The notes under the pieces were generated by a model that saw only the letters and a list, made by a program, of their open reading frames with translations, was not told the origin of the DNA and ran no database searches. The position numbers and the translations under genes are program-made. A DNA stretch of 64,000 bases from Chryseobacterium indologenes (GTDB taxonomy: Bacteria; Bacteroidota; Bacteroidia; Flavobacteriales; Weeksellaceae), in contig CP065590.1 of the NCBI GenBank assembly GCA_016025055.1, positions 3,472,001 to 3,536,000 of the forward strand, given 5' to 3'. Of this stretch, positions 1-64,000 are shown piece after piece; within the stretch, counting starts at the first letter, position 1, and every line of letters begins with the position of its first letter.

Positions 1-240
1 CAACGCTTTGCATTGTGCCAATTATTATATGTCGATGATGATGCCTGCGGTTATTTAATCATGTTGGTCAGCAGAAACTAAAATAGACCTCAATCATATA
101 AATTCCGGAAAAGAACTTGCTTAAGTTTGGGCTAAAGCCGATGAATGTTTACAAATTAAAAAACGGGCTAAAGCCCGTTCCAATTGATATTATTTGAGTG
201 ATGCACAAAGATGTTCTTTTAATGTACCCTTCTTTCTATC
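1..240. other. Left edge, no gene supported
   Basis: I see no gene in this stretch. A short open frame runs in from the left edge and stops near position 59, but it is too short to identify; it could be the end of a gene outside the window. Positions 162-179 form a perfect 8-bp stem (AACGGGCT, two-base loop, AGCCCGTT) and a related GGGCTAAAGCC lies at 129-139. It could be a small dispersed palindromic repeat or a weak terminator for the gene on its right; there is no strong T-tract. Confidence 0.4.
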
Positions 241-1263
241 TTAGTGCCTGTTATCACAATTAACTGTGAAATCTTTCTCATTCCTATTTAAAAAACTGAT
301 GCTGGGGCAGCCGAAATAAGGAGCAATAAAACCAAAGAATACAGGTGGTTTTCCCTTAAAGAGATAACCTGTCCATTGAAGGGTATTGGCACCATCGGTA
401 TCGATTCCGTTAAGAGGAGCTAGTTCTGCATCCATGCCTGCTGTTGTAATGGTTTTTTCAAATATTTTTTCGTTACGATCATTCACAACTACCAGTTGGC
501 GTTCACCGACCATACCATCTATCAGATAGTTTCGCAGATAATAGGTGAAATTCTCATAGGTTGCCTGGTAGCTTTGGGCTACCTTAAGTTTCGAATGGCT
601 AAAGTATTTTTCGGAAGCAGCCGCATCTGTTTTTTTCCATTTGATGGCTTGCATCTTATTTTCGATGAAAGGGTTTTTATTCCCGAAATAAGCTATTGCA
701 TTCTCATATTTGCTTCCGATGTCCTGTGGTTTTTGAGCTTCAATCTGAAATCCGACCATGTACGAGCTCGGATCCGCTTCTTCTCCCTCCATCGAATAAA
801 AATCTAAATAGGCAACCGCCTTCAGTTTGTTTAATGGGACCTTCTGCAATGTATTGAACTGATAATTATAAAGATATAGAGAGTCGTTCTCAGTAAGCTT
901 GAGACCGTCTAACATTTTTTTCCTGTGCTGAGGATCAAGTTCAATATAACGCATCTCATCAGGAGAAACATTTTTTTTGTTTTTAAAGGCTTCTTCCTGT
1001 ATCGGCTGTGGATCTTTGTAGATGTCTGATACGGAAACAAATACATCTAATAATACATCCTTTTGCCCCGAAGAACTGATTGTGATATTATAAATAGTAA
1101 AATCTTTATAATCAAATTTTTCTTCCGCAGCTTTTGTAGTCTTTACCGAATCATTTGAAGTGGTAACTACTGTTTCCGCCGTTTTTTTCTCATCCTTTTT
1201 GCAGCTGATAACCGCTAGTTGCGAAAATAAAAGCGCAAAACCAATCGTAATTTTCTTCTTCAT
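241..1263 (-). CDS. Hypothetical lipoprotein
   Basis: This 340-residue protein begins with a lipoprotein signal peptide: a lysine-rich start, a hydrophobic core, and a lipobox ending in Cys21 (VISC) followed by a Lys/Asp/Glu-rich linker. It is therefore probably anchored to a membrane facing the periplasm or surface. The body has no catalytic motif that I recognise. The gene lies 18 bases downstream of the aspartyl-protease-like gene on the same strand, so the two probably form an operon. The function is unknown. I am confident that it is a real gene because of its length, signal peptide and position. Confidence 0.8.
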   Translation of the reverse strand: MKKKITIGFALLFSQLAVISCKKDEKKTAETVVTTSNDSVKTTKAAEEKFDYKDFTIYNITISSSGQKDVLLDVFVSVSDIYKDPQPIQEEAFKNKKNVSPDEMRYIELDPQHRKKMLDGLKLTENDSLYLYNYQFNTLQKVPLNKLKAVAYLDFYSMEGEEADPSSYMVGFQIEAQKPQDIGSKYENAIAYFGNKNPFIENKMQAIKWKKTDAAASEKYFSHSKLKVAQSYQATYENFTYYLRNYLIDGMVGERQLVVVNDRNEKIFEKTITTAGMDAELAPLNGIDTDGANTLQWTGYLFKGKPPVFFGFIAPYFGCPSISFLNRNEKDFTVNCDNRH

Positions 1264-1281
1264 AAGTTGTATTCCTAATGT

Positions 1282-2135
1282 TTAATTTATTTTGTAATAT
1301 GGTTCTGAATAGTATCTGCTGGGTTTAATATAAGCCGTTTTTCTCTCTGCATCAAAGATCCAGACGAATCGACGAAGCATGTCGGCCCCGAAGTAGCTTA
1401 CATTTTGGGTTTTGAGTTCTCCCGCAAAAAAACCGACCGATATATTTTTGAAGACAAAATCTCCCAGCTTAAAGAAGGGAAGAATGGCCTGTTTGGTAAT
1501 AATACTTTGTCCGGCAGAGTTTTTCAAAGTTTTTTCCCCGATCACTTTCAGTTTTTTGTCAAGCTCTTTTTCCTCTGCAAAATCATTGCTGTAGAGTATT
1601 CCTCCTGAATATCCTGATTGCAGTGCAAAATATCCTTCCTGTTGTTGATGCCCGTCAACAACATTATCTGCCACGATATAGAACGCATCATGATCATAAA
1701 AAACAGGAACCGGCTGATATCCTTTCACATCAGGTAACGTATCATAAACCACAAATTGGTTATTATCGTAATCAATTTTAAAAGATTTTCCCTCAAAAGG
1801 GCTGTTCCTATCTTTCCGTCTGCCCCTTGTCCTGCCAATTGATTATCAGTAAAACGAATGTTTTGTACAGATAATTTTCCAAGTTCAACCGTATTTCCAT
1901 CACTGATTTCATCTTTGTTGAAAATGATGTGATCCGTTTTTCGTTGTTTTTCAGGAGAGATTGCTCCATCTTTCATGGCAATCTGAAACATCAGATCCAG
2001 TGAATCCTTTTTATTGACCAGGGTTTTTAGAATGATATTGTTACTTTTTGTGATCCTGAAGGGGATCGTCTGCTGGGCATTTATACCGAGAAATGCGGCC
2101 GAAAGTAAAACTAGGAGACTTGTTTTTTTGAGCAT
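1282..2135 (-). CDS. Aspartyl-protease-like secreted protein, frameshifted
   Basis: Two overlapping frames make one protein of about 284 residues. The first frame has a signal peptide ending near AQQ and continues to a GKIGTAL segment. The second frame continues with FEGKSFKIDYDNN and then a domain with GADMLRRF near the end, a layout seen in retropepsin-like (clan AA) proteins of Bacteroidota. The break is at the AAAA run at 1795-1798 (T4 on the coding strand). One extra T would read GTALFEGKS without a gap, so a one-base deletion is likely. I did not find a clean DTG catalytic triad, so proteolytic activity is an inference. It leads an operon with the lipoprotein gene downstream. Confidence 0.6.
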
Positions 2136-2376
2136 TATTGGGTGATTAGTGTATTAAAACCTTAAAATTACCCATTATCTTTGGAAAAGCAAATAATATA
2201 ACAAAATGGTTGAAAAAAACGTTGAAAATTACTTCGGAAACTATTTTTATAAAAATCGTAGCTGATGCTTCGGATTGCTGGTCTATCATAATAAATGGTA
2301 TACTGTACAGGCAAAAAAGTTATAAAAACTGTTTAAAGCGGAAAATGATTTTCAAAAATTGACTACTTTTAAACTA

Positions 2377-2889
2377 ATGAAAACCATCCATCAAAAAACG
2401 ATACAAACTCCGCTGGGAGATATGATTGCCTGTGCAGTTGATGAGGGAATATGCCTGCTTGAGTTTACGGACAGGAAGAATATTGAAAAGCAGTTAAAAT
2501 CTCTTTCAAAAACTTTACAGGCCGACATTACAGAAAAAGATCACCCTCATTTTGTACAGCTGGAAGAAGAACTGAAAGAATATTTCGATGGGAAAAGGAA
2601 TCGTTTTGAAGTTCCTCTGCATACTACCGGAACCGAATTTCAGGAGAAAGTCTGGCAGCTGCTCCGGGAAATTCCTATGGGAGAGATAAGAACCTATAAA
2701 CAGCAATCTGAGTTTTTGGGTAACCCAAAAGCAATCCGTGCTGTCGGAACGGCCAACGGAATCAATAAAATTGCTATTTTGATCCCATGTCACCGCGTGA
2801 TAGGGTCTAATGGCGAGCTGATAGGATATGCAGGAGGAATCTGGAGAAAGCAAAAATTATTGGAACTAGAGAAAGCTATTTTATTTTGA
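2377..2889 (+). CDS. ogt: Methylated-DNA--protein-cysteine methyltransferase
   Basis: This 170-residue protein is an O6-alkylguanine-DNA alkyltransferase. It repairs O6-methylguanine by transferring the alkyl group irreversibly to its own cysteine. The active-site motif PCHRVI is clear, with acceptor Cys138, followed by the usual GYAGG segment and the C-terminal WRKQKLLELE helix. The helix-turn-helix region (GEIRTYKQ ... AIRAVGTANGIN) is complete. I chose the ATG at 2377 over the upstream in-frame TTG at 2359, because the family starts just before the first beta strand. It has the length of the single-domain Ogt/MGMT type. The DUF2911 gene follows closely. Confidence 0.95.
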   Translation: MKTIHQKTIQTPLGDMIACAVDEGICLLEFTDRKNIEKQLKSLSKTLQADITEKDHPHFVQLEEELKEYFDGKRNRFEVPLHTTGTEFQEKVWQLLREIPMGEIRTYKQQSEFLGNPKAIRAVGTANGINKIAILIPCHRVIGSNGELIGYAGGIWRKQKLLELEKAILF

Positions 2890-2918
2890 TTTTTGTAATT
2901 TTAAGCAAAAATTTACAC

Positions 2919-3521
2919 GTGAAAAAGTTATTAGCAGCAATTTGCATATCAGTTTCAGCATTCAGCTTTGCACAGGATTACTCCGTACCTGCAGCAAGTC
3001 CACGCCAGAAAGTGGAACAGCAGTTTTCCATGTCTAAAATCTCTATCGACTACGGTAGACCCGGAGTGAAAGGACGTAAAATATTTGGGGACCTTGTTCC
3101 TTATGGTCAGGTTTGGAGAGCAGGAGCTAACTCTTCCACAAAAATCACATTTGGCCAGGCCGTGAATTTTGGCGGAAAGACAGTTCCGGCAGGAACTTAC
3201 GGATTATTCATCGTTCCTACAGAAAAAGAATGGAAAGTGATCTTGAATAAAGATTTCCAGCAATGGGGAGCGTATACCTATGACCCTAAACAGGATGTTG
3301 TAGATGTTACCGTACCGGTGAGCAAATTAGCCGACAAACAGGAATGGTTTGAAATTACCCTGAATCCTACAGACGAAAATTCCGGAAACCTAGTGATCAA
3401 ATGGGATATGGCACAGGCAGAAGTTCCATTGAAGCCAAATAAATTGGATACCGTTATTAAGATTTCTGATAAACTGAAAGAAATCAAGAAAATAGAATCA
3501 GATTCTACTAAAAAAAGCTAA
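2919..3521 (+). CDS. DUF2911 family secreted protein
   Basis: The protein has an N-terminal signal peptide (KKLLAAICISVSAFSFAQ) and a DUF2911 body with the typical pieces DYGRPGVKGRKIFG, YGQVWRAGANSST and VPAGTYGLF. It is predicted to be periplasmic or secreted, and its biochemical role is unknown. The open frame reaches back to a TTG at 2886, but the GTG at 2919 puts the signal peptide at the very start and is the better choice. It lies about 30 bases after ogt and 3 bases before the GNAT gene, so it is probably co-transcribed with both. The C-terminus is lysine- and serine-rich. Confidence 0.85.
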   Translation: MKKLLAAICISVSAFSFAQDYSVPAASPRQKVEQQFSMSKISIDYGRPGVKGRKIFGDLVPYGQVWRAGANSSTKITFGQAVNFGGKTVPAGTYGLFIVPTEKEWKVILNKDFQQWGAYTYDPKQDVVDVTVPVSKLADKQEWFEITLNPTDENSGNLVIKWDMAQAEVPLKPNKLDTVIKISDKLKEIKKIESDSTKKS

Positions 3522-3524
3522 ATA

Positions 3525-4061
3525 ATGAATTTTTCTATTCAGCCTGTTTTAGAGAATGATAAATTTCAATTAATCCCCTTACAGCAAGGGGATTTTGAAT
3601 CATTATACGAAGTAGCTTCCGATCCGAAAGTCTGGGAACAGCATCCCAATAAAGATCGGTATAAAAGAGAGGTCTTTGAAAGTTTTTTTCAGGGAGCGAT
3701 GGAAAGTAAAGGGGCTTTTAAGATTATTGATAAAGCAACCGGAGACGTATTGGGAAGCAGTCGCTACTATAACTTCGATGAAAATGACAGCCATATTTTT
3801 ATAGGATATACTTTTTATGGAACAAAATCCTGGGGAAAAGGAATCAATCCGCAGGTGAAAAAACTGATGCTGGATTATATCTTTCAGTTTGTCGATAAAG
3901 TTCATTTTCACATCGGGAAAGAAAATTTCCGCTCGCAAACAGCCCTGGAAAGGTTGGGAGGAAAAAAAATTGCCGAAGAAGAAGTCGCTTATTTTGCAGA
4001 ACCTACCCGGACTAATTTTGTCTACGAAATAAAAAAGGAAGATTGGAATGAAAAAATATAA
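3525..4061 (+). CDS. GNAT family N-acetyltransferase
   Basis: This 178-residue protein fits the RimJ/RimL-type GNAT acetyltransferases, which move an acetyl group from acetyl-CoA to an amine. Visible features are the N-terminal L-x-PL segment, GSSRYYNFDENDSHIFIGYTF in the central sheet, SWGKGINPQVKKLML as the acetyl-CoA binding loop and helix (family pattern R/Q-x-x-G-x-G/A), and NFRSQTALERLGGKK at the end. The substrate cannot be told from the sequence. It starts 3 bases after the DUF2911 gene and overlaps the cupin gene by 14 bases, which indicates translational coupling. Confidence 0.88.
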   Translation: MNFSIQPVLENDKFQLIPLQQGDFESLYEVASDPKVWEQHPNKDRYKREVFESFFQGAMESKGAFKIIDKATGDVLGSSRYYNFDENDSHIFIGYTFYGTKSWGKGINPQVKKLMLDYIFQFVDKVHFHIGKENFRSQTALERLGGKKIAEEEVAYFAEPTRTNFVYEIKKEDWNEKI

Positions 4062-4419
4062 AATTCAGCAATCTCCATTTATAGTTCCCACCACCGATGG
4101 AAAACTGATTGAAGAGCACTGGGGGAATTCCACCGGAAATGCTAATGTTTCTATTGCCCATATGGTAGCACCTCCCGATTGGAGCGAGCCTCACCAGACT
4201 CCTGAGTTTGATGAATTCACTTATATTATTTCAGGAAAAAAGCAATTTGAAATAGACGGAGAAATAGTAGTTCTTGAAAAAGGCCAAAGTATATGGATTG
4301 AAAAAGGAGCAAGAATAAGGTACAGTAACCCGTTTGCAGAACCCTGTGAATACCTTGCCATCTGTCTTCCTGCCTTTTCTATGGAATTGGTTAACAGGGA
4401 AGTGGAAGGAGTAGATTAA
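4048..4419 (+). CDS. Cupin domain protein
   Basis: This 123-residue single-domain protein has the cupin beta-barrel pattern. The first motif region includes HQTPEFDEFTYIISGKKQFEIDG, and the second region is GQSIWIEKGARIRYSNPF. Several metal-ligand positions of the classical cupin are not obvious, so a metal-dependent enzymatic activity is uncertain. It overlaps the GNAT gene by 14 bases and is the last gene before a hairpin terminator at 4507-4540. The function is unknown beyond a possible role in small-molecule binding. Confidence 0.8.
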   Translation: MKKYKIQQSPFIVPTTDGKLIEEHWGNSTGNANVSIAHMVAPPDWSEPHQTPEFDEFTYIISGKKQFEIDGEIVVLEKGQSIWIEKGARIRYSNPFAEPCEYLAICLPAFSMELVNREVEGVD

Positions 4420-4506
4420 CTAAAAGAATACAAAAGATCGGATCTGAAAACCGGTAAAACCCGCCTTTTATAAAAAATAGCCATCAGCAGTGAAATGATG
4501 GAATGA

Positions 4507-4540
4507 TAAAAAGCAATCTCAAAGCTGAGGTTGCTTTTTT
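4507..4540 (+). terminator. Rho-independent terminator after cupin gene
   Basis: AGCAATCTC and GAGGTTGCT form a 9-bp stem with one G-T pair around a short AAAGCT loop, followed by TTTTTT. It closes the ogt-DUF2911-GNAT-cupin run. Confidence 0.8.
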
Positions 4541-4641
4541 ATTTGAATGCCGATAAATACTATGTTTTTTGGCAAAATTAGTGCATGTGGTATATAATTA
4601 TTTTGTAAGTTCGCGCACTTAAAATTTAGCTTAAAAAAATT

Positions 4642-5034
4642 ATGAAAAACAATCTATCAATTGTGTTATTACTTGGGATTTCGCTTTCTGCAACTTCATG
4701 CGCAACCATTTTTACAGGCTCTAAAGATGCTATATCTTTTTCTTCTGCTCCCGAAGGTGCAAAAGTGATTCATAAGGGAATCGAAAAATGTGTGACACCA
4801 TGTACTGCTGATATCTCCAGATCATTGAGCAGGCAAACGGTCACCTTTGAAAAAGAAGGCTTGGTTACCAAAGAGGTAAAGCTTACAAAGACCTTTAATC
4901 CGGTAACGCTATTGAATATTCTTTTTGGTGGGGCAATAGGAGTCGGAATTGATGCAGCCACAGGTTCGCTTACCAAATATTCACCTAAAAAATATAATGT
5001 TGAGATGGAGGCTCAGCCGGCATCTATTCAGTAA
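4642..5034 (+). CDS. PEGA-like small lipoprotein
   Basis: This 130-residue protein has a lipoprotein signal peptide with a SATSC lipobox (Cys20), followed by an ATIFTGSKDAISF segment and a PEGA-like beta domain (SSAPEGAKVIHKG). A hydrophobic glycine-rich stretch (NILFGGAIGVGIDAATG) lies in the C-terminal half and may form a membrane or barrel-embedded hairpin. Proteins of this layout are common envelope lipoproteins in Bacteroidota with no assigned role. It stands alone, between a terminator upstream and one downstream. Confidence 0.85.
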   Translation: MKNNLSIVLLLGISLSATSCATIFTGSKDAISFSSAPEGAKVIHKGIEKCVTPCTADISRSLSRQTVTFEKEGLVTKEVKLTKTFNPVTLLNILFGGAIGVGIDAATGSLTKYSPKKYNVEMEAQPASIQ

Positions 5035-5042
5035 AAATAAAG

Positions 5043-5076
5043 AAGGCAAATTCGCTGGGTGCTGAATTTGCCTTTT
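5043..5076 (+). terminator. Terminator after PEGA-like lipoprotein
   Basis: AAGGCAAATTC and GAATTTGCCTT form a perfect 11-bp stem around a 10-base loop, with a T-tract on the plus strand. It lies between convergent genes and could stop transcription from both sides. Confidence 0.85.
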
Positions 5077-5126
5077 ACATTTTGAGTGCGGTTATTTCAG
5101 GGTGTTTACCTTCGAGGCATCATTGC

Positions 5127-5870
5127 TTATTTCAGGATTTCCTTTAAAAATAATAAAGTATGATTCCATGCTCTTTTAGCCATAACTTCATTATAGTCGG
5201 GAGATTTAGGATCTGTAAAAGTATGTTTTGAATGGGCATACGTAATGATCTGCCAGTCGGCATTACCTTCATTCATTTCTTTGATGAGGTTGTCGTAATC
5301 CTGCTGTGAGACACTTTTGTCATCGGCTGGATTTTCCACTAAAATTTTAGCGTTCAGTTTCTCGTTTTTCCTTGTCTGGTCTTTCCCCAGGCTACCGTGG
5401 ATGGAAACAACGCCTACAACGGGAAGTCCGCCTCTGGCAGATTCCAGAGCTCCTGTACCACCAAAACAATATCCGATGACTGCTGTCTTGTCAGCTATTG
5501 CTCCGTTTTTCTTTAGCTGCTCCAATGCCAGGGAGATCCTTTTCTGGTATTCCTGATAATTTTGCTTGTAATACCCTGAAGTTTTCGCGGCAGAATCATT
5601 GTCGGCAGGGATCTTTCCTTCCCCGTAAATGTCAGCAATAAAGGCAATGTATCCTTGTTTTTCGAGCTCTACAGCTGCCGTTTTTGCTTCCTCATCAATT
5701 CCTTTCCAGGCCGGAAGAATCAACACTCCCGGAAGCTTTTTGCCTGCATTGGAAGTGATTAAACCATTTAATTTTTGTGCGCCGTCCTGATAGGAAACGG
5801 TCTTAAGTTTTTGACCGAAAACTGTTCCTGAGGCCATAAGAATTGCGGTTAATAAAATTGAACGTATCAT
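5127..5870 (-). CDS. Dienelactone hydrolase family protein, exported
   Basis: This 247-residue alpha/beta hydrolase begins with a signal peptide (about residues 1-20, ending FGQ), so it probably acts in the periplasm or outside the cell. The nucleophile elbow is GYCFGG with Cys135, the Cys-type nucleophile of the dienelactone hydrolase family. The likely acid is Asp184 and the base is His216 in the KHTF motif. The substrate is unknown, since this family includes many carboxylesterases besides true dienelactone hydrolases. The gene is monocistronic and convergent with the lipoprotein gene to its left. Confidence 0.9.
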   Translation of the reverse strand: MIRSILLTAILMASGTVFGQKLKTVSYQDGAQKLNGLITSNAGKKLPGVLILPAWKGIDEEAKTAAVELEKQGYIAFIADIYGEGKIPADNDSAAKTSGYYKQNYQEYQKRISLALEQLKKNGAIADKTAVIGYCFGGTGALESARGGLPVVGVVSIHGSLGKDQTRKNEKLNAKILVENPADDKSVSQQDYDNLIKEMNEGNADWQIITYAHSKHTFTDPKSPDYNEVMAKRAWNHTLLFLKEILK

Positions 5871-6000
5871 ATTTTTTATTTTGTGTTGGGTTTTGCAACT
5901 TTCTTTAGTATCTGGATCAAGTTGAGCGGTATTGTTTTTTTATTGCGGAGCTAATTAATTGACTTCACAGTAACGGAAAAAAATATCTGATCAACAAAAA

Positions 6001-6040
6001 ATCCTCAACTAAATTAATGAAAAATAATGTAATTGAGGAT
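6001..6040 (-). terminator. Terminator of the HAD hydrolase gene
   Basis: ATCCTCAA and TTGAGGAT form an 8-bp stem with a 24-base AT-rich loop. On the minus strand the stem is followed by a T-tract (A-run at 5995-6000). Confidence 0.65.
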
Positions 6041-6063
6041 CTTACTATTTTGCGAAAAATACA

Positions 6064-6675
6064 TTAAATTTTTATCCCAAGACCTGTCAGTTCCTTTTCC
6101 AGATCAGTATCGGGCAGAACATGAATGGTATTAAAACCTAATGACTCTGCCATCTCGATATTTTTTTGATTGTCGTCTATAAATACCGATTCTTCAGCTT
6201 TTATCTGGTATCTTTCCAATAAGACATGCCAGATTTTCGGATCAGGTTTAATGAGTTTTTCCGTTCCTGAAACCACTATCTTTCCGTCAAACAATTGAAA
6301 AAAATCATAATTTTCCAGAGCATAGGGAAACGTTTCTTCAGACCAGTTGGTTAATCCGAATAAGTGATAATCTGTTTTTCTGAGTTTCCTCAGGACTTCC
6401 ACATTTTGAGGGATATCACTTTTTAGCATCACGGTCCAGTTGTCATAGAAAGCTCTGATCTCTTTTTCCCACTCAGGAAATTTCTTTACCTGGATTTCGG
6501 TTCCTTCTGCTAGGCTTCTTCCCCGGTCCTGTTCGATATTCCATTCGTCCTGGGCAATATTTTCCAGGAAATATTCCATTTTTTCATCATCATTAAAGTA
6601 GTCTTTAAAGAAATATCTGGGGTTCCAATCCATCAGAACGCCTCCGAAATCGAAAATGATGTTTTTTATATTCAT
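6064..6675 (-). CDS. HAD family hydrolase (YihX-like phosphatase)
   Basis: The 203-residue protein has the haloacid dehalogenase motifs in order: motif I FDFGGVLMDWN with nucleophile Asp9, motif II LTNWS, the motif III lysine in KLIKPDPKIW, and motif IV VFIDDNQKNI. The cap is the small helical type placed between motifs I and II. The layout matches sugar-phosphate phosphatases of the YihX/HAD-IA group, but the substrate cannot be assigned. It has its own terminator on the left, and a repeat-like intergenic stretch lies upstream. Confidence 0.9.
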   Translation of the reverse strand: MNIKNIIFDFGGVLMDWNPRYFFKDYFNDDEKMEYFLENIAQDEWNIEQDRGRSLAEGTEIQVKKFPEWEKEIRAFYDNWTVMLKSDIPQNVEVLRKLRKTDYHLFGLTNWSEETFPYALENYDFFQLFDGKIVVSGTEKLIKPDPKIWHVLLERYQIKAEESVFIDDNQKNIEMAESLGFNTIHVLPDTDLEKELTGLGIKI

Positions 6676-6715
6676 AATAATTAATATTGTTGTGAGTTAC
6701 TGCTATTTTTTATGA

Positions 6716-6766
6716 ACCACCCCGTCAAAAATTTTGTAAATTTTCGCCACCCCTCCAGAGGAGGGG
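6716..6766. repeat. Intergenic palindromic repeat-like element
   Basis: The stretch contains CCACCCCGTCAAAAATTTTG and then a perfect hairpin, CCCCTCC-AGA-GGAGGGG (6750-6766). From memory, similar CCACCCCGTC/CCCCTCC units recur in flavobacterial intergenic DNA, but only one copy was seen here, so calling it a dispersed repeat is an inference. Confidence 0.4.
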
Positions 6767-6823
6767 AATGATCACGTCTTCAGTTGTAATCGTTGTGAAA
6801 ACGGAAGTGATTTTATTTTTTAT

Positions 6824-7256
6824 TTATTCCGGTCTGTAAAACTGATACTGTCCGTCTTCATAATAAGCATTGATATGCTGAAGTCCATTGGTAAGAATAA
6901 TTTCCTTTGCTCCGATGATGGAGTTGTACCGGGCGGTCTGTTCAAATGTTTTCTCCGTCAGTTTGATATGGGGAGCTTTGCATTCAATCAGAATGACAGG
7001 TTCGGCTTTCTCCGTGATCAGAAGGTCAACTCTCTTTGTCAGTCCGTTTAAAACAATTTTTTTTTTCGGTGATCATTGCCGATGCAGAGTAGGATTTTAC
7101 CGTAAGATAATAGTGTATCCAGTGTTGTCTTACCCATTCTTCAGGCGTGAGCAGAAGATAAGTTTTACGAACCAAATCATAAATAAAAAACTTATCTTTG
7201 TCTTTCTTGAATTTAAAATCAAAAGTTTCCTGAAAATTCAGTTTTGGAAGTTCCAT
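6824..7256 (-). CDS. HsdR-N-type PD-(D/E)XK domain protein, frameshifted
   Basis: Read across one frameshift this is a protein of about 143 residues resembling the N-terminal nuclease-like domain of type I restriction subunit R. The first frame gives MELPKLNFQETFDFKFKK and LLTPEEWVRQHWIHYY. The second gives KRVDLLITEKAEPVILIECKAP, which holds the D-xn-E-x-K catalytic pattern, and ends FYRPE. The break is in a run of ten T at 7057-7066 (A10 on the coding strand). Nine A restore the frame as TEKKIVLNGL, so a one-base insertion is likely. No methylase or specificity subunit is nearby, so it is not a restriction system. Its start codon is only 7 bases from the divergent holA start. Confidence 0.8.
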
Positions 7257-7263
7257 TAATAAG

Positions 7264-8301
7264 ATGAAAGAATTAGATTTAATCCTCAAAAATATTAAAA
7301 ATAAAGAAGTTTTACCGATTTATTTTTTTCACGGAGATGAACCTTACTTTATTGATATCGCTGTAAAAGCCCTTGAGCACAACTTTCTGGAAGAAGATGA
7401 AAAAGCCTTCAACCAGACCGTTACCTATGGAAAAGATACCTCATACCAGGAGGTTCTTTCACTGGCAAGGCAGTTTCCGATGATGGGGGATAAGCAGGTG
7501 ATCATTGTGAAAGAAGCACAGGATCTTAAGTTCAATGAAGAGGAAAACAGGATTCTGGAATCTTATGTAGAAAACCCTGTACCTTCCACGGTATTGGTTT
7601 TTGCCCATAAACATAAAAAACTGGACAGCAGAAAAAAAGCCGCCAAATCTCTGGATAAAGCCAAAGCATTATTTCTTAGCGAATCTGTAAAGGATAATAA
7701 CCTTCCGAAATGGATTGCTGATGAATGTACTAAACTTGGCATCAAAACGGCACCTAATATTTCCCATCTTTTAGCAGAATACCTTGGCAATGATCTTTCC
7801 AGAATTGCTAATGAACTGAATAAGCTGAAAATTATTCTTAAAGAAGGGGAGGTTCTTGACGGTGCCATTGTAGAAAATCATATCGGAATCAGTAAAGAAT
7901 ACAATGTTTTTGAACTTCAAAAAGCATTGGGAACAAAAAATGCCAATGCCGCCTTTAAAATTGCCCACTTTATGGGTAAGAATCCCAAAAACAATCCGTT
8001 TGTGATGATGCTGGCAAGCCTTTACAATTACTTTTCAAATGTTATTATTTATCAGACCATGGCCGGGCAGCCGCCACAGGTTATTGCTTCCCAAATGGGC
8101 GTGAATCCTTATTTTATAAAGGATTATGCAGAAAGTGCCAGATTATATCCTTTAAAACATGCGACAAGGGTCATTTCTATCTTACGGGAGTTTGATATGA
8201 AAGGAAAAGGACTTGGCGCAGTGAATATGAGCGAAGCAGAATTGATTAAAGAGCTGGTATATAAGATCATTAATGTGGACAAGATTAAAATGAAAGTTTA
8301 A
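7264..8301 (+). CDS. holA: DNA polymerase III subunit delta
   Basis: This 345-residue protein is the delta subunit of the clamp loader, which opens the beta clamp for loading onto primed DNA. It has the usual layout: an N-terminal LPIYFFHGDEPYFID strand and loop, a middle region with QFPMMGDKQVIIVKEAQ, the LLAEYLGNDLSRIANELNKLK helices, and a C-terminal collar domain with GKNPKNNPFVMMLASLYNYFSN. The length is normal for the family. The start codon lies 7 bases from the start of the HsdR-N-like gene on the other strand, so its promoter must overlap that gene. Confidence 0.93.
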   Translation: MKELDLILKNIKNKEVLPIYFFHGDEPYFIDIAVKALEHNFLEEDEKAFNQTVTYGKDTSYQEVLSLARQFPMMGDKQVIIVKEAQDLKFNEEENRILESYVENPVPSTVLVFAHKHKKLDSRKKAAKSLDKAKALFLSESVKDNNLPKWIADECTKLGIKTAPNISHLLAEYLGNDLSRIANELNKLKIILKEGEVLDGAIVENHIGISKEYNVFELQKALGTKNANAAFKIAHFMGKNPKNNPFVMMLASLYNYFSNVIIYQTMAGQPPQVIASQMGVNPYFIKDYAESARLYPLKHATRVISILREFDMKGKGLGAVNMSEAELIKELVYKIINVDKIKMKV

Positions 8302-8549
8302 TTGAAGTGGAAAATGGAGAAGTGAAAGTTGAAAATGACTAGGAGATGGGATAGAGTATAAGGCTGTGTAAGCAACATTTTGATCTCTTATACTTTGAGC
8401 GCTAGGCTTTTAATTTTCGCATATAAAACTCAATTGAGAATTCGCATATCTCTTATTGACAAGTATCATTAAAATAACTTTAAAAAGCAATTAAAAATTA
8501 CGAAATTAGCAGTCTTAATTTAATTAAATCTTTTTCGAACAAGTACATT

Positions 8550-9491
8550 ATGGAGCAAAACATTTTAGATTGTGTGATCGTTGGATCTGGGCCTTCTGGT
8601 TTCACAGCTGCCATCTATGCAGCAAGAGCAGACTTAAAACCTGAGCTATATACAGGTTTGGAGCCGGGCGGACAATTAACTACCACTACTGAAGTAGATA
8701 ACTTCCCAGGATATCCGGCAGGAATTACAGGTCCAGAAATGATGATGGATCTGCAAAAACAAGCAGAAAGATTTGATACCAAAGTTCATTACGAGATGAT
8801 CACTAAAGCCGAGTTTTCCAAAGAAGTCGGCGGTGTTCATAAACTATATGCAGGAAACAAAGAAATTTTAGCAAAATCTGTCATTATTTCTACGGGAGCT
8901 ACAGCAAAGTATCTTGGGCTTGATGACGAAAAGAAATATGCAGGAGGAGGCGTTTCAGCCTGTGCGACATGCGACGGGTTTTTCTACAGAGGAAAAGATG
9001 TTGTCGTTGTAGGGGCAGGAGATACGGCAGCTGAAGAGGCTACTTATCTTGCAAAATTATGCAGAAAGGTAACGTTATTAGTAAGAAAAGATGTGTTCAG
9101 AGCTTCAAAAGCGATGGTACACAGGGTAGAAAATACTCCAAATATTGAAGTGAAATTCCACCACGAGTTAATTGCTATTGAAGGAGAAAACAGCTTGGTA
9201 GAAAGAGCCGTAGTGATCAACAACCAAACTCAGGAAACTTCTAAGATCGATGTTGAAGGGATTTTCATTGCTATCGGTCACAAACCGAATACAGATATCT
9301 TCGCAGGCCAGGTAGATCTTGACGAAAACGGATATATCTTGACTGAAAAAGGTTCTTCAAGAACGAATCTTCCGGGAGTTTTCGCGGCAGGAGATGTTCA
9401 GGATCATATCTACAGACAGGCTATTACCGCTGCAGGAAGCGGGTGTATGGCTGCAATGGATGCAGAAAAATATCTGGCTGAATTACATTAA
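8550..9491 (+). CDS. trxB: Thioredoxin-disulfide reductase
   Basis: This 313-residue flavoprotein reduces thioredoxin with NADPH in the cytoplasm. The FAD-binding motif GSGPSG is at residues 12-17, the redox-active pair CATC is Cys138/Cys141, the NADPH-binding motif GAGDTA is at 155-160, and the C-terminal FAD motif is GVFAAGDV. All catalytic residues are present and the length is typical of the low-molecular-weight bacterial enzyme. It is a single gene with a terminator at 9512-9538. No thioredoxin gene is adjacent. Confidence 0.97.
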   Translation: MEQNILDCVIVGSGPSGFTAAIYAARADLKPELYTGLEPGGQLTTTTEVDNFPGYPAGITGPEMMMDLQKQAERFDTKVHYEMITKAEFSKEVGGVHKLYAGNKEILAKSVIISTGATAKYLGLDDEKKYAGGGVSACATCDGFFYRGKDVVVVGAGDTAAEEATYLAKLCRKVTLLVRKDVFRASKAMVHRVENTPNIEVKFHHELIAIEGENSLVERAVVINNQTQETSKIDVEGIFIAIGHKPNTDIFAGQVDLDENGYILTEKGSSRTNLPGVFAAGDVQDHIYRQAITAAGSGCMAAMDAEKYLAELH

Positions 9492-9511
9492 TATTCAGCT
9501 TCTAATCATAC

Positions 9512-9538
9512 AAAGCGTACCATAGGGTACGCTTTTTT
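9512..9538 (+). terminator. trxB terminator
   Basis: AAGCGTACC and GGTACGCTT form a perfect 9-bp stem with a 4-base loop, followed by a T-tract. Confidence 0.88.
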
Positions 9539-9584
9539 GTTTTCCTGTACTCACAATAAAGAAAACGTGGAGACCGCTTTTTTT

Positions 9585-9628
9585 GCCACGAATGCACGAA
9601 TAATTAAAAGGATTCGTGCATTCGTGGC
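9585..9628. repeat. Long perfect inverted repeat
   Basis: The 17-base arm GCCACGAATGCACGAAT is followed, after ten bases, by its exact reverse complement, flanked by T-rich sequence on both sides. Each arm also holds an internal near-repeat (ACGAAT-GC-ACGAAT). It lies outside the trxB terminator and codes for nothing. It may be a bidirectional terminator or a copy of a dispersed flavobacterial repeat. Confidence 0.6.
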
Positions 9629-9773
9629 CTTTTAAAATTATACCTTTAATAAGCAAAAGCAAAAACAGCTTCCATTGAAACTGTTTTTTATGTGTATCAC
9701 GGCAAGATTATCCCCTTTTTATCTTTATACCTAAAGGAAAATCTCTAAATTTAGCACCCTAATCTAAAATAAT

Positions 9774-9986
9774 ATGGAAACAAAAATCATCAAAATAACA
9801 CACGTTACCGGAACCTACATCATTGAAGCTCCCCAGGGGAAACTAAACGACCTGAAAACCCAACTGGACAAATGCCTGAACGATGAGCAGGGTGCTATTG
9901 TTGTAAAGGGAGATAATGGGGATCAGTTTGTGTATCCGTCTGATCTTTTAAAAAACAGCTTCATTAAAATAGTAGACCGCGAATAG
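9774..9986 (+). CDS. Small hypothetical protein, 70 aa
   Basis: The 70-residue soluble protein starts METKIIKITHVTGTY and has a regular beta-alpha-beta-like pattern, with a central helix (GKLNDLKTQLDKCL) and a C-terminal VYPSDLLKNSFIKIV. There is no signal peptide and no known motif. The balanced composition and good ATG start favour a real gene. I do not recognise the family. Confidence 0.6.
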   Translation: METKIIKITHVTGTYIIEAPQGKLNDLKTQLDKCLNDEQGAIVVKGDNGDQFVYPSDLLKNSFIKIVDRE

Positions 9987-10360
9987 GATAGGACCCTCAA
10001 CAATACTTCTCTTTTCTGGACAGCAACAATTCATGGAATTTCTGATGGGTATTTTCCCACGAAATTCTTGTCCAAAATCACTCCGGCCTGTTATGAACGG
10101 TCGCCAGATACTTGCAATACCGTCTCTAATGGGTTTATGGACGGTCTACAGGCACTTCGGAGCAGGTAGTATGCCCTTGGTGAAGACGCTTTACCCCCTT
10201 GGGTAAGGGGGGTATCGGGGCTTATAGTACGGCCTCCCGACCGTTGTGAAAGTGGCTGTAGAGGCTTTAGGATTCCTTAAAGGGGCTTTGGATGGTTATA
10301 TAATAGAAAACGGCTTCCGTTGGAAGCCGTTTCTGTATATTCTTGATATTCTTGAAAAGA
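9987..10360. other. GC-richer gene-free stretch
   Basis: No convincing gene is present. The part from about 10080 to 10260 looks clearly richer in G and C than its surroundings, with runs such as TACCCCC and GGGGGGTA that can pair. A 57-codon ORF from 10033 is open on the plus strand, but its codon choice looks unlike that of the neighbours and nothing in it is recognisable. The segment may be a decayed foreign fragment or a structured RNA. The right end holds the XRE gene terminator. Confidence 0.35.
10308..10332 (-). terminator. Terminator of the XRE regulator gene
   Basis: AAACGGCTTCC and GGAAGCCGTTT form a perfect 11-bp stem with a 3-base loop, about 28 bases past the stop of the minus-strand XRE gene. 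Confidence 0.75.
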
Positions 10361-10741
10361 TTATTTCTTTTTAAGCTTAGCATTTTCTGCTTTTAAAATC
10401 TCAATTTGTTCTTTCAGAAGCTTAATATACTCTTGCTGGCTTTCCAGCAAATATTCAGGTATATTGCAATATTGATTATAATTACCAGACTGATTACTGG
10501 TGTTAGAGCTGCTATCATTGAAAGTCAGATTCTGTACAACTGTTGCTGCTCTTTCTTCTTTAATATCTTCTACAGAAACATCTAATGCATGAGCCAGTTT
10601 TTCCCACTCGTCATCGTATATTCTCACGTCACCACTTTCTTTTCTGCCGTAGTTGGAGACATCAGTTGCAATAATATCAGCAATCTGCTGCTGTGTAAGG
10701 CCTTTCTGCTTTCTTATAGTTCTTAGCTTTTCCATTGTCAT
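10361..10741 (-). CDS. XRE family transcriptional regulator
   Basis: This 126-residue protein has an N-terminal helix-turn-helix of the XRE/Cro type (residues about 3-60: LRTIRKQKGLTQQQIADII ... LAHALDVSVEDI), an Asn/Ser-rich linker, and a C-terminal coiled coil (YIKLLKEQIEILKAENAKLKKK) that probably makes it dimeric. Translation may start at either of two ATG codons two residues apart (10741 or 10735). The upstream region carries an 8-bp inverted repeat around the -7 box, which suggests autoregulation. No target operon is obvious and no toxin partner is adjacent. Confidence 0.88.
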   Translation of the reverse strand: MTMEKLRTIRKQKGLTQQQIADIIATDVSNYGRKESGDVRIYDDEWEKLAHALDVSVEDIKEERAATVVQNLTFNDSSSNTSNQSGNYNQYCNIPEYLLESQQEYIKLLKEQIEILKAENAKLKKK

Positions 10742-10755
10742 AGGATACCTGTGTT

Positions 10756-10791
10756 TTTACAAATGTAGTGAAAAATATGTGTGTTTGTAAA
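10756..10791 (-). promoter_or_regulatory. XRE gene promoter with inverted-repeat operator
   Basis: On the minus strand a perfect -7 box TACATTTG lies at 10767-10760. It is bracketed by TTTACAAA (10756-10763) and its exact reverse complement TTTGTAAA (10784-10791). The repeat overlaps the core promoter, so it is a good candidate for the binding site of the XRE protein itself. No clear -33 TTTG was found. Confidence 0.5.
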
Positions 10792-11063
10792 TACAGCCGG
10801 AAAGTTTTTGCATTACCGTAAACCTTAGTGTTTATGTAGAAATATTGTAGATATCTGTAAGTAAAACAATGGGTATTGATTTAAAATTTTAATCGATCTT
10901 GTAGGAAGTATATGGAAGTCGTGGAGTATTTTTTATCATTCATATCATTGGCAGTACTGCTTTAGCCTACGGCCAATACGGGGTTTAGCCTTTTTAAATG
11001 AAAAATAATTCCCTTGATTTCTAGTCTATTATTAAGTTTTGTTAAAATTTGTTCCGCAAAAGT
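10792..11063. other. Gene-free stretch before tRNA-Ser
   Basis: I see no gene, strong hairpin or repeat here. The DNA is AT-rich and lies between the divergent XRE promoter and the tRNA-Ser promoter. Confidence 0.4.
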
Positions 11064-11094
11064 TTTGCAGAAATTAAAAATCGTTCTATATTTG
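11064..11094 (+). promoter_or_regulatory. Consensus Bacteroidota promoter of tRNA-Ser
   Basis: TTTG at 11064-11067, a 19-base spacer and TATATTTG at 11087-11094 match the Bacteroidota TTTG/TAnnTTTG promoter exactly in sequence and spacing. Transcription would start about 30 bases before the mature tRNA. Confidence 0.8.
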
Positions 11095-11128
11095 CACCAC
11101 TGAAAACAACGATACAATCGGAGTTTAA

Positions 11129-11213
11129 GGAGAGTTGGCAGAGTGGTCGATTGCGGCAGTCTTGAAAACTGTTGACTGTAACAGGTCCGGGGGTTCGAAT
11201 CCCTCACTCTCCG
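11129..11213 (+). tRNA. tRNA-Ser (anticodon UGA)
   Basis: The acceptor stem GGAGAGT pairs with ACTCTCC and the discriminator base is G. The D-arm has GGCAGAGTGGTCGA, the anticodon loop is CTTGAAA with anticodon TGA, there is a long class II variable arm, and the T-arm is GGGGGTTCGAATCCCTC. The long variable arm and the anticodon together identify a serine tRNA reading UCA. The CCA end is not encoded. Confidence 0.97.
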
Positions 11214-11216
11214 CTG

Positions 11217-11250
11217 AGAGGGTCTTCATCAAGAAGACCCTCTTTTTTTC
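11217..11250 (+). terminator. tRNA-Ser terminator
   Basis: AGAGGGTCTTC and GAAGACCCTCT form a perfect 11-bp stem with a 5-base loop, followed by seven T. Confidence 0.92.
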
Positions 11251-11751
11251 GTATATAAGCAATCCTTTTCGGATCAGGTGCCAACTTGGAGGCTACTCAA
11301 AAAGCTTGGTTAATCTGGAAATAAAAAATGTTCTATCTTTTATCCTCTAAGAGGAAAAAGTTCTATCCTTTACTCCTATAAGTTACATTCTAAAGCTTCA
11401 CAAAACGCAAAAGCAAGATGCGATTCCTTATTGAGAAGGGAGCTATGAAAGCGACAAAGTCGCTGATGAGGCTTTATGGATGTGCATGCGCTTGGAAAGG
11501 ATCTATGAAGTTGGTTCCAATCTTTGCTTGCTCAAAATATCTATTTTAAATAATATAGTTATAAATATTCTACATTTCCCAGTTTTCGACACTGATCCAT
11601 ACCTGTAACACATCAAGAGTCTAAAAACGGTTCAGAATTATAAATTGGAACGCAGTTTTGTTTTTAAATGACTTGTTTTCATGTCGTTGTGGTGTTTTCG
11701 TTTAATAGGTTCACATTTATCATGTGGAACATTTCAGGCCTTCTCCAAGTA
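11251..11751. other. Gene-free stretch of about 500 bases
   Basis: No open frame with a recognisable product is seen. A small hairpin GCGAC-AAA-GTCGC occurs near 11450. The middle (about 11400-11520) looks less AT-rich than the flanks and could be a decayed gene or an RNA, but I cannot support either. Confidence 0.35.
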
Positions 11752-11759
11752 TAATTTTG
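11752..11759 (+). promoter_or_regulatory. -7 box before short ORF and DUF6134-like gene
   Basis: TAATTTTG fits the TAnnTTTG consensus and lies 16 bases before the ATG of the 35-codon ORF. No good -33 element is present at the expected distance. Confidence 0.4.
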
Positions 11760-11775
11760 CATTATAAGTATTTCC

Positions 11776-11883
11776 ATGATGAATGCAAAAAAAACTCTTG
11801 ATGTATCAAAATCCATTTCGGGCCTTCGTTGTACATCGAAAGGAAAACTTATAAAGGAAGTTGTTAATTTTTTAAAAAAATAA
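11776..11883 (+). CDS. Short ORF, 35 aa, basic peptide
   Basis: The ORF ATG ATG AAT GCA ... encodes 35 residues, starting MMNAKKTLDVSKSISGLRC and ending in a lysine-rich helix-like tail (KLIKEVVNFLKK). It stops 5 bases before the start of the DUF6134-like gene and begins just after a -7 box, so it is the first frame on that transcript. It may be a real small protein, a leader peptide coupling translation to the next gene, or chance. I recognise no homologue. Confidence 0.4.
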   Translation: MMNAKKTLDVSKSISGLRCTSKGKLIKEVVNFLKK

Positions 11884-11888
11884 GTTCA

Positions 11889-12509
11889 ATGAAAACATGT
11901 ATGATTTTGTTACTGACGCTGCCTGGCTATTTTCAACCCCATATTGCAACACCCACCGATAAAGAATATCTGCATTATTCTATTATAAAAGATGATAAAA
12001 CCATCGGTAATATCCATGTGGAACGTTCTTTGAAAAACGGTATCACTGAATATGTTTTCGAATCGCGGGCTAAAGTAAGAATTCTCTACAATATTGAGAT
12101 TTACGACAAAATGGGTGTCACTTTTAAACAAAATATTCTACAACAGGCAAAGCTTTACCGCACAATGAACGGGAGGCTAAAAGTGAACAATACCGCCACC
12201 CGGAATGGGCATTTTTATGATCTTTCGGATAAAAATGGTGCCAATGGCCTTCTAAAACAGTCTGTTTTCTGCACTACTGCAAGTCTCTATTTTAACGAGC
12301 CGGGAAATGTAAAATCTGTTTTTTCGGAAAGATTCCAGAAAATGGTCCCTCTTCAGAAGATTGATTCCAAAAAATACAGAATCGATCTGCCGAACGGAAA
12401 TACTACTACTTATACCTACAACAGCGGAATTTGCACTTTGGTTGAAGCTGATACGGACTTTGCAAAACTAAAATTTGTTTTAAATATGAATTCTAACAAA
12501 AACCCGTAG
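11889..12509 (+). CDS. DUF6134-like protein
   Basis: The 206-residue protein has a hydrophobic N-terminus (MILLLTLPGYFQP) that may act as a signal peptide. A beta-rich body follows, with the pattern HYSIIKDDKTIGNIHVER, then YEF-type strands and LYRTMNGRLKVNNTATRNG, which resembles the DUF6134 family of Bacteroidota. That family has no known function. The family call is from memory of its pattern. The gene follows a 35-codon ORF at a distance of 5 bases. Confidence 0.65.
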   Translation: MKTCMILLLTLPGYFQPHIATPTDKEYLHYSIIKDDKTIGNIHVERSLKNGITEYVFESRAKVRILYNIEIYDKMGVTFKQNILQQAKLYRTMNGRLKVNNTATRNGHFYDLSDKNGANGLLKQSVFCTTASLYFNEPGNVKSVFSERFQKMVPLQKIDSKKYRIDLPNGNTTTYTYNSGICTLVEADTDFAKLKFVLNMNSNKNP

Positions 12510-12766
12510 TATCAATCACAATCCACCTGTTTTTTTTAGTTGATTTTTTAAAATGCCCGGCAGTAATCCCTTTCAGTCTGCAAAAGAGCATTAGAATCCA
12601 TCATACTGTACAAAATCTGGAAAACCAAATCAAAATATACAGCTATTTATTATTTATTTTTTTTTCAGAATAATGAATTTTATGATTCCAACATGCTCCT
12701 ACGGCCAACCCTTTTTACTTCTCATTTGAAAAAATCTATTCTGTAAGGTTATTCAATAATCCTTCC

Positions 12767-12774
12767 TATATTTG
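12767..12774 (+). promoter_or_regulatory. -7 box of the stand-alone receiver gene
   Basis: TATATTTG matches the consensus exactly, 16 bases before the ATG at 12791. An in-frame TTG start at 12772 would lie inside this box, which argues against that start. Confidence 0.55.
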
Positions 12775-12790
12775 TTCAAAATTACACAAC

Positions 12791-13149
12791 ATGAAAAAAA
12801 GGTGGTGCTCATTCAGGAGAATGAAGTGATCCTGGATATAATGGATGAAGTGCTTGAGGATGAGGGTTTTGATGTAACGCCGTCTTTGACGACTGAACCC
12901 ATTGAAAATATCGAAGATATTGATCCCGATGTAGTCATCGTAGACGATCACATCAAAGGAGATAAAAAAGGATCAGAAGTTATCAGGGAGCTTAAATCTG
13001 ATCCGGATACAGAAGATGTTTCTTCCGTTCTCACCTCTACGGCCCATAATATTGAGAAAACTGCAAAAGACTGTCTGGCCGATGATTTTATTCAAAAACC
13101 TTTTGATATAGACCATATGATTGATGTGGTAAAGAAAAATGCCGAATAA
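12791..13149 (+). CDS. Stand-alone response regulator receiver, probable frameshift
   Basis: The protein of about 120 residues is a receiver domain with no output domain. It has an acidic N-terminal pocket region (IMDEVLEDEGFDV), the phosphoacceptor region DPDVVIVDDHIKGD, the conserved Thr/Ser loop (LTSTAH), and the lysine in FIQKPFDIDHM. Proteins of this kind pass a signal by protein-protein contact. The ATG at 12791 is one base out of frame because the A-run at 12794-12800 has seven A. With eight it would read MKKKVVLIQENEVILD. Without that correction, translation would have to start at GTG 12802 or 12805. No histidine kinase is adjacent. Confidence 0.75.
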
Positions 13150-13218
13150 ACGCTTACAAAACAAGACCAAAGGGATTGTCTTTTGTGTACAATAGAAAAA
13201 ATACTTCAGGCAGGTCTC

Positions 13219-13567
13219 TTATTTTTCGATGACAAAAGCTTCCAGTTCCACCATTTTATGATCCCTGAATCGCCATATATCACAATAAGAATAGTCCCTC
13301 ATTTTTCCTCCAGTATCTTTCATACTTATCTGGCCTGTAGCGATTACATAATCCTTTTCAGCAACTATTTTGTCTACAAAAAACTTGGGGGGGCTCCAAA
13401 TAAGTCCGGGCCATATATTCTCGTACGGCTTCCTTTCCGGTGAGGGTCTGGTCTCCTACAAAAATCCATGTCACATCATCCGAACAAAAAGATAAAAAAC
13501 CTTCGTAATCTCCTTTTGTAATGGCAGAATTTGCGCTTTCAAGAATTTCTTTATTTTGTGTACTCAT
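13219..13567 (-). CDS. NTF2-like (SnoaL-type) protein, frameshifted
   Basis: The first frame gives MSTQNKEILESANSAITKGDYEGFLSFCSDDVTWIFVGDQTLTG, the typical start of a SnoaL/NTF2-like cone-shaped fold. The second frame continues KFFVDKIVAEKDYVIATGQISMKDTGG and ends LEAFVIEK. The break is a G7 run at 13387-13393 (C7 on the coding strand). Six C restore the frame as EPPKFFVDK, so a one-base insertion is likely. The full protein is about 115 residues. Members bind small hydrophobic ligands or act as isomerases; no catalytic residue can be assigned. Confidence 0.75.
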
Positions 13568-13620
13568 GGCATCGGATAGTTTATGCAGGTAAGGGGTAGA
13601 TGTATCGTGATCACAGATAC

Positions 13621-13651
13621 AAAAAAGCCTTATAATCAGAGATCATAAGGC
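13621..13651 (-). terminator. Terminator of the peptide genes
   Basis: GCCTTAT and ATAAGGC pair around an 11-base loop, followed on the minus strand by six T. It lies just past the second GG-leader peptide gene. Confidence 0.7.
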
Positions 13652-13661
13652 CTTAAAATTT

Positions 13662-13811
13662 TTAACTCAATATATCACACGGTGCTATACACAACACCCA
13701 CGGACATCTTTTGATTCCCGGAGGAGGGCAACATGCTTCGGAGCAGCCTGCCGGTGCTCCACCATTGACCTTCTTCAGCTGGTCCCTGGAAATTTTCTTG
13801 TAATTTTTCAT
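13662..13811 (-). CDS. Bacteriocin-like GG-leader peptide 2, Cys-rich, 49 aa
   Basis: The peptide begins MKNYKKISRDQLKKVNGG, a leader of the Bacteroidota natural-product-precursor/double-glycine type, with a predicted cut after Gly18. The core of 31 residues is rich in Cys and Pro: it has six Cys (C23, C27, C28, C36, C41, C45) and a PPP motif. The gene starts 15 bases downstream of peptide 1 on the same strand and ends before a terminator. No peptidase-transporter or modification enzyme lies next to it. The leader similarity to peptide 1 is strong, while the cores differ. Whether it is an antimicrobial, a signal or something else is unknown. Confidence 0.75.
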   Translation of the reverse strand: MKNYKKISRDQLKKVNGGAPAGCSEACCPPPGIKRCPWVLCIAPCDILS

Positions 13812-13826
13812 AAGGCAGCATGTAGA

Positions 13827-13970
13827 TTAAGGCTGGTTTCCACCACCACATCCGTCGAATGGCATACATTGCCATTTGCCGCCGATCATACAAATCTGGC
13901 CACCAGGACAGTTGATTCCTCCTTTGATTGATTTTAACTCTTGTCTTTCGATTTTCTTTAAATTTTTCAT
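13827..13970 (-). CDS. Bacteriocin-like GG-leader peptide 1, Cys-rich, 47 aa
   Basis: The peptide begins MKNLKKIERQELKSIKGG, the classic GG-type leader of Bacteroidota bacteriocin-like peptides (often annotated so in Chryseobacterium). The predicted cut is after Gly18. The core of 29 residues is Gly- and Cys-rich, with four Cys (C21, C27, C35, C41), and ends in GGG-NQP. It shares the leader pattern with peptide 2 downstream, and together they look like a two-peptide operon. Its small size hides it from standard ORF searches. Export and cleavage would need a C39-peptidase ABC transporter encoded elsewhere. Confidence 0.8.
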   Translation of the reverse strand: MKNLKKIERQELKSIKGGINCPGGQICMIGGKWQCMPFDGCGGGNQP

Positions 13971-14210
13971 AATATTTAGGTTTAGTACTTTTCGAAATTA
14001 ATCAATTTTTCCTAACTAAAGTATAATTATTATAAAATATTTATTGTGAAATGATTTTATTATTTTGTATTCCTCTTTAAATACCTGAAATAAAGCAGAA
14101 TGTAATAAATGCGATCTCATCTTTGAATACTGTTGTAATGAAAGCTATAACACTTTCTTTTCTTTCTGTAAATCTTGTCCTGTGACAAGTTTATTTTTCT
14201 GAAAACCAGG

Positions 14211-14218
14211 TAATTTTG
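14211..14218 (+). promoter_or_regulatory. -7 box of the alpha/beta hydrolase operon
   Basis: TAATTTTG fits the Bacteroidota consensus, 35 bases before the ATG at 14254. A small palindrome CTTGTC-CTGT-GACAAG lies just upstream at 14174-14189. Confidence 0.4.
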
Positions 14219-14253
14219 AATAAAAGTTTTAATAAACCAAATCTATACCCATT

Positions 14254-15111
14254 ATGAAAAATATTCTGACAACAGCATTGCTGATCTTGATTCTCTTTTT
14301 TACAGGATCAGCATTCTACGCACAAAAACTGAAACCTTCTGAAAGCGGATATGCCGCTGTAAACGGAACCAAAACCTATTATGAGGTCTATGGACAAGGC
14401 CGGCCGGTTATTTTGCTGCACGGAGCCTTTATGACCATTGATATGAACTGGGGACAATTAATCCCGGAACTCTCAAAAAACAGAAAAGTCATTGCGCTGG
14501 AACTACAGGGGCACGGTCATTCGCCATTTTCAGAGAGAAAACTTTCATACCCAACCCTGGCAGGTGATGTGGAAGCAGTTATGGATCAACTGAAAATTGA
14601 AACAGCTGATCTTGTAGGATATAGTTTTGGTGGTGCTATAGCTTATCAGTTTGCAGTTCAAAGTCCGAAACGGCTGAAAAATCTCGTTATCATCTCTGCC
14701 ACGTATAAAAATACCGGATGGCTTCCTGAGGTGAACAATACTTTTAAATCAATGAAGCCCGAGATGTTTGACAAGAGTCCGCTGCATGATGCCTATAATG
14801 CTGTTGCGCCGGATAAGACGAAATGGACAAAATTTTTGGAACAGATGATGGCTACTGTTAAAACACCATCTGATCTGGGTGATTCTAATATTGCTAAAAT
14901 CTCCTCACCCGTATTAATCATATCCGGTGACAACGATGGCCTTGACAAAACCGAGCTGGCAAAAACCTATAAACTGCTGGGTGGGGATGTCTCTGCAGAT
15001 CTTTCTCCTATGCCGAAATCCCAGCTGGCTATTGTTCCCGGACAAAGCCATGTAAGCCTTATGATGCAGACGGTAACCATTCTTACATACCTGAATAATT
15101 TTTTAAAATAA
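14254..15111 (+). CDS. Alpha/beta hydrolase, exported
   Basis: The 285-residue protein has a signal peptide (residues about 1-24, ending YAQ) and an alpha/beta hydrolase fold. The oxyanion-hole motif is LLHGAF, the nucleophile elbow is GYSFGG with a serine nucleophile, the acid is in GDNDGLDK, and the base is His in PGQSHVSLM. The substrate is unknown, and an esterase or peroxidase-like role is possible. It leads a three-gene run with the RibD-C and VOC genes, with gaps of 24 and 12 bases. Confidence 0.9.
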   Translation: MKNILTTALLILILFFTGSAFYAQKLKPSESGYAAVNGTKTYYEVYGQGRPVILLHGAFMTIDMNWGQLIPELSKNRKVIALELQGHGHSPFSERKLSYPTLAGDVEAVMDQLKIETADLVGYSFGGAIAYQFAVQSPKRLKNLVIISATYKNTGWLPEVNNTFKSMKPEMFDKSPLHDAYNAVAPDKTKWTKFLEQMMATVKTPSDLGDSNIAKISSPVLIISGDNDGLDKTELAKTYKLLGGDVSADLSPMPKSQLAIVPGQSHVSLMMQTVTILTYLNNFLK

Positions 15112-15135
15112 CTCATCAAAATAATACTACCTGTC

Positions 15136-15729
15136 ATGAGAAAGATAACAGTTTTATCAATGATTACAATGGATGGTGTCATGCAGGCACCCGGTGGTCC
15201 GGACGAGGATAGATCAGGAGGTTTTAAATACGGAGGCTGGACGTTTTCCTATAGTGATGATCTTCTGGGAAAGATCACGCGGGAAGAGCTGAAATCTTCT
15301 GATTATCTGTTGGGAAGAAAAACATTCGACATTTTTGCGGCTTACTGGCCCTCTCATGCTGATTTTTGGCCCTCCATCAATGAAGGAACAAAATATGTTT
15401 TGTCTCAAACTATGGAAACATCAGACTGGAAGCATAGTGTTTTCCTGAAAGACATAGAGGATATCAAGGCCCTCAAAGAATCAGAAGGTCCCGAGATTCA
15501 GGTCTGGGGAAGTAGTGAGCTCATTCACTTGTTGCTACTACATGATCTTGTGGATGAGATCCGGCTCAAAATTTTTCCACTCATCCTCGGTGAAGGGAAA
15601 AAATTATTCGATCAGAATGCTGTTCCCGGAGCCTTTGTTTTAAAGGAAAATCATATTACTTCCAAAGGCGTGATCATAGCGCGTTATCAGCGTGCAGGTG
15701 AAGTTGTAACCGGAGAAATTGAAATTTAA
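15136..15729 (+). CDS. Dihydrofolate reductase family (RibD C-terminal) protein
   Basis: The 197-residue protein matches the stand-alone RibD C-terminal/DHFR-like reductase family. It starts RKITVLSMITMDGVMQAPGGPDEDRSGGF, followed by LLGRKTFDIFAAYWP and the NADPH-binding region VWGSSELIHLLLLHDLVDEI, then FPLILGEGKKLF. These reductases use NADPH; the natural substrate of this subgroup is not known. It sits in a likely operon with the hydrolase upstream and the VOC protein downstream. Confidence 0.9.
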   Translation: MRKITVLSMITMDGVMQAPGGPDEDRSGGFKYGGWTFSYSDDLLGKITREELKSSDYLLGRKTFDIFAAYWPSHADFWPSINEGTKYVLSQTMETSDWKHSVFLKDIEDIKALKESEGPEIQVWGSSELIHLLLLHDLVDEIRLKIFPLILGEGKKLFDQNAVPGAFVLKENHITSKGVIIARYQRAGEVVTGEIEI

Positions 15730-15741
15730 AAACAATGATAT

Positions 15742-16110
15742 ATGGAGGTGAAATTTGAGGCCGGGATTAATATTGCCCTAAAAATTCCCAAAAACAAATA
15801 TGAAAAGACGGTCGCTTTTTACAGAGATATTTTAAAGTTGCAGGTGGAAGAAAAACCTATTACTAATCCTACCGTTTCCAGAACTCATGAAGTGAAATTC
15901 GGACATAATATTATCTGGCTCGACTGTGTAGATAATTATACCCATTCTGAAACCTGGCTGCAGCTTACAGTACCCCATGTGGAAGAAGCTACAAAATACC
16001 TTGAATCAAATGGCGTGGAAACCTGTGACGAAATTGAACAACTTCCCGAAAATATGCACTGGATTACCGATCCTGCGGGCACAGTGTTTAATCTACAAGA
16101 AAAAAAATAA
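15742..16110 (+). CDS. VOC family (glyoxalase/bleomycin resistance) protein
   Basis: This 122-residue protein has the two beta-alpha-beta-beta-beta units of the vicinal oxygen chelate fold: ALKIPKNKYEKTVAFYRDILKL at the start, and VEEATKYLESNGVETCDEIEQLP ... HWITDPAGTVFNLQ at the end. The first metal-binding His position is not obvious, so it may be a ligand binder and not an enzyme. It ends the operon before the terminator at 16131-16160. Confidence 0.85.
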   Translation: MEVKFEAGINIALKIPKNKYEKTVAFYRDILKLQVEEKPITNPTVSRTHEVKFGHNIIWLDCVDNYTHSETWLQLTVPHVEEATKYLESNGVETCDEIEQLPENMHWITDPAGTVFNLQEKK

Positions 16111-16130
16111 AGAAAATACGAGGAAAAAAA

Positions 16131-16160
16131 AGCAGAAATCAACCGGTTTCTGCTTTTTTT
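16131..16160 (+). terminator. Terminator after the VOC gene
   Basis: AGCAGAAA and TTTCTGCT form a perfect 8-bp stem with an 8-base loop, followed by a T-tract. Confidence 0.88.
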
Positions 16161-16418
16161 ATGGCTGCTGAATATGGAGCTGTTTCTTATCATGTTTTAG
16201 TCGCTTCATAAACAATATTAACAGTGCTTTTTCGAATGTCATATTGTACTTCTTAAAGTGGAGTTAAATCTCAGAAAAAGGAAATATTTATCAATTTTAA
16301 TCTTACTTTTTAGAATATAATTAATTAAATGAACGCGTTGAAGTGATTTTTTTTATAAAATGTCACTCAGATAAGAATTATTTTATTTAATTTTAGCCCA
16401 CATCAAAAAACTGAAATC
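16161..16418. other. AT-rich gene-free stretch
   Basis: Together with the terminator this is a gene-free span of about 300 bases. It is AT-rich and I see no gene or repeat. It probably holds the promoter of the small membrane protein gene to its right. Confidence 0.35.
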
Positions 16419-16724
16419 ATGGATTATACCTTTCTTATTATGGGCATTTTCTTATTGATGACTGGTATCGCATTACGGTACTGGATCAACAGAAGAAGAT
16501 TCAACAGACGTAATGCTGCAGGACTGGAAGGCTTTACTACCTATGAACATGCCACGGTCATTATGTTTATAGAAGGCATTGGAAAGTTGATCTCTTATAC
16601 AGTAATCATGGTAGGGTTTTTATTTTTACTCATTCATTGGCAGGATAAAAAACGAATCGAAAGGGAGGCTCGGAACAAAGAATCAATATCTGCCCGTACT
16701 TTGTTTTTTAAAAAGACAGAGTAA
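16419..16724 (+). CDS. Small membrane protein, two TM segments
   Basis: The 101-residue protein has two predicted membrane segments, at about residues 4-22 (FLIMGIFLLMTGIALRYWI) and 56-73 (GKLISYTVIMVGFLFLLI), with an arginine-rich loop (RRRFNRRNAAG) between them and a charged C-terminal tail. It is small and hydrophobic with no known domain. It lies upstream of the NRPS gene on the same strand, 270 bases away, and is probably not part of that transcript. Confidence 0.7.
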   Translation: MDYTFLIMGIFLLMTGIALRYWINRRRFNRRNAAGLEGFTTYEHATVIMFIEGIGKLISYTVIMVGFLFLLIHWQDKKRIEREARNKESISARTLFFKKTE

Positions 16725-16995
16725 AACTTTCCCTGGGAAAAGATAAAAGCTGATGTTGAATAAACTTCTTACGATCTTCCAATTTCCTGTACAAGAATAA
16801 AAGTAAATATAGAGTGCATTTTTTCAAGTGCTGCATTCTTTATTGTCCTTCTGTCTTTGATCATAGCTGTCTTTTCACTTACGGAATATATTGAGAATGA
16901 CTGTAGCCGCTTTTTCAATAAAGCATACTTCAATATTGGTATTAAAGACCGTAGTAAACGAATCAAATCTGAAATCTCTTAAACTAATATCTAAA

Positions 16996-19900
16996 ATGAG
17001 TACCATCCATTATCCATTACATCCCGCACAGCGAGATATTTTTATTGATCAGGTCATGAACCCGGCCAGCCTACGCTACAGCCAGGGTTGTTACGTACTA
17101 TTAAAAGACATCGTGAATAAAAGTCTTTTTTTGTCACCTGTTAAGCAAATGCTGTTTGCCCATGATGTTTTCCGCTTACAGTTTGATGCTGATGAGCCGG
17201 ATTTCCCGGCAGTGCTTGTATCTGAGCTTCCATCAACGATTTTTCTGGAAAAAGACTTTAGTGATAAGTCAGAGGAAGAAGCTTTGATATGGATGCATGA
17301 GCAGCTAAACACACCAATACTACTCAAGCCGGGAAATTTTCCACACCAACATTATTTCCTGAAGTTGAGTGATGACACGTATTGTTATTTTGTGCACTAT
17401 CATCACATTATTTTAGATGGTTTAGGCTTATCCAATTGGTTTAAAGACGTGGCTGAATGCTATCAGGCGCTTGCCAATGATGTGTACTCACGCCAGGAAA
17501 AGCCATCCTATGTTTCGATAATGAAAACAGCAGACGAAGAGTACAATTCTTCTGTTTATGAACAGACTATGAACTACTGGAAACAAAAATTCACAAAACC
17601 CCTGCCGTCACTTCTTGAAAAGAAATATCCGATAACGGGTGAGGGTACCAGCGAATTATATACCGTAGCACTAAATAAGAAGCAGATTGATTGTTTAGCT
17701 TCTTTACAAAAGAATACCGGTGCCGGTTTATCTGCACTTTCCCTTGCTGTACTCAATATTTATTTTGGACATATAACCGGAGAATCTCAGTTTGCACTGG
17801 GAGTAACAGTTCATAAACGCAGAAGTAATTGGGAACGTTCCTCTGCAGGAATGTTTTCCGGTGTTTTACCATTTCCGGGTCAATATGATCCGGAGAAGAC
17901 CGTTCGGGAATTGATGGCTGAGATCAGAGCAGCTCAGAAAGAAAGCTACCCGTATTATAAGTACTTGGTTTCCGACTTTAATGCTCTGTTTCCCGGTAAA
18001 GAAGATGGGGCACCACCTTTTGGGATTATTGTGAATCACGGCCGGCTTGATTTTAGGCTTGATTTTGGGCAAAATATATTTTCAGACCTGAAGCTGGTAA
18101 GAAATAATCATCAATCATTTCCGTTGGAAATATTCTGGCAGGAATTTGGTGAAAATCAACCGTTGCAAATAGAATTTATTTATCATAAAGCCTATTTTTC
18201 TCCCGAAGAAATGCAGCTTTTTGCCGATCGTTTTTTACATATTCTGGTACAATGTTCATTGAAGCCTGAGACTCAACTGAAGAATTTCGAAATATTGCCG
18301 CCGGAGGAATTATCATTGCTGGAACAATTTTCCAATAGCAAGGAAATATATTCTTCAGATGACACCATTATTTCCATGTTTGCCAGACAGGTTAAGGAAA
18401 GCCCCGATTCAGTTGCCCTTATCTCTGATGATGAAAAAATAACCTACTCGAAACTGGCAATGCTTTCTGATGCTCTGGCTTTTCAGCTTCAGAAAAAAGG
18501 AGTGATTCAGGGTATGCCTGTACTGCTGAGTATGGAACGTACCCCTCAGCTGATGATTTCTATTCTAGGGATCCTTAAAGCAGGAGCCGCTTATGTACCT
18601 GTCGAACCGGATCTTCCTACTGACCGGTTGGCAATATTAATGGAGGAAGTTGATGCTGAGATTGTAGTAACGACCAATGTGTATGCTTCCAGGTTTACTG
18701 ATGCAGAAGTTGTATGTTTAGATACTTTAGAGCTGTTTTCGGAACAGGTAACCGATGTTTCTGTTAAAAGTACAGATTGTGCATATGTAATGTTTACATC
18801 AGGGTCTACGGGTAAGCCTAAAGGAGTAATGGTAACTCATCGTAATGTGGTAAGCCTGGTAAAAGCGGGAGATTATTTTCCGATTACATCCGATGATAAG
18901 ATATTGGCTGCAGGTTCTTTTGCCTTTGATGCCAGTACTTTCGAATATTGGGGAGCTCTATTGAACGGAGGAACTTTGGTGATGGCTACCAAAGCAGAAT
19001 TAATGGATACGGCAAAACTGAAATCCATTATCCGGACACAGAAAGTTACCAAAATGTTTTTTACAACAGGATGGTTTAACCTGCTGGCTGATACAGATGT
19101 TTCCGTATTTGAAACATTAAGTGCAGTAATTGTGGGAGGTGAACGTTTTTCGGCTCAGCATGGTAAAAAGGTGAGGAAGCATTATCCTGATATACACATT
19201 GTAAATGGCTACGGGCCAACTGAAAATACAACGTTCTCTTTAGCTTATTTAACTAATAATTCTTTGTCTGATGAGATTCCGGTGGGAATGCCACTTAATT
19301 ATCGAAGTGCATATATCCTCAACAAAGATCAGAAACAGGTCCCTATAGGTATTACAGGAGAATTATATGTAGGAGGAGCAGGATTGAGTGACGGCTATTA
19401 TAAACAACAGGAGCTTACTGCTACTTCCTTTATTTCACATTTATTCAAAGAAAATGATATAGAAAAGCTTTACAAAACAGGTGACCTGGTCCGTTGGCTG
19501 CCTGATGGAAATATTGTTTTTGTGGGCCGTGCTGATGATCAGGTGAAAATAAGGGGTTTCCGTATAGAGCCCGCAGAAATAACGACCGTATTGCTACAGT
19601 CTCCGATGATACAACAGGCTATGGTTGTCGCCCGGCCTGATCCTACCGGAGTTCTTCAGTTGATTGCGTACGTTGTGGATTCGGAAAATGCTTATGACAA
19701 AGATATTCTTCTGCAATGGCTTGAAACCAAATTACCTGGGTATATGATTCCTGCTCATATCATGTTGCTGAATGAGCTTCCTCTTAATGCCAATGGTAAA
19801 GTAGACCGAAATGCACTACCGGATCCGGAAAATACAGTGTCTGGGAAGATTGAGAATCCCCGTAACGAAATAGAAAATAAATTGGCAGAAGCATGGAAGG

Positions 19901-22900
19901 ATCTTCTGCGGATACCTGAAGTGGGTATCAGAGATAATTTCTTTCATTTGGGAGGGCATTCCCTGATGGCAATGCGGGTAAGTGCTTTTATTAAAAATGA
20001 ATGGAAACTTCGTGTAGCTCCTACCGTATTGTTTACCTGTAAAACCATTGAACGCCTGGCTGCCCATATCATAGAATTGCAGGGACAGAATATTTCAGAT
20101 CCTGAGATCATTTCTGATGACCATCATACAGGTAATCTGCCACTATCATTCGGGCAGGAAAGAATGTGGTTCCTTGATCGTCTGCATGGATCAGTGCAGT
20201 ACCACATTATTTCAGTTTTCAGGCTCACCGGTGAGCTGGATGTAGTATCTCTGGAAAAAGCATTGGCTTATATTGTTGACCGCCACGAGCCGTTACATAC
20301 CGTAATAAGGCAGGAAGACGGAGTTCCTTATCAACATCTACTGGAGGCGGGCACCTGGAAAATGGATACGTATGGAGAAGATTCTTTGGCACTTGATGAT
20401 GAAAGTATTCAGTCGGCCATCGATGAGTTGGCCATAATGCCTTTTGATTTGTCTGCTGAGCATATGCTTCGTGCACATCTTATTCCATTATCTTCTCATG
20501 AACATATATTAGTGGTCAATATTCATCATATTGCAGCTGATGGATGGTCTTTGTCCGTTTTATCCAGAGAACTTGAAACCTGTTATGAAGCTTTTCTTAA
20601 CGGTAAAGAACCGGCATTGCCGATGTTGACAATACAATATAAAGATTACTCTGTCTGGCAACGCCAAAGTGAATCACTTATTAGTAAAAAACTTGATTAT
20701 TGGAAACATAAGCTGAATGGGATAGCTTCATTGAATATGCCTGCAGATTATGCCCGTTCGCCTAAACAGAGTGTACAGGGAGATTCCATGAAATTCAAAG
20801 TGAATAAGATATTGACAGAACAATTGAAGGCATTCTCTTTAAAGGAAGATGTGACACTGTATATGACTTTACTGACAGCGTTTAAAGTACTGCTGCATCG
20901 ATATAGCTCTCAGGATGATATTTGCGTCGGAGGTGCTATTTCCGGGCGTTTGCAGCAGGAGTTTGAACCTTTAATCGGATTTTTTGTGAATACCCTTGCT
21001 TTGCGCACGGACTTGGGAGGGCAGCCGGATTTCCGTGAAGCATTACACCGGGTCAAAGAAACACTTCTGGAAGCGTATGATCACCAGGAGGTTCCTTTTG
21101 AGAGAATTGTAGGGCAGGTGCAGGGAGATCGCGATACAAGCAAAAATCCTCTTTTCCAGATTGTATTTGTATTACAGAATGCACCGGATGTTGAGGTGAG
21201 TGCCCTTGGGGAGGTAAAGATTGAACCTATACCTCACCACTACCGCACGAGCCAGTTTGATCTGCATTTTTCAATCAACGAAACACCTGATGGTTTGCAG
21301 GCAGATGTAGTATATTGTACTGACCTTTTCAAAACGTCTACCATTGAAAGATTGGTTGGGCATTTTGAAACTCTGTTACATTCCGTAGTGTCTGCTGCAG
21401 ATGTACCGATCAACAGAATGACCATGTTGAGTACAGCTGAAACAGAGGAATTATTATATTCATTCAGTGGAACCCCGGCTACTTATCCTACGGAACAAAC
21501 GATTGTGGGCTTGTTTAGAGAACAGGCGATTCGTACCCCGGATAATATCGCAGTCAGTTTTGAGGGAGAACATCTATCCTACAGATCCCTTGACGAGCAA
21601 TCCACAGCGTTAGCTATTCGCCTTAAAAAGGAAGGGGTTGAAAAAGGGAGTTTAGTGCCGATATGTACAGGACATTGCCTGGAAATGATGGTGGGAATTT
21701 TAGGGATTTTAAAAGCCGGCGGAGTATATATTCCTGTAGATCCGGAATATCCCGAAGACCGTATTCACTTTATCCTGACAGATATCAATGCTCCGGTTGT
21801 GTTAGTCATGGAAAATACGTTTCCGGTTGTAAAGAAAATATATGAATCAAAACTAATAACCCTGGACGGTGACTGGACGATGACAGGAGAATCCGTTGAA
21901 CTTCCTGCCTGTGATCCTGAGCAGCCTGCTTATATTATTTACACTTCCGGTTCTACCGGCCGCCCGAAAGGAGTAATTATTCCTCATCGTAATGTCGTCC
22001 GCTTGTTTATAACTTCCGATCCGTTATTTGATTTTAATGAAAATGATGTATGGACAATGTTCCATTCCTATTGTTTTGATTTTTCTGTTTGGGAAATGTA
22101 TGGTGCTCTTTTTTACGGAGGACGTGTGGTGATCGTTCCACGTTCAATAGCACGCGATACTATTGCTTTTACAACATTATTGGTGAATGAGGGAGTCACT
22201 GTTCTGAATCAGACGCCTTCAGCATTTTATGTTTTACAGGAGTATATTTCATTAAATCCGGTTTCGCTACAGGTTCGTTATGTAATTTTTGGAGGAGAGG
22301 CATTGCATCCGATGCGTCTGAAAGCATGGCATAAGATATTCCTATCCTGCAAGCTGATCAATATGTACGGAATCACGGAAACCACGGTACATGTAACTTA
22401 TCAGGAAATTACAGAAAAAGAAATGAATGGCAGTGGGAGTATTATCGGTAAACCCATTCCTACCTTACGTGCTTACATTTTAGATAAAGATTTACAGCCG
22501 GTCCCGGTCGGGGTGCCCGGAGAATTGTGTATTGCAGGGGAAGGGGTCGCTACCGGGTATTTAAATAGAGAAGAACTCACAGCAGAACGGTTTGTAAAAG
22601 ATCCGTTCAGTAAAAACGAATACGAAAAGCTGTACAGGGCCGGTGACTTGGGTAAATGGCTGGAAGACGGAACAATTGAATATCTTGGCCGTATTGATCA
22701 CCAGGTGAAAATAAGAGGGTATCGCATTGAGCTTGGTGAGATTGAACACGCAGTAAATACATTAGCTGAGGTAGCAGAAAATTGTGTGGTTGTAAAAAAT
22801 TCAAAAGATCAGTCAGATAAAAAACTCGTGTGTTATTATGTTCCTGAAACAAGTTCGGTACAACATCTTGAAAAGTCTCTTTTTGCTGATCAGGTGAATC

Positions 22901-25900
22901 ACCTTAATAACCGGAATGATGAGGTTATGGTGATGATGGAAAAACAGATTCGTAAGGCGCTGGCCAATATCATTCCCGAATATATGATACCTACGGATAT
23001 CATTGCTCTGGAACAAATGCCTGTGACCTCAAACGGAAAAACAGACCGTGGACTTCTTTCAAAGCTTGAAGACCAGGAAAGAAAAAGAAGCACCGGATAT
23101 GAAGCACCCGTTTCTGAAATGGAAGTTGCAATTACCGGTATATGGCAGGAATTACTTGGTATAGAACGCATCGGTGTTCTGGATAATTTCTTTGAAATTG
23201 GCGGGGATTCTATCCGTGTCGTAAAAGTAGCTGCCCGCATTAAGAATAGGCTAGGAGTAGAAATTGGGGTAGCTGATATTTACGGAGCTCGTACAGTGCG
23301 TGATTTAGCATCATTATTAGAAAACAGCACCCGGGATAACGGAAATGAAATACATTCTGAAATTATCAGAGAGCTCGTTGAGCTCGAACAAAAATACTTA
23401 CCATTGCTGAATATCCATAATCAGCTGGAATCTGTTTATCCTATGACCAGCATTCAGAACGGGATGATCTATGCGTCATTGCGTGATCCGGATTCTGCAG
23501 TGTATCATGACCAGTTCCTTTATCCGGTTAACCGAAAGATAGATAAGCTGGTTTTTGAAAAAGCTTTAAAGCTAATGGTTGATAAACATGAGACCTTCAG
23601 GACTACTTTCCATCTTGGACTACATGAAACAGGATTACAGGCTGTATCACGTCATATACCCGTGATGGTTGAAGAATTTGATTTGTCTGGTCAGGATATA
23701 AATGGGGTAAAGCAATACCTAAAGGTCTATTTGGAAAAAGAGCGTATCATTTCTTTTGATATTCAGGAGGGGCCGTTGTGGCGGGCTGCTCTCCTACACT
23801 GGAATGAGGGTACTGTTTTTATTTTGCAATTTCATCATGCTATCCTGGATGGCTGGAGTGTAGCTGCTTTTAATACGGAATTATTTAACCTTTATCTTCA
23901 ATTGGAAAAAAATGCAGATTATCAGTTGCTTCCACGATTAAATGGGCACTATCGTGACTTTGTGAAAGAAGAATTGGCAAGAAAAAAACAGGGATCGGAT
24001 CATGCTTTCTGGAAGGCTGAAATGGAAGATCATCAGAGGCTTGATATTTTTACATCCGAAGAAATCTATGAAAATACTGTGGTAGGATATAATGTCGAGG
24101 TCCTTCATCATCTGAAAGATGTGGCTAAAGATTATGGATTGTCATTAAAGTCTGTATTTCTCGGTATTAGTCTCTATGTTACAAGTATGCTCAGCTACCG
24201 ACGCAAGATTACCATCGGGCTGGTTGCTAATAACCGGCCAATTGTAGAAGACGGAGATAAGTTGCTGGGATGTTTTCTCAACACTATTCCGTTTGTATTC
24301 GATATGCCAGAGCCGGGTGAATCCTGGATCAATTATTTTAAAAAAATAGACGAAAAATTAAAGCAGCTGGAAATTCATGACCGTACACCTTTGGCGGAGA
24401 TCGCCCGGATCAACGGAGAATCTTCACCTAAGGAAAATCCTTTTTTGATGTTTTGTTTAATTTTATCAATTTCCATATTTATGACGAACTCGAAAAAGAT
24501 CTTGTCAATGTACAGCTCGGAAAAGAATCGCTTACCGATACAAGCTTTGGAGTTGCCAATACTTTTCTAAACTTTTCCATCAGCCTTACCGGAGATGATA
24601 TGAAAGTTGTCTTTTCTCTTTCCAGAATGCTTCAAAGTGGGAAGACAACTAAAGATCTGCAATATTATTTCGATTATATATTAAATTGTTTCCGCTATCG
24701 GGCAGAGCAAGAAGTAGATAAACAATTACTTTTACCGGCTACAGAACAAGAATACCTGATCAAAAAGCTCAATGATACTGATGCTGGCTTTTCAAAAGAA
24801 GCTACCCTTACCTCTTGTTTTGATAAAACCGCAGAAGCATATCCTGATAAAATTGCTTTGGTAGCACTGGATAAGGAGTATTCCTATTATACATTACAAA
24901 GATGGGTAGACCGGATAGCAACCTTATTAAGTAATGCCGGTGTCAGTCCGGGGATGTATGTTCCGCTGATGGCGGATCGTACGGCAAATACGGTTGCAAG
25001 TATTTTAGCGATTATGAAACTAGGGGCCGCTTACGTTCCTATTGATCCTAAGATGCCTGAAAACAGGGTTGCCATGATTTTGAATGATACCGGTGCGACG
25101 ATCGTTGTTGGTCATCAATTGCCAGTGTTTGAGTTTTCTTCTGAAATTATATTTGTCAATACCACTGAAGCTTCCCATGTTACGGTAATTGAGGAATTTC
25201 CTGAGTGGTCTTCTTCTTCCTGTGCTTATGTAATCTATACTTCCGGCTCTACAGGAGTGCCAAAAGGAGTGCCTGTAAAACACAGGTCCGTTGTTAATCT
25301 TATTGAAGGGTGCAGTCAACAGCTTGGTTTCACAGCAGATGAGCGAGCATTACAGTTTACCAATTTTACTTTTGACGACGTCAGTAGAAGTCATGTTTTT
25401 ATCCCTATTGAACGGATCAACTTTGGTATTGCCGGAAGATGAAGTATTGCATGATCCGGATCTTTTCTCCCGGCTTATAAAGACGGAACAGATCAGTCAT
25501 CTGGTTCTCACTCCGGGCTTCCTGCAGAGTCTTGGGCATATCAGATTGTCTACTTCCCTGAAAAGGATTGTTGTTGGTGGAGAAGAGTGCCCACCTGCTT
25601 TGGCCTCTTACTGGTCTCAGTATGTGGATTTTTATAATGAATATGGTCCTACCGAAACTACAGTTACAGCCACAAGGTATAAGTATATCCAACCTTTAAA
25701 GAAGACGCCAATAGGCAAACCAATACAGAATGTCTCTATATTTGTTTTAGATGAACTACAGCAATTACTTCCTGCAGGAGTACAGGGTGAAATTTGCATT
25801 AGTGGAGAAGGAGTGACGGATGGATATCTGCACCGCCCGGACCTGACGGCACACAGATTTATACCAAACGAATTCAATACTGTTTCAGGTTCTGTTATGT

Positions 25901-27363
25901 ATAGAACCGGAGATATAGGAAGATGGCTTCCGGATGGTAATCTGGAATACGAACACCGCGCAGATAACCAGGTAAAAGTACGTGGTTACCGTATAGAGCC
26001 GGGTGAAATTGAATCTGTTTTGCTTCAACATCCGGACATAAAACAGGCTGCAGTCCTGGTGCAAAAAGACAAGCATCATGATAATCGTCTGATCGCTTAT
26101 GTCTCAGTAACCGACGAGTTGCCGGAAGAACAAATTATTTCTTATCTCAGAACGCAGCTGCCTTATTATATGATACCGGCTTATGTGCAGGTGTTGCCAC
26201 AAATTCCCCTTACTATTTCAGGCAAAGTAGACCGAAATGCCTTGAGTATTGATTCTCCCAAAGAGTCAGAATCTCACAGGATTATTCTTCCTGTGAATGT
26301 CATGGAAAAAATGCTTAAAGATATATGGGTAGAGCTGCTCGGTACCAATGAAATAAGTACCGACGATGACTTTTTTGCGTTGGGAGGCCACTCTCTCACT
26401 ACGTTACAACTGCTAAGCCGTATCCGCTCGGAAGGATATGAGGTGCAGTTGAAGGAGATCCTTTCTCATACCACAATTGCCGGACAGGCAGCTTTTCTTA
26501 TGAATGACCATAAAGATCTTATAAAACCTGAAAAAATAGTACATAATGAGCATATCAGGTTGCTTAACAGGAGCAGTCATTCACAAAAAATATTCTTATT
26601 GCCGGGATCTAATGGAAATTGTGATGGATATGACGAGCTGGCTGATGCTTTGTCTCCTATGGGAGCGGTATATGGCATTCAGATGATGGGGGTACTGGAG
26701 GGTGAAAGACCACTGGATAATATGAGAGAAATTGCAGAAATTCAACTGAATTGGATCAAGGAAATACAGCCCACCGGACCTTATCAGTTTATTGCTCACT
26801 CTTTTGGAGGACATGCATTGTTTGAAATGATTAAACAACTGGAGCAAGCCGGAGAAAAAGTAGAAATGGCCGCAATACTTGATATTTCGACAACTTTACC
26901 AGAATCTTTTTATGATGCGGCGTATGTCATGAATTTTGTAATCGGCTCATTGATTAAATATAGATTGTTAACCACTTCAGAGCCGGAATGGAAAGATGAC
27001 TTTCAGCATGAATTGTCAACCTTGATAGCTCAGAAAAAAATCCCGAATATTTCAGAAATGATGCAGAGCCGAACACTTGAAGACCTTGAAACTAAAGGAT
27101 TAATACTCCGCATTATCGATTTGAATATTGCTAATATGATGCTTCATTATACCATCGAAGGCCGTGTTGATGCTCCTTTCATCTTAATAAAAGCAATGCA
27201 GGAGCGCGTTCCTCATGAGTTTCCGGCATTGGGATGGGAAAATCACACAAGATCGTTACAGGTGGAAGAGATTGACGGAGGACATTTTACTATGCTGTAC
27301 AAAAATTTCGCAACAGAAATAGCTTTACTATTGCAGCAATTTATTGTTGAATTAACCGAGTAA
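16996..27363 (+). CDS. Three-module non-ribosomal peptide synthetase, two frameshifts
   Basis: Read across two frameshifts this is a protein of about 3,455 residues with the order C1-A1-T1-C2-A2-T2-C3-A3-T3-TE. C1 has HHIILDG near 17401; an N-terminal C domain suggests a starter domain that adds an acyl group. A1 has FTSGSTGKPKG near 18790; its hand-read pocket residues are D-A-F-F-I-G-G-T-F, close to Val codes. T1 has LGGHSL. C2 has HHIAADG. A2 has pocket residues D-F-W-N-I-G-M-V-H, the published Thr code. T2 has IGGDSI. C3 has HHAILDG. A3 reads D-?-E-V-V-G-E-V-T and is unassigned. T3 has LGGHSL, and the terminal thioesterase has AHSFGG. Break 1 is a T6 run at 24441-24446; seven T give NPFFDVLFNF. 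Break 2 is one extra base near 25375-25381, in the A3 FD-S core. I chose ATG 16996. No MbtH, phosphopantetheinyl transferase or exporter gene is adjacent. Confidence 0.93.
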
Positions 27364-27390
27364 ATATAGTATCACTTCCCAAAAGTTCCT

Positions 27391-27424
27391 AAAGCCTGCA
27401 GTTTTTAATTGCAGGCTTTTTTTA
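27391..27424 (+). terminator. NRPS terminator
   Basis: AAAGCCTGCA and TGCAGGCTTT form a 10-bp stem with a short AT loop, followed by a T-tract. Confidence 0.88.
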
Positions 27425-27771
27425 ATCATCAGACAATTTGGTCAATATATCAGAGTTATAAGGAAATTTGTAATTTGGTGTTCCGAAAATGTAGAGAGAT
27501 CATCCACCGGTATGTTTGATTTGCAGGTGTTCGGAAAATATAATAGCAGAGGTAGCGCTTCAGTTTTTACATTCACATTCATACAGTGTTAGGTATTGTC
27601 AATCAGTGGTTTTTGGCCAGTGGTGCAGAGACGTTAATCAGGGTAATAGAAAAAGAATGTACAGCATTAAACTGCCTGCTAAAAATTTAAATTTAACATT
27701 CAGGGAATGGAGGACTTCAATGACTTTCAGGTTTGTGAAGTTTTAAAAGAATTATCAGAAAAATAAACGGT
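27425..27771. other. Gene-free stretch after the NRPS
   Basis: A 76-codon open frame lies here (27516-27746), but its composition is not protein-like and it lacks any motif. No hairpin or repeat stands out. It likely contains the promoter of the TlpA-like gene. Confidence 0.35.
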
Positions 27772-28374
27772 ATGGAAAATATGAAAAAATGGTTAAGAGC
27801 AAACTGGTCTACCGCTCTTTTAATGGTAGTGTTTATTATTCTTCTGGTCAATAAAGATGCAAAAGCGTGGCTGATGAGACAGGTAGCCTCTACAGGACTT
27901 CTCAATTCTTCATTTTCAGGTTCTAAAGATAAAAATAAGAAGATTACCTCTGTCGAAAACATGAATTTATCTCTTAAAAAAGACGATGGTTCTGTGATCA
28001 ATACTGCCGGTTTGAAAGGGAAGGTAGTCTTTATCAATTTCTGGGCTTCCTGGTGCCCTCCATGTCGGGCTGAATTTCCTTCGATACAGGAATTTTACGA
28101 CCAATATAAATCCAATCCGGACATGGTATTTCTGACGGTAAATCTTGATGATGATTCGGAATTGGGCAAAGTGTATATGAAACAGAAGAATTTTACACTT
28201 CCTTTTGTAATTCCCGCAGGTCATATTCCAACCCCATATTTCAGTGGATCTCTTCCCACTACCGTTGTACTTGATAAAAAAGGAAAGGTTCAGCTTCATC
28301 ATCAGGGGCTGGCCGATTACAGTAAAGAATCATTTTATCATGAGATTGATGCCTTATTATCGGAAACTAACTAA
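27772..28374 (+). CDS. TlpA family thiol-disulfide oxidoreductase
   Basis: The 200-residue protein has one N-terminal membrane anchor (about residues 11-27) and a periplasmic thioredoxin-like domain of the TlpA/ResA type: VVFINFWASWCPPCRAEFPS with active-site Cys95 and Cys98, and the cis-proline loop GSLPTTVVLDKKG. It probably reduces disulfides in exported proteins such as c-type cytochromes. The start may be ATG 27772 or 27781. It follows the NRPS by about 400 bases and a terminator, so no link to the peptide pathway is shown. Confidence 0.92.
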   Translation: MENMKKWLRANWSTALLMVVFIILLVNKDAKAWLMRQVASTGLLNSSFSGSKDKNKKITSVENMNLSLKKDDGSVINTAGLKGKVVFINFWASWCPPCRAEFPSIQEFYDQYKSNPDMVFLTVNLDDDSELGKVYMKQKNFTLPFVIPAGHIPTPYFSGSLPTTVVLDKKGKVQLHHQGLADYSKESFYHEIDALLSETN

Positions 28375-28404
28375 AGCTTAAGGTACCGGAATTTTTTCTG
28401 TAAA

Positions 28405-28438
28405 CGGCAAACCCTGCCAGAATAGGTAGGGTTTGCCG
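28405..28438. terminator. Bidirectional hairpin between convergent genes
   Basis: CGGCAAACCCT and AGGGTTTGCCG form a perfect 11-bp stem between the convergent TlpA and agmatine-deiminase genes. The T-tract is weak on the plus side; the minus side is followed by a T/A-rich stretch. Confidence 0.65.
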
Positions 28439-28447
28439 GGCATTATC

Positions 28448-29575
28448 TTATTTTGGTTGCTGTTGTGTTACACAATGTACCATTCCGCCGTTGGCAAATA
28501 AATTTCGGCAATCAATTCCTACGACCTTTTTATCCGGATACAGGTTTTGGATCATCTGGTTGGCCATTGCATCATTAGGATCATTGTAGTTGGGAACCAA
28601 TACACGGTTATTAGCAATATAATAATTGATGTATGAGGCCTTGCCTACATTTTTTCCATAGGTAGTAATAACGTCTTTTTGAGTTAAAGGAATCTTTACA
28701 AACTGATATGGAGCACCATTTTTTCTGGTGGCACTGTACAACCGGTCAATATCAGCATCCGGTACCTGCCAGTAGGCAAGGTTATCAGGATTCATCGTAA
28801 TAATTGTTGATGAATTGGCAAATCTTGCAAAACCGTCAATGTGCATGTCGGTAATATCCAGTCCGGCTTTTCCGTCAAGCCAGATAAATTTGGTAACGCC
28901 CAGATTTTTGGTAAATATTGCTTCTGCCTGCTGTTGCGTCATTCCGGGGTTTCTGTTGTTGTTCAGGACAGAACTTTTACAGGCCATCAAAACTCCGTCT
29001 CCATCAATTTCCACACTGCCACCTTCGTTGATCATTACAGAATTGAGATCGATTTTGGGCGTATTAGTAGCCGTGGCAATCTTGGAAGGTATGGCGTTAC
29101 AATGATTAAAAGCTGCCTTATTTCCCCAGCCATTAAATCCCCAATCCTGAATAAACAATTTTCCACTTTGATCCTTTACATAAATAGGTCCGTTATCTCT
29201 TACCCAAAAGTCATCAGTCTCATAAAGCTTAAAATCAATATTATTCAAAGAAACACCTGCGTTGTTCAGTAGATCGGTTATACGATCTTTTTCGTAGCGG
29301 TCGTAAGCGATGATGTGAACTTTTTCACTTTGTACAAGTTCTTTGGTCATCGCCACCCATGTAGGGTCAAGCCGATTGCGGTACGTTGTGCCATACTGAT
29401 ATTCGTGAGGCCATTGAAGCCAGGTTCCTTCGTGCGGAGCGGATTCTTCGGGCATGGTATACACCACAGATCCCGGTGTAGGATTCGGGTTACCTGATGG
29501 ATCTGATATATCTCCCTGACTACAGGAGAGCAGAATAGCTGGTAATAGTGAAAATAAGATTTTCTTTTTTTGCAT
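28448..29575 (-). CDS. Agmatine deiminase/peptidylarginine deiminase family lipoprotein
   Basis: The 375-residue protein has the guanidino-deiminase fold. Visible motifs are HEGTWLQWPHEYQYG, DDFWVRDNGPIYV, NEGGSVEIDGDGVL, DMHIDGFARF and the C-terminal NGGMVHC with the likely nucleophile Cys368. These enzymes release ammonia from agmatine (giving N-carbamoylputrescine) or from arginine residues. Unlike cytoplasmic agmatine deiminase it carries a lipoprotein signal peptide with a LLSC lipobox (Cys18) and a Pro/Gly/Asn linker, so it acts outside the cytoplasm. The substrate (free agmatine or protein arginine) is open. It is monocistronic. Confidence 0.88.
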   Translation of the reverse strand: MQKKKILFSLLPAILLSCSQGDISDPSGNPNPTPGSVVYTMPEESAPHEGTWLQWPHEYQYGTTYRNRLDPTWVAMTKELVQSEKVHIIAYDRYEKDRITDLLNNAGVSLNNIDFKLYETDDFWVRDNGPIYVKDQSGKLFIQDWGFNGWGNKAAFNHCNAIPSKIATATNTPKIDLNSVMINEGGSVEIDGDGVLMACKSSVLNNNRNPGMTQQQAEAIFTKNLGVTKFIWLDGKAGLDITDMHIDGFARFANSSTIITMNPDNLAYWQVPDADIDRLYSATRKNGAPYQFVKIPLTQKDVITTYGKNVGKASYINYYIANNRVLVPNYNDPNDAMANQMIQNLYPDKKVVGIDCRNLFANGGMVHCVTQQQPK

Positions 29576-29596
29576 AATGATCTATTTTGATAAGGG

Positions 29597-29604
29597 CAAA
29601 ATTA
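29597..29604 (-). promoter_or_regulatory. -7 box of the deiminase gene
   Basis: On the minus strand TAATTTTG fits the consensus, 21 bases before the ATG at 29575. The -33 element is not clear. Confidence 0.45.
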
Positions 29605-29643
29605 GATTCATTTGTACATTGAAAGTTGTCCCAAATTGACAAT

Positions 29644-30468
29644 CTACTTTAAGGGTAATAAAATATACGTGAGTTGTTCTTCTTCATTACCGGCAATGGC
29701 TGCATGTCTTTCATATTTTTCTATAATAGGGGAATGCGAAAATTCAAGACCGGAGTTGAAAATCCAGCGGGAATAAATTTTGGTATAGGTCTCATCAATC
29801 GTGTCATAGCTTCCCGTATGGATAAACCGGGCGTATTTGCCTCCTAAAATCGTTTTGGAAGGCAGTTTTTTATTACTTGCCTGCACACTCACACAGGCAT
29901 CATACCGGCAGCTGATTTCAGTCTTGATCAGGGGTTCATCTGCAATAATTCCAAAGTAAACCGCATCAGAAGCCTCAAATTTATTTTCCAGAAAATTTTC
30001 CCATAGCAGTTCAATTTCTGCATTATTATAATGGGTATGCACGCTTTGATAAAAGACCTGGACCGGTTTCAGGTATATAATTTCGGGCTCCAGAAGGACA
30101 CCTGAGGTTATCGGAACCAGCTCTGGGCCGCAAAGTAATCTTTCTTTACTGAGCTTGGCTTCCTTGGGAGAAATTCCAAAATGCTGTTTGAAAGCCTTGG
30201 AAAAAGATGCGATATTGGCAAATCCTACTTCAATACCGATGCTTGTAAGATTTTCTGTGGTATAGAGGATCCGTTTATAAGCGTTTTCCAACTTCAGCCT
30301 TTGCTGGAAAGCACCAATGGTCTCACCGCAACTGTATTTAAAAATACGCTGGATATTCCTGTATGAATAATGTGAAACGTCTTCCAGATCCTTTACTGAG
30401 ATCTGTTGATCATAATTTTTCTCTATAAAATGAATGACTTTATAAATGCAGTTCAGGTTATCTTCCAT
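29644..30468 (-). CDS. AraC family regulator with GyrI-like effector domain
   Basis: The 274-residue protein has an N-terminal AraC-type double helix-turn-helix (residues about 8-105: YDQQISVKDLEDVSHYSYRNIQRIF ... GFANIASFSKAFKQHFGISPKE) and a C-terminal GyrI-like small-molecule-binding domain (residues about 115-274, with VQVFYQSVHTHY and YARFIHTGSY). This order is that of Rob/MarA-related regulators that sense compounds. It lies upstream of the deiminase gene on the same strand, separated by a promoter, and may regulate it; that is an inference. Confidence 0.9.
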   Translation of the reverse strand: MEDNLNCIYKVIHFIEKNYDQQISVKDLEDVSHYSYRNIQRIFKYSCGETIGAFQQRLKLENAYKRILYTTENLTSIGIEVGFANIASFSKAFKQHFGISPKEAKLSKERLLCGPELVPITSGVLLEPEIIYLKPVQVFYQSVHTHYNNAEIELLWENFLENKFEASDAVYFGIIADEPLIKTEISCRYDACVSVQASNKKLPSKTILGGKYARFIHTGSYDTIDETYTKIYSRWIFNSGLEFSHSPIIEKYERHAAIAGNEEEQLTYILLPLK

Positions 30469-30521
30469 AAACGGGTTACTTTCAGAGACAAACGATCCGG
30501 AGTAGACTGCAAATGTAAATA

Positions 30522-30552
30522 AAAAGGTCTACTTATTTTGGGTAGACCTTTT
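30522..30552 (-). terminator. Terminator of the AAA+/VWA operon
   Basis: AAAAGGTCTAC and GTAGACCTTTT form a perfect 11-bp stem with a 9-base loop, 25 bases past the stop of the AAA+ gene. Confidence 0.85.
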
Positions 30553-30577
30553 GTTTTCTGTTAAATTAGAATAGCAT

Positions 30578-32032
30578 TTAGTTTCTTAAAAACTGTCCTA
30601 TTCCTGTTGCATCAAAGGTAAATGCCGATTGATTCTCAGATTTATCGATTTTGCTGCTGATGGTTAATGCCCATAATACCAGTTCTTTGCAGAAGTTTTG
30701 ATCTTCTGTGCCCAGTTCAGATGCATTTTCTTGAACGAGAGTCACTAAAGGAGAAATTTTATTCAGTTTCGCGTAAAATTCCTCATCCGTGTCATTGTAG
30801 TTGAGTTGAAGGTGGTTTTTATTAAACCATCTGATCAGATCGGTATAGGGTGTCTTAATATCTTCTTTTTCCAGTTTAGGAATGCGGGGAAACAGGCTTT
30901 CAAACTGTATCATCACAGCCTTATCAATTAAAATTTTTGCTACATAGTCGGCACCTTCCTGTTCACCTTCATACACCAGTTCAATTTTTCCTGTAATAGA
31001 AGGGATAATTGACATAAAATCAAGCAAGCGAACGGTAGTTTTTTCCGAGCCGGATTCGATAAGCCGTAATTTTGCTGCTGCAACCAGGTTTTCCATGGCG
31101 CTGATCGTTAAACGGGCACTCACCCCGCTTTTGGCATCCACGTATTCGCTGTCACGGGCCACGAAAGCTACTTCTTCCAGAAGATCTTTAGCCAGGTCAG
31201 GGATTTGAATCTGAGATCTGTCTTCCGCTGAAATCATGGCTTCCTGCTCAGTAATCTGGCGGGCCAAAGCAATGGTTTTAGGGTAGTGTGTGAAAATCTG
31301 AGATCCGATTCTGTCTTTCAAAGGAGTTACAATACTGCCACGGTTGGTATAGTCTTCAGGATTTGCAGTAAAGATAAATTGAATATCCAGCGGCATTCTC
31401 AATTGGAACCCGCGGATCTGAACGTCTCCTTCCTGCAAAATATTAAACAATGAAACCTGAATTCTGGCCTGCAGGTCGGGTAATTCATTCAGTACAAATA
31501 TAGAACGATTGGCGCGGGGAATCATTCCGTAATGCAGAACCCGTTCATCAGAATAGGGTAATTTAAGCGTAGCCGCTTTGATAGGGTCTATATCACCGAT
31601 AAGATCGGCAACATTGACATCAGGGGTCGCCAGTTTTTCAAAGAAGCGGTTGGAACGATGTACCCAGGAGATCGGAGTTTCATCACCCAATTCGGCAATG
31701 AGATCTCTGGCATATTTTGAAATAGGATGAAATGGGCTGTCGTTGATCTCAGATCCTTTTACCACGGGCATATATTCATCAAGCAGGTCAACCATACTTC
31801 TGGCAATTCTGGTTTTTGCCTGTCCGCGAAGACCCAATAAATTGATGTGGTGACCGGCAAGAATTGCTTTTTTCAACTGAGGAATAACAGTGTTTTCGTA
31901 GCCCCAGAGACCTTCAAATACGGGTTCTTTAGCCTTAATTCTCGAAATTAAATTGGCCTGAATTTCCTCGCTGATCGTTTTATCAGTATAGCCTGAGTCT
32001 TTTAATTCTTTAAATGTAATATCGTTTTTCAT
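30578..32032 (-). CDS. AAA+ ATPase (MoxR/magnesium-chelatase ChlI-like)
   Basis: The 484-residue protein is an AAA+ ATPase of the helix-2-insert group. The P-loop is LLGLRGQAKTR (about residue 65), Walker B is SIFVLNELPDL, and QARIQVSLFNILQEGDVQIRGF is the helix-2 insert, followed by FIFTANPEDYTNRG (sensor 1) and a C-terminal helical part. Such ATPases act with a VWA-domain partner to remodel a client protein. The VWA gene is immediately upstream, 64 bases away, so the pair is a likely operon. The client is unknown. Confidence 0.9.
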   Translation of the reverse strand: MKNDITFKELKDSGYTDKTISEEIQANLISRIKAKEPVFEGLWGYENTVIPQLKKAILAGHHINLLGLRGQAKTRIARSMVDLLDEYMPVVKGSEINDSPFHPISKYARDLIAELGDETPISWVHRSNRFFEKLATPDVNVADLIGDIDPIKAATLKLPYSDERVLHYGMIPRANRSIFVLNELPDLQARIQVSLFNILQEGDVQIRGFQLRMPLDIQFIFTANPEDYTNRGSIVTPLKDRIGSQIFTHYPKTIALARQITEQEAMISAEDRSQIQIPDLAKDLLEEVAFVARDSEYVDAKSGVSARLTISAMENLVAAAKLRLIESGSEKTTVRLLDFMSIIPSITGKIELVYEGEQEGADYVAKILIDKAVMIQFESLFPRIPKLEKEDIKTPYTDLIRWFNKNHLQLNYNDTDEEFYAKLNKISPLVTLVQENASELGTEDQNFCKELVLWALTISSKIDKSENQSAFTFDATGIGQFLRN

Positions 32033-32096
32033 TTTCTTTTAAATACTAATTATCTGGATGAGATGTTTTTAGAGAGATGCTTTAGGGCAAATCTCA

Positions 32097-33235
32097 CTAT
32101 ATTCTCTTTATTCTGTTTTTTTCGTAATCTTCAAAAATCATTTGTCCTAGACCTGAAAGGCCTGTCAGAAAGGCTTTTCCTTTATTCTGTGCGGTAAATG
32201 CTTCTACAAACTGACGCAGATAGGGATCCTGAGCGATCATAAACGTAGTAATCGGAATCTTTAGCTTCCGGGCCTGTGCGGCTCTGTTGAGACATTGGTT
32301 GACAATCATCTCATCCAGACCATAGCTGTTCATGTAAAATTCACCGGTTGGCAGCTGGATGCAGCTCGGTTTTCCATCGGTAATCATAAAAATCTGCTTA
32401 TTGGTATTCCTTTTTCTGCGGAGAATATCCATGGCAAGTTCCAGGCCTGCAACCGTGTTGGTATGGTAGGGCCCTACTTTCAGATAAGGAAGGTCTTTGA
32501 TTTTAATGGGCCATGCCTCATTTCCGAAAACAATAATATCGATGGAATCTTTTGGATATTTTCTCTTAATTAATTCCACTAAAGCCATCGCAACTTTTTT
32601 AGCCGGAGTAATGCGGTCTTCACCATATAAAATCATGGAATGGCTGATATCTATCATCAGTACAGTACTCATCTGGGCCTTGTGTCTGGTTTCCTCTATG
32701 ATAAGGTCATCCTCTGTCAGTCGTAAATCTGAGATACCGTTGTTGACCTGAGCGTTCTTTAGACTTTCCGTCATATTGACTGTTGAGATATCATCTCCAT
32801 ATTGGAAAGACCGGTTTTCACCCTCACGTTCATCACCAATACCCGTTTTGGTTGTACGATGATTTCCTATACCGCTTTTTTCAGTTTTCCGAAAATCTGT
32901 TCCAGGGCGTATTCGCGTAATGCGGCTTCCAGTTTAGGAGTCAGTATATTTTTACCTTTTCCTGCTCCGGAATTACCATCTTCAGGGTCTTCTTCCTTGA
33001 TATATCCTCTTTTCTTCAGATCCTCTTCAAAGTCGTGAATGGTATATTCATCATCAAAAATATCATATTCCTTATCCAGCATGTCAAGCCATTCGAAGGC
33101 CTCTTCAAGATCTCCGGAGGTATGGGTAAGTAAATCTCTGAAAATATCAAAAACCCTGTCAAAATTTGATAATTCTTCCGGAATATGTTTACTGAATGTA
33201 AAGCCATTCTGAAAATTAAGATTTTTGTTTTTCAT
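32097..33235 (-). CDS. VWA domain protein, frameshifted
   Basis: Two frames make one protein of about 379 residues. The N-terminal part is acidic and helical (MKNKNLNFQNGFTFSKHIP ... FEEDLKKRGYIKEEDPEDG) with a Gly-rich linker. The C-terminal part is a von Willebrand A domain with the MIDAS motif MIDISHSM (D-x-S-x-S), the conserved Thr region and ITDGKPS. The break is a six-base T-run at 32876-32881 (A6 on the coding strand). Seven A give FGKLKKSGIGNHRTTKTG, so a one-base deletion is likely. It pairs with the AAA+ ATPase downstream, as in MoxR-VWA or chelatase systems. No third subunit is adjacent. Confidence 0.88.
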
Positions 33236-33448
33236 AAAAAATGAAGCTGTTTGCTGTTATCTGATTTTGAATACCTGGTCATCCTTCCATCAGAAGTTTT
33301 CCGATCAAATTCATCAAAGTATTCAGAATTTTTTACTTTTTTAAATGATACAAGTTAGGAAATAATCATATCAAGATCCCGGATGATAAATAGAAAATAC
33401 TAATGACTGCGATACGAAATGAATATATAAGGGGTTATCCTGCTTTCA

Positions 33449-34429
33449 TTAATTTCTGATTTTACTGGGAATAATATTATATTTTCTCTTGAAAGCGGTG
33501 GAAAAATGTCTCGGATTTTTATAACCCATTCTTTCAGAAACCTCGTTGACATTTAATTCTCCGCTGATAAGTAATTTTTTCGCTTCTTCCATTTTGAGAT
33601 CATTCCAGAAATTAAAGACGGTTGTTCCAAATAATTCTTTAAAGCCCTTTTTTAGGGTAAACTCATTGGTTCCTACCTGATGGGCAAGATCTGTGAGCGT
33701 ACAATTTTTACTGAGATTAGCCACGATATAATCGCGGACTGCATGTATTTTTTCTTCATTCCGTTTGGAAACAGTTGATATTGAATCTTTAGTGCTGAAA
33801 AACTGTTCAAGCTGCAAAAGGAGCAGTTCTGTAATTTTGGCTTCGAGATAGATGCGTTTGAAAGTCCCTTTTCTGTTACAATGCATAATGTCAGTAAGGA
33901 TCTGGTACATTTCTATACTTATCCGTCGGTGTTCAGGAACAATCAGGCACGAATTCCGGTCTTCAATAGCAGTTCTGAATGCCTCAAACAAACCAGAGTT
34001 TTCAGGAAGAAATTTTTTGAAAAAACCGGGAGCCAGGTTAATTTCCAGGATTTGCATATCATGTCCGTCGAACTCCATCTTGCCACACATCTGATGAGCA
34101 TAGATAATATTGTGCTGATCGTTTTCAAAACAAATGATTTTCTGGAAATTTTCCGACTGCGCTGCGCTCTTACCACTGATCGTAAAATGCATTTCAACGC
34201 TGTCAAAATCACTTTCTATATACAGCATAAGCCGGCGGGCCAGAGAAACGTTTCCAAAACCAATATGAACATTCTCAAAACAAATCTCATGATAAAAACC
34301 ATTTCCGATAGGAGGTTTTATATGAATAACTGATTCCCGGATCTGCCCGTCATTTTGGAAGAACGCGTCCGGGTATTCCTTTTCAATCAATGTCTGTTCC
34401 GTCTTTGCATCGTATAATCTTAATGTCAT
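33449..34429 (-). CDS. AraC family transcriptional regulator
   Basis: The 326-residue protein has a C-terminal AraC double helix-turn-helix (residues about 228-325: NLSKNCTLTDLAHQVGTNEFTLKKGFKELFG ... SERMGYKNPRHFSTAFKRKYNIIPS). The N-terminal 220 residues are a beta-rich sensor of unknown ligand (IHIKPPIGNGFYHEI, HQMCGKMEFDGHDMQ). This layout matches regulators of siderophore or xenobiotic genes (the PchR-like type), but the target is not shown. It is divergent from the membrane protein gene at 34718, which it may control. Confidence 0.88.
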   Translation of the reverse strand: MTLRLYDAKTEQTLIEKEYPDAFFQNDGQIRESVIHIKPPIGNGFYHEICFENVHIGFGNVSLARRLMLYIESDFDSVEMHFTISGKSAAQSENFQKIICFENDQHNIIYAHQMCGKMEFDGHDMQILEINLAPGFFKKFLPENSGLFEAFRTAIEDRNSCLIVPEHRRISIEMYQILTDIMHCNRKGTFKRIYLEAKITELLLLQLEQFFSTKDSISTVSKRNEEKIHAVRDYIVANLSKNCTLTDLAHQVGTNEFTLKKGFKELFGTTVFNFWNDLKMEEAKKLLISGELNVNEVSERMGYKNPRHFSTAFKRKYNIIPSKIRN

Positions 34430-34639
34430 TGTTCTGGTGTTGGGTTAAAGTTTCCGTTTCGCGGACTTTTTATTCCGTTTCACATCCTCTCATATCCGGA
34501 TTTACCTGATACTTTTGCACAAAGATAATTTTATTTAGAATTATTCTTAATAATAGAATTGCTTTTTATGAAAATTCATATAACGTGAAAAGAATATTGA
34601 GATAAAAAATAAGTGTAATACCAGATACGGATGATCATT

Positions 34640-34652
34640 GTTTGTAACAAAC
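34640..34652. promoter_or_regulatory. Palindrome in the divergent region
   Basis: GTTTGT-A-ACAAAC is a perfect 13-base palindrome between the divergent AraC-type gene and the membrane protein gene. It could be an operator; there is no other evidence. Confidence 0.25.
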
Positions 34653-34717
34653 GTTATCGTATCATGCTTGGAAATTAAAGTATCAATGACTATCAAAACA
34701 AATAATTAATACATAAT

Positions 34718-35434
34718 ATGAAATATTCACAAAAAATAAACTGGTCTTTTGCCGCTGCCATTATCGTATCTCTTTGCTGGCTGATAGGCGATATATTTGT
34801 AGCAGGATTTGATCCTGATCCTGCTGATTATCCCTTATTTTCAAAAACGTATGCCGATCAGGCGGATGTAGAATTTGCCACTTTAATGTTGGAGGGTTCG
34901 GCATCACGGCTGATGTTTGGAGCTCTGATCGGAGCGCTTACAGGTCCGTTACTGTTGCCGGCAACCTGGCTGGTATATCAGTTTTTTAAGGACACTAAAA
35001 AATGGTATGCCGTCTTTGTCTATTGGGTTTTATTGGTAGGAGCGGTTTTATCTCCTTTAGGGCATGCAGGATTCTTTTATGTGGGAGAAATCTATAAAGC
35101 AGTATACCATACCGATCCCGTGGCGCATTCTTATCTTTTGGAAACGGGAAGAAACTTTATGAAAATGCTGAACATAGCCTGGGGAGCTGCGATTGGTGTC
35201 CTTGCTATCGGCTGGATTTCATTTGCAGTGTGTATTTTACTGAATAAAACCCTGCTTCCGAGATGGATGGCATTACTGACTCCTTTTATTCTGACTTTAA
35301 TGATTATTCCGTTAAAAGGACTGTTACCACTTCCTTACTCAGGATGGGTGGGAGGAGCGATTTTCAATATCGCTTACACGATTTTCTTCAGTACATTGCT
35401 GTTTCTGTTCAGAAAAAGATTGGTTCATCGGTAG
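34718..35434 (+). CDS. Polytopic membrane protein (DUF6796-like)
   Basis: The 238-residue protein has about six or seven hydrophobic membrane segments: about 10-30, 66-90, 98-120, 152-175, 183-200 and 213-233. A loop GFDPDPADYPLFSKTYADQAD follows the first segment, and the protein ends in a basic tail. No transporter signature is seen. The DUF6796 call is from memory of the pattern and is tentative. It is divergent from an AraC-type regulator. Confidence 0.75.
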   Translation: MKYSQKINWSFAAAIIVSLCWLIGDIFVAGFDPDPADYPLFSKTYADQADVEFATLMLEGSASRLMFGALIGALTGPLLLPATWLVYQFFKDTKKWYAVFVYWVLLVGAVLSPLGHAGFFYVGEIYKAVYHTDPVAHSYLLETGRNFMKMLNIAWGAAIGVLAIGWISFAVCILLNKTLLPRWMALLTPFILTLMIIPLKGLLPLPYSGWVGGAIFNIAYTIFFSTLLFLFRKRLVHR

Positions 35435-35550
35435 AACCTTTTCAAAAAATATTTGCTGAGAATGCAGGGTTTAAACATCTGATTGTCTCATTGTTATTGT
35501 TTTTTTTGTTATCGCATTGACTTTGATCTGATGAAAATGATACTTACAAT
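35435..35550. other. Start of a 495-base gap without large genes
   Basis: The gap from 35435 to 35929 holds a possible 30-codon ORF (35551-35643), a -7 box (35808-35815) and very AT-rich DNA. No hairpin terminator was found. Confidence 0.35.
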
Positions 35551-35643
35551 ATGGATAAAAAAGTTGTTAGTTTTGAGGAAGTAGGTCGTTGTAAAATGAC
35601 GGGGATAAGCGTGCAGCAGGATAAAGTTCCTGATAAAAAATAG
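35551..35643 (+). CDS. Possible short ORF, 30 aa
   Basis: The frame from ATG 35551 encodes MDKKVVSFEEVGRCKMTGIS and ten more residues, ending KVPDKK. It is hydrophilic, with one Cys. I see no promoter match close by and no homologue from memory, so it may be chance. Confidence 0.2.
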   Translation: MDKKVVSFEEVGRCKMTGISVQQDKVPDKK

Positions 35644-35807
35644 TGACATTGTCAAATATTTGATAGGCCCCAACTTTTGCCATCAATCTAAAAATATACC
35701 TATACACTAGGAAATTTTAAAACTTTAATTGAATTTTAATGTAAAAAAGAATTAAAATTTGTAAGTTTTATCTCATATTTACTATTATGACAAGACAAAA
35801 ATTACTT

Positions 35808-35815
35808 TAACTTTG
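35808..35815 (+). promoter_or_regulatory. -7 box of the histidine kinase operon
   Basis: TAACTTTG fits the consensus, about 115 bases before the kinase ATG, leaving a long AT-rich leader. The -33 element is weak. Confidence 0.45.
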
Positions 35816-35929
35816 CTAATTAAATGATATACATTGATTAATGCAATTTAATTAATGATATTATATTATTTGGAATTAATAATAAACGAACTGAAGTAAT
35901 TAAGAAATTAATTTAGCATATAAGTAAAT

Positions 35930-37657
35930 ATGGCCTACAAATTCTTAAATTTTAAATTGAGAAAGATTGTTCATTACTCATTAATTCTCTGTATTTTATT
36001 GATACAGGGGATTATTGCAATATTTTTTTATAACGAGTTTGTCAATGAAAAGAAACTGAAGTTTATTAAGACCCAGCTGGAGGAAAGCCGTGCGTTAGGC
36101 GGATTGACAGACAATTCGAGGAAAGATTTCATGGATGCGCAGGATCACCTCCAAAAATACATGATCAATCAGGATAATAAAGAGCTTGATCTGTATTTTC
36201 AATCACTCAGAAAACTTAAGAATAATTTTGACAAAATCGGGGAATATGAAAAGGCAAGTCCAAGGCTAAAAAATACTCTGGCTAAGCAGAAAATAGATAC
36301 CCTGAAAGTGACCAGACTTAAAAGTCTCATGGATTCTGTGTACAAAACTTCTCTGAAGCCGCCGGTAAAGATGGATGAAAAGCCTTATGAACCTGAAAAA
36401 TACAAAAATAATTTTGAAAACCTCAATATCCAGACTCGTACGTATGCAGATACGATAAAAAAGAAAGGATTCATGGGGCGTTTGAAAGATGCTATCACCG
36501 GTAAAGTAAATGTTCAGAAGGAAAGTACTGTGGTTACTTTAACGAATAATAAAACGGTTGACCTGTCTAATCTTAAATCGGAAGTGAGCAATGTGATGAA
36601 GTCTATGGACAAGCATTATGCTGCCGAAGTGAAGAAAGTACAGCTATACGCGGCCAGGAACCAGAGAAATAATATTCAGTTTTATAGTAATTTCAGCAAA
36701 TTGCTAGTCTACAGTAACGGGCTTATTGATGTATACGAAAATGCAATCAGGGATTTTAAGTCGGAACTGGAAAAGGAATACAGCAAGCAGAGCTCTGCCA
36801 ATAATAAAATAAGAACGTATCTCGTATTAGGGCTGATGGTCTTAATGTTTATCGTCTCTATTCTGATCATGTACTTTACCAGAGTTGCCTTTATCTATGA
36901 ACGTAAGCTTAATGCTGAGAACGAAGAGATTAAAAATAACCTGAGTTTTAAAAACAGAATACTGGGAATGCTGAGCCATGATCTAAGGTCTCCGTTGAAA
37001 ATCATCAATATCTTTATTGACAAAATTTACCGGACTACAGATGATGAGACCATAAAAGACTACCTGAAGTCGATCAAATTTACCAACAGTACGTTACTTC
37101 TGCAGTCTAATCAGATTCTGGAGTATACAAAGAATCAGGATGCAGAAAAAAAACTTATTAATACAGTTTTTAATCTTAAAGATGAAATCAGTTCTATTGT
37201 AAAGGTAATTACGCCGTATATAGAAACAAGGAATAATAAATTTGTTGTGACAGACAGAATTCCGGAAGGAACTATGGTCAATTCCGACAGTATCAGGATG
37301 AATCAGATCTTTATGAATATTCTGGGAAATGCTAATAAGTTTACAGAAAACGGACAGATTGATCTTACCATGATTACAGAAACCATTGGCGAGCACAAGA
37401 TTGCTTTTACAACAACAGTGGCCGACACGGGAATCGGGATATCGGAGTCTGATCTGAAGAAAATCTTTGAACCCTATTATCAGGGAACAGTATCTGATGA
37501 GGTAGATAATCTCGGGGCAGGTCTGGGACTTAATCTTTGCAAGGAAATTGTAGAGCTTTTCGATGGTGATATATCCATCTCCAGTAAGCTGCACAAAGGT
37601 ACGAAGATAACATTCAAGTTAATTTTAAATACTAATAATAATGGAGTTACCAATTGA
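35930..37657 (+). CDS. Membrane sensor histidine kinase
   Basis: The 575-residue protein has a first membrane segment (about 14-35), a long extracytoplasmic helical sensor region (about 36-294), and a second membrane segment (about 296-319). A HisKA domain follows, with the phosphoacceptor His350 in MLSHDLRSPLK. The HATPase domain has the N-box ILGNANKFTENG and the G-boxes DTGIGIS and GAGLGL. It should autophosphorylate and pass the phosphate to the LuxR-type regulator, whose gene overlaps it by 17 bases. The signal is unknown. The ectodomain is Lys/Asn-rich and predicted coiled. Confidence 0.92.
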   Translation: MAYKFLNFKLRKIVHYSLILCILLIQGIIAIFFYNEFVNEKKLKFIKTQLEESRALGGLTDNSRKDFMDAQDHLQKYMINQDNKELDLYFQSLRKLKNNFDKIGEYEKASPRLKNTLAKQKIDTLKVTRLKSLMDSVYKTSLKPPVKMDEKPYEPEKYKNNFENLNIQTRTYADTIKKKGFMGRLKDAITGKVNVQKESTVVTLTNNKTVDLSNLKSEVSNVMKSMDKHYAAEVKKVQLYAARNQRNNIQFYSNFSKLLVYSNGLIDVYENAIRDFKSELEKEYSKQSSANNKIRTYLVLGLMVLMFIVSILIMYFTRVAFIYERKLNAENEEIKNNLSFKNRILGMLSHDLRSPLKIINIFIDKIYRTTDDETIKDYLKSIKFTNSTLLLQSNQILEYTKNQDAEKKLINTVFNLKDEISSIVKVITPYIETRNNKFVVTDRIPEGTMVNSDSIRMNQIFMNILGNANKFTENGQIDLTMITETIGEHKIAFTTTVADTGIGISESDLKKIFEPYYQGTVSDEVDNLGAGLGLNLCKEIVELFDGDISISSKLHKGTKITFKLILNTNNNGVTN

Positions 37658-38294
37658 AAATAGAGAAATAATTTTTCTTTTAGCAGATGATCATAGTATT
37701 GTGCGACAGGGAATGGAGATTGTAATCAGCGATATAGCTCCCAATGCGAAGGTGTACCATACATCATCGTTACAGCAGATCACAGAACTGGTGGAGTCTA
37801 AAGATATTGAAATGGCTGTCATTGATGCCCATTTTCCGGATGGGAACAGCCTGCATATTATTCCTGAAATCAAAAAAGTAAATCCGGCTATTAAAATTTT
37901 GATTTTTACCGGACTTGAAGAGGATCTGTATGCCTTAAAATTTATCAAAGCCGGAGCTAATGGGTATCTTAGTAAATTAAGCGAAGAAGAAGAGGTAAGG
38001 GAAGGTCTCACACAGTTTATCAAAAAAGGAGAATATTTCTCTGATACAGTCCGAAAATTGTTGGTACAATTTATCTACAATCCTGATCTGATAAGTCCGC
38101 TGAGTCCTTTAACCAAACGGGAACTGGAAATTGCAGAAATTTATGCCGATGGATACGGAAACCTTGAGATCGCCAATCAACTGAATATAAAGCAGAATAC
38201 CGTAAGTACCATCAAGAAAAATATATTTGAGAAATTAAAAATAGAAAACCTGGTGGAGCTCATAGACCTCATTAAAACACATCATAAAATATAA
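37641..38294 (+). CDS. NarL/LuxR family response regulator
   Basis: The 217-residue protein has a receiver domain (acidic pocket ADDHS, phosphoacceptor Asp62 in AVIDAHFPDG, Lys in YLSKLSEEEEV) and a C-terminal LuxR helix-turn-helix (LTKRELEIAEIYADGYGNLEIANQL ... NTVSTIKKNIFEKL). It overlaps the kinase gene by 17 bases and is its clear partner. The target genes are unknown. A terminator is found about 320 bases downstream. Confidence 0.93.
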   Translation: MELPIENREIIFLLADDHSIVRQGMEIVISDIAPNAKVYHTSSLQQITELVESKDIEMAVIDAHFPDGNSLHIIPEIKKVNPAIKILIFTGLEEDLYALKFIKAGANGYLSKLSEEEEVREGLTQFIKKGEYFSDTVRKLLVQFIYNPDLISPLSPLTKRELEIAEIYADGYGNLEIANQLNIKQNTVSTIKKNIFEKLKIENLVELIDLIKTHHKI

Positions 38295-38613
38295 ATTTCC
38301 ACGTCTTTTATCAGACTTTTTTTTTCGTCAAAATTTCAGCATCGATAAATATCTATAAGGTGTCCGACATGTATCGAGTGGTATTATAGGGGATCATATG
38401 CTCTAATGTCGTTACTTTGTATTATAAAATTTACCAAATGAGAAAAACGCAAAATTAAAAGTATATTTTACTTATTTGCAATCAGGTAAATCATTATGAC
38501 TATACAAATAATAAACTATAGTAATATACGACTACAAATGATGAAAAAAATAAATAAAAGCGTATAAAACACAAAAAGAAGTTAAAAAACAGGCCTTATA
38601 AGTCAAGTTCCTA
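38295..38613. other. AT-rich stretch without genes
   Basis: No gene is seen. The DNA is very AT-rich and ends in the hairpin at 38614-38646. Confidence 0.35.
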
Positions 38614-38646
38614 AAAAAGGAGGCGGGAGAGGCCTCCTTTTTTTAT
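38614..38646 (+). terminator. Hairpin terminator
   Basis: AAAGGAGGC and GCCTCCTTT form a 9-bp stem with a short loop and a T-tract, well past the response-regulator gene. It could end a long 3' untranslated region or a small RNA. Confidence 0.75.
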
Positions 38647-38713
38647 GTCTATATTTTTGCTCATCCAATTCTCTTTTTTATCAAATGATAAACAATATTG
38701 AAACATATCTCTT

Positions 38714-38721
38714 TAGCTTTG
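38714..38721 (+). promoter_or_regulatory. -7 box of the ACT-domain gene
   Basis: TAGCTTTG fits the consensus, 10 bases before the ATG at 38732, so the mRNA would have almost no leader. Confidence 0.45.
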
Positions 38722-38731
38722 CAACAAAAAA

Positions 38732-39129
38732 ATGGCTGGAGAAACAGATTTGGCGGTATTGCTTCAACATATGGAACCCGTATTGAATCCGGGAGAGTAT
38801 GTGTTCTGCAACATGGAGAACCTGGACAGAATTCCCGGTATGGATGAGATATTATTTTTCTTTCGGGAAAAGGAGGCGGTTACAGTTGTGTTGAAAAAGA
38901 AACTGCCGACCAACGGAATCTTCAATATAGCTATATTTCCTCATGGATAACTTTAAGTATTCATTCTTCGCTAGAAGCTGTAGGGCTAACAGCAGCTTTT
39001 GCCAACGCTCTGAAACATCAAAACATTAGTTGTAATGTTGTGGCAGCGTATTTCCATGATCATATTTTTGTTGCGAAAGCAGATGCTGAAAAGGCGATGG
39101 AGGCTTTACATAAGCTGAGCAAACCATAA
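38732..39129 (+). CDS. ACT domain (DUF2241-like) protein, frameshifted
   Basis: Read across one frameshift the protein has about 132 residues. It starts MAGETDLAVLLQHMEPVLNP and ends with YSYISSWITLSIHSSLEAVG and FVAKADAEKAMEAL, the two parts of a small ACT-like protein. The break is the A5 run at 38894-38898. Six A give VVLKKETADQRNLQYSYISS, so a one-base deletion is likely. ACT domains bind small ligands such as amino acids. The role is unknown, and the gene is alone. Confidence 0.8.
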
Positions 39130-39293
39130 TGTTATTCAACGTTGCTACAGAAAATTCAAATCATAAGATTGGAAATTGTATCCACTCGGCATTTAATTTT
39201 TTCAAAATAATTTTCAGCTTTCCTAATGTCTGATTAAATCCCGGATATGTCCTGTTTAACCTGTTTGTAGATGTTTTGCCTGTTGGCAGAGAC

Positions 39294-39301
39294 TATGTTT
39301 G
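39294..39301 (+). promoter_or_regulatory. -7 box of the alpha/beta hydrolase lipoprotein gene
   Basis: TATGTTTG fits the consensus, 25 bases before the ATG at 39327. TTTG elements lie upstream, but not at the ideal 19-base spacing. Confidence 0.45.
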
Positions 39302-39326
39302 CACTATCAATTAAAAATAAACAACA

Positions 39327-40274
39327 ATGAAAGCAATCAGAAAAATCTCCGTCGCAAGCATGTTATGTTTAACTCTTTTCACGGTAGTGACAATGTCCTG
39401 CAGGGAAGAAAATGAACCTCCCACGATTCAGGAGGTACAGGGTGACAGCCATCAAACCGCCAAAACCAGATATGTAGAGGTAAAGGGAAATGCATTTGCC
39501 TACCGTATTCTGGGGAAAGATCAGGGAATTCCTATCGTTTTATTACCGGGGCTGGGAGGATCCATGGACGACTGGGATCCTGCCGTAACAGACGGCCTGG
39601 CCAAAGAGTACAAAGTCATTTTGTTTGATAATAAAGGAGTCGCGGCTTCAAAGGGAGTTACCCCGAATACAATTCAGGGAATGGCAGATGATGCTATCGA
39701 TTTTATGAAAGCTCTGAATTTGGCTAAAGTAAATATCATGGGCTTTTCAATGGGGGGATTTGTGGCACAGAGAATTGTTTTAACTGAACCTTCGCTTATC
39801 AATAAGGTAATTTTAACGGGTACCGGCCCAAAAGGTGCTATAGGACTAGCCAATTTACCGAATATTATCGCCGGAACAGCAGGATTAAGTGCTGAAGAAT
39901 CGTTCCTGAAATTCGGATTCACAGAATCTGCGCAGAGTATTGCAGCCGGGAAAGCTTCTTTTGCAAGGGTTCAGCGTCGTATGATTGACAGGGATCTTCC
40001 TTTAAGTGATGCCACATCCAATTCTCAGTTTGCCGCTGTTTTAAATTGGGCACAACCTGACGCCAATGCACTGAATGAAATAAAAAACATCAAGCAACCT
40101 GTATTGATTGCTCACGGTGAAAATGACCTTCCCATATCGGTGCAAAATGCTAAAAATATGAATCAGAATTTAGAACATTCGGAGCTTGTGATATTTCCGG
40201 ATTCCGGACATGCTTCTTTCTTTCAGAACCATGAGGCGTTTGTAGCGAAAGTGAACACATTCTTAAGTAAATAA
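39327..40274 (+). CDS. Alpha/beta hydrolase lipoprotein
   Basis: The 315-residue protein has a lipoprotein signal peptide with a TMSC lipobox (Cys25) and an alpha/beta hydrolase domain. The oxyanion-hole region is LLPGLGG, the nucleophile elbow is GFSMGG, the acid is in HGENDLPI, and the base is His in PDSGHASFF. It is therefore a membrane-anchored esterase or lipase-like enzyme outside the cytoplasm. The substrate is unknown. It is a single gene with a terminator at 40300-40330. Confidence 0.9.
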   Translation: MKAIRKISVASMLCLTLFTVVTMSCREENEPPTIQEVQGDSHQTAKTRYVEVKGNAFAYRILGKDQGIPIVLLPGLGGSMDDWDPAVTDGLAKEYKVILFDNKGVAASKGVTPNTIQGMADDAIDFMKALNLAKVNIMGFSMGGFVAQRIVLTEPSLINKVILTGTGPKGAIGLANLPNIIAGTAGLSAEESFLKFGFTESAQSIAAGKASFARVQRRMIDRDLPLSDATSNSQFAAVLNWAQPDANALNEIKNIKQPVLIAHGENDLPISVQNAKNMNQNLEHSELVIFPDSGHASFFQNHEAFVAKVNTFLSK

Positions 40275-40299
40275 TCGATTACAAATTATAATTACATAC

Positions 40300-40330
40300 A
40301 AACAGCCCTCCACTAGGATAGGCTGTTTTA
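40300..40330 (+). terminator. Terminator after the hydrolase gene
   Basis: AAACAGCC and GGCTGTTT form an 8-bp stem with a 13-base loop and a short T-tract. Confidence 0.7.
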
Positions 40331-40469
40331 TGGTTTTAAGCCCCTTATTATGATTGAGCAGAGGACTTTTCTTCCTATTTTCGAAGGTAGGTATTCTAGT
40401 TCAGCTCAATAAACAAATCTTCGCAGGACCTTGCTTATTCACTTTCTCCTGTCATCTTTCAAGTATTTC

Positions 40470-40811
40470 TTATTTATCCTCACAAAGTTGCAGCCCCTCA
40501 GTTATAAAATCAGTATAGTAAAGTTTCAGCCCGGCATGTTCAGGATCATCAAGCCATATTTCTTCAATTTTACTGATCGATGGGTCATTTTGTGAAATAC
40601 CTTTTGCTGTGCCATTTAATGCATAGGTTTTTCCATTATTGGCTTTGCAGTAAACTCCTTTGTAGCCTGTGCAATACACTTCAATTTCATCAACTGCAAA
40701 CGGCCAGATACCCATGTAGTCTTGTTTTTTAAATGTTAGGCTGTTTTTATGAGTGTTACCACTGCAAGATATCATTAAAAGAATGATTGATAGGCTGTGT
40801 AATATTTTCAT
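40470..40811 (-). CDS. Small DUF2511-like (YebY-like) lipoprotein
   Basis: The 113-residue protein has a lipoprotein signal (LLMISC, Cys16) and a body that resembles YebY/DUF2511: WPFAVDEIEVYCTGYKGVYC, then GKTYALNGTAKG and IEEIWLDDPEHAG. The function is unknown. A perfect -7 box TACATTTG on the minus strand (40830-40837) lies just before the ATG. Confidence 0.75.
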   Translation of the reverse strand: MKILHSLSIILLMISCSGNTHKNSLTFKKQDYMGIWPFAVDEIEVYCTGYKGVYCKANNGKTYALNGTAKGISQNDPSISKIEEIWLDDPEHAGLKLYYTDFITEGLQLCEDK

Positions 40812-40829
40812 AGATTAGATTTCCTTTCG

Positions 40830-40837
40830 CAAATGTA
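40830..40837 (-). promoter_or_regulatory. -7 box of the DUF2511-like gene
   Basis: On the minus strand TACATTTG fits the consensus, 18 bases before the ATG at 40811. Confidence 0.5.
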
Positions 40838-41021
40838 CTATTGATGATTTTATAGGTATTATGGGTTTCCGTAAAGAGCAATTATTGTATGTACTTCAAA
40901 AACATTTCATCGTTTCCGTGTTTCTACTCAATTCACCATTTGGTTATTTATACGCTAGAATTTCTTTTGGTTTCTTCGTTACTTTGGGGTATTCAAGGAT
41001 TGAAAACTAAAACCCGATATC

Positions 41022-41972
41022 ATGAAAACAATCACCATTACCTTGCCTGTATCTCCGGATTATCACAATAAATCTGCAGAGCTGCAAAAAACAGAGTATA
41101 CCTTAACTTTTGACCTTCAAAACGGAACACATCGTGTGGAAACCACTCCTGTACCGGTCGGAAAACTAATATATCTTGAGAATACCAACCTCATGGCACA
41201 GCTTTCTTTTACCTATACGTATGAAGAAGAAAATAATGTGATTACGATCAGCGGCCCGGACTACACCGCAGAAGATGCTGTGTGCCTCACCACTTTTCCC
41301 GAAGGTACTGCAGAATATGCTTACCAGAGAGGGTCAGAAATCAAAATCAGTACTGAAAAAGCACTGTATAATCCCAACTGGAACTACAATACGCCAATGA
41401 CGCCCCAATTAGAGCAGCTTTTTACAAATACTGTGAAGGATGCAAGCCAGGTTTTGATCGATGCTTTTGTAAAGGAAGATCTGACTGTTCAGGTGAAGAC
41501 ACAACCGCCTGTTCTGACTTCCGAGGAACACGAAGACCTTAAAATCGTGTATCAAAATGGTGTATTTGCCGGTTTTTACAACCCACAGGAGCAGTACGGT
41601 GATGAGTTTGTTGTAAAATCTATTTATTCCGTATGGGGTGGGGAAGTAACGTTCAGTAAAAATGAAAATTTTGCCAATGTCATCGGAAGTACCAATGATC
41701 CCAAGATTGCCAGTAAATCCTGGCTTCAGCTCTGGGCAGACCAGTACGGCTATCCTTCCTGCTGCACTTCCTTAAATTACAGTCCCGTTACCTGTACCAG
41801 CAGTCTCGTTGGTGGCCATGTTATTCTTGGTAGGAAAGCGCAGAAAGTGGCGACAGGTTCCAACAGTGTATACATTATGCCGATTTGCAAAGCTCATAAT
41901 AACAATGATAATGTATATATGGCGGCAATTATTTACCAGAAAGGAGTCTGGTTAAAAAATTATATGAATTAA
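41022..41972 (+). CDS. Hypothetical protein with GHV/PxCxxHN motif
   Basis: The 316-residue protein has no signal peptide. The N-terminal 230 residues are beta-rich and acidic with no recognised domain. The C-terminal 90 residues carry CCTSLNY, a Cys-x4 segment, GGHVILGRKAQKV and YIMPICKAHNNNDNVYM. This Cys/His set resembles a zinc-binding or HNH-like treble-clef knuckle seen in other bacterial proteins of unknown function. A nuclease or effector role is possible but not shown. A smaller unknown gene follows after 35 bases, probably in the same operon. Confidence 0.7.
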   Translation: MKTITITLPVSPDYHNKSAELQKTEYTLTFDLQNGTHRVETTPVPVGKLIYLENTNLMAQLSFTYTYEEENNVITISGPDYTAEDAVCLTTFPEGTAEYAYQRGSEIKISTEKALYNPNWNYNTPMTPQLEQLFTNTVKDASQVLIDAFVKEDLTVQVKTQPPVLTSEEHEDLKIVYQNGVFAGFYNPQEQYGDEFVVKSIYSVWGGEVTFSKNENFANVIGSTNDPKIASKSWLQLWADQYGYPSCCTSLNYSPVTCTSSLVGGHVILGRKAQKVATGSNSVYIMPICKAHNNNDNVYMAAIIYQKGVWLKNYMN

Positions 41973-42007
41973 CTACTTATTTCAGAAACAACCAAAAACA
42001 TCAAAAT

Positions 42008-42343
42008 ATGGTACATTTAACTTTGCAGTCCGTCGAACAATGTATTACGGCTGCGTACAACAAATTCCTGACAGGACAGGGTGGAAACATTACCTGTGCA
42101 ACTACAGATAATGGAAACGTAGTCATTCAGACCGTCATCAGAGGCGATCAGTTTGATTGTGGTTTTGCCGGTTATGATATGAATAGAAATGATAAAGCGG
42201 GCCTTAGGAACTGGTGCACCACGCATCCGGGAGGAGGCTGGGTTTTCGGATTCAGAGATACAGATCCTGCCCATCCGGATAATGTGAATGTTATTCTGAG
42301 AACTCCGGCTCTTTTTTTCAATTTTCACGTTTATCTTTATTAA
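42008..42343 (+). CDS. Hypothetical 111-aa protein
   Basis: The protein starts MVHLTLQSVEQCITAAYNKF, then has beta-rich sequence with Cys and Gly (GFAGYDMNRNDKAGL, HPGGGWVFGFRDTD), and ends in a hydrophobic aromatic tail (FFNFHVYLY). There is no signal peptide. Its position 35 bases after the larger unknown gene suggests that the two work together. I do not recognise the family. Confidence 0.65.
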   Translation: MVHLTLQSVEQCITAAYNKFLTGQGGNITCATTDNGNVVIQTVIRGDQFDCGFAGYDMNRNDKAGLRNWCTTHPGGGWVFGFRDTDPAHPDNVNVILRTPALFFNFHVYLY

Positions 42344-42376
42344 AAAGATCGGCGTAAGTTTTTTTTAATAAATATC

Positions 42377-42772
42377 TTACTTAAATTTTTGAATCGCTTC
42401 AACACTTACAGGTGTGAAAAAATTAATCAGATTACCATCAGGATCACGGAACAGCAATGACCGGTTTCCCCAGGGCATTGTAGTCGGTTCCTGAACAACA
42501 TGGTCGGTAAGGCCTTTAATTTTCTCGTATTCCCTATCAACATCGGCCACCAGAAACTCTATAATTGTGCTTTGATATCCCTCAGATCCGGTAATATTTT
42601 CGCCAAACATTTTCATCGTACGTGTACTTCCGATGGCAATGGTAATAGTGCTGGTTGAGAGTTCTGCAAAATCTTCTGTGTACCATTGAGGAGTTACACC
42701 AATTGCCTTTTCATAAAACTGGACGCACTGTTTGATGTCTTTGCTGATAATTCTTAGAGAAGTAAGTTTCAT
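42377..42772 (-). CDS. VOC family (glyoxalase-like) protein
   Basis: The 131-residue protein shows the VOC fold: ISKDIKQCVQFYEKAIGVTPQW, a central strand set, VADVDREYEKIKGLTDHVVQEPTTMPWGNRSLLFRDPDGNLINFF. The glutamate metal-ligand position at the end of the fold is not clear. Members include dioxygenases, isomerases and resistance proteins, and the substrate is unknown. It is divergent from the Crp/Fnr gene and may be its target. Confidence 0.88.
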   Translation of the reverse strand: MKLTSLRIISKDIKQCVQFYEKAIGVTPQWYTEDFAELSTSTITIAIGSTRTMKMFGENITGSEGYQSTIIEFLVADVDREYEKIKGLTDHVVQEPTTMPWGNRSLLFRDPDGNLINFFTPVSVEAIQKFK

Positions 42773-42825
42773 ATTGTTAAAATTTTATTGTTGAATAATT
42801 TTAGACAAAGGTAACAGGGAGTAGC

Positions 42826-42839
42826 GACAGCAGTATGTC
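42826..42839. promoter_or_regulatory. Possible Crp/Fnr operator
   Basis: GACA-N6-TGTC is a perfect inverted repeat with the spacing of Crp/Fnr sites, located between the divergent VOC and Crp/Fnr genes. Confidence 0.3.
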
Positions 42840-42887
42840 AGTAGGGTTTAACAATTTAGTCTGTGACTTTTTTGCGGAATATTCTTG

Positions 42888-42895
42888 TAAATTTG
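42888..42895 (+). promoter_or_regulatory. -7 box of the Crp/Fnr gene
   Basis: TAAATTTG fits the consensus, 27 bases before the ATG at 42923. It lies inside the longest open frame, which supports the later start. Confidence 0.5.
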
Positions 42896-42922
42896 TCCGT
42901 AACGATAATCGCTCCAACTTGT

Positions 42923-43507
42923 ATGAAAGAAAATGCTTTACTCAAGAATATTTCCAGATATATTACCTTAACAGAGGAAGAGGTTGAAATTTTTAAAAGT
43001 TTCTGGACGGAAAAAACATTGGAGAAAGGAGAGTACCTTTTAAGGAACGGGAATGTCTGCCGCTATGATAATTATGTGGTTTCAGGTTTATTAAAGGCAT
43101 TTTACATCAATGCTGAAAACGGGAACGAAGAAATTCTTTATTTCTCAATAGATGACTGGTGGGCCAGTGATATCGATAGTTTTTCTAAACAGAGAGTTTC
43201 TGTTTATAATATTCAAGCTCTTGAGAAAACAACTGTATTGCAAATTAGCTATCATTCATTTCAAAAGCTTTTGCTTAGAATTCCGCGATTGGAACGCTAT
43301 TTTCGCCTTATTCTCGAAGGTTATCTCGGAGTACTGCAGAAAAGGATCATTTACAACAATATCTATGATGCGGAATACAGGTATTTTGATTTTCTGAAAA
43401 AATATCCGGATATCGCTGCCAGAGTTCCTCAATATCTGATCGCTTCCTACCTTGGAGTGTCCGCCGAGTTGATCAGCAGATTGAGAAAAAAAAATAAATC
43501 CTCTTGA
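42923..43507 (+). CDS. Crp/Fnr family transcriptional regulator
   Basis: The protein of about 194 residues has a cyclic-nucleotide-binding-like beta-roll (LEKGEYLLRNGNVCRYDNYVVSGLLKAFY) and a C-terminal winged helix-turn-helix (RVPQYLIASYLGVSAELISRLRKK). It lacks the Fnr Fe-S cysteine cluster. The chosen ATG gives MKENALLKNISRY, the usual start in this Bacteroidota group. The upstream in-frame extension overlaps the promoter box. It is divergent from a VOC gene and followed by an azoreductase-like gene, so a redox or detoxification role is plausible. Confidence 0.9.
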   Translation: MKENALLKNISRYITLTEEEVEIFKSFWTEKTLEKGEYLLRNGNVCRYDNYVVSGLLKAFYINAENGNEEILYFSIDDWWASDIDSFSKQRVSVYNIQALEKTTVLQISYHSFQKLLLRIPRLERYFRLILEGYLGVLQKRIIYNNIYDAEYRYFDFLKKYPDIAARVPQYLIASYLGVSAELISRLRKKNKSS

Positions 43508-43569
43508 ACTAGATCAATTTTTTAGCCTTAAATAATCAGGAATTTTGCTTCATCATAATAACGAAGCAT

Positions 43570-44196
43570 ATGAAAAAAGTATTGATCATCAACGCAAGTG
43601 TCAGAAATGAGAGATCTTACAGCCGAAAGTTGTCACAGCTTTTTGTAGAGAACCGGAAATCAAAACATCCAACAGATGTATTTACCTATCGCGAAGTAGG
43701 AACTCAGCCCATTCCCGGTATTGATGAATCCTGGATCGCCGGCGCTTTCATTAAACCGGCAGACAGAACTGAAGCCAGTCGCAAAGCATTGAAATTAAGT
43801 GATGAACTTGTTGCCGAGCTGCACGAACATGACATCTATGTAATTGCAACACCCATGTATAACTGGTCTCTTCCCAGCGGATTAAAGGCATATATTGATC
43901 AGATAATGAGGTTTAATAAAACCTGGAAATTCAGGTCGGGAGTTCCCGATGGCGACTATGTCGGTCTGCTCGAAAATAAAAAACTTTTTGTATTATCAAG
44001 CAGGGGAGATACAGGCTATGGAGAAGGAGAGAAAAATGAACACATGAATTTTCAGACCACTTATCTGAAATTTATTTTTGGGATCATGGGAGTAAAGGAT
44101 ATCAGTTTGTTTTCTCTGGATAATGAAGAATTTGGAGGCGAAATATTTGAAAGATCCAAGAAAGAAATCTTTGACAGAATGAGGTTAATAGAATAA
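43570..44196 (+). CDS. FMN-dependent NADH-azoreductase family protein
   Basis: The 208-residue protein has the flavodoxin-like fold of AzoR/NQO-type enzymes: INASVRNERSYSRKLSQLF as the FMN phosphate loop, and the family hallmark PMYNWSLPSGLKAYIDQIMRFNKTW. It probably reduces quinones or azo compounds with NAD(P)H. It follows the Crp/Fnr gene on the same strand with a 62-base gap, so joint regulation is likely. It is convergent with the kinase gene to the right. Confidence 0.9.
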   Translation: MKKVLIINASVRNERSYSRKLSQLFVENRKSKHPTDVFTYREVGTQPIPGIDESWIAGAFIKPADRTEASRKALKLSDELVAELHEHDIYVIATPMYNWSLPSGLKAYIDQIMRFNKTWKFRSGVPDGDYVGLLENKKLFVLSSRGDTGYGEGEKNEHMNFQTTYLKFIFGIMGVKDISLFSLDNEEFGGEIFERSKKEIFDRMRLIE

Positions 44197-44229
44197 AACG
44201 GAGACTTAAAATTGCAGCTGATTATTGAG

Positions 44230-45549
44230 TTATTCTAAAAACCATAACTCAAAGTTGCTTCCCTTTTCCCGGGCCTGATAATTGAGATAGCCGCCATGAG
44301 CTTCCATGATACTTTTCGTTAGTGTCAATCCTATTCCGGAGCCATTGGCCCTTGTCGTGAAAAAAGGAAGGAAAATTTTGTCTTTAATTTCGGAAGTGAT
44401 ACCGCTACCACTATCAATGATACTGATAATAATCCTTTTGTTATGCGATCTTACTATTGTTTTGATCACTTTATCCTCCGTTTCAGAGACGGCATATATG
44501 GCATTCAGATAAAGATTAATAAGGCTGCGTTCTATCATTTTCTCATCCGCAGATACCCTGAAATCGTCTATTTCTGTACTGACAAATATTTTTTGTTTTT
44601 CAAATTCAGGTTTTAAAAAAATAATTGCAGATTCAATCACCTTTTTCAGTGAGACGGAAGCCAGTACAGGTTTGGGTAATTCGGCGACCTGTCGGTAATC
44701 ATCCACAAAGCTCAGGAGCTGTTTTGATTTGGAATTAATGATCATCAGGCTTTCTTTCATTTCTTCCTGATCATCTTTGCTTACCGTTTCCTGGTTGCTG
44801 ATGTATTCAAGGTTTTGAATCAGGCTGTTGACCGGAGTAAGTGTATTGAGAAGCTCGTGAGAAATCACCTTCATCAGGTTATGCCATGCGAGTTTCTCTT
44901 TTTGTTCAATGATTTTCTGCACAGATTCCAATGTGATGATATAAAAACGATGCTGAGGGTTTTTCACCTGTTTGGTTCGTAATGAAAAAGACTGCTTGGA
45001 ATTGCCCTGAACAGAAATATCGAAAAATTCCTGTGAACTGTTGTAACCGGTATTCTCAATAATATTATAAAACTCAGGTACTTTCGATGCATACAGGTCC
45101 CATTTGTTGTATTTGGGGATTCGTAAGCTGTTAAGAAAAGCTTCATTTACGTAGAACACTTCCCAGTTTTCATTTTCGTCCGAAAGGATCATGAGCCCTG
45201 TTTCCATATGGTCTAGGATGCTTTCGTAGAGAAGCTTATACGAAGATAAAGACAGCTGTTCATCCTTACATTGATAATAAAGCTCGATGCTGCTATTCAG
45301 AAGAGTTTTTCCTTCTTCTTTTCCAGGAAATAATGAAAAATCTTTTCTCCGGATAGAAGAGATTACTTTTTCTGTTTTAGAAGCCTGGGCATGTACTGAC
45401 GAGTACATCAAAGCAATAAAAGCGATAGCCAGCCCGCTGAACACAAAGGCATTGAACCATTTCCCTTCTGAATAAAAATGATAAGCAGTTATTCCACTCA
45501 CCATGGCAAGCAGATTGTACAGCAGCCACCTATATTTTCTGTTTTTCAT
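44230..45549 (-). CDS. Sensor histidine kinase of the efflux locus
   Basis: The 439-residue protein has two N-terminal membrane segments (about 8-25 and 33-52), a PAS-like region (about 105-215), and a HisKA domain with the phosphoacceptor His231 in VISHELLNTLTP. The ATPase domain has the N-box LINLYLNAIYAV and the G-boxes DSGSGIT and GSGIGLT. It has almost no extracytoplasmic loop, so it probably senses the membrane or the cytoplasm. It lies 46 bases downstream of the sigma-54-type response regulator and is its partner, next to the divergent HlyD-ABC-TolC operon. Confidence 0.92.
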   Translation of the reverse strand: MKNRKYRWLLYNLLAMVSGITAYHFYSEGKWFNAFVFSGLAIAFIALMYSSVHAQASKTEKVISSIRRKDFSLFPGKEEGKTLLNSSIELYYQCKDEQLSLSSYKLLYESILDHMETGLMILSDENENWEVFYVNEAFLNSLRIPKYNKWDLYASKVPEFYNIIENTGYNSSQEFFDISVQGNSKQSFSLRTKQVKNPQHRFYIITLESVQKIIEQKEKLAWHNLMKVISHELLNTLTPVNSLIQNLEYISNQETVSKDDQEEMKESLMIINSKSKQLLSFVDDYRQVAELPKPVLASVSLKKVIESAIIFLKPEFEKQKIFVSTEIDDFRVSADEKMIERSLINLYLNAIYAVSETEDKVIKTIVRSHNKRIIISIIDSGSGITSEIKDKIFLPFFTTRANGSGIGLTLTKSIMEAHGGYLNYQAREKGSNFELWFLE

Positions 45550-45595
45550 GAGTCTTTTTTAGTATTGATAATGCTCCGCACAGCTTAGGCTCCAT

Positions 45596-46941
45596 TTATA
45601 AACCAAATTTTTCCATTCTGCGATACAGTGCTGCCCGTGAAAGCCCCAGATCTTCTGCCGCTAAAGAAATATTTCCCGTATGTTTTTTTAAGGCCTTTCT
45701 GATCAGTACTTCTTCCATTTCTTCAATATTAAGATTGAAGACCGTATTTTCCATTTCTTCCAGTTGAGGTATAAGCAGCTGAAGCTTGCTGTCACCGGAC
45801 AGAATAATGCTTCTTTCCAGGCAGTGATCAAGCTCCCGGATGTTTCCGGGCCATGGGAAGTGGGTAAGGCTGGCGACTGATTCATCGGTAAGTTGCAGAT
45901 CTGGCTTATGATACTTGTGTTTGTATCTGTCCAGAAAGTATTGTGCCAGCAATCCGATATCTTCCTGCCTTTCCCTTAAGGCCGGTATCTGAATTTCCAC
46001 CGTATTGATCCTGTAATATAAATCCTGACGGAAACGGTTTTCAGCAACAGCTTTTTTAAGATTTTCATTGGTCGCAAAAATAAACCGGACATCCAGCATC
46101 CGTTCTTTTGACTCTCCCAGTCTTGAGAGCTTTCTGTTTTGAATCAGGCTCAATAATTTGGTCTGGAGCTGAAGAGGCAGGTTTCCGATTTCATCAAGAA
46201 AGACGGTTCCATTCTGGGCATTTTCAATTTTACCGGCATAATCCTGATACAGCGTCTGTGAAGGCCCCTTTTTTATATCCGAACAATTCAGATTCAAAAA
46301 GACTTTCCGAAATACTTCCGAGGTCAATATGTACAAAAGGCTGGTTTTTCCTTTCCGATTGTTCATGAATAGATTCTGCCAGTACATATTTTCCCGTACC
46401 ATTTTCTCCCAACAACAGGACATTGGCATCTGTAGGAGCTACCTTTTTAATTTGTTCAAGCACTTGCTGCATTCGTGGCGAATGGCTTTCCAGCTGGTAT
46501 TGTTTGCTTTTCTGGCTCACATTTTCCCACTGGTTGAGCTTTCTGTTTTTCCGGGAGATATCTACAGCCAGATTCACGGAAGCATACAATTTTTCATTAT
46601 TCCACGGCTTAAGGATAAAGTCTGAGGCTCCTGTCTTTAAGGCTTCCACTGCCAGTTCCACTTCGCCATAAGCCGTCATCAGAATAATGGGAAGTTGGGG
46701 CTCCAGTGTTTTGATTTCGTGCATCCAGTACAAGCCGTCCTGTCCGCTCTCAAACCCTTTTCTGAAGTTCATGTCCAAAACGACGGCGTCTACCTGATGT
46801 CTTGCCATGAATTGTAGTATTTCAGAAGGTTTGCTCAGGCAACTGACCTCCGTAAAGAACTTTTTCAGCCACACTCTTGCGGAGAACAAAATATCTTCAT
46901 CATCATCAACAATCAGGATATGGGCTTCTTTTTTTTCGCAT
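45596..46941 (-). CDS. NtrC-type sigma-54 response regulator, frameshifted
   Basis: Read across two frameshifts it has about 448 residues: a receiver (ILIVDDDEDILF, phosphoacceptor in VVLDMNF, Lys in ILKPWNNEK), a sigma-54-activating AAA+ domain (Walker A GENGTGK, GAFTDA loop contacting sigma-54, NGTVFLDEIGNLP as Walker B, FATNENL), and a FIS-type helix-turn-helix (GNISLAAEDLGLSRAALYRRM). One break is the T8 run at 46929-46936, where seven would join ATG 46941 to KKEAHILIVDDD. The other is one extra base near 46248-46254, just after GAFTDA. It should activate the sigma-54 promoter of the divergent efflux operon. Confidence 0.9.
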
Positions 46942-46961
46942 GCTAGTCTATTGAATGTATT

Positions 46962-46993
46962 AAAAGTGTCCGTTTTCGTACAAAAAGTGTCCG
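46962..46993 (+). promoter_or_regulatory. Upstream activating sequence, two 11-bp direct repeats
   Basis: AAAAGTGTCCG occurs at 46962-46972 and again at 46983-46993, a start-to-start spacing of 21 bases or two helical turns. It lies about 75-105 bases upstream of the -24/-12 promoter, the usual place for enhancer-binding proteins. The likely binder is the NtrC-type regulator. Confidence 0.6.
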
Positions 46994-47067
46994 ATAATGA
47001 ACAGTTACTTGCTTATTGATAAAAACATTATTCCAGATTTTCAAGGACTTACAGATTTATATTTTCC

Positions 47068-47083
47068 TGGCATCTGTCTTGTG
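47068..47083 (+). promoter_or_regulatory. Predicted sigma-54 (-24/-12) promoter
   Basis: TGGCATCTGTCTTGTG matches the sigma-54 consensus TGGCAC-N5-TTGCW in spacing and in the GG at -24 and TTG at -12; only the C after TTG is changed to T. It lies 34 bases before hlyD. Confidence 0.65.
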
Positions 47084-47116
47084 TAATCTATTGTAACAAA
47101 ATGAGTTATCTTTAAT

Positions 47117-48358
47117 ATGGATACGAAAATAGTAAAAAAGAAATCGAAATTAAAATTTGTTTTAGCCGGATTAATCCTATTGTTGGTTATATGGGTTTTC
47201 GGCCTGTATTTTACCCGACAGAAAAAAACGTATAATGTTTCTTCTGAGAGCATCCAGATTGATGAGGTGACGCAAGGAAAATTTGAAGATATGCTGATGA
47301 TGACGGCCCAGACTCAATCTCTTAATTCTTCACTGGTGAATGTTTTGGAAGGTGGAGTCGTCAAGGAGGTTTTTGCAGAAGACGGACAAATGCTCACTAA
47401 GGGAGTGCCCATCGCAAGGGTATACAATCCTAACACAGAGTTCAGCTATATGAATCAGGAAACAGGAATTATGCAACAGATCAGCCAGATGAGAACCACA
47501 CTTCTGGAGCTCAAAAACCAGGAACTGATCCAGGACAAGGATTTGCTGCAGGCGCAGAATGATTACAATACGGCACTTCAGAATTTTAATCTTCAAAAAA
47601 GACTTTATGATGCAGAGATCGGAAAAAAGACAGAGTATGATATCAGTGTGCAGAACCTTGCCTATCAGAAACAGCGGAAATCCATCATCGAAAAAGGTTT
47701 TTCAACAGAAAAAAATTCACGCGCTTCCCAAATGTCAGTGATCAACAGTTCAATAGGGCAGATGGAGAAAAGTCTGCAGATTTTACGTTCCAACAAAAAC
47801 AATTTCCTGATTATGGCGCCGGCTTCGGGAAGGCTTTCATCATTTGCCATTTCATTAGGTGAAAACCTGACGACCGGACAAAGTATTGGGAAAATAGATC
47901 TGATGGGCGGGTACAAACTGGTCGCAAAAGTAGATGAATATTATATCAATAAACTTCTGAACGGAATCAAAGGAACCCTTGATAATGAACAAAAGCATTA
48001 TGAAGTGGTCATTACCAAAATTTTGCCGGAAGTGAAGGACGGGCAGTTTCTGATAGAACTTAATTTTACCGGAGAAAAGCCGGAGAACCTGAAGATAGGA
48101 ATGACTTTCGGCCTGAAATTAAAACTCTCTGCAGATACACAAAGTAGGATGATTCCCAAAGGAAATTTTTTCAAAGAAACCAATGGAAAATGGATCTTTG
48201 TAGTCAATGCAAATAAAGCCGGGAAACGAAACATCAGCCTTGGAAGAGAAAATCCGTTGTATTATGAAGTCGTTTCAGGATTAAAGACCGGAGAAAAAGT
48301 GATTACATCAGACTATTCTGACCTGAAGAAATATGAAATTCTTGATATTAAAAAGTAA
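47117..48358 (+). CDS. HlyD/MacA family periplasmic adaptor
   Basis: The 413-residue protein has one N-terminal membrane segment (about 11-31), a lipoyl-like half (NVLEGGVVKEVFAEDGQMLTKG), a long coiled-coil hairpin (about 115-225), and the second lipoyl half (NNFLIMAPASGRLSSF), followed by beta-barrel and membrane-proximal parts. It joins an inner-membrane ABC transporter to an outer-membrane TolC channel. It is the first gene of a four-gene operon behind a sigma-54 promoter. Confidence 0.92.
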   Translation: MDTKIVKKKSKLKFVLAGLILLLVIWVFGLYFTRQKKTYNVSSESIQIDEVTQGKFEDMLMMTAQTQSLNSSLVNVLEGGVVKEVFAEDGQMLTKGVPIARVYNPNTEFSYMNQETGIMQQISQMRTTLLELKNQELIQDKDLLQAQNDYNTALQNFNLQKRLYDAEIGKKTEYDISVQNLAYQKQRKSIIEKGFSTEKNSRASQMSVINSSIGQMEKSLQILRSNKNNFLIMAPASGRLSSFAISLGENLTTGQSIGKIDLMGGYKLVAKVDEYYINKLLNGIKGTLDNEQKHYEVVITKILPEVKDGQFLIELNFTGEKPENLKIGMTFGLKLKLSADTQSRMIPKGNFFKETNGKWIFVVNANKAGKRNISLGRENPLYYEVVSGLKTGEKVITSDYSDLKKYEILDIKK

Positions 48359-48432
48359 AAAGATGAATATTTTTAACCTTTTATTATTACCATAAAAAGT
48401 ATAATCAATGATAACATTCAATAGATATTACC

Positions 48433-49154
48433 ATGATCAATATAGATAAACTTTCAAAAATTTATACAGCAGAAGATGTGCAGACGCACGCACTGCATGA
48501 AGTCAGTCTGAGCATTAAAGAAGGAGAGTTCCTGGCCATAATGGGGCCTTCAGGTTGCGGAAAATCCACTTTTCTTAATATTCTGGGACTGCTGGATACC
48601 GCTTCAATGGGATCATATCAATTTGAAGAAACCCAAATGATAGGATTAAGTGAAAAAGGAAATCGGAAATCCGAAAAAAGTATATCGGATTTATTTTTCA
48701 GAACTTTAATCTGATTGATGAATTAACCGTTTATGAAAATATTGAACTTCCCCTGATTTACAACGGAATTTCTTCTTCGGAAAGAAAAAGAAGAGTAGGA
48801 GAAATCATGGAAAAGATCAATATTGCTCACCGGGCCAAACATTATCCTCAACAACTGTCAGGAGGACAGCAGCAAAGAGCAGCGGTTGCAAGAGCTTTAG
48901 TGACAAAACCCAGGCTGATCCTTGCCGATGAACCGACAGGAAATCTGGACAGTTCCAATGGGAATGAAGTCATGAATCTCCTGGCAGAGCTTCACAGAGA
49001 AGGTTCCACGATTGTGATGGTGACCCATTCCTCGTACGACGCAGGCTTTGCATCAAGGATTATCAATATGAAAGACGGACAAATTTTTAATGAAGAATAT
49101 GCTTCCCAGCGAAAAGATGTATTTGCAAAAGCCGATGCGGGAGCATTTGAATAG
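48433..49154 (+). CDS. ABC transporter ATPase (MacB/LolD type), frameshifted
   Basis: The protein of about 240 residues has Walker A GPSGCGKS, the Q-loop in [22 protein letters not shown], the signature LSGGQQQR, Walker [17 protein letters not shown] and the H-loop MVTHSS. The break is an A6 run at 48674-48679; seven A give [13 protein letters not shown], so one base is missing. The ATPase energises the FtsX-like permease downstream. All key residues are present once the frame is restored. Confidence 0.92.
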
Positions 49155-49199
49155 TTCTGCATCGTTTCGTTACCTATCATTAACTGTAATACTACCATT

Positions 49200-51611
49200 A
49201 TGCTGACCAACTGGCTTACAATCGCCTTCATCAATTATAAAAAGAACGGGTTGTCTACCCTGATCAATCTGTTCGGGCTTACCATAGGCCTTACAGGATT
49301 TATGCTGATCCTGATGCATTGGAATGATGAGGAATCTTATGAAAAATGGAATCCGAAAAAAGATCAGATCTATGCTTTTCAGTCCTTTTATAAAAGAACA
49401 AACTTTTACGGGGATAATATCTCTTACCCACTTGCCTTTAATGCATTGAAGACCATTCCGGAAGTGCAGGATTTTGTTATTTTTAACGGTTCGGACATAG
49501 GCGTCAAGATGACCACAAAATATACGACAACCTTTCAGCAGGGAGGTTTTACTTCATCAGAAAGTTTCCTTACCTTCTTTCCTTTTAAAATTATCTCAGG
49601 ACGTGCAAAAGATGCCTTGAAATCAGATACCTCCATTATCATTTCCAGACAGGCTGCGATGAAATTATTCGGAACAACCAACGCTGTCGGTGAGTCGTTA
49701 AAATTTGATGATAAAAATTATATCGTTACCGCGGTCTATGAACTCCCTGAAGGTAACAGTCAGATTAAGCCTCAATTTGTTTTCAAGCCTGTGGAAGGGT
49801 TCAAACATGATAAAGAGCAATGGAATAACTTCAACTACGGATGTTTTTTCATGCTTAAAAAGGAGCTGCCCCTGCGAATTTTGAAAATAAATTTAAGGAT
49901 ATCCTTATGCTGAGATCAAGTATAGATGCCAGGGGAACGGGAATGACTACAGCTCAGTTTTCTGATCTTCACGGGCCGAATAGTGTACAGCTGATCCCAT
50001 TGGATCAACTTAAGCTTCATGCAAAAGCATCATGGTTTGGGGCAGGAGATTTCAGAACGATTATGATCCTATTTTCCCTGTCTGTCCTGATTGTTATCCT
50101 GTCTGCCATTAATTTTATCAACCTGAAAACGGCTGAAGCTTCACAGAGAGCAAAAGAAGTTGGCGTTAGAAAAGCGATCGGAGGAACAAAACTGTCCCTG
50201 ATGCTTCAGTTTTTTCTGGAGACGTTTATCATTTGTTTATTGTCCTACTTCCTGTCTCTGGCACTTACAGAACTTTTACTTCCTGCTTTTAATCAATTTT
50301 TCAACAAAGAAATAGAGCTGAAAGATTGGCATATTTATCTGTATTCTTTGACCATGGTCATTGTAGTTACTTTATTATCCGGGTTAATTCCTGCTTTCTA
50401 TCTTTCAAATTTTAAAACCATCGAAACGCTGAAAGGCAATTTCTCCCGAAGCAAACACGGTGTCTGGCTCAGAAACGGAATTCTTACGCTACAGCTCGTT
50501 ATTTCCTCATTTTTCATCATTGGAGGTCTCATTGTACATACGCAGGTAAAATATATGATGAACAAGGACCTTGGGTTTAACGGAAATCAGATCATGATGA
50601 TTAATTTCAATGAATCCACTCCAAAAGCCTGGCTGAAATATGAAAGGCTTAAAACTGAAATTTTGAAAATCAATGGAGTAGAAGACGTTTCTTTCGGGGA
50701 ATCGGTTGCAGGAACCGGACAGAAGCAGTTCAAATATGGATTATGAACAACAGAGCATCAATGCAGAAAATAGCGCTATGGATTATAACTACCTCCAGTT
50801 TCTGGATGTGAAGTTACTGAAAGGACGCTGGCTCAATCCTCATTTGGCATCAGATACAATGAATACAGTTATTGTCAATGAGGCATTTGTTAAAAAGTTT
50901 GGATGGACTGATGAACAGATGTTTCAGCGTGAAATAAAGCCCGGATTTGATGAAGGAAAAAAATATAAGGTTGTGGGAATTGTTAAAGATTTTAATCTAA
51001 GAAGTCTTAAATACCAGGTAGAACCTATCATGTTTTTTCATTACAAACAATCTTCCTGGAAGAGATTTAATGTATACAATATTCAGGTTAAAATAAAGGC
51101 TGATGATATCGAAGGAACAGTGGCAAAGCTAAAAAAATTCTGGCAGACTTCCGCCGAGCCGGGATATCCTATTGATTACTATTTTCTCAATCAGAAGTTT
51201 GCAAAGACTTTTGAAATGTACCAAAAACAACAGACTTTGTTTACTATTCTGAATGCCATGGTATTGATGGTGGCTTTATTGGGACTTTTTGCCCTTTCTT
51301 CTCTGATGATCGAGCAAAAGCTGAAAGATGTAGCTATTCGAAAAACATTAGGCGCTTCAGATCGTATTCTTGTTTTCGGGCTGACCCGCCAGTTTCTTTG
51401 GATCGCTGTAATCGCTGTTTTGATAAGTATCCCGATCAGTTATTTCCTGATGAACGAATGGCTGAAAGATTTTGCCTACAGAATTGATATGCCGGCCTGG
51501 CCTTTTGTCATAAGCTTTGTGTTATTACTGGTATTGACATTTGCGGTTGTAAGCATCAAAGCGTATAAAGCCACAAAAGTAGATCTTGTGAAATATCTGA
51601 AGTACGAGTAA
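49200..51611 (+). CDS. FtsX-like ABC transporter permease, two frameshifts
   Basis: Three overlapping frames make one permease of about 803 residues. It has an N-terminal membrane segment (about 20-40), a MacB-type periplasmic domain, the first FtsX block (IMILFSLSVLIVILSAINFINLKTAEASQRAKEVGVRKAIGGTK), a second periplasmic domain, and a final FtsX block (KDVAIRKTLGASDRILVFG) with the last membrane segments. One break is the A5 run at 49857-49861, where six A give MLKKGAAPANFENKFKD. The other is one extra base near 50715-50725. This double FtsX form is common in Bacteroidota. It most likely exports peptides, lipids or drugs through the adaptor and TolC. Confidence 0.9.
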
Positions 51612-51760
51612 TCGTATTCTTCGTAATAAGTATGTTTAAATTTACCTACCAAAATCACAAAGTCTTTGTTTTCTAAACACTTTATCGGTGTATCTCTTTT
51701 ATGTTTTTATAAGAAGGTTATACAGCAATAATGTAAAATTTTTTAAATCAGAACGTATTC

Positions 51761-53056
51761 ATGAAAAATTTAATTTTTCTGTTGTTTGTTGGCTTCTTTC
51801 CGGCCCAGCAAACATGGAACCTGCAACAATGTCTGGACTACGCATCAACCCATCATCCGTTGATTAAACAGGCAACAGTGACCGTTACAAAAAATGATCA
51901 GATGGTCAAAAGCTCAAAAGGAATGCTATTGCCTTCCGCAGAAGCAGGAGTGAGACGTGACTACAGTTTCGGATCTTCCATCAACCAGACCAGTAATCAG
52001 AGGGAAGCTTTGAATACACAATATGACCAGTTCTATGCCCAGGCAGATTGGGGGCTTTTCAACTGGAAGAATATCCTGAATATTTCGCTTTCAAGACTGA
52101 ATAAAGAAACCAGTGCCTATCAGCTTAAACAGGCTCGGAATAAGGTGAAACTAGATGTTGTTCAGAAATTTTTTGCCTACCAGAACAGCAAAAGTTTACT
52201 TGAAGTACTGGAAACCCAGATTTCCGGGATAAAGGATCAGATCCTGAGAACCGAAAAGGAAGTAGAGATCGGAAATCGTCCTAAAAGCGATGTATATGAT
52301 ATTAAAGCCAATCTCGGGACATTGCAGGAGCAGTGGGTGTCGGCTAAAAATCAACGTGACCAGACGAAAATTAATCTGATCAACGCGTTGTCAGTTACCC
52401 ATGATTCTCTGGATTTTATCATGAATGATGAAAGTCTTTCCGACGCAGAATTCAATGATCCTGATTTTACTCAAAAATTACTGCATAAAAATCCTGCATA
52501 TCAGGCAGCAATAGCGGAAATGAAGGCACAGGAAAAAAGAGAAGATATTGCAAAAGCAGGCTATCTACCAACCTTAGACGGCAGATACAGATGGTCGACC
52601 TTTTATAATAAAGTACTTGGAAAAGACAATGTATCAGACAAAAGCTTCTCGGATCAGTTTGCCCAGAACAAAAATCATTTTTTGTCTTTAGGGATAAGTA
52701 TTCCTGTTTTTAATAAGCTGCAGGTGAAAACCAATGTGGAAATAGCAAAACTGAATGTTATCAGTTCCCGGTATGACAGGGATCTGATCATAAATGACCT
52801 TACGCAAAGTATCAATTCGATCAGGGCACAGTTTTTAAATGCCCGGGAAAAATATAATCTGCTGGATTCCAATTTTGAGAATCAGAGACTCTCATTTCAG
52901 AAATCTGAGGAAAAATACAGGGAAGGGCTTATTGATGCCTATGCCTTTTTTGTAGTCCGGAACGGCTGGCTTCAGGCCAATTATAATCTGATCAGCAGCA
53001 AAAATGATCTGATCCAGCAGAAAGAACTCCTGAAAATACTGGAATCAGGATTGTAA
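51761..53056 (+). CDS. TolC family outer-membrane efflux protein
   Basis: The 431-residue protein has a signal peptide (about 1-16) and the start WNLQQCLDYASTHHPLIKQA typical of outer-membrane efflux proteins. Two long helical repeats follow (about 100-200 and 300-420) with NPAYQAAIAEMKAQEKREDIAKAGYLPTLD between them. It forms the exit duct of the tripartite pump. It is the last gene of the operon, before the terminator at 53085-53116. Confidence 0.93.
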   Translation: MKNLIFLLFVGFFPAQQTWNLQQCLDYASTHHPLIKQATVTVTKNDQMVKSSKGMLLPSAEAGVRRDYSFGSSINQTSNQREALNTQYDQFYAQADWGLFNWKNILNISLSRLNKETSAYQLKQARNKVKLDVVQKFFAYQNSKSLLEVLETQISGIKDQILRTEKEVEIGNRPKSDVYDIKANLGTLQEQWVSAKNQRDQTKINLINALSVTHDSLDFIMNDESLSDAEFNDPDFTQKLLHKNPAYQAAIAEMKAQEKREDIAKAGYLPTLDGRYRWSTFYNKVLGKDNVSDKSFSDQFAQNKNHFLSLGISIPVFNKLQVKTNVEIAKLNVISSRYDRDLIINDLTQSINSIRAQFLNAREKYNLLDSNFENQRLSFQKSEEKYREGLIDAYAFFVVRNGWLQANYNLISSKNDLIQQKELLKILESGL

Positions 53057-53084
53057 AGTCAATTTATTCGTACAACTCCAGTGA

Positions 53085-53116
53085 GTCGTCTTCATTCCGG
53101 TGAAGGCGGCTTTTTT
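53085..53116 (+). terminator. Terminator of the efflux operon
   Basis: GTCGTCTTCA and TGAAGGCGGC form a 10-bp stem with G-T pairs and a 6-base loop, followed by TTTTTT. Confidence 0.8.
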
Positions 53117-53150
53117 ATGCTCTGAAACACTACACGGTTTATCCATAAAA

Positions 53151-53181
53151 AAGGTTATTTCGGAAAATCCAAAATAACCTT
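53151..53181 (-). terminator. Terminator of the DUF4249/TonB operon
   Basis: AAGGTTATTT and AAATAACCTT form a perfect 10-bp stem with an 11-base loop, followed on the minus strand by a T-tract. Confidence 0.85.
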
Positions 53182-53203
53182 GTATCGTATAGCTTCTACT
53201 TTT

Positions 53204-54004
53204 TTATTGAATCACAAAGCTTTGTACGCTCTGTGTATGAGCCGAGAAATATCCCAAAGCCCCATTGCTGATATTGCTGGGAGGGTTGGCAGGAGTAACC
53301 CCACCTCCAGGACCCGACATATCCAACAGAGCACTGTAAAAAGTGAAAATATTATTATCAATGCTTTGCATCTCAACATGGATAGTATCTCCGGCCTTCA
53401 CTTCATGATCTGCATCGTCATTATCATCATTGGGAAGGATGAGAGGACGCTGGTTAAGCATTCCGTTATTAAGGTTGTCTGAAAACACGTTAATATATTT
53501 TTTCGACAAATTATTGATCGTGTAAGAAAACAGATAACGGTTCCCTAATACCGCCGGGTCAGTAAAAATAGGCAAAAGGGTATAACTCGTTTTACTTCCG
53601 AACTGGAAAGAATCCTGTGCAAGGCCTTCAAAATCTACAGGCTGTGGCATAGTGCTCTGAGCGGTGTACTGCTGGCCTTCGGCTTGTACTTTCAATGTAT
53701 AGGTTCTTCCTGCTGCTCCTACAAATGTTGTAGTTTGATACCGGCCATTTCCCATATACTGTAAAATCTCGGTCTGGCCGGTATTATCACTTAAAATAAC
53801 CTGTGCCCCTTCCACGGCAGGATACTGATTCTGTTGTGTAAATGCTACGGATTTGGTAATTCTGACGATGTAAGGACCTGCCTGATCCGTTACATTTCCT
53901 TCAATCACTATTTTTCCGCTCTGATCATCAAGATCGAGGTCGATTTCTTTCTGGCATGAGGTCATTAAAAACAGCGATAATATAATATAAAAAGTATTTT
54001 TCAT
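53204..54004 (-). CDS. DUF4249 family lipoprotein
   Basis: The 266-residue protein has a lipoprotein signal (LMTSC, Cys17), followed by QKEIDLDLDD and the DUF4249 pattern KIVIEGNVTDQAGPYIVRITKSVAF and VEGAQVILSDNTGQTE. In Bacteroidota, DUF4249 lipoproteins are regularly paired with TonB-dependent receptors, and here the receptor gene ends 3 bases upstream. It probably forms a surface lid or substrate-binding partner. The ligand is unknown. Confidence 0.9.
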   Translation of the reverse strand: MKNTFYIILSLFLMTSCQKEIDLDLDDQSGKIVIEGNVTDQAGPYIVRITKSVAFTQQNQYPAVEGAQVILSDNTGQTEILQYMGNGRYQTTTFVGAAGRTYTLKVQAEGQQYTAQSTMPQPVDFEGLAQDSFQFGSKTSYTLLPIFTDPAVLGNRYLFSYTINNLSKKYINVFSDNLNNGMLNQRPLILPNDDNDDADHEVKAGDTIHVEMQSIDNNIFTFYSALLDMSGPGGGVTPANPPSNISNGALGYFSAHTQSVQSFVIQ

Positions 54005-54007
54005 GAT

Positions 54008-56338
54008 TTAAAATTTGAAATTGTAAGTGATGTTTGGTACCCAACGGAATAATGAAGTCTGCATAGCACGTGTAGTTCCCGGATTGTTCGGGTTATCTTC
54101 GAAAGTAATGGTGTAGGCATTTTCACGGCCATACAGATTGTAAATTCCGAAAGTCCATGATCCGCGGAAGCGCTTATTGGAAGAAGGTTCGTAGGTAGCA
54201 CTTAGATCCATTCTGTGGTAAGCCGGCATCCTGTCTGCATTTCGGGTGCTGTATTGGAAAACAGTTTGTCCGTTTAACTGATACTTTCCGGTAGGGAAGG
54301 TTACAGCATTTCCTGTACTGTAAACAAATAATCCTGAGAAAGACCATTTGGGATTCAGCTGATAAGTAGCAACAATAGAGAGATCATGGGTTTTGTCCAT
54401 TCTTGCATTATACCATTGGTTATCATTAATTCCGTTTATTTTTCGCTCAGTTTTGGATAAGGTATAAGAAATCCAGCCGGTTAATTTTCCGCTTTTCTTT
54501 TTAGCAATAAGTTCCAGTCCGTAGGCTCTTCCTTTCCCGAAAAGCAATTCACTTTCTACATCTGCAGCCGTATCAAAGGTAATCTGGGCTCCGTTTTTGA
54601 AATCAATCTGATTTTGCATTGATTTATAATAGACCTCAGCATTCACCTCATAATTGTTGTTGTTGAAATTTCTGCTGAACCCCAGACTCACCTGGTCGGC
54701 GATCTCAGGCTTTACCGTTAAGCTGCTGCCAATCCACTGATCAGTAGGGTTTCCACTGCTTGAGTTGCTCAAAAGATGCAGGTTTTGAGTATTACGGGAA
54801 TATCCTGCTTTGATGCTGCTTACTTCATTGATTCTGTAGTTGGCGGTAATTCTCGGCTCAATATTCACATAGGTTTTTCCAAATTTTCCTTTTTCAATAT
54901 ACCGGCTGTCGGTAAGAACTCCGTTGTTATAGGTGTTGAAAGTGTCACCACCTAAAATACTAAACATTGAAAGCCTCGCTCCATAATTCACGGTCAGCTT
55001 TTCCGTCGCTTTAAAATCATCATTAATATACAGGGCATTTTCCCATGATTTTCTGGTATTTCTAGGAAAACTGCTCACGCTGGTTCCTGATGCGCTGCTT
55101 GGTGTAATCGTATGATAAATAGATTGCAGACCAAAACGAACGGAATGTTTATTTCCTGCAAACCATGTGAAATCCTGCTTAAGGTTCCAGTCCTGTATTT
55201 TTGAATTTAAACCGAAATTATTGTCATTACTTTTCAGACTGACTTTGTAATCGTAGTTGCTGTAAATAAATGAAGTGTTGGAAAACAACTTACTGTTGAT
55301 AATACTGTTCCATCTCAGAGTGGCTGTTGTATTTCCCCAGTCTGTTGAGAAAGTATTCCCCAATCCCAGTACGTCCCTTCCGAAATATCCTGACAGGTAA
55401 AGGCGGTTATTTTCATTGAGCTGGTAATTGGCCTTCAGGTTCAGGTCATAAAAATATAATTTGTTGTCTTTATAATCATTGGAAGTCTTTAAGAACAAGT
55501 CAGCATACGTTCTTCTCCCTGAAACAATGAAAGAAGATTTTTCCTTTTGAATAGGACCTTCCACACTTAGCCTGCTGCTGATAAGACCGATTCCTCCATT
55601 GATGTTATAATCCTGATTATTTCCGTCTTTCATCTTTACATCCAGTACAGAGGAAAGACGCCCTCCGTATTGGGCAGGGCTGTTTCCCTTGATGATACTG
55701 ACATCCTTTAAAGCATCACTGTTGAACGTGCTGAAGAAACCAAGCAAATGAGAAGCATTATATACAGGAGCTTCATCCAGTAAGATCAGGTTCTGATCGG
55801 TGGCACCACCTCTTACACTGAAGCCGCTGCTTCCCTCACCATTACTTTTAATACCCGGTAAAAGCTGAATCGTCTTCATCACATCTTTTTCTCCGAATAA
55901 AACAGGAAGTTTTTCAATATTTTTAATGCTTAATGTCTCTGTTCCCATTTGGGCAGAGGTTAAATTTTTATCCTTTTTAATGCCGGTTATCACCACTTCA
56001 TCAATAGATTTTGAAATCTGCTCCTGTGGCAGAAGCGGAAGGTCCATTTTTATATTCTGATCAACTTTGATCTGCTGTTCAAAATCTTTATAACCAGGAT
56101 TGGAAATGATCAGGGTATAATTGCCTTCCGGCAATGACAAAGAATAAAATCCATATTCATTGGCAACGACATTAATCGAGGGATCTTCACTTACTTTTAC
56201 AGCAACCCCGATCAGGAGCTCGCCATTTTTTTTATCTTTTATGGTTCCGCTTACAGAATAGGTTTGCTGGGCAAGCACAAAAGTACTGAAACAGAGCGCA
56301 GCAGTGGCTGCGGTGATTTTTAAAAAGGATGTTTGCAT
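54008..56338 (-). CDS. TonB-dependent outer-membrane receptor
   Basis: The 776-residue protein has a signal peptide (about 1-23), a carboxypeptidase-regulatory-like domain (about 25-105, VSGTIKDKKNGELLIGVAVKV), a plug (about 120-240, with GFSVRGGATDQNLILLDEAPVYN), and a 22-strand barrel that ends in a C-terminal aromatic residue (TYNFKF). It takes up or exports a substrate with energy from TonB-ExbBD. No substrate can be assigned. It is the first gene of an operon with the DUF4249 lipoprotein. Confidence 0.93.
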   Translation of the reverse strand: MQTSFLKITAATAALCFSTFVLAQQTYSVSGTIKDKKNGELLIGVAVKVSEDPSINVVANEYGFYSLSLPEGNYTLIISNPGYKDFEQQIKVDQNIKMDLPLLPQEQISKSIDEVVITGIKKDKNLTSAQMGTETLSIKNIEKLPVLFGEKDVMKTIQLLPGIKSNGEGSSGFSVRGGATDQNLILLDEAPVYNASHLLGFFSTFNSDALKDVSIIKGNSPAQYGGRLSSVLDVKMKDGNNQDYNINGGIGLISSRLSVEGPIQKEKSSFIVSGRRTYADLFLKTSNDYKDNKLYFYDLNLKANYQLNENNRLYLSGYFGRDVLGLGNTFSTDWGNTTATLRWNSIINSKLFSNTSFIYSNYDYKVSLKSNDNNFGLNSKIQDWNLKQDFTWFAGNKHSVRFGLQSIYHTITPSSASGTSVSSFPRNTRKSWENALYINDDFKATEKLTVNYGARLSMFSILGGDTFNTYNNGVLTDSRYIEKGKFGKTYVNIEPRITANYRINEVSSIKAGYSRNTQNLHLLSNSSSGNPTDQWIGSSLTVKPEIADQVSLGFSRNFNNNNYEVNAEVYYKSMQNQIDFKNGAQITFDTAADVESELLFGKGRAYGLELIAKKKSGKLTGWISYTLSKTERKINGINDNQWYNARMDKTHDLSIVATYQLNPKWSFSGLFVYSTGNAVTFPTGKYQLNGQTVFQYSTRNADRMPAYHRMDLSATYEPSSNKRFRGSWTFGIYNLYGRENAYTITFEDNPNNPGTTRAMQTSLFRWVPNITYNFKF

Positions 56339-56602
56339 TAGTTTTGTTTAAAGTAGTAGATCTCTTTTATAATAATTGTAGATTTTATTATCGGATTAGT
56401 TGGAAGGATGAGTGATTAGTTACATTAAAAAGCCTTAATAATGAAATAAATAAATGGAATGATTTTTAATAATGGAAAATATTCTTCAAACTTCAGGAAG
56501 CAAAGATAATAGAACTTATGCTAATCATATTACTTATTTAGAATATTTGTTCTAAAAATAAATAAAATATTAAAATAGCCTCTTTGATTCCTTATTAAGT
56601 TA

Positions 56603-56610
56603 TATTTTTG
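56603..56610 (+). promoter_or_regulatory. -7 box of the serine hydrolase gene
   Basis: TATTTTTG fits the consensus, 19 bases before the ATG at 56630. A TTTG lies 16 bases upstream. Confidence 0.45.
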
Positions 56611-56629
56611 ATCCATTAAATTTCAAACC

Positions 56630-58441
56630 ATGAAAGCTACAGCTCGTTTATATATTGCCATGACCTTAGGAATGGCCGGAAATTTTACTTTCGGCCAGTA
56701 TAATGTGGAAATAACCAAAGAAATTTCCCGGGTGGAATCAGGATTAATGCCCGTTACCCGTTTTGAAGGCAATCCCCTCTGGACCTTAGAGTCGCGGATG
56801 AAACATTATAATATTCCCGGATTAAGCATTGCTGTAATTAAAAACTCGAAAATAATCTGGAGTAAAGCGTATGGGGTGGCAGATGTAGAATCTAAAACTC
56901 CTGTAAACACAAAAACTTTGTTTCAGGCTGCCTCGATGAGCAAACCCGTGAGTGCCTACGCTGCACTAAAAGAAGTGGAGAACGGAAAAATAAATCCGGA
57001 TGCTGATGTAAATTCTTATCTGACTTCCTGGAAGATTCCTGAAAACTCATTAACCCAAGAGAAAAAAATCGGGCTTTACAATATACTCAGCCATACTGCG
57101 GGCTTTACGGTACACGGATTTGGTGGTTATGAAGCAGGCAAATCACTTCCCACACTGATTCAGGTGCTGAAGGGAGAAGCTCCTGCCAATTCTTCTCCGG
57201 TTGTGGTTGACCAGCTTCCGGGAACTTCATTACGCTATTCCGGTGGTGGATATTCTGTGATGCAGCAGATGCTGATCGATATTGAAAGAAAAAGCTTTCC
57301 TGCCATCATGCAGGAAAAAGTGCTCGGACCTCTGGATATGAAAAACAGTACTTTTGCGCAACCTTTACCGGAAAATCAATCACAATGGGCAGCTACAGCC
57401 TATACTATGGGCGGAGAAAGAGTGAAGGGGAAGTATCATATCTATCCCGAAATGGCCGCAGCCGGATTATGGACGACCGCGGAAGATCTGTCTAAATTTG
57501 TAATTGATATTCAAAATACTTTAAGCAATAAAAGTCATAGAGTCATCAGTCAAAAAATGGCAGAAAAATTTACAACCTCTTTTATTGATCCGTCAGTAGG
57601 ACTGGGTATTTTCCTGGAAAAAAAAGGAGAACAGGTTTATTTTAGTCATAACGGGTGGAATGAAGGCTTTTCCAGCAGATTTATTGGCAATAAGACCAAC
57701 GGCGACGGAATTGTCGTTTTGATCAATACCAATAAACCTGAATTTATTGAAGAACTGATCAGGTCTGTAGCATTGGTCTACCAATGGCCGGATTACGTAG
57801 GGCCTGCCTTTAAGACATTACCCATGACGGAAGAAGATTTCAGCAACAGTGTAGGGAGATATCAGTTCAATCAGTATGGATTAAATAGAATTTACCGTAA
57901 AGATGGTAAACTTTGGTTGACAATTAATGATTTAGACGGACCCATGGAACTTTTGAAGGTTGGAAAAAATACATATGCTTCGGAAAACTGGAGTTTTACA
58001 TCGGAAATTGTAAAAGATCCTCAAACCGGAAAATCTGAAATGGTCAATCTTTTACCGGACAAAACCATCCGGTCAAAAAACCCAAGGATGAGCGATGAAG
58101 AAAAAATACCTTTGGAAATGATTTTAGAAGGTAGTTTTGATCAGGGATTAGAAGCATTCCGTAGTGCAAAACGCAAAAATCCGGACCATTATTTTCTTTC
58201 GGAAGATTATCTGAACAATGCCGGGTATTCTTTACTTGGACAAAATAAACTGAACCAGTCGATAGATATTTTCAGAGTGAACAGCCTTTTATATCCGGAT
58301 AGCCAGAATGTATATGACAGTTTAGGAGAAGCTTATCTGAAAGCAGGACAAAAGGATAAAGCCAGATATTATTATCAGAAAGCACTGGAGATCAATCCGG
58401 CCAATGCAGATGCCCTAAGGATTTTAAAAATATTACAATAA
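56630..58441 (+). CDS. Serine hydrolase (class C beta-lactamase-like) with TPR tail
   Basis: The 603-residue protein has a possible signal peptide (about 1-22) and a beta-lactamase/D-alanyl-D-alanine carboxypeptidase-like domain (about 45-385). The catalytic S102-M-S-K105 motif is clear, with the Tyr-Ser-Gly motif in RYSGGGYSV and HNG near 345. After a linker (about 390-490) the C-terminus has tetratricopeptide repeats (about 505-603: LNNAGYSLLGQNKLNQSIDIF and YDSLGEAYLKAGQKDKARYYY). It is probably an exported esterase or peptidase and not a true beta-lactamase. Confidence 0.9.
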   Translation: MKATARLYIAMTLGMAGNFTFGQYNVEITKEISRVESGLMPVTRFEGNPLWTLESRMKHYNIPGLSIAVIKNSKIIWSKAYGVADVESKTPVNTKTLFQAASMSKPVSAYAALKEVENGKINPDADVNSYLTSWKIPENSLTQEKKIGLYNILSHTAGFTVHGFGGYEAGKSLPTLIQVLKGEAPANSSPVVVDQLPGTSLRYSGGGYSVMQQMLIDIERKSFPAIMQEKVLGPLDMKNSTFAQPLPENQSQWAATAYTMGGERVKGKYHIYPEMAAAGLWTTAEDLSKFVIDIQNTLSNKSHRVISQKMAEKFTTSFIDPSVGLGIFLEKKGEQVYFSHNGWNEGFSSRFIGNKTNGDGIVVLINTNKPEFIEELIRSVALVYQWPDYVGPAFKTLPMTEEDFSNSVGRYQFNQYGLNRIYRKDGKLWLTINDLDGPMELLKVGKNTYASENWSFTSEIVKDPQTGKSEMVNLLPDKTIRSKNPRMSDEEKIPLEMILEGSFDQGLEAFRSAKRKNPDHYFLSEDYLNNAGYSLLGQNKLNQSIDIFRVNSLLYPDSQNVYDSLGEAYLKAGQKDKARYYYQKALEINPANADALRILKILQ

Positions 58442-58484
58442 AAGCAATAGATTTCATTAGATAAATTTAAAAAAATGATTGATC

Positions 58485-58973
58485 ATGTTGTTGAGAATAT
58501 GGACGATTGAAGAAATTGAAACTGAAATTTTAAAAGCAAAAAAGGGAAGACAAAATTTTCCAAGAACCCTTGAATTCCCTTTTTCTGAACGCTATAAAAA
58601 TATAGTAACCCAGATTAAAAGCACAGAAATTTCTTCTGAAACGATTATATATGATTCAGTGGAAGCTGCCAATGAAAATAAAGACTTTCATTGGCCGGAT
58701 CATTGGTGTTTTGCAGAAAACGGGCAGGGTGACCGTTGGCTTTTGAATGGCAGTAACTTTGTGTTTTTTTATAACCACGATGATGATGAACGCTTAGAGC
58801 CTATGTACATCACTTTTGAACAATGGTTACAGATGGCCTTTGTTATCCGTCAGCTGGATGAATATTGTAATGAATCTGAAACTTTAGAAGAGTCTGTCAA
58901 ACAAAGATTTTATGAAGTGTTACATACTATCCATCCTCGACTAAGTGAAAATTTTCCGTTTTCAGTATCATAA
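58485..58973 (+). CDS. SMI1/KNR4-like protein
   Basis: The protein of about 162 residues is acidic and soluble, and carries WPDHWCFAENGQGDRWLL and FFYNHDDDERLEPMYITFEQWLQMAF, which recall the SMI1/KNR4 (SUKH) fold. Many SUKH proteins are immunity proteins against polymorphic toxins, but no toxin gene is beside it. The open frame starts at TTG 58479; ATG 58485 is the better start. A second SUKH-like gene follows after about 170 bases. Confidence 0.7.
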   Translation: MLLRIWTIEEIETEILKAKKGRQNFPRTLEFPFSERYKNIVTQIKSTEISSETIIYDSVEAANENKDFHWPDHWCFAENGQGDRWLLNGSNFVFFYNHDDDERLEPMYITFEQWLQMAFVIRQLDEYCNESETLEESVKQRFYEVLHTIHPRLSENFPFSVS

Positions 58974-59143
58974 GTCTTTAAAGCTTGTAAAGTCTTCTGA
59001 AATGGACTATTTTTGAAGAAACAGCACATTTTAAAACCAAATACTATTTCTCTTTCATCCCGGAATACAGAATGGAACTTTTACAGAAGTTTTCTACGAT
59101 AAAAAGAGGAAAGGCTACATTTGTTCAGAACGTAATAGATAAA

Positions 59144-59872
59144 ATGATCATGAATTTAGAAGAACTGGAACAGAAATATAATTTTAAATATCCCGACCTC
59201 TACAAACGTCTGCATAATGATAATATGCTGGATTGGGGAGAATCCTGTCCGGATTGGTATCTGACCGCATTACCAACACTGAAGAAAAAACCACCTTTAC
59301 TCTTATTCGGAAACGATATTGAAATCTGGAAGGATCAACAATTTGTTGAAGCCGCCATACAGGAGATGTCGGAGGAGGATGATTACAGAAACATTCATGA
59401 AAATTATAAATTTGTCCCGTTTGCCAAAAATGGAGCAGGGGATTTATATGTTTTTCAGTATGATTTGGAAGATAATGGTGAAGTGCCGGTAAGTTTTATT
59501 CCTCACGATGAAGAAGAAGGTGAGGTGCTGGCCAAGAACTTTCAGGATTTTATTTTTCGTCAGCTTCTGGAAGCTGTGACAGAAATTGATGAAGATTCTA
59601 TGTTTTATGAAGAGGAAGAAGAAGAGCTGAAACAGAATTTATTCAGTCAGTTAAAAACTCACGAGCCTTACCTTAGTTCCGGACAGATAGAGATACTGCA
59701 TACGATTTATCAGCGTGATATCTTCGAATATACTTACAAAGTTCCGAATGGACATATTTTCGAGGCAGAAGGATTGGTGACTTTTGATGAGGTGGACGAT
59801 ATTATAAACCGTGAAATGGCTTTTGATTATCAGAATAAGAAGTTTAATTATACGACATGCTGGATCAGTTAA
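59144..59872 (+). CDS. SMI1/KNR4 family protein
   Basis: The protein of about 242 residues starts MIMNLEELEQKYNFKYPDLYKRLHND and has FVPFAKNGAGDLYVFQYDLEDNGEVPVSFIPHDEEEGEVLAKNFQDFIFRQLLE, the core of the SUKH fold. An acidic middle (DEDSMFYEEEEEEL) and a second helical part follow. An earlier ATG at 59072 is in frame, but the added 24 residues are basic and unlike the family. It overlaps the Crp/Fnr gene by 16 bases, so the two are translationally coupled. Confidence 0.75.
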   Translation: MIMNLEELEQKYNFKYPDLYKRLHNDNMLDWGESCPDWYLTALPTLKKKPPLLLFGNDIEIWKDQQFVEAAIQEMSEEDDYRNIHENYKFVPFAKNGAGDLYVFQYDLEDNGEVPVSFIPHDEEEGEVLAKNFQDFIFRQLLEAVTEIDEDSMFYEEEEEELKQNLFSQLKTHEPYLSSGQIEILHTIYQRDIFEYTYKVPNGHIFEAEGLVTFDEVDDIINREMAFDYQNKKFNYTTCWIS

Positions 59873-60420
59873 GAGCTCATATTGAAAAAATTGTTCCCCT
59901 GGACGATCAGGAGTTTGAACTCATGACTGCTTTTTTTACGTATAAAAAGTTTAAAAAACATCAGTTTTTAACACAGGAAGGAGAACCTGTAACCTACAAT
60001 TATTTTGTGGTGAAAGGTCTTTTAAAGCTCGTCTATACAGATGATATGGGAAAAGAACATATTGTAGCCTTTGCGATGGAAGACTGGTGGGAAACAGATT
60101 TTCCGGCCTTTTATCAGCAAACCAAGGCAACAATGTCACTGCTGGCAGTAGAGGATACCGAAGTATTATGCATTTCTCTGCAGGATTATAAAAAATTGTG
60201 TGCAGCCCTTCCCAAAATTGAACATTTTTTCCTGGAGAAAGCATATATGGGATTTATTGCTGCGCAACAACGTATCATTTCAACGATGACGACGGGAATT
60301 AAAGAAAGATACGAACAGCTGCTTCAAAAATATCCTTCTTTAATTCAACGGGTTCCTAAAACCCTTCTTGCTGCTTACCTCGGAGTTTCAAGAGAAACAT
60401 TGAGCCGTTTATCCCTGTAA
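59857..60420 (+). CDS. Crp/Fnr family transcriptional regulator
   Basis: The 187-residue protein has a beta-roll sensor (KKFKKHQFLTQEGEPVTYNYFVVKGLLKLVYTD) and a C-terminal winged helix-turn-helix (RVPKTLLAAYLGVSRETLSRL). It is a close structural match to the regulator at 42923. It overlaps the SUKH gene by 16 bases, and two Crp-like palindromes sit between its stop codon and ridA, so ridA is its best candidate target. No Fe-S cysteine set is present. Confidence 0.9.
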   Translation: MLDQLRAHIEKIVPLDDQEFELMTAFFTYKKFKKHQFLTQEGEPVTYNYFVVKGLLKLVYTDDMGKEHIVAFAMEDWWETDFPAFYQQTKATMSLLAVEDTEVLCISLQDYKKLCAALPKIEHFFLEKAYMGFIAAQQRIISTMTTGIKERYEQLLQKYPSLIQRVPKTLLAAYLGVSRETLSRLSL

Positions 60421-60423
60421 ATA

Positions 60424-60460
60424 GTGACTCCAGTCACTCCATAATCGTGACCCGGATCAC
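60424..60460 (+). promoter_or_regulatory. Tandem Crp/Fnr-type binding sites
   Basis: GTGACTCCAGTCAC (60424-60437) and GTGACCCGGATCAC (60447-60460) are both GTGA-N6-TCAC palindromes, the half-sites of the Crp family. Their starts are 23 bases apart, about two helical turns. They lie 60-95 bases before ridA and directly after the Crp/Fnr gene. Confidence 0.65.
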
Positions 60461-60519
60461 ATGGGTTTGTTATCCCTGTTCTGCAACTTTGCAGTCTAAT
60501 GTATAACAAATTCAATACA

Positions 60520-60908
60520 ATGGAAAAAAGAACCATCAACCCATGGCAATGGCAAAATGAGCGAAGTTATTCTCAGGCTGTTGAAGTGAGAAATGTAGAA
60601 AGTACCTTATACTGTTCAGGGCAGGCGGCCATTGATCCTGACGGAACCTCAAGCGATAAGGATATGAAGTCTCAGCTGCAACAGGCTATTGCTAACCTTG
60701 AAGAAGTAGTCATTACTTCAGGATATGAATGCAAAGGAATTGTACGGCTCAATATCTATACAACCTCAACTCAGGAGCTGTGGCCTCATTTCCCGATTCT
60801 TCAGGAATGGATAAAAAACATCAGATGACACAGGCCGTCACCATGCTTGAAGTAAAAAGTTTATTTGAAACCTTAACGGTAGAATTGGAAGCAACGGTTG
60901 TAAAATAA
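60520..60908 (+). CDS. RidA family protein, frameshifted
   Basis: Read across one frameshift the protein has about 129 residues. It starts MEKRTINPWQWQNERSYSQAVEV and has LYCSGQAAIDPDGTSS, LEEVVITSGYECKGIVRLNIYTTS, and then QAVTMLEVKSLFETLTVELEATVVK. RidA proteins hydrolyse reactive enamine/imine intermediates. The conserved Arg of RidA is present at VRLNIY. The usual C-terminal Glu may be in VELEA. The break is an A6 run at 60813-60818; seven A give EWIKKHQMTQAV. It lies under the tandem Crp-type sites. Confidence 0.85.
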
Positions 60909-60928
60909 ACGGCAGATTCAATAGATAA

Positions 60929-60958
60929 AAAACCTCCAAATTCCTGGAGGTTTTTTTT
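60929..60958 (+). terminator. ridA terminator
   Basis: AACCTCCA and TGGAGGTT form a perfect 8-bp stem with a 6-base loop, followed by a T-tract. Confidence 0.88.
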
Positions 60959-61284
60959 ATTGCTAAGAATAAATCGATTATTTTGATTTTTATTTAAATT
61001 GTTATTTTAACATAATTGCTTCAATATCTATTGTTTTTTAATTTATTAATAAGTAAATTTATTTTTTTTAATCATTTTTATTGTATTTATTGATTGGTTG
61101 TTGCTTATTTTTAATTTTTTATAAATAAATATTTTAATTTACAATAAATTAATTCAGTTTATAGTGAATTTTATTATATTTGTTAATACATAAATAATTA
61201 TTTCAAGTCAAATGATGAGCATTATTGAAATAATTTAAGCAAAATGCATTTTTATTTTTATGAAATTTCACCAAATTTATTATT
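60959..61284 (+). promoter_or_regulatory. AT-rich promoter region of the surface protein gene
   Basis: This gene-free span is extremely AT-rich, with long A/T runs. A perfect -7 box TATATTTG lies at 61175-61182, which would leave a leader of about 95 bases before the ATG. The -33 element is weak. Confidence 0.5.
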
Positions 61285-62097
61285 ATGAAGAGAACTCTTA
61301 CCTATTTTTTAATGCTTGTAACAGGCAATTTTTTTCTTTCGAACGCGCAAGTTGGTATTCAGACTTCTAACCCTCAGGGAGTCTTTAATATTGATGCAGC
61401 CAAAGACAATCCTGCTACCGGAGCACCTTCAGCTGCGCAACAGGCCAATGATGTAGCGGTTACCGCTACAGGAAACATGGGAATTGGTACCACAGTTCCC
61501 ACCAACAAGCTTCATGTCAATGGTACCGATCCTTTACGTTTACAGGGGGTTGGCACCGGAAATACTACAACAGACCCTCTTGTGGTAATTGATGGTACCG
61601 GTGTGATAAAAAGTATTGGAACCTTAGGTGCTCTTTCTATTCCCAATCCTGCTGTATTCCGATTAGAAACTGCACAGGCCAATTTCTTACAGGCACAAGG
61701 TGCCGGGGGATCACAGGTCGTACCTATGTCTGTCGTTAAAAATAGTATTCCGGGAATGACTTATAATGCTGTTACAAGTACTATTACTTTTCCGGCAGGA
61801 ACCTACCAGATTACTTTTGTTTATGAAGCAATTCATAATATAACAGGATGTACCATCAGTTCTTATTTTATAGATTTCCCTCTTAATGCTACGACTACCA
61901 GAATTCACAATACAGCGTCACATTCGGAAGGAGCACTTTCTAATCATGGTGGAACAATTACCTACGCCACAACTCTTCCTGCCAACAGGGCCTGGACGAT
62001 CACTCTTGGAAGAGGGCAATCCGGTAACTGCGGAGGAGCAGGGATGAACCTGGCTGCTATTTCTACCCAATTACTGGTTTTCCGGATCGGAGATTAA
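61285..62097 (+). CDS. Secreted surface protein, tail-fibre-like N-terminal repeats
   Basis: The 270-residue protein has a signal peptide (about 1-21, ending SNAQ). An N-terminal region follows with the motif GIGTTVPTNKLHVNG, which is shared by many flavobacterial surface proteins and fibre-like proteins. The C-terminal half is a beta-rich domain (TITFPAGTYQITFVYEA ... WTITLGRGQSGNCGG) that resembles a C1q/TNF-like jelly roll, which is my inference. It contains two Cys in the C-terminal domain. The function may be adhesion. Confidence 0.75.
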   Translation: MKRTLTYFLMLVTGNFFLSNAQVGIQTSNPQGVFNIDAAKDNPATGAPSAAQQANDVAVTATGNMGIGTTVPTNKLHVNGTDPLRLQGVGTGNTTTDPLVVIDGTGVIKSIGTLGALSIPNPAVFRLETAQANFLQAQGAGGSQVVPMSVVKNSIPGMTYNAVTSTITFPAGTYQITFVYEAIHNITGCTISSYFIDFPLNATTTRIHNTASHSEGALSNHGGTITYATTLPANRAWTITLGRGQSGNCGGAGMNLAAISTQLLVFRIGD

Positions 62098-62171
62098 TTG
62101 TATTTAACTTTACTTATCAGGCATTTTCATATCTCATCTCAACGAGAAATTCTAATAACACAAATAGTATC

Positions 62172-62197
62172 AAAACACCGGCATCCGTCGGTGTTTT
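62172..62197 (+). terminator. Terminator of the surface protein gene
   Basis: AAAACACCG and CGGTGTTTT form a perfect 9-bp stem with an 8-base loop. Confidence 0.75.
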
Positions 62198-62288
62198 ATG
62201 ATATATCAATAGCATCGATTGTATTATTCTAAAGAGAAACCTTTTTCAGCATTATGGGTTTTCCTACATTTATACTGATTAATTTGTA

Positions 62289-63089
62289 ATGATTACATCA
62301 ATGAATATTCAACTTTTTTCAAAAAATGCGCTGGTAGGAGGAGCTACCCAGGGAATAGGTGCCGGAATTGCCATTGAGCTGGCAAAATGCGGAGCGAATG
62401 TTACCGTCATGTCCCGTAACGAAGCTAAGCTTAAGAACTTTACTGCTGAACTTCCCGTTATTCATCCGGAGCAGAAACACAAATACCTTGTGGTCGATTT
62501 TTCGGACTTTGACAACTATAAAAAAATTATAAAGGAGTACTTTGAAAGTCATCCGGTTGATATTCTGGTCAACAATACCAATGGCCCCGAACCTGGATTG
62601 GCAACAGAAAAAGATGTGGAGGATTATCAAAAAGCATTTGATCTTCTTTTTAAAACCGTGTGCGAAACTACTTTACTGGCCTTACCTCACATGATGGAAC
62701 AGAATAACGGAAGAATTATCAACGTTTCTTCATTGTCAGTAAAAGAACCTATCAACAACCTGGCGTTGTCAAACTCCATCCGGTCAGCTGTAATGGCCTG
62801 GGCAAAAACTTTATCGAATGAAGTAGCAAAACATAATATTACCGTCAATAATATTTTAACCGGATATTTTGATACGGACCGCATCAAAAAATTAGTGAGT
62901 AATGAATCACAGCAGACAGGTACTTCCGAGGAAGATATCAGGAAAGCCAGAGAAAATAAAATTCCGATGAAGCGATTGGGAAAACCTGAAGAATACGGTC
63001 ATCTGGTGGCCTTTCTGGCCTCAGAATATTCATCCTATCTTACAGGAGCAAGTATTCCGCTGGATGGTGGATTGAATAATACGTACTAA
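62289..63089 (+). CDS. SDR family oxidoreductase lacking the catalytic Tyr
   Basis: The 266-residue protein has the Rossmann glycine motif GGATQGIGAG (about 17-26) and the SDR end HNITVNNILTGYFDTDR and YLTGASIPLDGG. In the place of the classical Tyr-x-x-x-Lys it reads LSNSIRSAVMAW, so the catalytic Tyr appears to be missing; it keeps NVSSLS near the Ser. This pattern resembles the 3-oxoacyl-ACP-reductase-like SDR subgroup in which the Tyr is replaced. It may bind NAD(P) without the usual chemistry, or use other residues. The gene is alone. Confidence 0.88.
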   Translation: MITSMNIQLFSKNALVGGATQGIGAGIAIELAKCGANVTVMSRNEAKLKNFTAELPVIHPEQKHKYLVVDFSDFDNYKKIIKEYFESHPVDILVNNTNGPEPGLATEKDVEDYQKAFDLLFKTVCETTLLALPHMMEQNNGRIINVSSLSVKEPINNLALSNSIRSAVMAWAKTLSNEVAKHNITVNNILTGYFDTDRIKKLVSNESQQTGTSEEDIRKARENKIPMKRLGKPEEYGHLVAFLASEYSSYLTGASIPLDGGLNNTY

Positions 63090-63106
63090 AAGATTCATTG
63101 TATTTA

Positions 63107-63135
63107 AAAGGCTCCCGAATTTCGCCGGGAGCTTT
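63107..63135 (+). terminator. Terminator of the SDR gene
   Basis: GCTCCCG and CGGGAGC form a 7-bp stem with an 8-base loop and a short T-tract. Confidence 0.65.
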
Positions 63136-63226
63136 GTCATTTCTTGTACAATTAAGATATTTTATTGTCTTCATGTAATAACTCCGGTCCGTCAGTTGTC
63201 TTACGAGTACTATTGGAAAATATTAT

Positions 63227-64000
63227 ATGAAAAAATGGTCTTTTAAAAAATGGAACACTGTACTTGGGTGGTTCCTCTTTTTCATTGCTTTGATTACCTA
63301 TTTCTCTACCATAGAACATTCACTGAGTTTCTGGGATTGTGGAGAGTATATTTCTTCGGCTGTAAAGCTTGAGGTTACGCATGCTCCGGGAGCTGCTTTG
63401 TTTCAGATTGTGGGTGCCGCAGCAAGTATCCTTGCGCTGGGAAACAGCGGCAATCATGCCATAGTGATTAATGCGATGTCAGCCCTTTTCAGTGCGTTGA
63501 CTGTTGTCTTTTTGTTTTGGACGATCACTCATTTTTTAAGGAGGATTTTACATAAGGATTTTGAGGAGCTTACCCGGCAGCAGGAGATTTCAATTCTGTT
63601 GGCAGGAGTCATCGGTTCTTTATGCTTTACTTTTTCCGATACTTTCTGGTTCTCAGCAGTAGAAGGAGAGGTGTATTCCATGGCATCCCTGTTTATTGCT
63701 ATTTTATTATGGCTGATTACCAAATGGGAAAATGAATATCAAGCGGTGGATAATGAAAGATGGATTATTTTAATTTTCTTTATCATCGGGCTTTCTGTAG
63801 GGGTGCATATGATGTGTATGCTGGCGATTCCTGCCGTATGTCTGGTGTATTATGCCCGTAAATATCAGTTTTCATGGAAGTCTTTTATGTGGGCCAATGT
63901 GATTACCCTTGGTATATTGGCACTGGTATTTAAAATAATTTTCCCTTTGATCATGACAATGTTCGGGAATCTGGAAATCTTCTTTGTGAACGGATTGGGA
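63227..64000 (+). CDS. DUF2723 membrane protein, N-terminal part
   Basis: The open frame from ATG 63227 runs off the window (258 codons). It starts KKWSFKKWNTVLGWFLFFIALITYFSTIEHSLSFWDCGEYI and has THAPGAALFQIVGA, the highly conserved start of DUF2723 proteins. These are large polytopic membrane proteins with a glycosyltransferase-like fold (GT117-like). At least six membrane segments are visible in this part. In Bacteroidota they are linked to protein O-glycosylation or envelope sugar transfer. Confidence 0.92.
   Translation, partial: MKKWSFKKWNTVLGWFLFFIALITYFSTIEHSLSFWDCGEYISSAVKLEVTHAPGAALFQIVGAAASILALGNSGNHAIVINAMSALFSALTVVFLFWTITHFLRRILHKDFEELTRQQEISILLAGVIGSLCFTFSDTFWFSAVEGEVYSMASLFIAILLWLITKWENEYQAVDNERWIILIFFIIGLSVGVHMMCMLAIPAVCLVYYARKYQFSWKSFMWANVITLGILALVFKIIFPLIMTMFGNLEIFFVNGLG

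Follow-up and report, generated by a model that had tools for sequence, protein, structure and literature searches.

The described systems closest to the locus reported here include: (i) the class II double-glycine bacteriocins of Gram-positive bacteria, among which the two-peptide class IIb is encoded by two adjacent precursor genes, and (ii) the leader_Chryseo family (NF047798), for which the name 'bacteriocin-like protein' and a curated leader model are already known, the model spanning the leader alone and leaving the cores, their pairing and the exporter outside. A third system, the bacteroidetocins of the Bacteroidota, is proposed as class IIf (PMC6671954); the leaders are of 15-16 aa, the cores are of 42-48 aa and the peptide gene lies beside genes for a transmembrane protein, a thiol oxidoreductase and a C39-type transporter, with no obvious immunity gene described.

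The locus compared with these systems resides in a 64,000-nucleotide stretch (the window) of a Chryseobacterium indologenes genome, which is a single contig of 4.92 Mb. Two small precursor genes are arranged in tandem on the minus strand, with the following features (window coordinates):

13827..13970, minus strand: precursor of peptide 1 (47 aa), an 18-aa leader ending in GG and a 29-aa core with four Cys
13917..13970, minus strand: leader of peptide 1, matching NF047798, with hydrophobic residues at -4, -7, -12 and -15 from GG
13662..13811, minus strand: precursor of peptide 2 (49 aa), an 18-aa leader ending in GG and a 31-aa core with six Cys and CCPPPG
13758..13811, minus strand: leader of peptide 2, matching NF047798
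13812..13826, minus strand: 15-bp spacer separating the genes of peptide 1 and peptide 2
13624..13654, minus strand: intrinsic-terminator-like hairpin 3' of peptide 2
13971..14010, minus strand: conserved stretch 5' of the peptide 1 ATG, ATTAATTTCG ... ACTAAACCTAA in 30 aligned loci, a candidate promoter or 5' UTR

This layout agrees with an initial annotation of the DNA, which had described two minus-strand ORFs of 47 and 49 codons 15 bases apart, a double-glycine leader on both, cores with four and six cysteines (one with a PPP motif) and a terminator after the pair, here seen as a terminator-like hairpin. The further claim that the genes are hidden from ORF calling is wrong, as close relatives are listed as 'bacteriocin-like protein' in public databases and a curated NCBI leader model exists. 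The spacer of 15 bp in the window compares with 22-31 bp at 29 other loci, and a hairpin with a T-rich tail is detected 3' of the pair at all 30 loci aligned, according to scripted criteria (20 plain shuffles, as control, gave a mean of 3.8 and a maximum of 7 of the 30 loci). The short spacing and the terminator-like hairpin suggest that the genes of peptide 1 and peptide 2 form one co-transcribed unit.

Both ORFs are genuine genes, beyond chance, based on full-length homologues in 59 of 98 sampled genomes, a tandem arrangement at 60 of 60 loci and a pooled pN/pS of about 0.1 (30 loci). Peptide 1 and peptide 2 each have 60 such loci, spread over an identical set of 59 genomes (G038 carries two copies of the unit), and peptide 2 lies within 400 bp of peptide 1 at every one of these loci, with no genome encoding one alone at the full-length level. 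Full-length here denotes the block of matches above a gap in score (at least 73.5 bits for peptide 1, with the next match at 59.7, and at least 63.2 bits for peptide 2, with the next at 41.0); weaker lone relatives are detected below the gap, e.g., the 59.7-bit paralogue of peptide 1 in G008. The paired, different cores pointed out initially are, thus, kept as a tandem unit. A scan of named genomes, overlapping the 98-genome set, yields 38 peptide 2 loci, all labelled Chryseobacterium, of which 36 have both genes intact and one (L162) encodes a different peptide. The remaining locus (L161, 1332-1643, of Chryseobacterium sp. E1) has frameshifts in both peptide genes, from either decay or sequencing error.

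The pooled pN/pS values come from 30 of the 60 pair loci, and the synonymous sites approach saturation; they are 0.137 (leader) and 0.096 (core) for peptide 1, and 0.122 (leader) and 0.107 (core) for peptide 2. Close pairs of sequences give values of 0.07-0.10, except for the leader of peptide 2 (0.25). By these estimates, leaders and cores are both under purifying selection, and the constraint on the cores equals or exceeds that on the leaders in the pooled figures.

The window pair belongs to NF047798, as the scores of both precursors against its 18-position leader model (35.4 bits for peptide 1 and 32.5 bits for peptide 2) exceed the curated cut-off (23.5 bits). Apart from this leader model, no family reaches its own cut-off for either protein in family-profile searches: the rSAM-modified RiPP family TIGR04149 gives 11 bits for peptide 1 only (cut-off 25), the CCPGW putative bacteriocin family NF047792 gives 20.3 and 15.4 bits (cut-off 80), and the matches to Pfam PF10439 and PF11632 are below cut-off and mostly within the leader. 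Searches for solved structures return no credible match to either peptide (best E of 0.15 and 0.13). The AlphaFold2 model of peptide 2 is weak (mean pLDDT 65.5, pTM 0.33); thus, no fold is claimed.

With the Gram-positive class II and IIb bacteriocins, the pair shares the leader type and the two adjacent precursor genes, which are kept together at all 60 loci, but it differs in its Cys-rich cores, its lack of a recognised immunity gene and its Pfam matches below cut-off. The term 'two-peptide bacteriocin' is used for the pair as a working analogy and not as membership. The features shared with bacteroidetocins (PMC6671954) are the Bacteroidota host, a double-glycine leader, a Cys-containing core, a C39-type ABC transporter, a thiol oxidoreductase and no obvious immunity gene. 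By contrast, the leaders of the window pair are of 18 aa rather than 15-16 aa, the cores are of 29 and 31 aa rather than 42-48 aa, two different peptides are encoded in tandem, and the exporter cassette is distant and includes an HlyD protein. Neither a five-transmembrane protein, a thiol oxidoreductase nor a C39 transporter is recognised beside the window pair. The pair is, thus, kept apart from the bacteroidetocins on account of leader length and gene neighbourhood.

The two leaders are part of a larger set in this genome, in which 22 leader matches are over the NF047798 cut-off and 47 are found at E <= 1. All 22 precursors over the cut-off have at least four Cys, their cores are very different, and six of the leaders end in GA, GS, GE or AG instead of GG. 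In a table of 16 leaders from this genome, which also served as a search profile, hydrophobic residues are present at -4 (16/16), -7 (14/16), -12 (16/16) and -15 (15/16); the table comprises 15 of the 22 leaders over the cut-off and one below it (L029), with the irregular L005, L007, L010, L017, L021, L024 and L025 left out. Hydrophobic residues at these four positions followed by GG presumably represent the substrate pattern of C39 peptidases, and the leaders of the window pair fit this pattern. Elsewhere in the genome, an array of six leader peptides is noted at G000:C1:3042382-3043695 (L069 3269-4708, minus strand), where several cores share a C-C-CC-C-C spacing that is taken here to resemble that of knottins. 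At G000:C1:380410-380680, two tandem leader peptides have related cores (C...W....CCR.WD...W.NPVCP) that are probably the result of duplication.

Four C39 proteins are encoded in this genome, of which one is part of a cassette whose transporter is located as follows:

G000:C1:2393922-2396111, minus strand: C39 ABC transporter of the cassette

The cassette is composed of genes for a VKOR-thioredoxin-domain protein with two CxxC motifs, a leader_Chryseo peptide, the C39 ABC transporter and an HlyD protein. Its transporter is 1,089,554 bp (1.09 Mb) from the window pair, such that exporter and precursors are not adjacent. Of the four C39 regions, the cassette is the only one with a match to the leader profile. 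The three other C39 exporters are judged less likely to export the pair, since no leader-profile match is present in their 12-kb regions; one of these regions adjoins a lantibiotic dehydratase and another a grasp-with-spasm-like protein (TIGR04193, 135 bits, below the cut-off of 175). Precursor-like ORFs with different GG leaders are observed in two of the other C39 regions (L066 8712-8855 and L068 8431-8870). A C39-peptidase ABC transporter in the genome and the leader in other genomes, both put forward initially as checks, are hence found. The initial reading of the ORFs as precursors stands with respect to the GG leaders, the Cys-rich cores, the tandem unit, the C39 transporters and the occurrence of the leader elsewhere, and falls with respect to the genes being hidden.

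The association of a leader peptide with the exporter extends to other genomes. A scan of 56 regions with the leader profile, at a self-chosen threshold of 12 bits, detects a same-strand match no more than 2.5 kb upstream in 31 of 40 exporter loci hand-picked from the exporter list, in the cassette of this genome (1/1) and in 7 of 10 regions chosen because the pair is near the exporter or, in the case of G018, because the genome is of the same group. Five regions from leaderless genomes give one weak match, which is beside an unrelated C39 protein, and one of two unrelated C39 loci used as control has a weak match (14.8 bits).

The pair itself is near the exporter in some genomes and distant in others. 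In the 22 of 59 genomes for which the distance is available (in most others, the pair and exporter are on different contigs, and the same-contig G035 is left out), the pair is 0.3-20.7 kb from the transporter in ten and more than 1 Mb away in twelve; in G040, G072 and G062, the pair has the VKOR gene on one side and the transporter on the other. The ten linked genomes together with G018, in which pair and transporter are on separate contigs, account for the eleven lowest-scoring full-length peptide 2 loci. On a transporter tree of 54 rows, the ten rows of this cassette group are clustered (2 changes versus a mean of 9.4 after shuffling), and the rows with the pair elsewhere require 8 changes versus a shuffled mean of 17.4; as the tree is midpoint-rooted, it does not show the direction in which the pair moved.

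Exporter and leaders co-occur at the level of genomes, by statistics that ignore shared ancestry in both samples used. In the genus sample, leaders are detected, among the matches listed, in 90 of 93 genomes with a close exporter versus none of 5 without (Fisher p 8e-7), where presence of the exporter is defined as at least 87% identity and the match of G086 (89%) is partial. In 124 genomes from other genera of the family, leaders (E <= 0.001) are detected, again among the matches listed, in 11 of 19 genomes with the exporter versus 3 of 105 (p 1.3e-8); the exporter is here defined by at least 80% identity, a line set after viewing the table, and the 19 include several partial exporter matches, one of which has an in-frame stop. 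An absolute linkage of exporter and leader is rejected based on exceptions of both kinds among the matches listed: G029, G052 and G088 have an exporter and no leader over the cut-off, and G110, G147 and G208, from outside the genus, have a leader (one below the family cut-off) and no close exporter. In regions from the former three genomes (L080-L082), the gap between VKOR and exporter has no leader ORF in L080, and the two genes are 54 bp apart in L082.

The region upstream of the pair differs between the two arrangements. The DUF805b RNA (Rfam RF02914), a cis-regulatory candidate, precedes cassette-linked copies of the pair and not the window pair. In eight loci of the cassette group, RF02914 is over the gathering score and ends 18-19 nt before the peptide 1 ATG; the coordinates of G091 give the same placing, and L071 has the same element with one changed base, although it is not listed over the gathering score. 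By contrast, the element is in none of the 20 loci scanned (of 30) from the unlinked group, the window's included, and the window as a whole has no match at the gathering score. The Bacteroidota promoter motif TTG-N-TANNTTTG is likewise detected in none of 30 loci.

Within this genome, RF02914 precedes 5 of the 22 leader peptides over the cut-off (one element being below the gathering score). Its 13 matches at E <= 1e-6, of which 10 are over the gathering score, precede leader-type ORFs in seven cases (one degenerate) and other or unclear ORFs in six, while the 30 RF02914 loci from a search of the genus precede leader peptides in 19 cases and other ORFs in 10, with L208 unscored. The notion that RF02914 marks leader peptides exclusively is, thus, rejected. 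The element is present in 97 of 98 genomes (best places listed), and the counts of leaders and RF02914 across the 98 genomes correlate at 0.83, or 0.61 with genome size removed. Examples of RF02914 about 20 nt 5' of leader-peptide ATGs are seen at G000:C1:1159033, 2396381, 1510827, 1487730 and 2149364, among others, and in L070-L079; the element is also noted 5' of some other small secreted-looking proteins. A literature search, with most subscription journals outside its scope, found no paper on DUF805b.

In the flanks of the pair, a hydrolase is the only ORF of at least 60 aa common to more than five loci (17/30; 1.5-kb flanks). A neighbour gene at 13219-13567 (minus strand), presumably SnoaL-like, is fragmented in the window, while the relative L036 has a single, intact ORF of 119 aa at the corresponding position.

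Together with the genes, their conservation and pairing, the cassette and the co-occurrence established here, a course of processing, oxidation, joint action and role can be proposed for the pair. The leaders of both precursors would be recognised by the cassette transporter 1.09 Mb away, and its C39 domain would cut both after GG, with the ABC transporter and its HlyD partner carrying the mature peptides of 29 and 31 aa out of the cell. Export of the pair by this distant VKOR/C39/HlyD cassette is predicted with high confidence. The VKOR-thioredoxin protein may pair the cysteines of the cores, in which disulfides are plausible given that such a protein is encoded in the exporter cassette. The mature peptides would then act jointly outside the cell, which is put at even odds, and narrow-spectrum antagonism (as a bacteriocin-like pair) is the likeliest form of this action. 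Among the possible roles, antagonism ranks first, based on the analogy to the bacteroidetocins (PMC6671954), and an antibacterial effect as such is suggested tentatively, at somewhat less than even odds. As a whole, a conserved two-peptide secreted unit that is exported in trans and bacteriocin-like is the best explanation for the pair, with a probability of roughly 0.55.

Conservation of the cores, as opposed to diversification, fits a signalling role no less well. In this alternative, the pair would be a pheromone-like secreted signal or a self-directed cue, and not a toxin, with export through the same cassette. Such a role would agree with purifying selection on the cores, in which 20 of 29 columns (peptide 1) and 18 of 31 (peptide 2) are invariant across 30 loci, and with the presence of the same cores in 59 of 98 genomes. 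The ORF at 12772-13149 (plus strand), near and downstream of the pair, is presumably receiver-domain-like and would suit a signal as well; however, it is common to only 2 of 30 loci, and a signalling role is considered unlikely on balance. No immunity gene is recognised among ORFs of at least 60 aa within 1.5 kb on either side of 30 loci, which does not decide between toxin and signal, since bacteroidetocin regions are also without an obvious one (PMC6671954).

The four and six closely spaced cysteines of the pair, and the occurrence of at least four in each of the 22 precursors with very different cores, raise a further alternative, in which the peptides perform another extracellular job, such as metal binding, a redox function or association with the surface, and are misnamed as bacteriocins. 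This alternative is regarded as improbable, and a metal or stress gene is not recognised among the neighbouring ORFs looked at. Pairs away from the cassette may instead be relics that are transcribed and have lost their processing, as could be argued from the 1.09 Mb between pair and exporter, the lack of RF02914 in the 20 such loci scanned and the frameshifts in both genes of one named genome (L161). The two reading frames are, however, under purifying selection, and the terminator-like hairpin is present in 30 of 30 loci; both findings speak against loss, and decay of this kind is given very little weight.

A broader proposal, held only speculatively, is that of a dispersed peptide-secretion system in Chryseobacterium, in which one oxidase-protease-exporter cassette would serve dozens of Cys-rich precursors encoded at scattered sites, 22 of them over the cut-off in this genome and five of the 22 behind RF02914. 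The pair would be an obligate two-peptide effector of this system, located beside the exporter in one species group and at a distance in others, the leader being common to both arrangements and the upstream control region being different. The odds of this proposal are reduced by the finding that only 5 of 22 leaders in this genome have RF02914.

Among the literature matches listed, with most subscription journals outside the scope, no title or opening of an abstract treats the peptides or the exporter, which is weak evidence of absence. Through this analysis, a database family defined by its leader only becomes a testable system, for which candidates for the exporter and the oxidase, a two-peptide unit that is conserved and a specific exporter knockout can be named. 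RF02914, in turn, gains a recurrent downstream partner in the form of putative secreted Cys-rich peptides.
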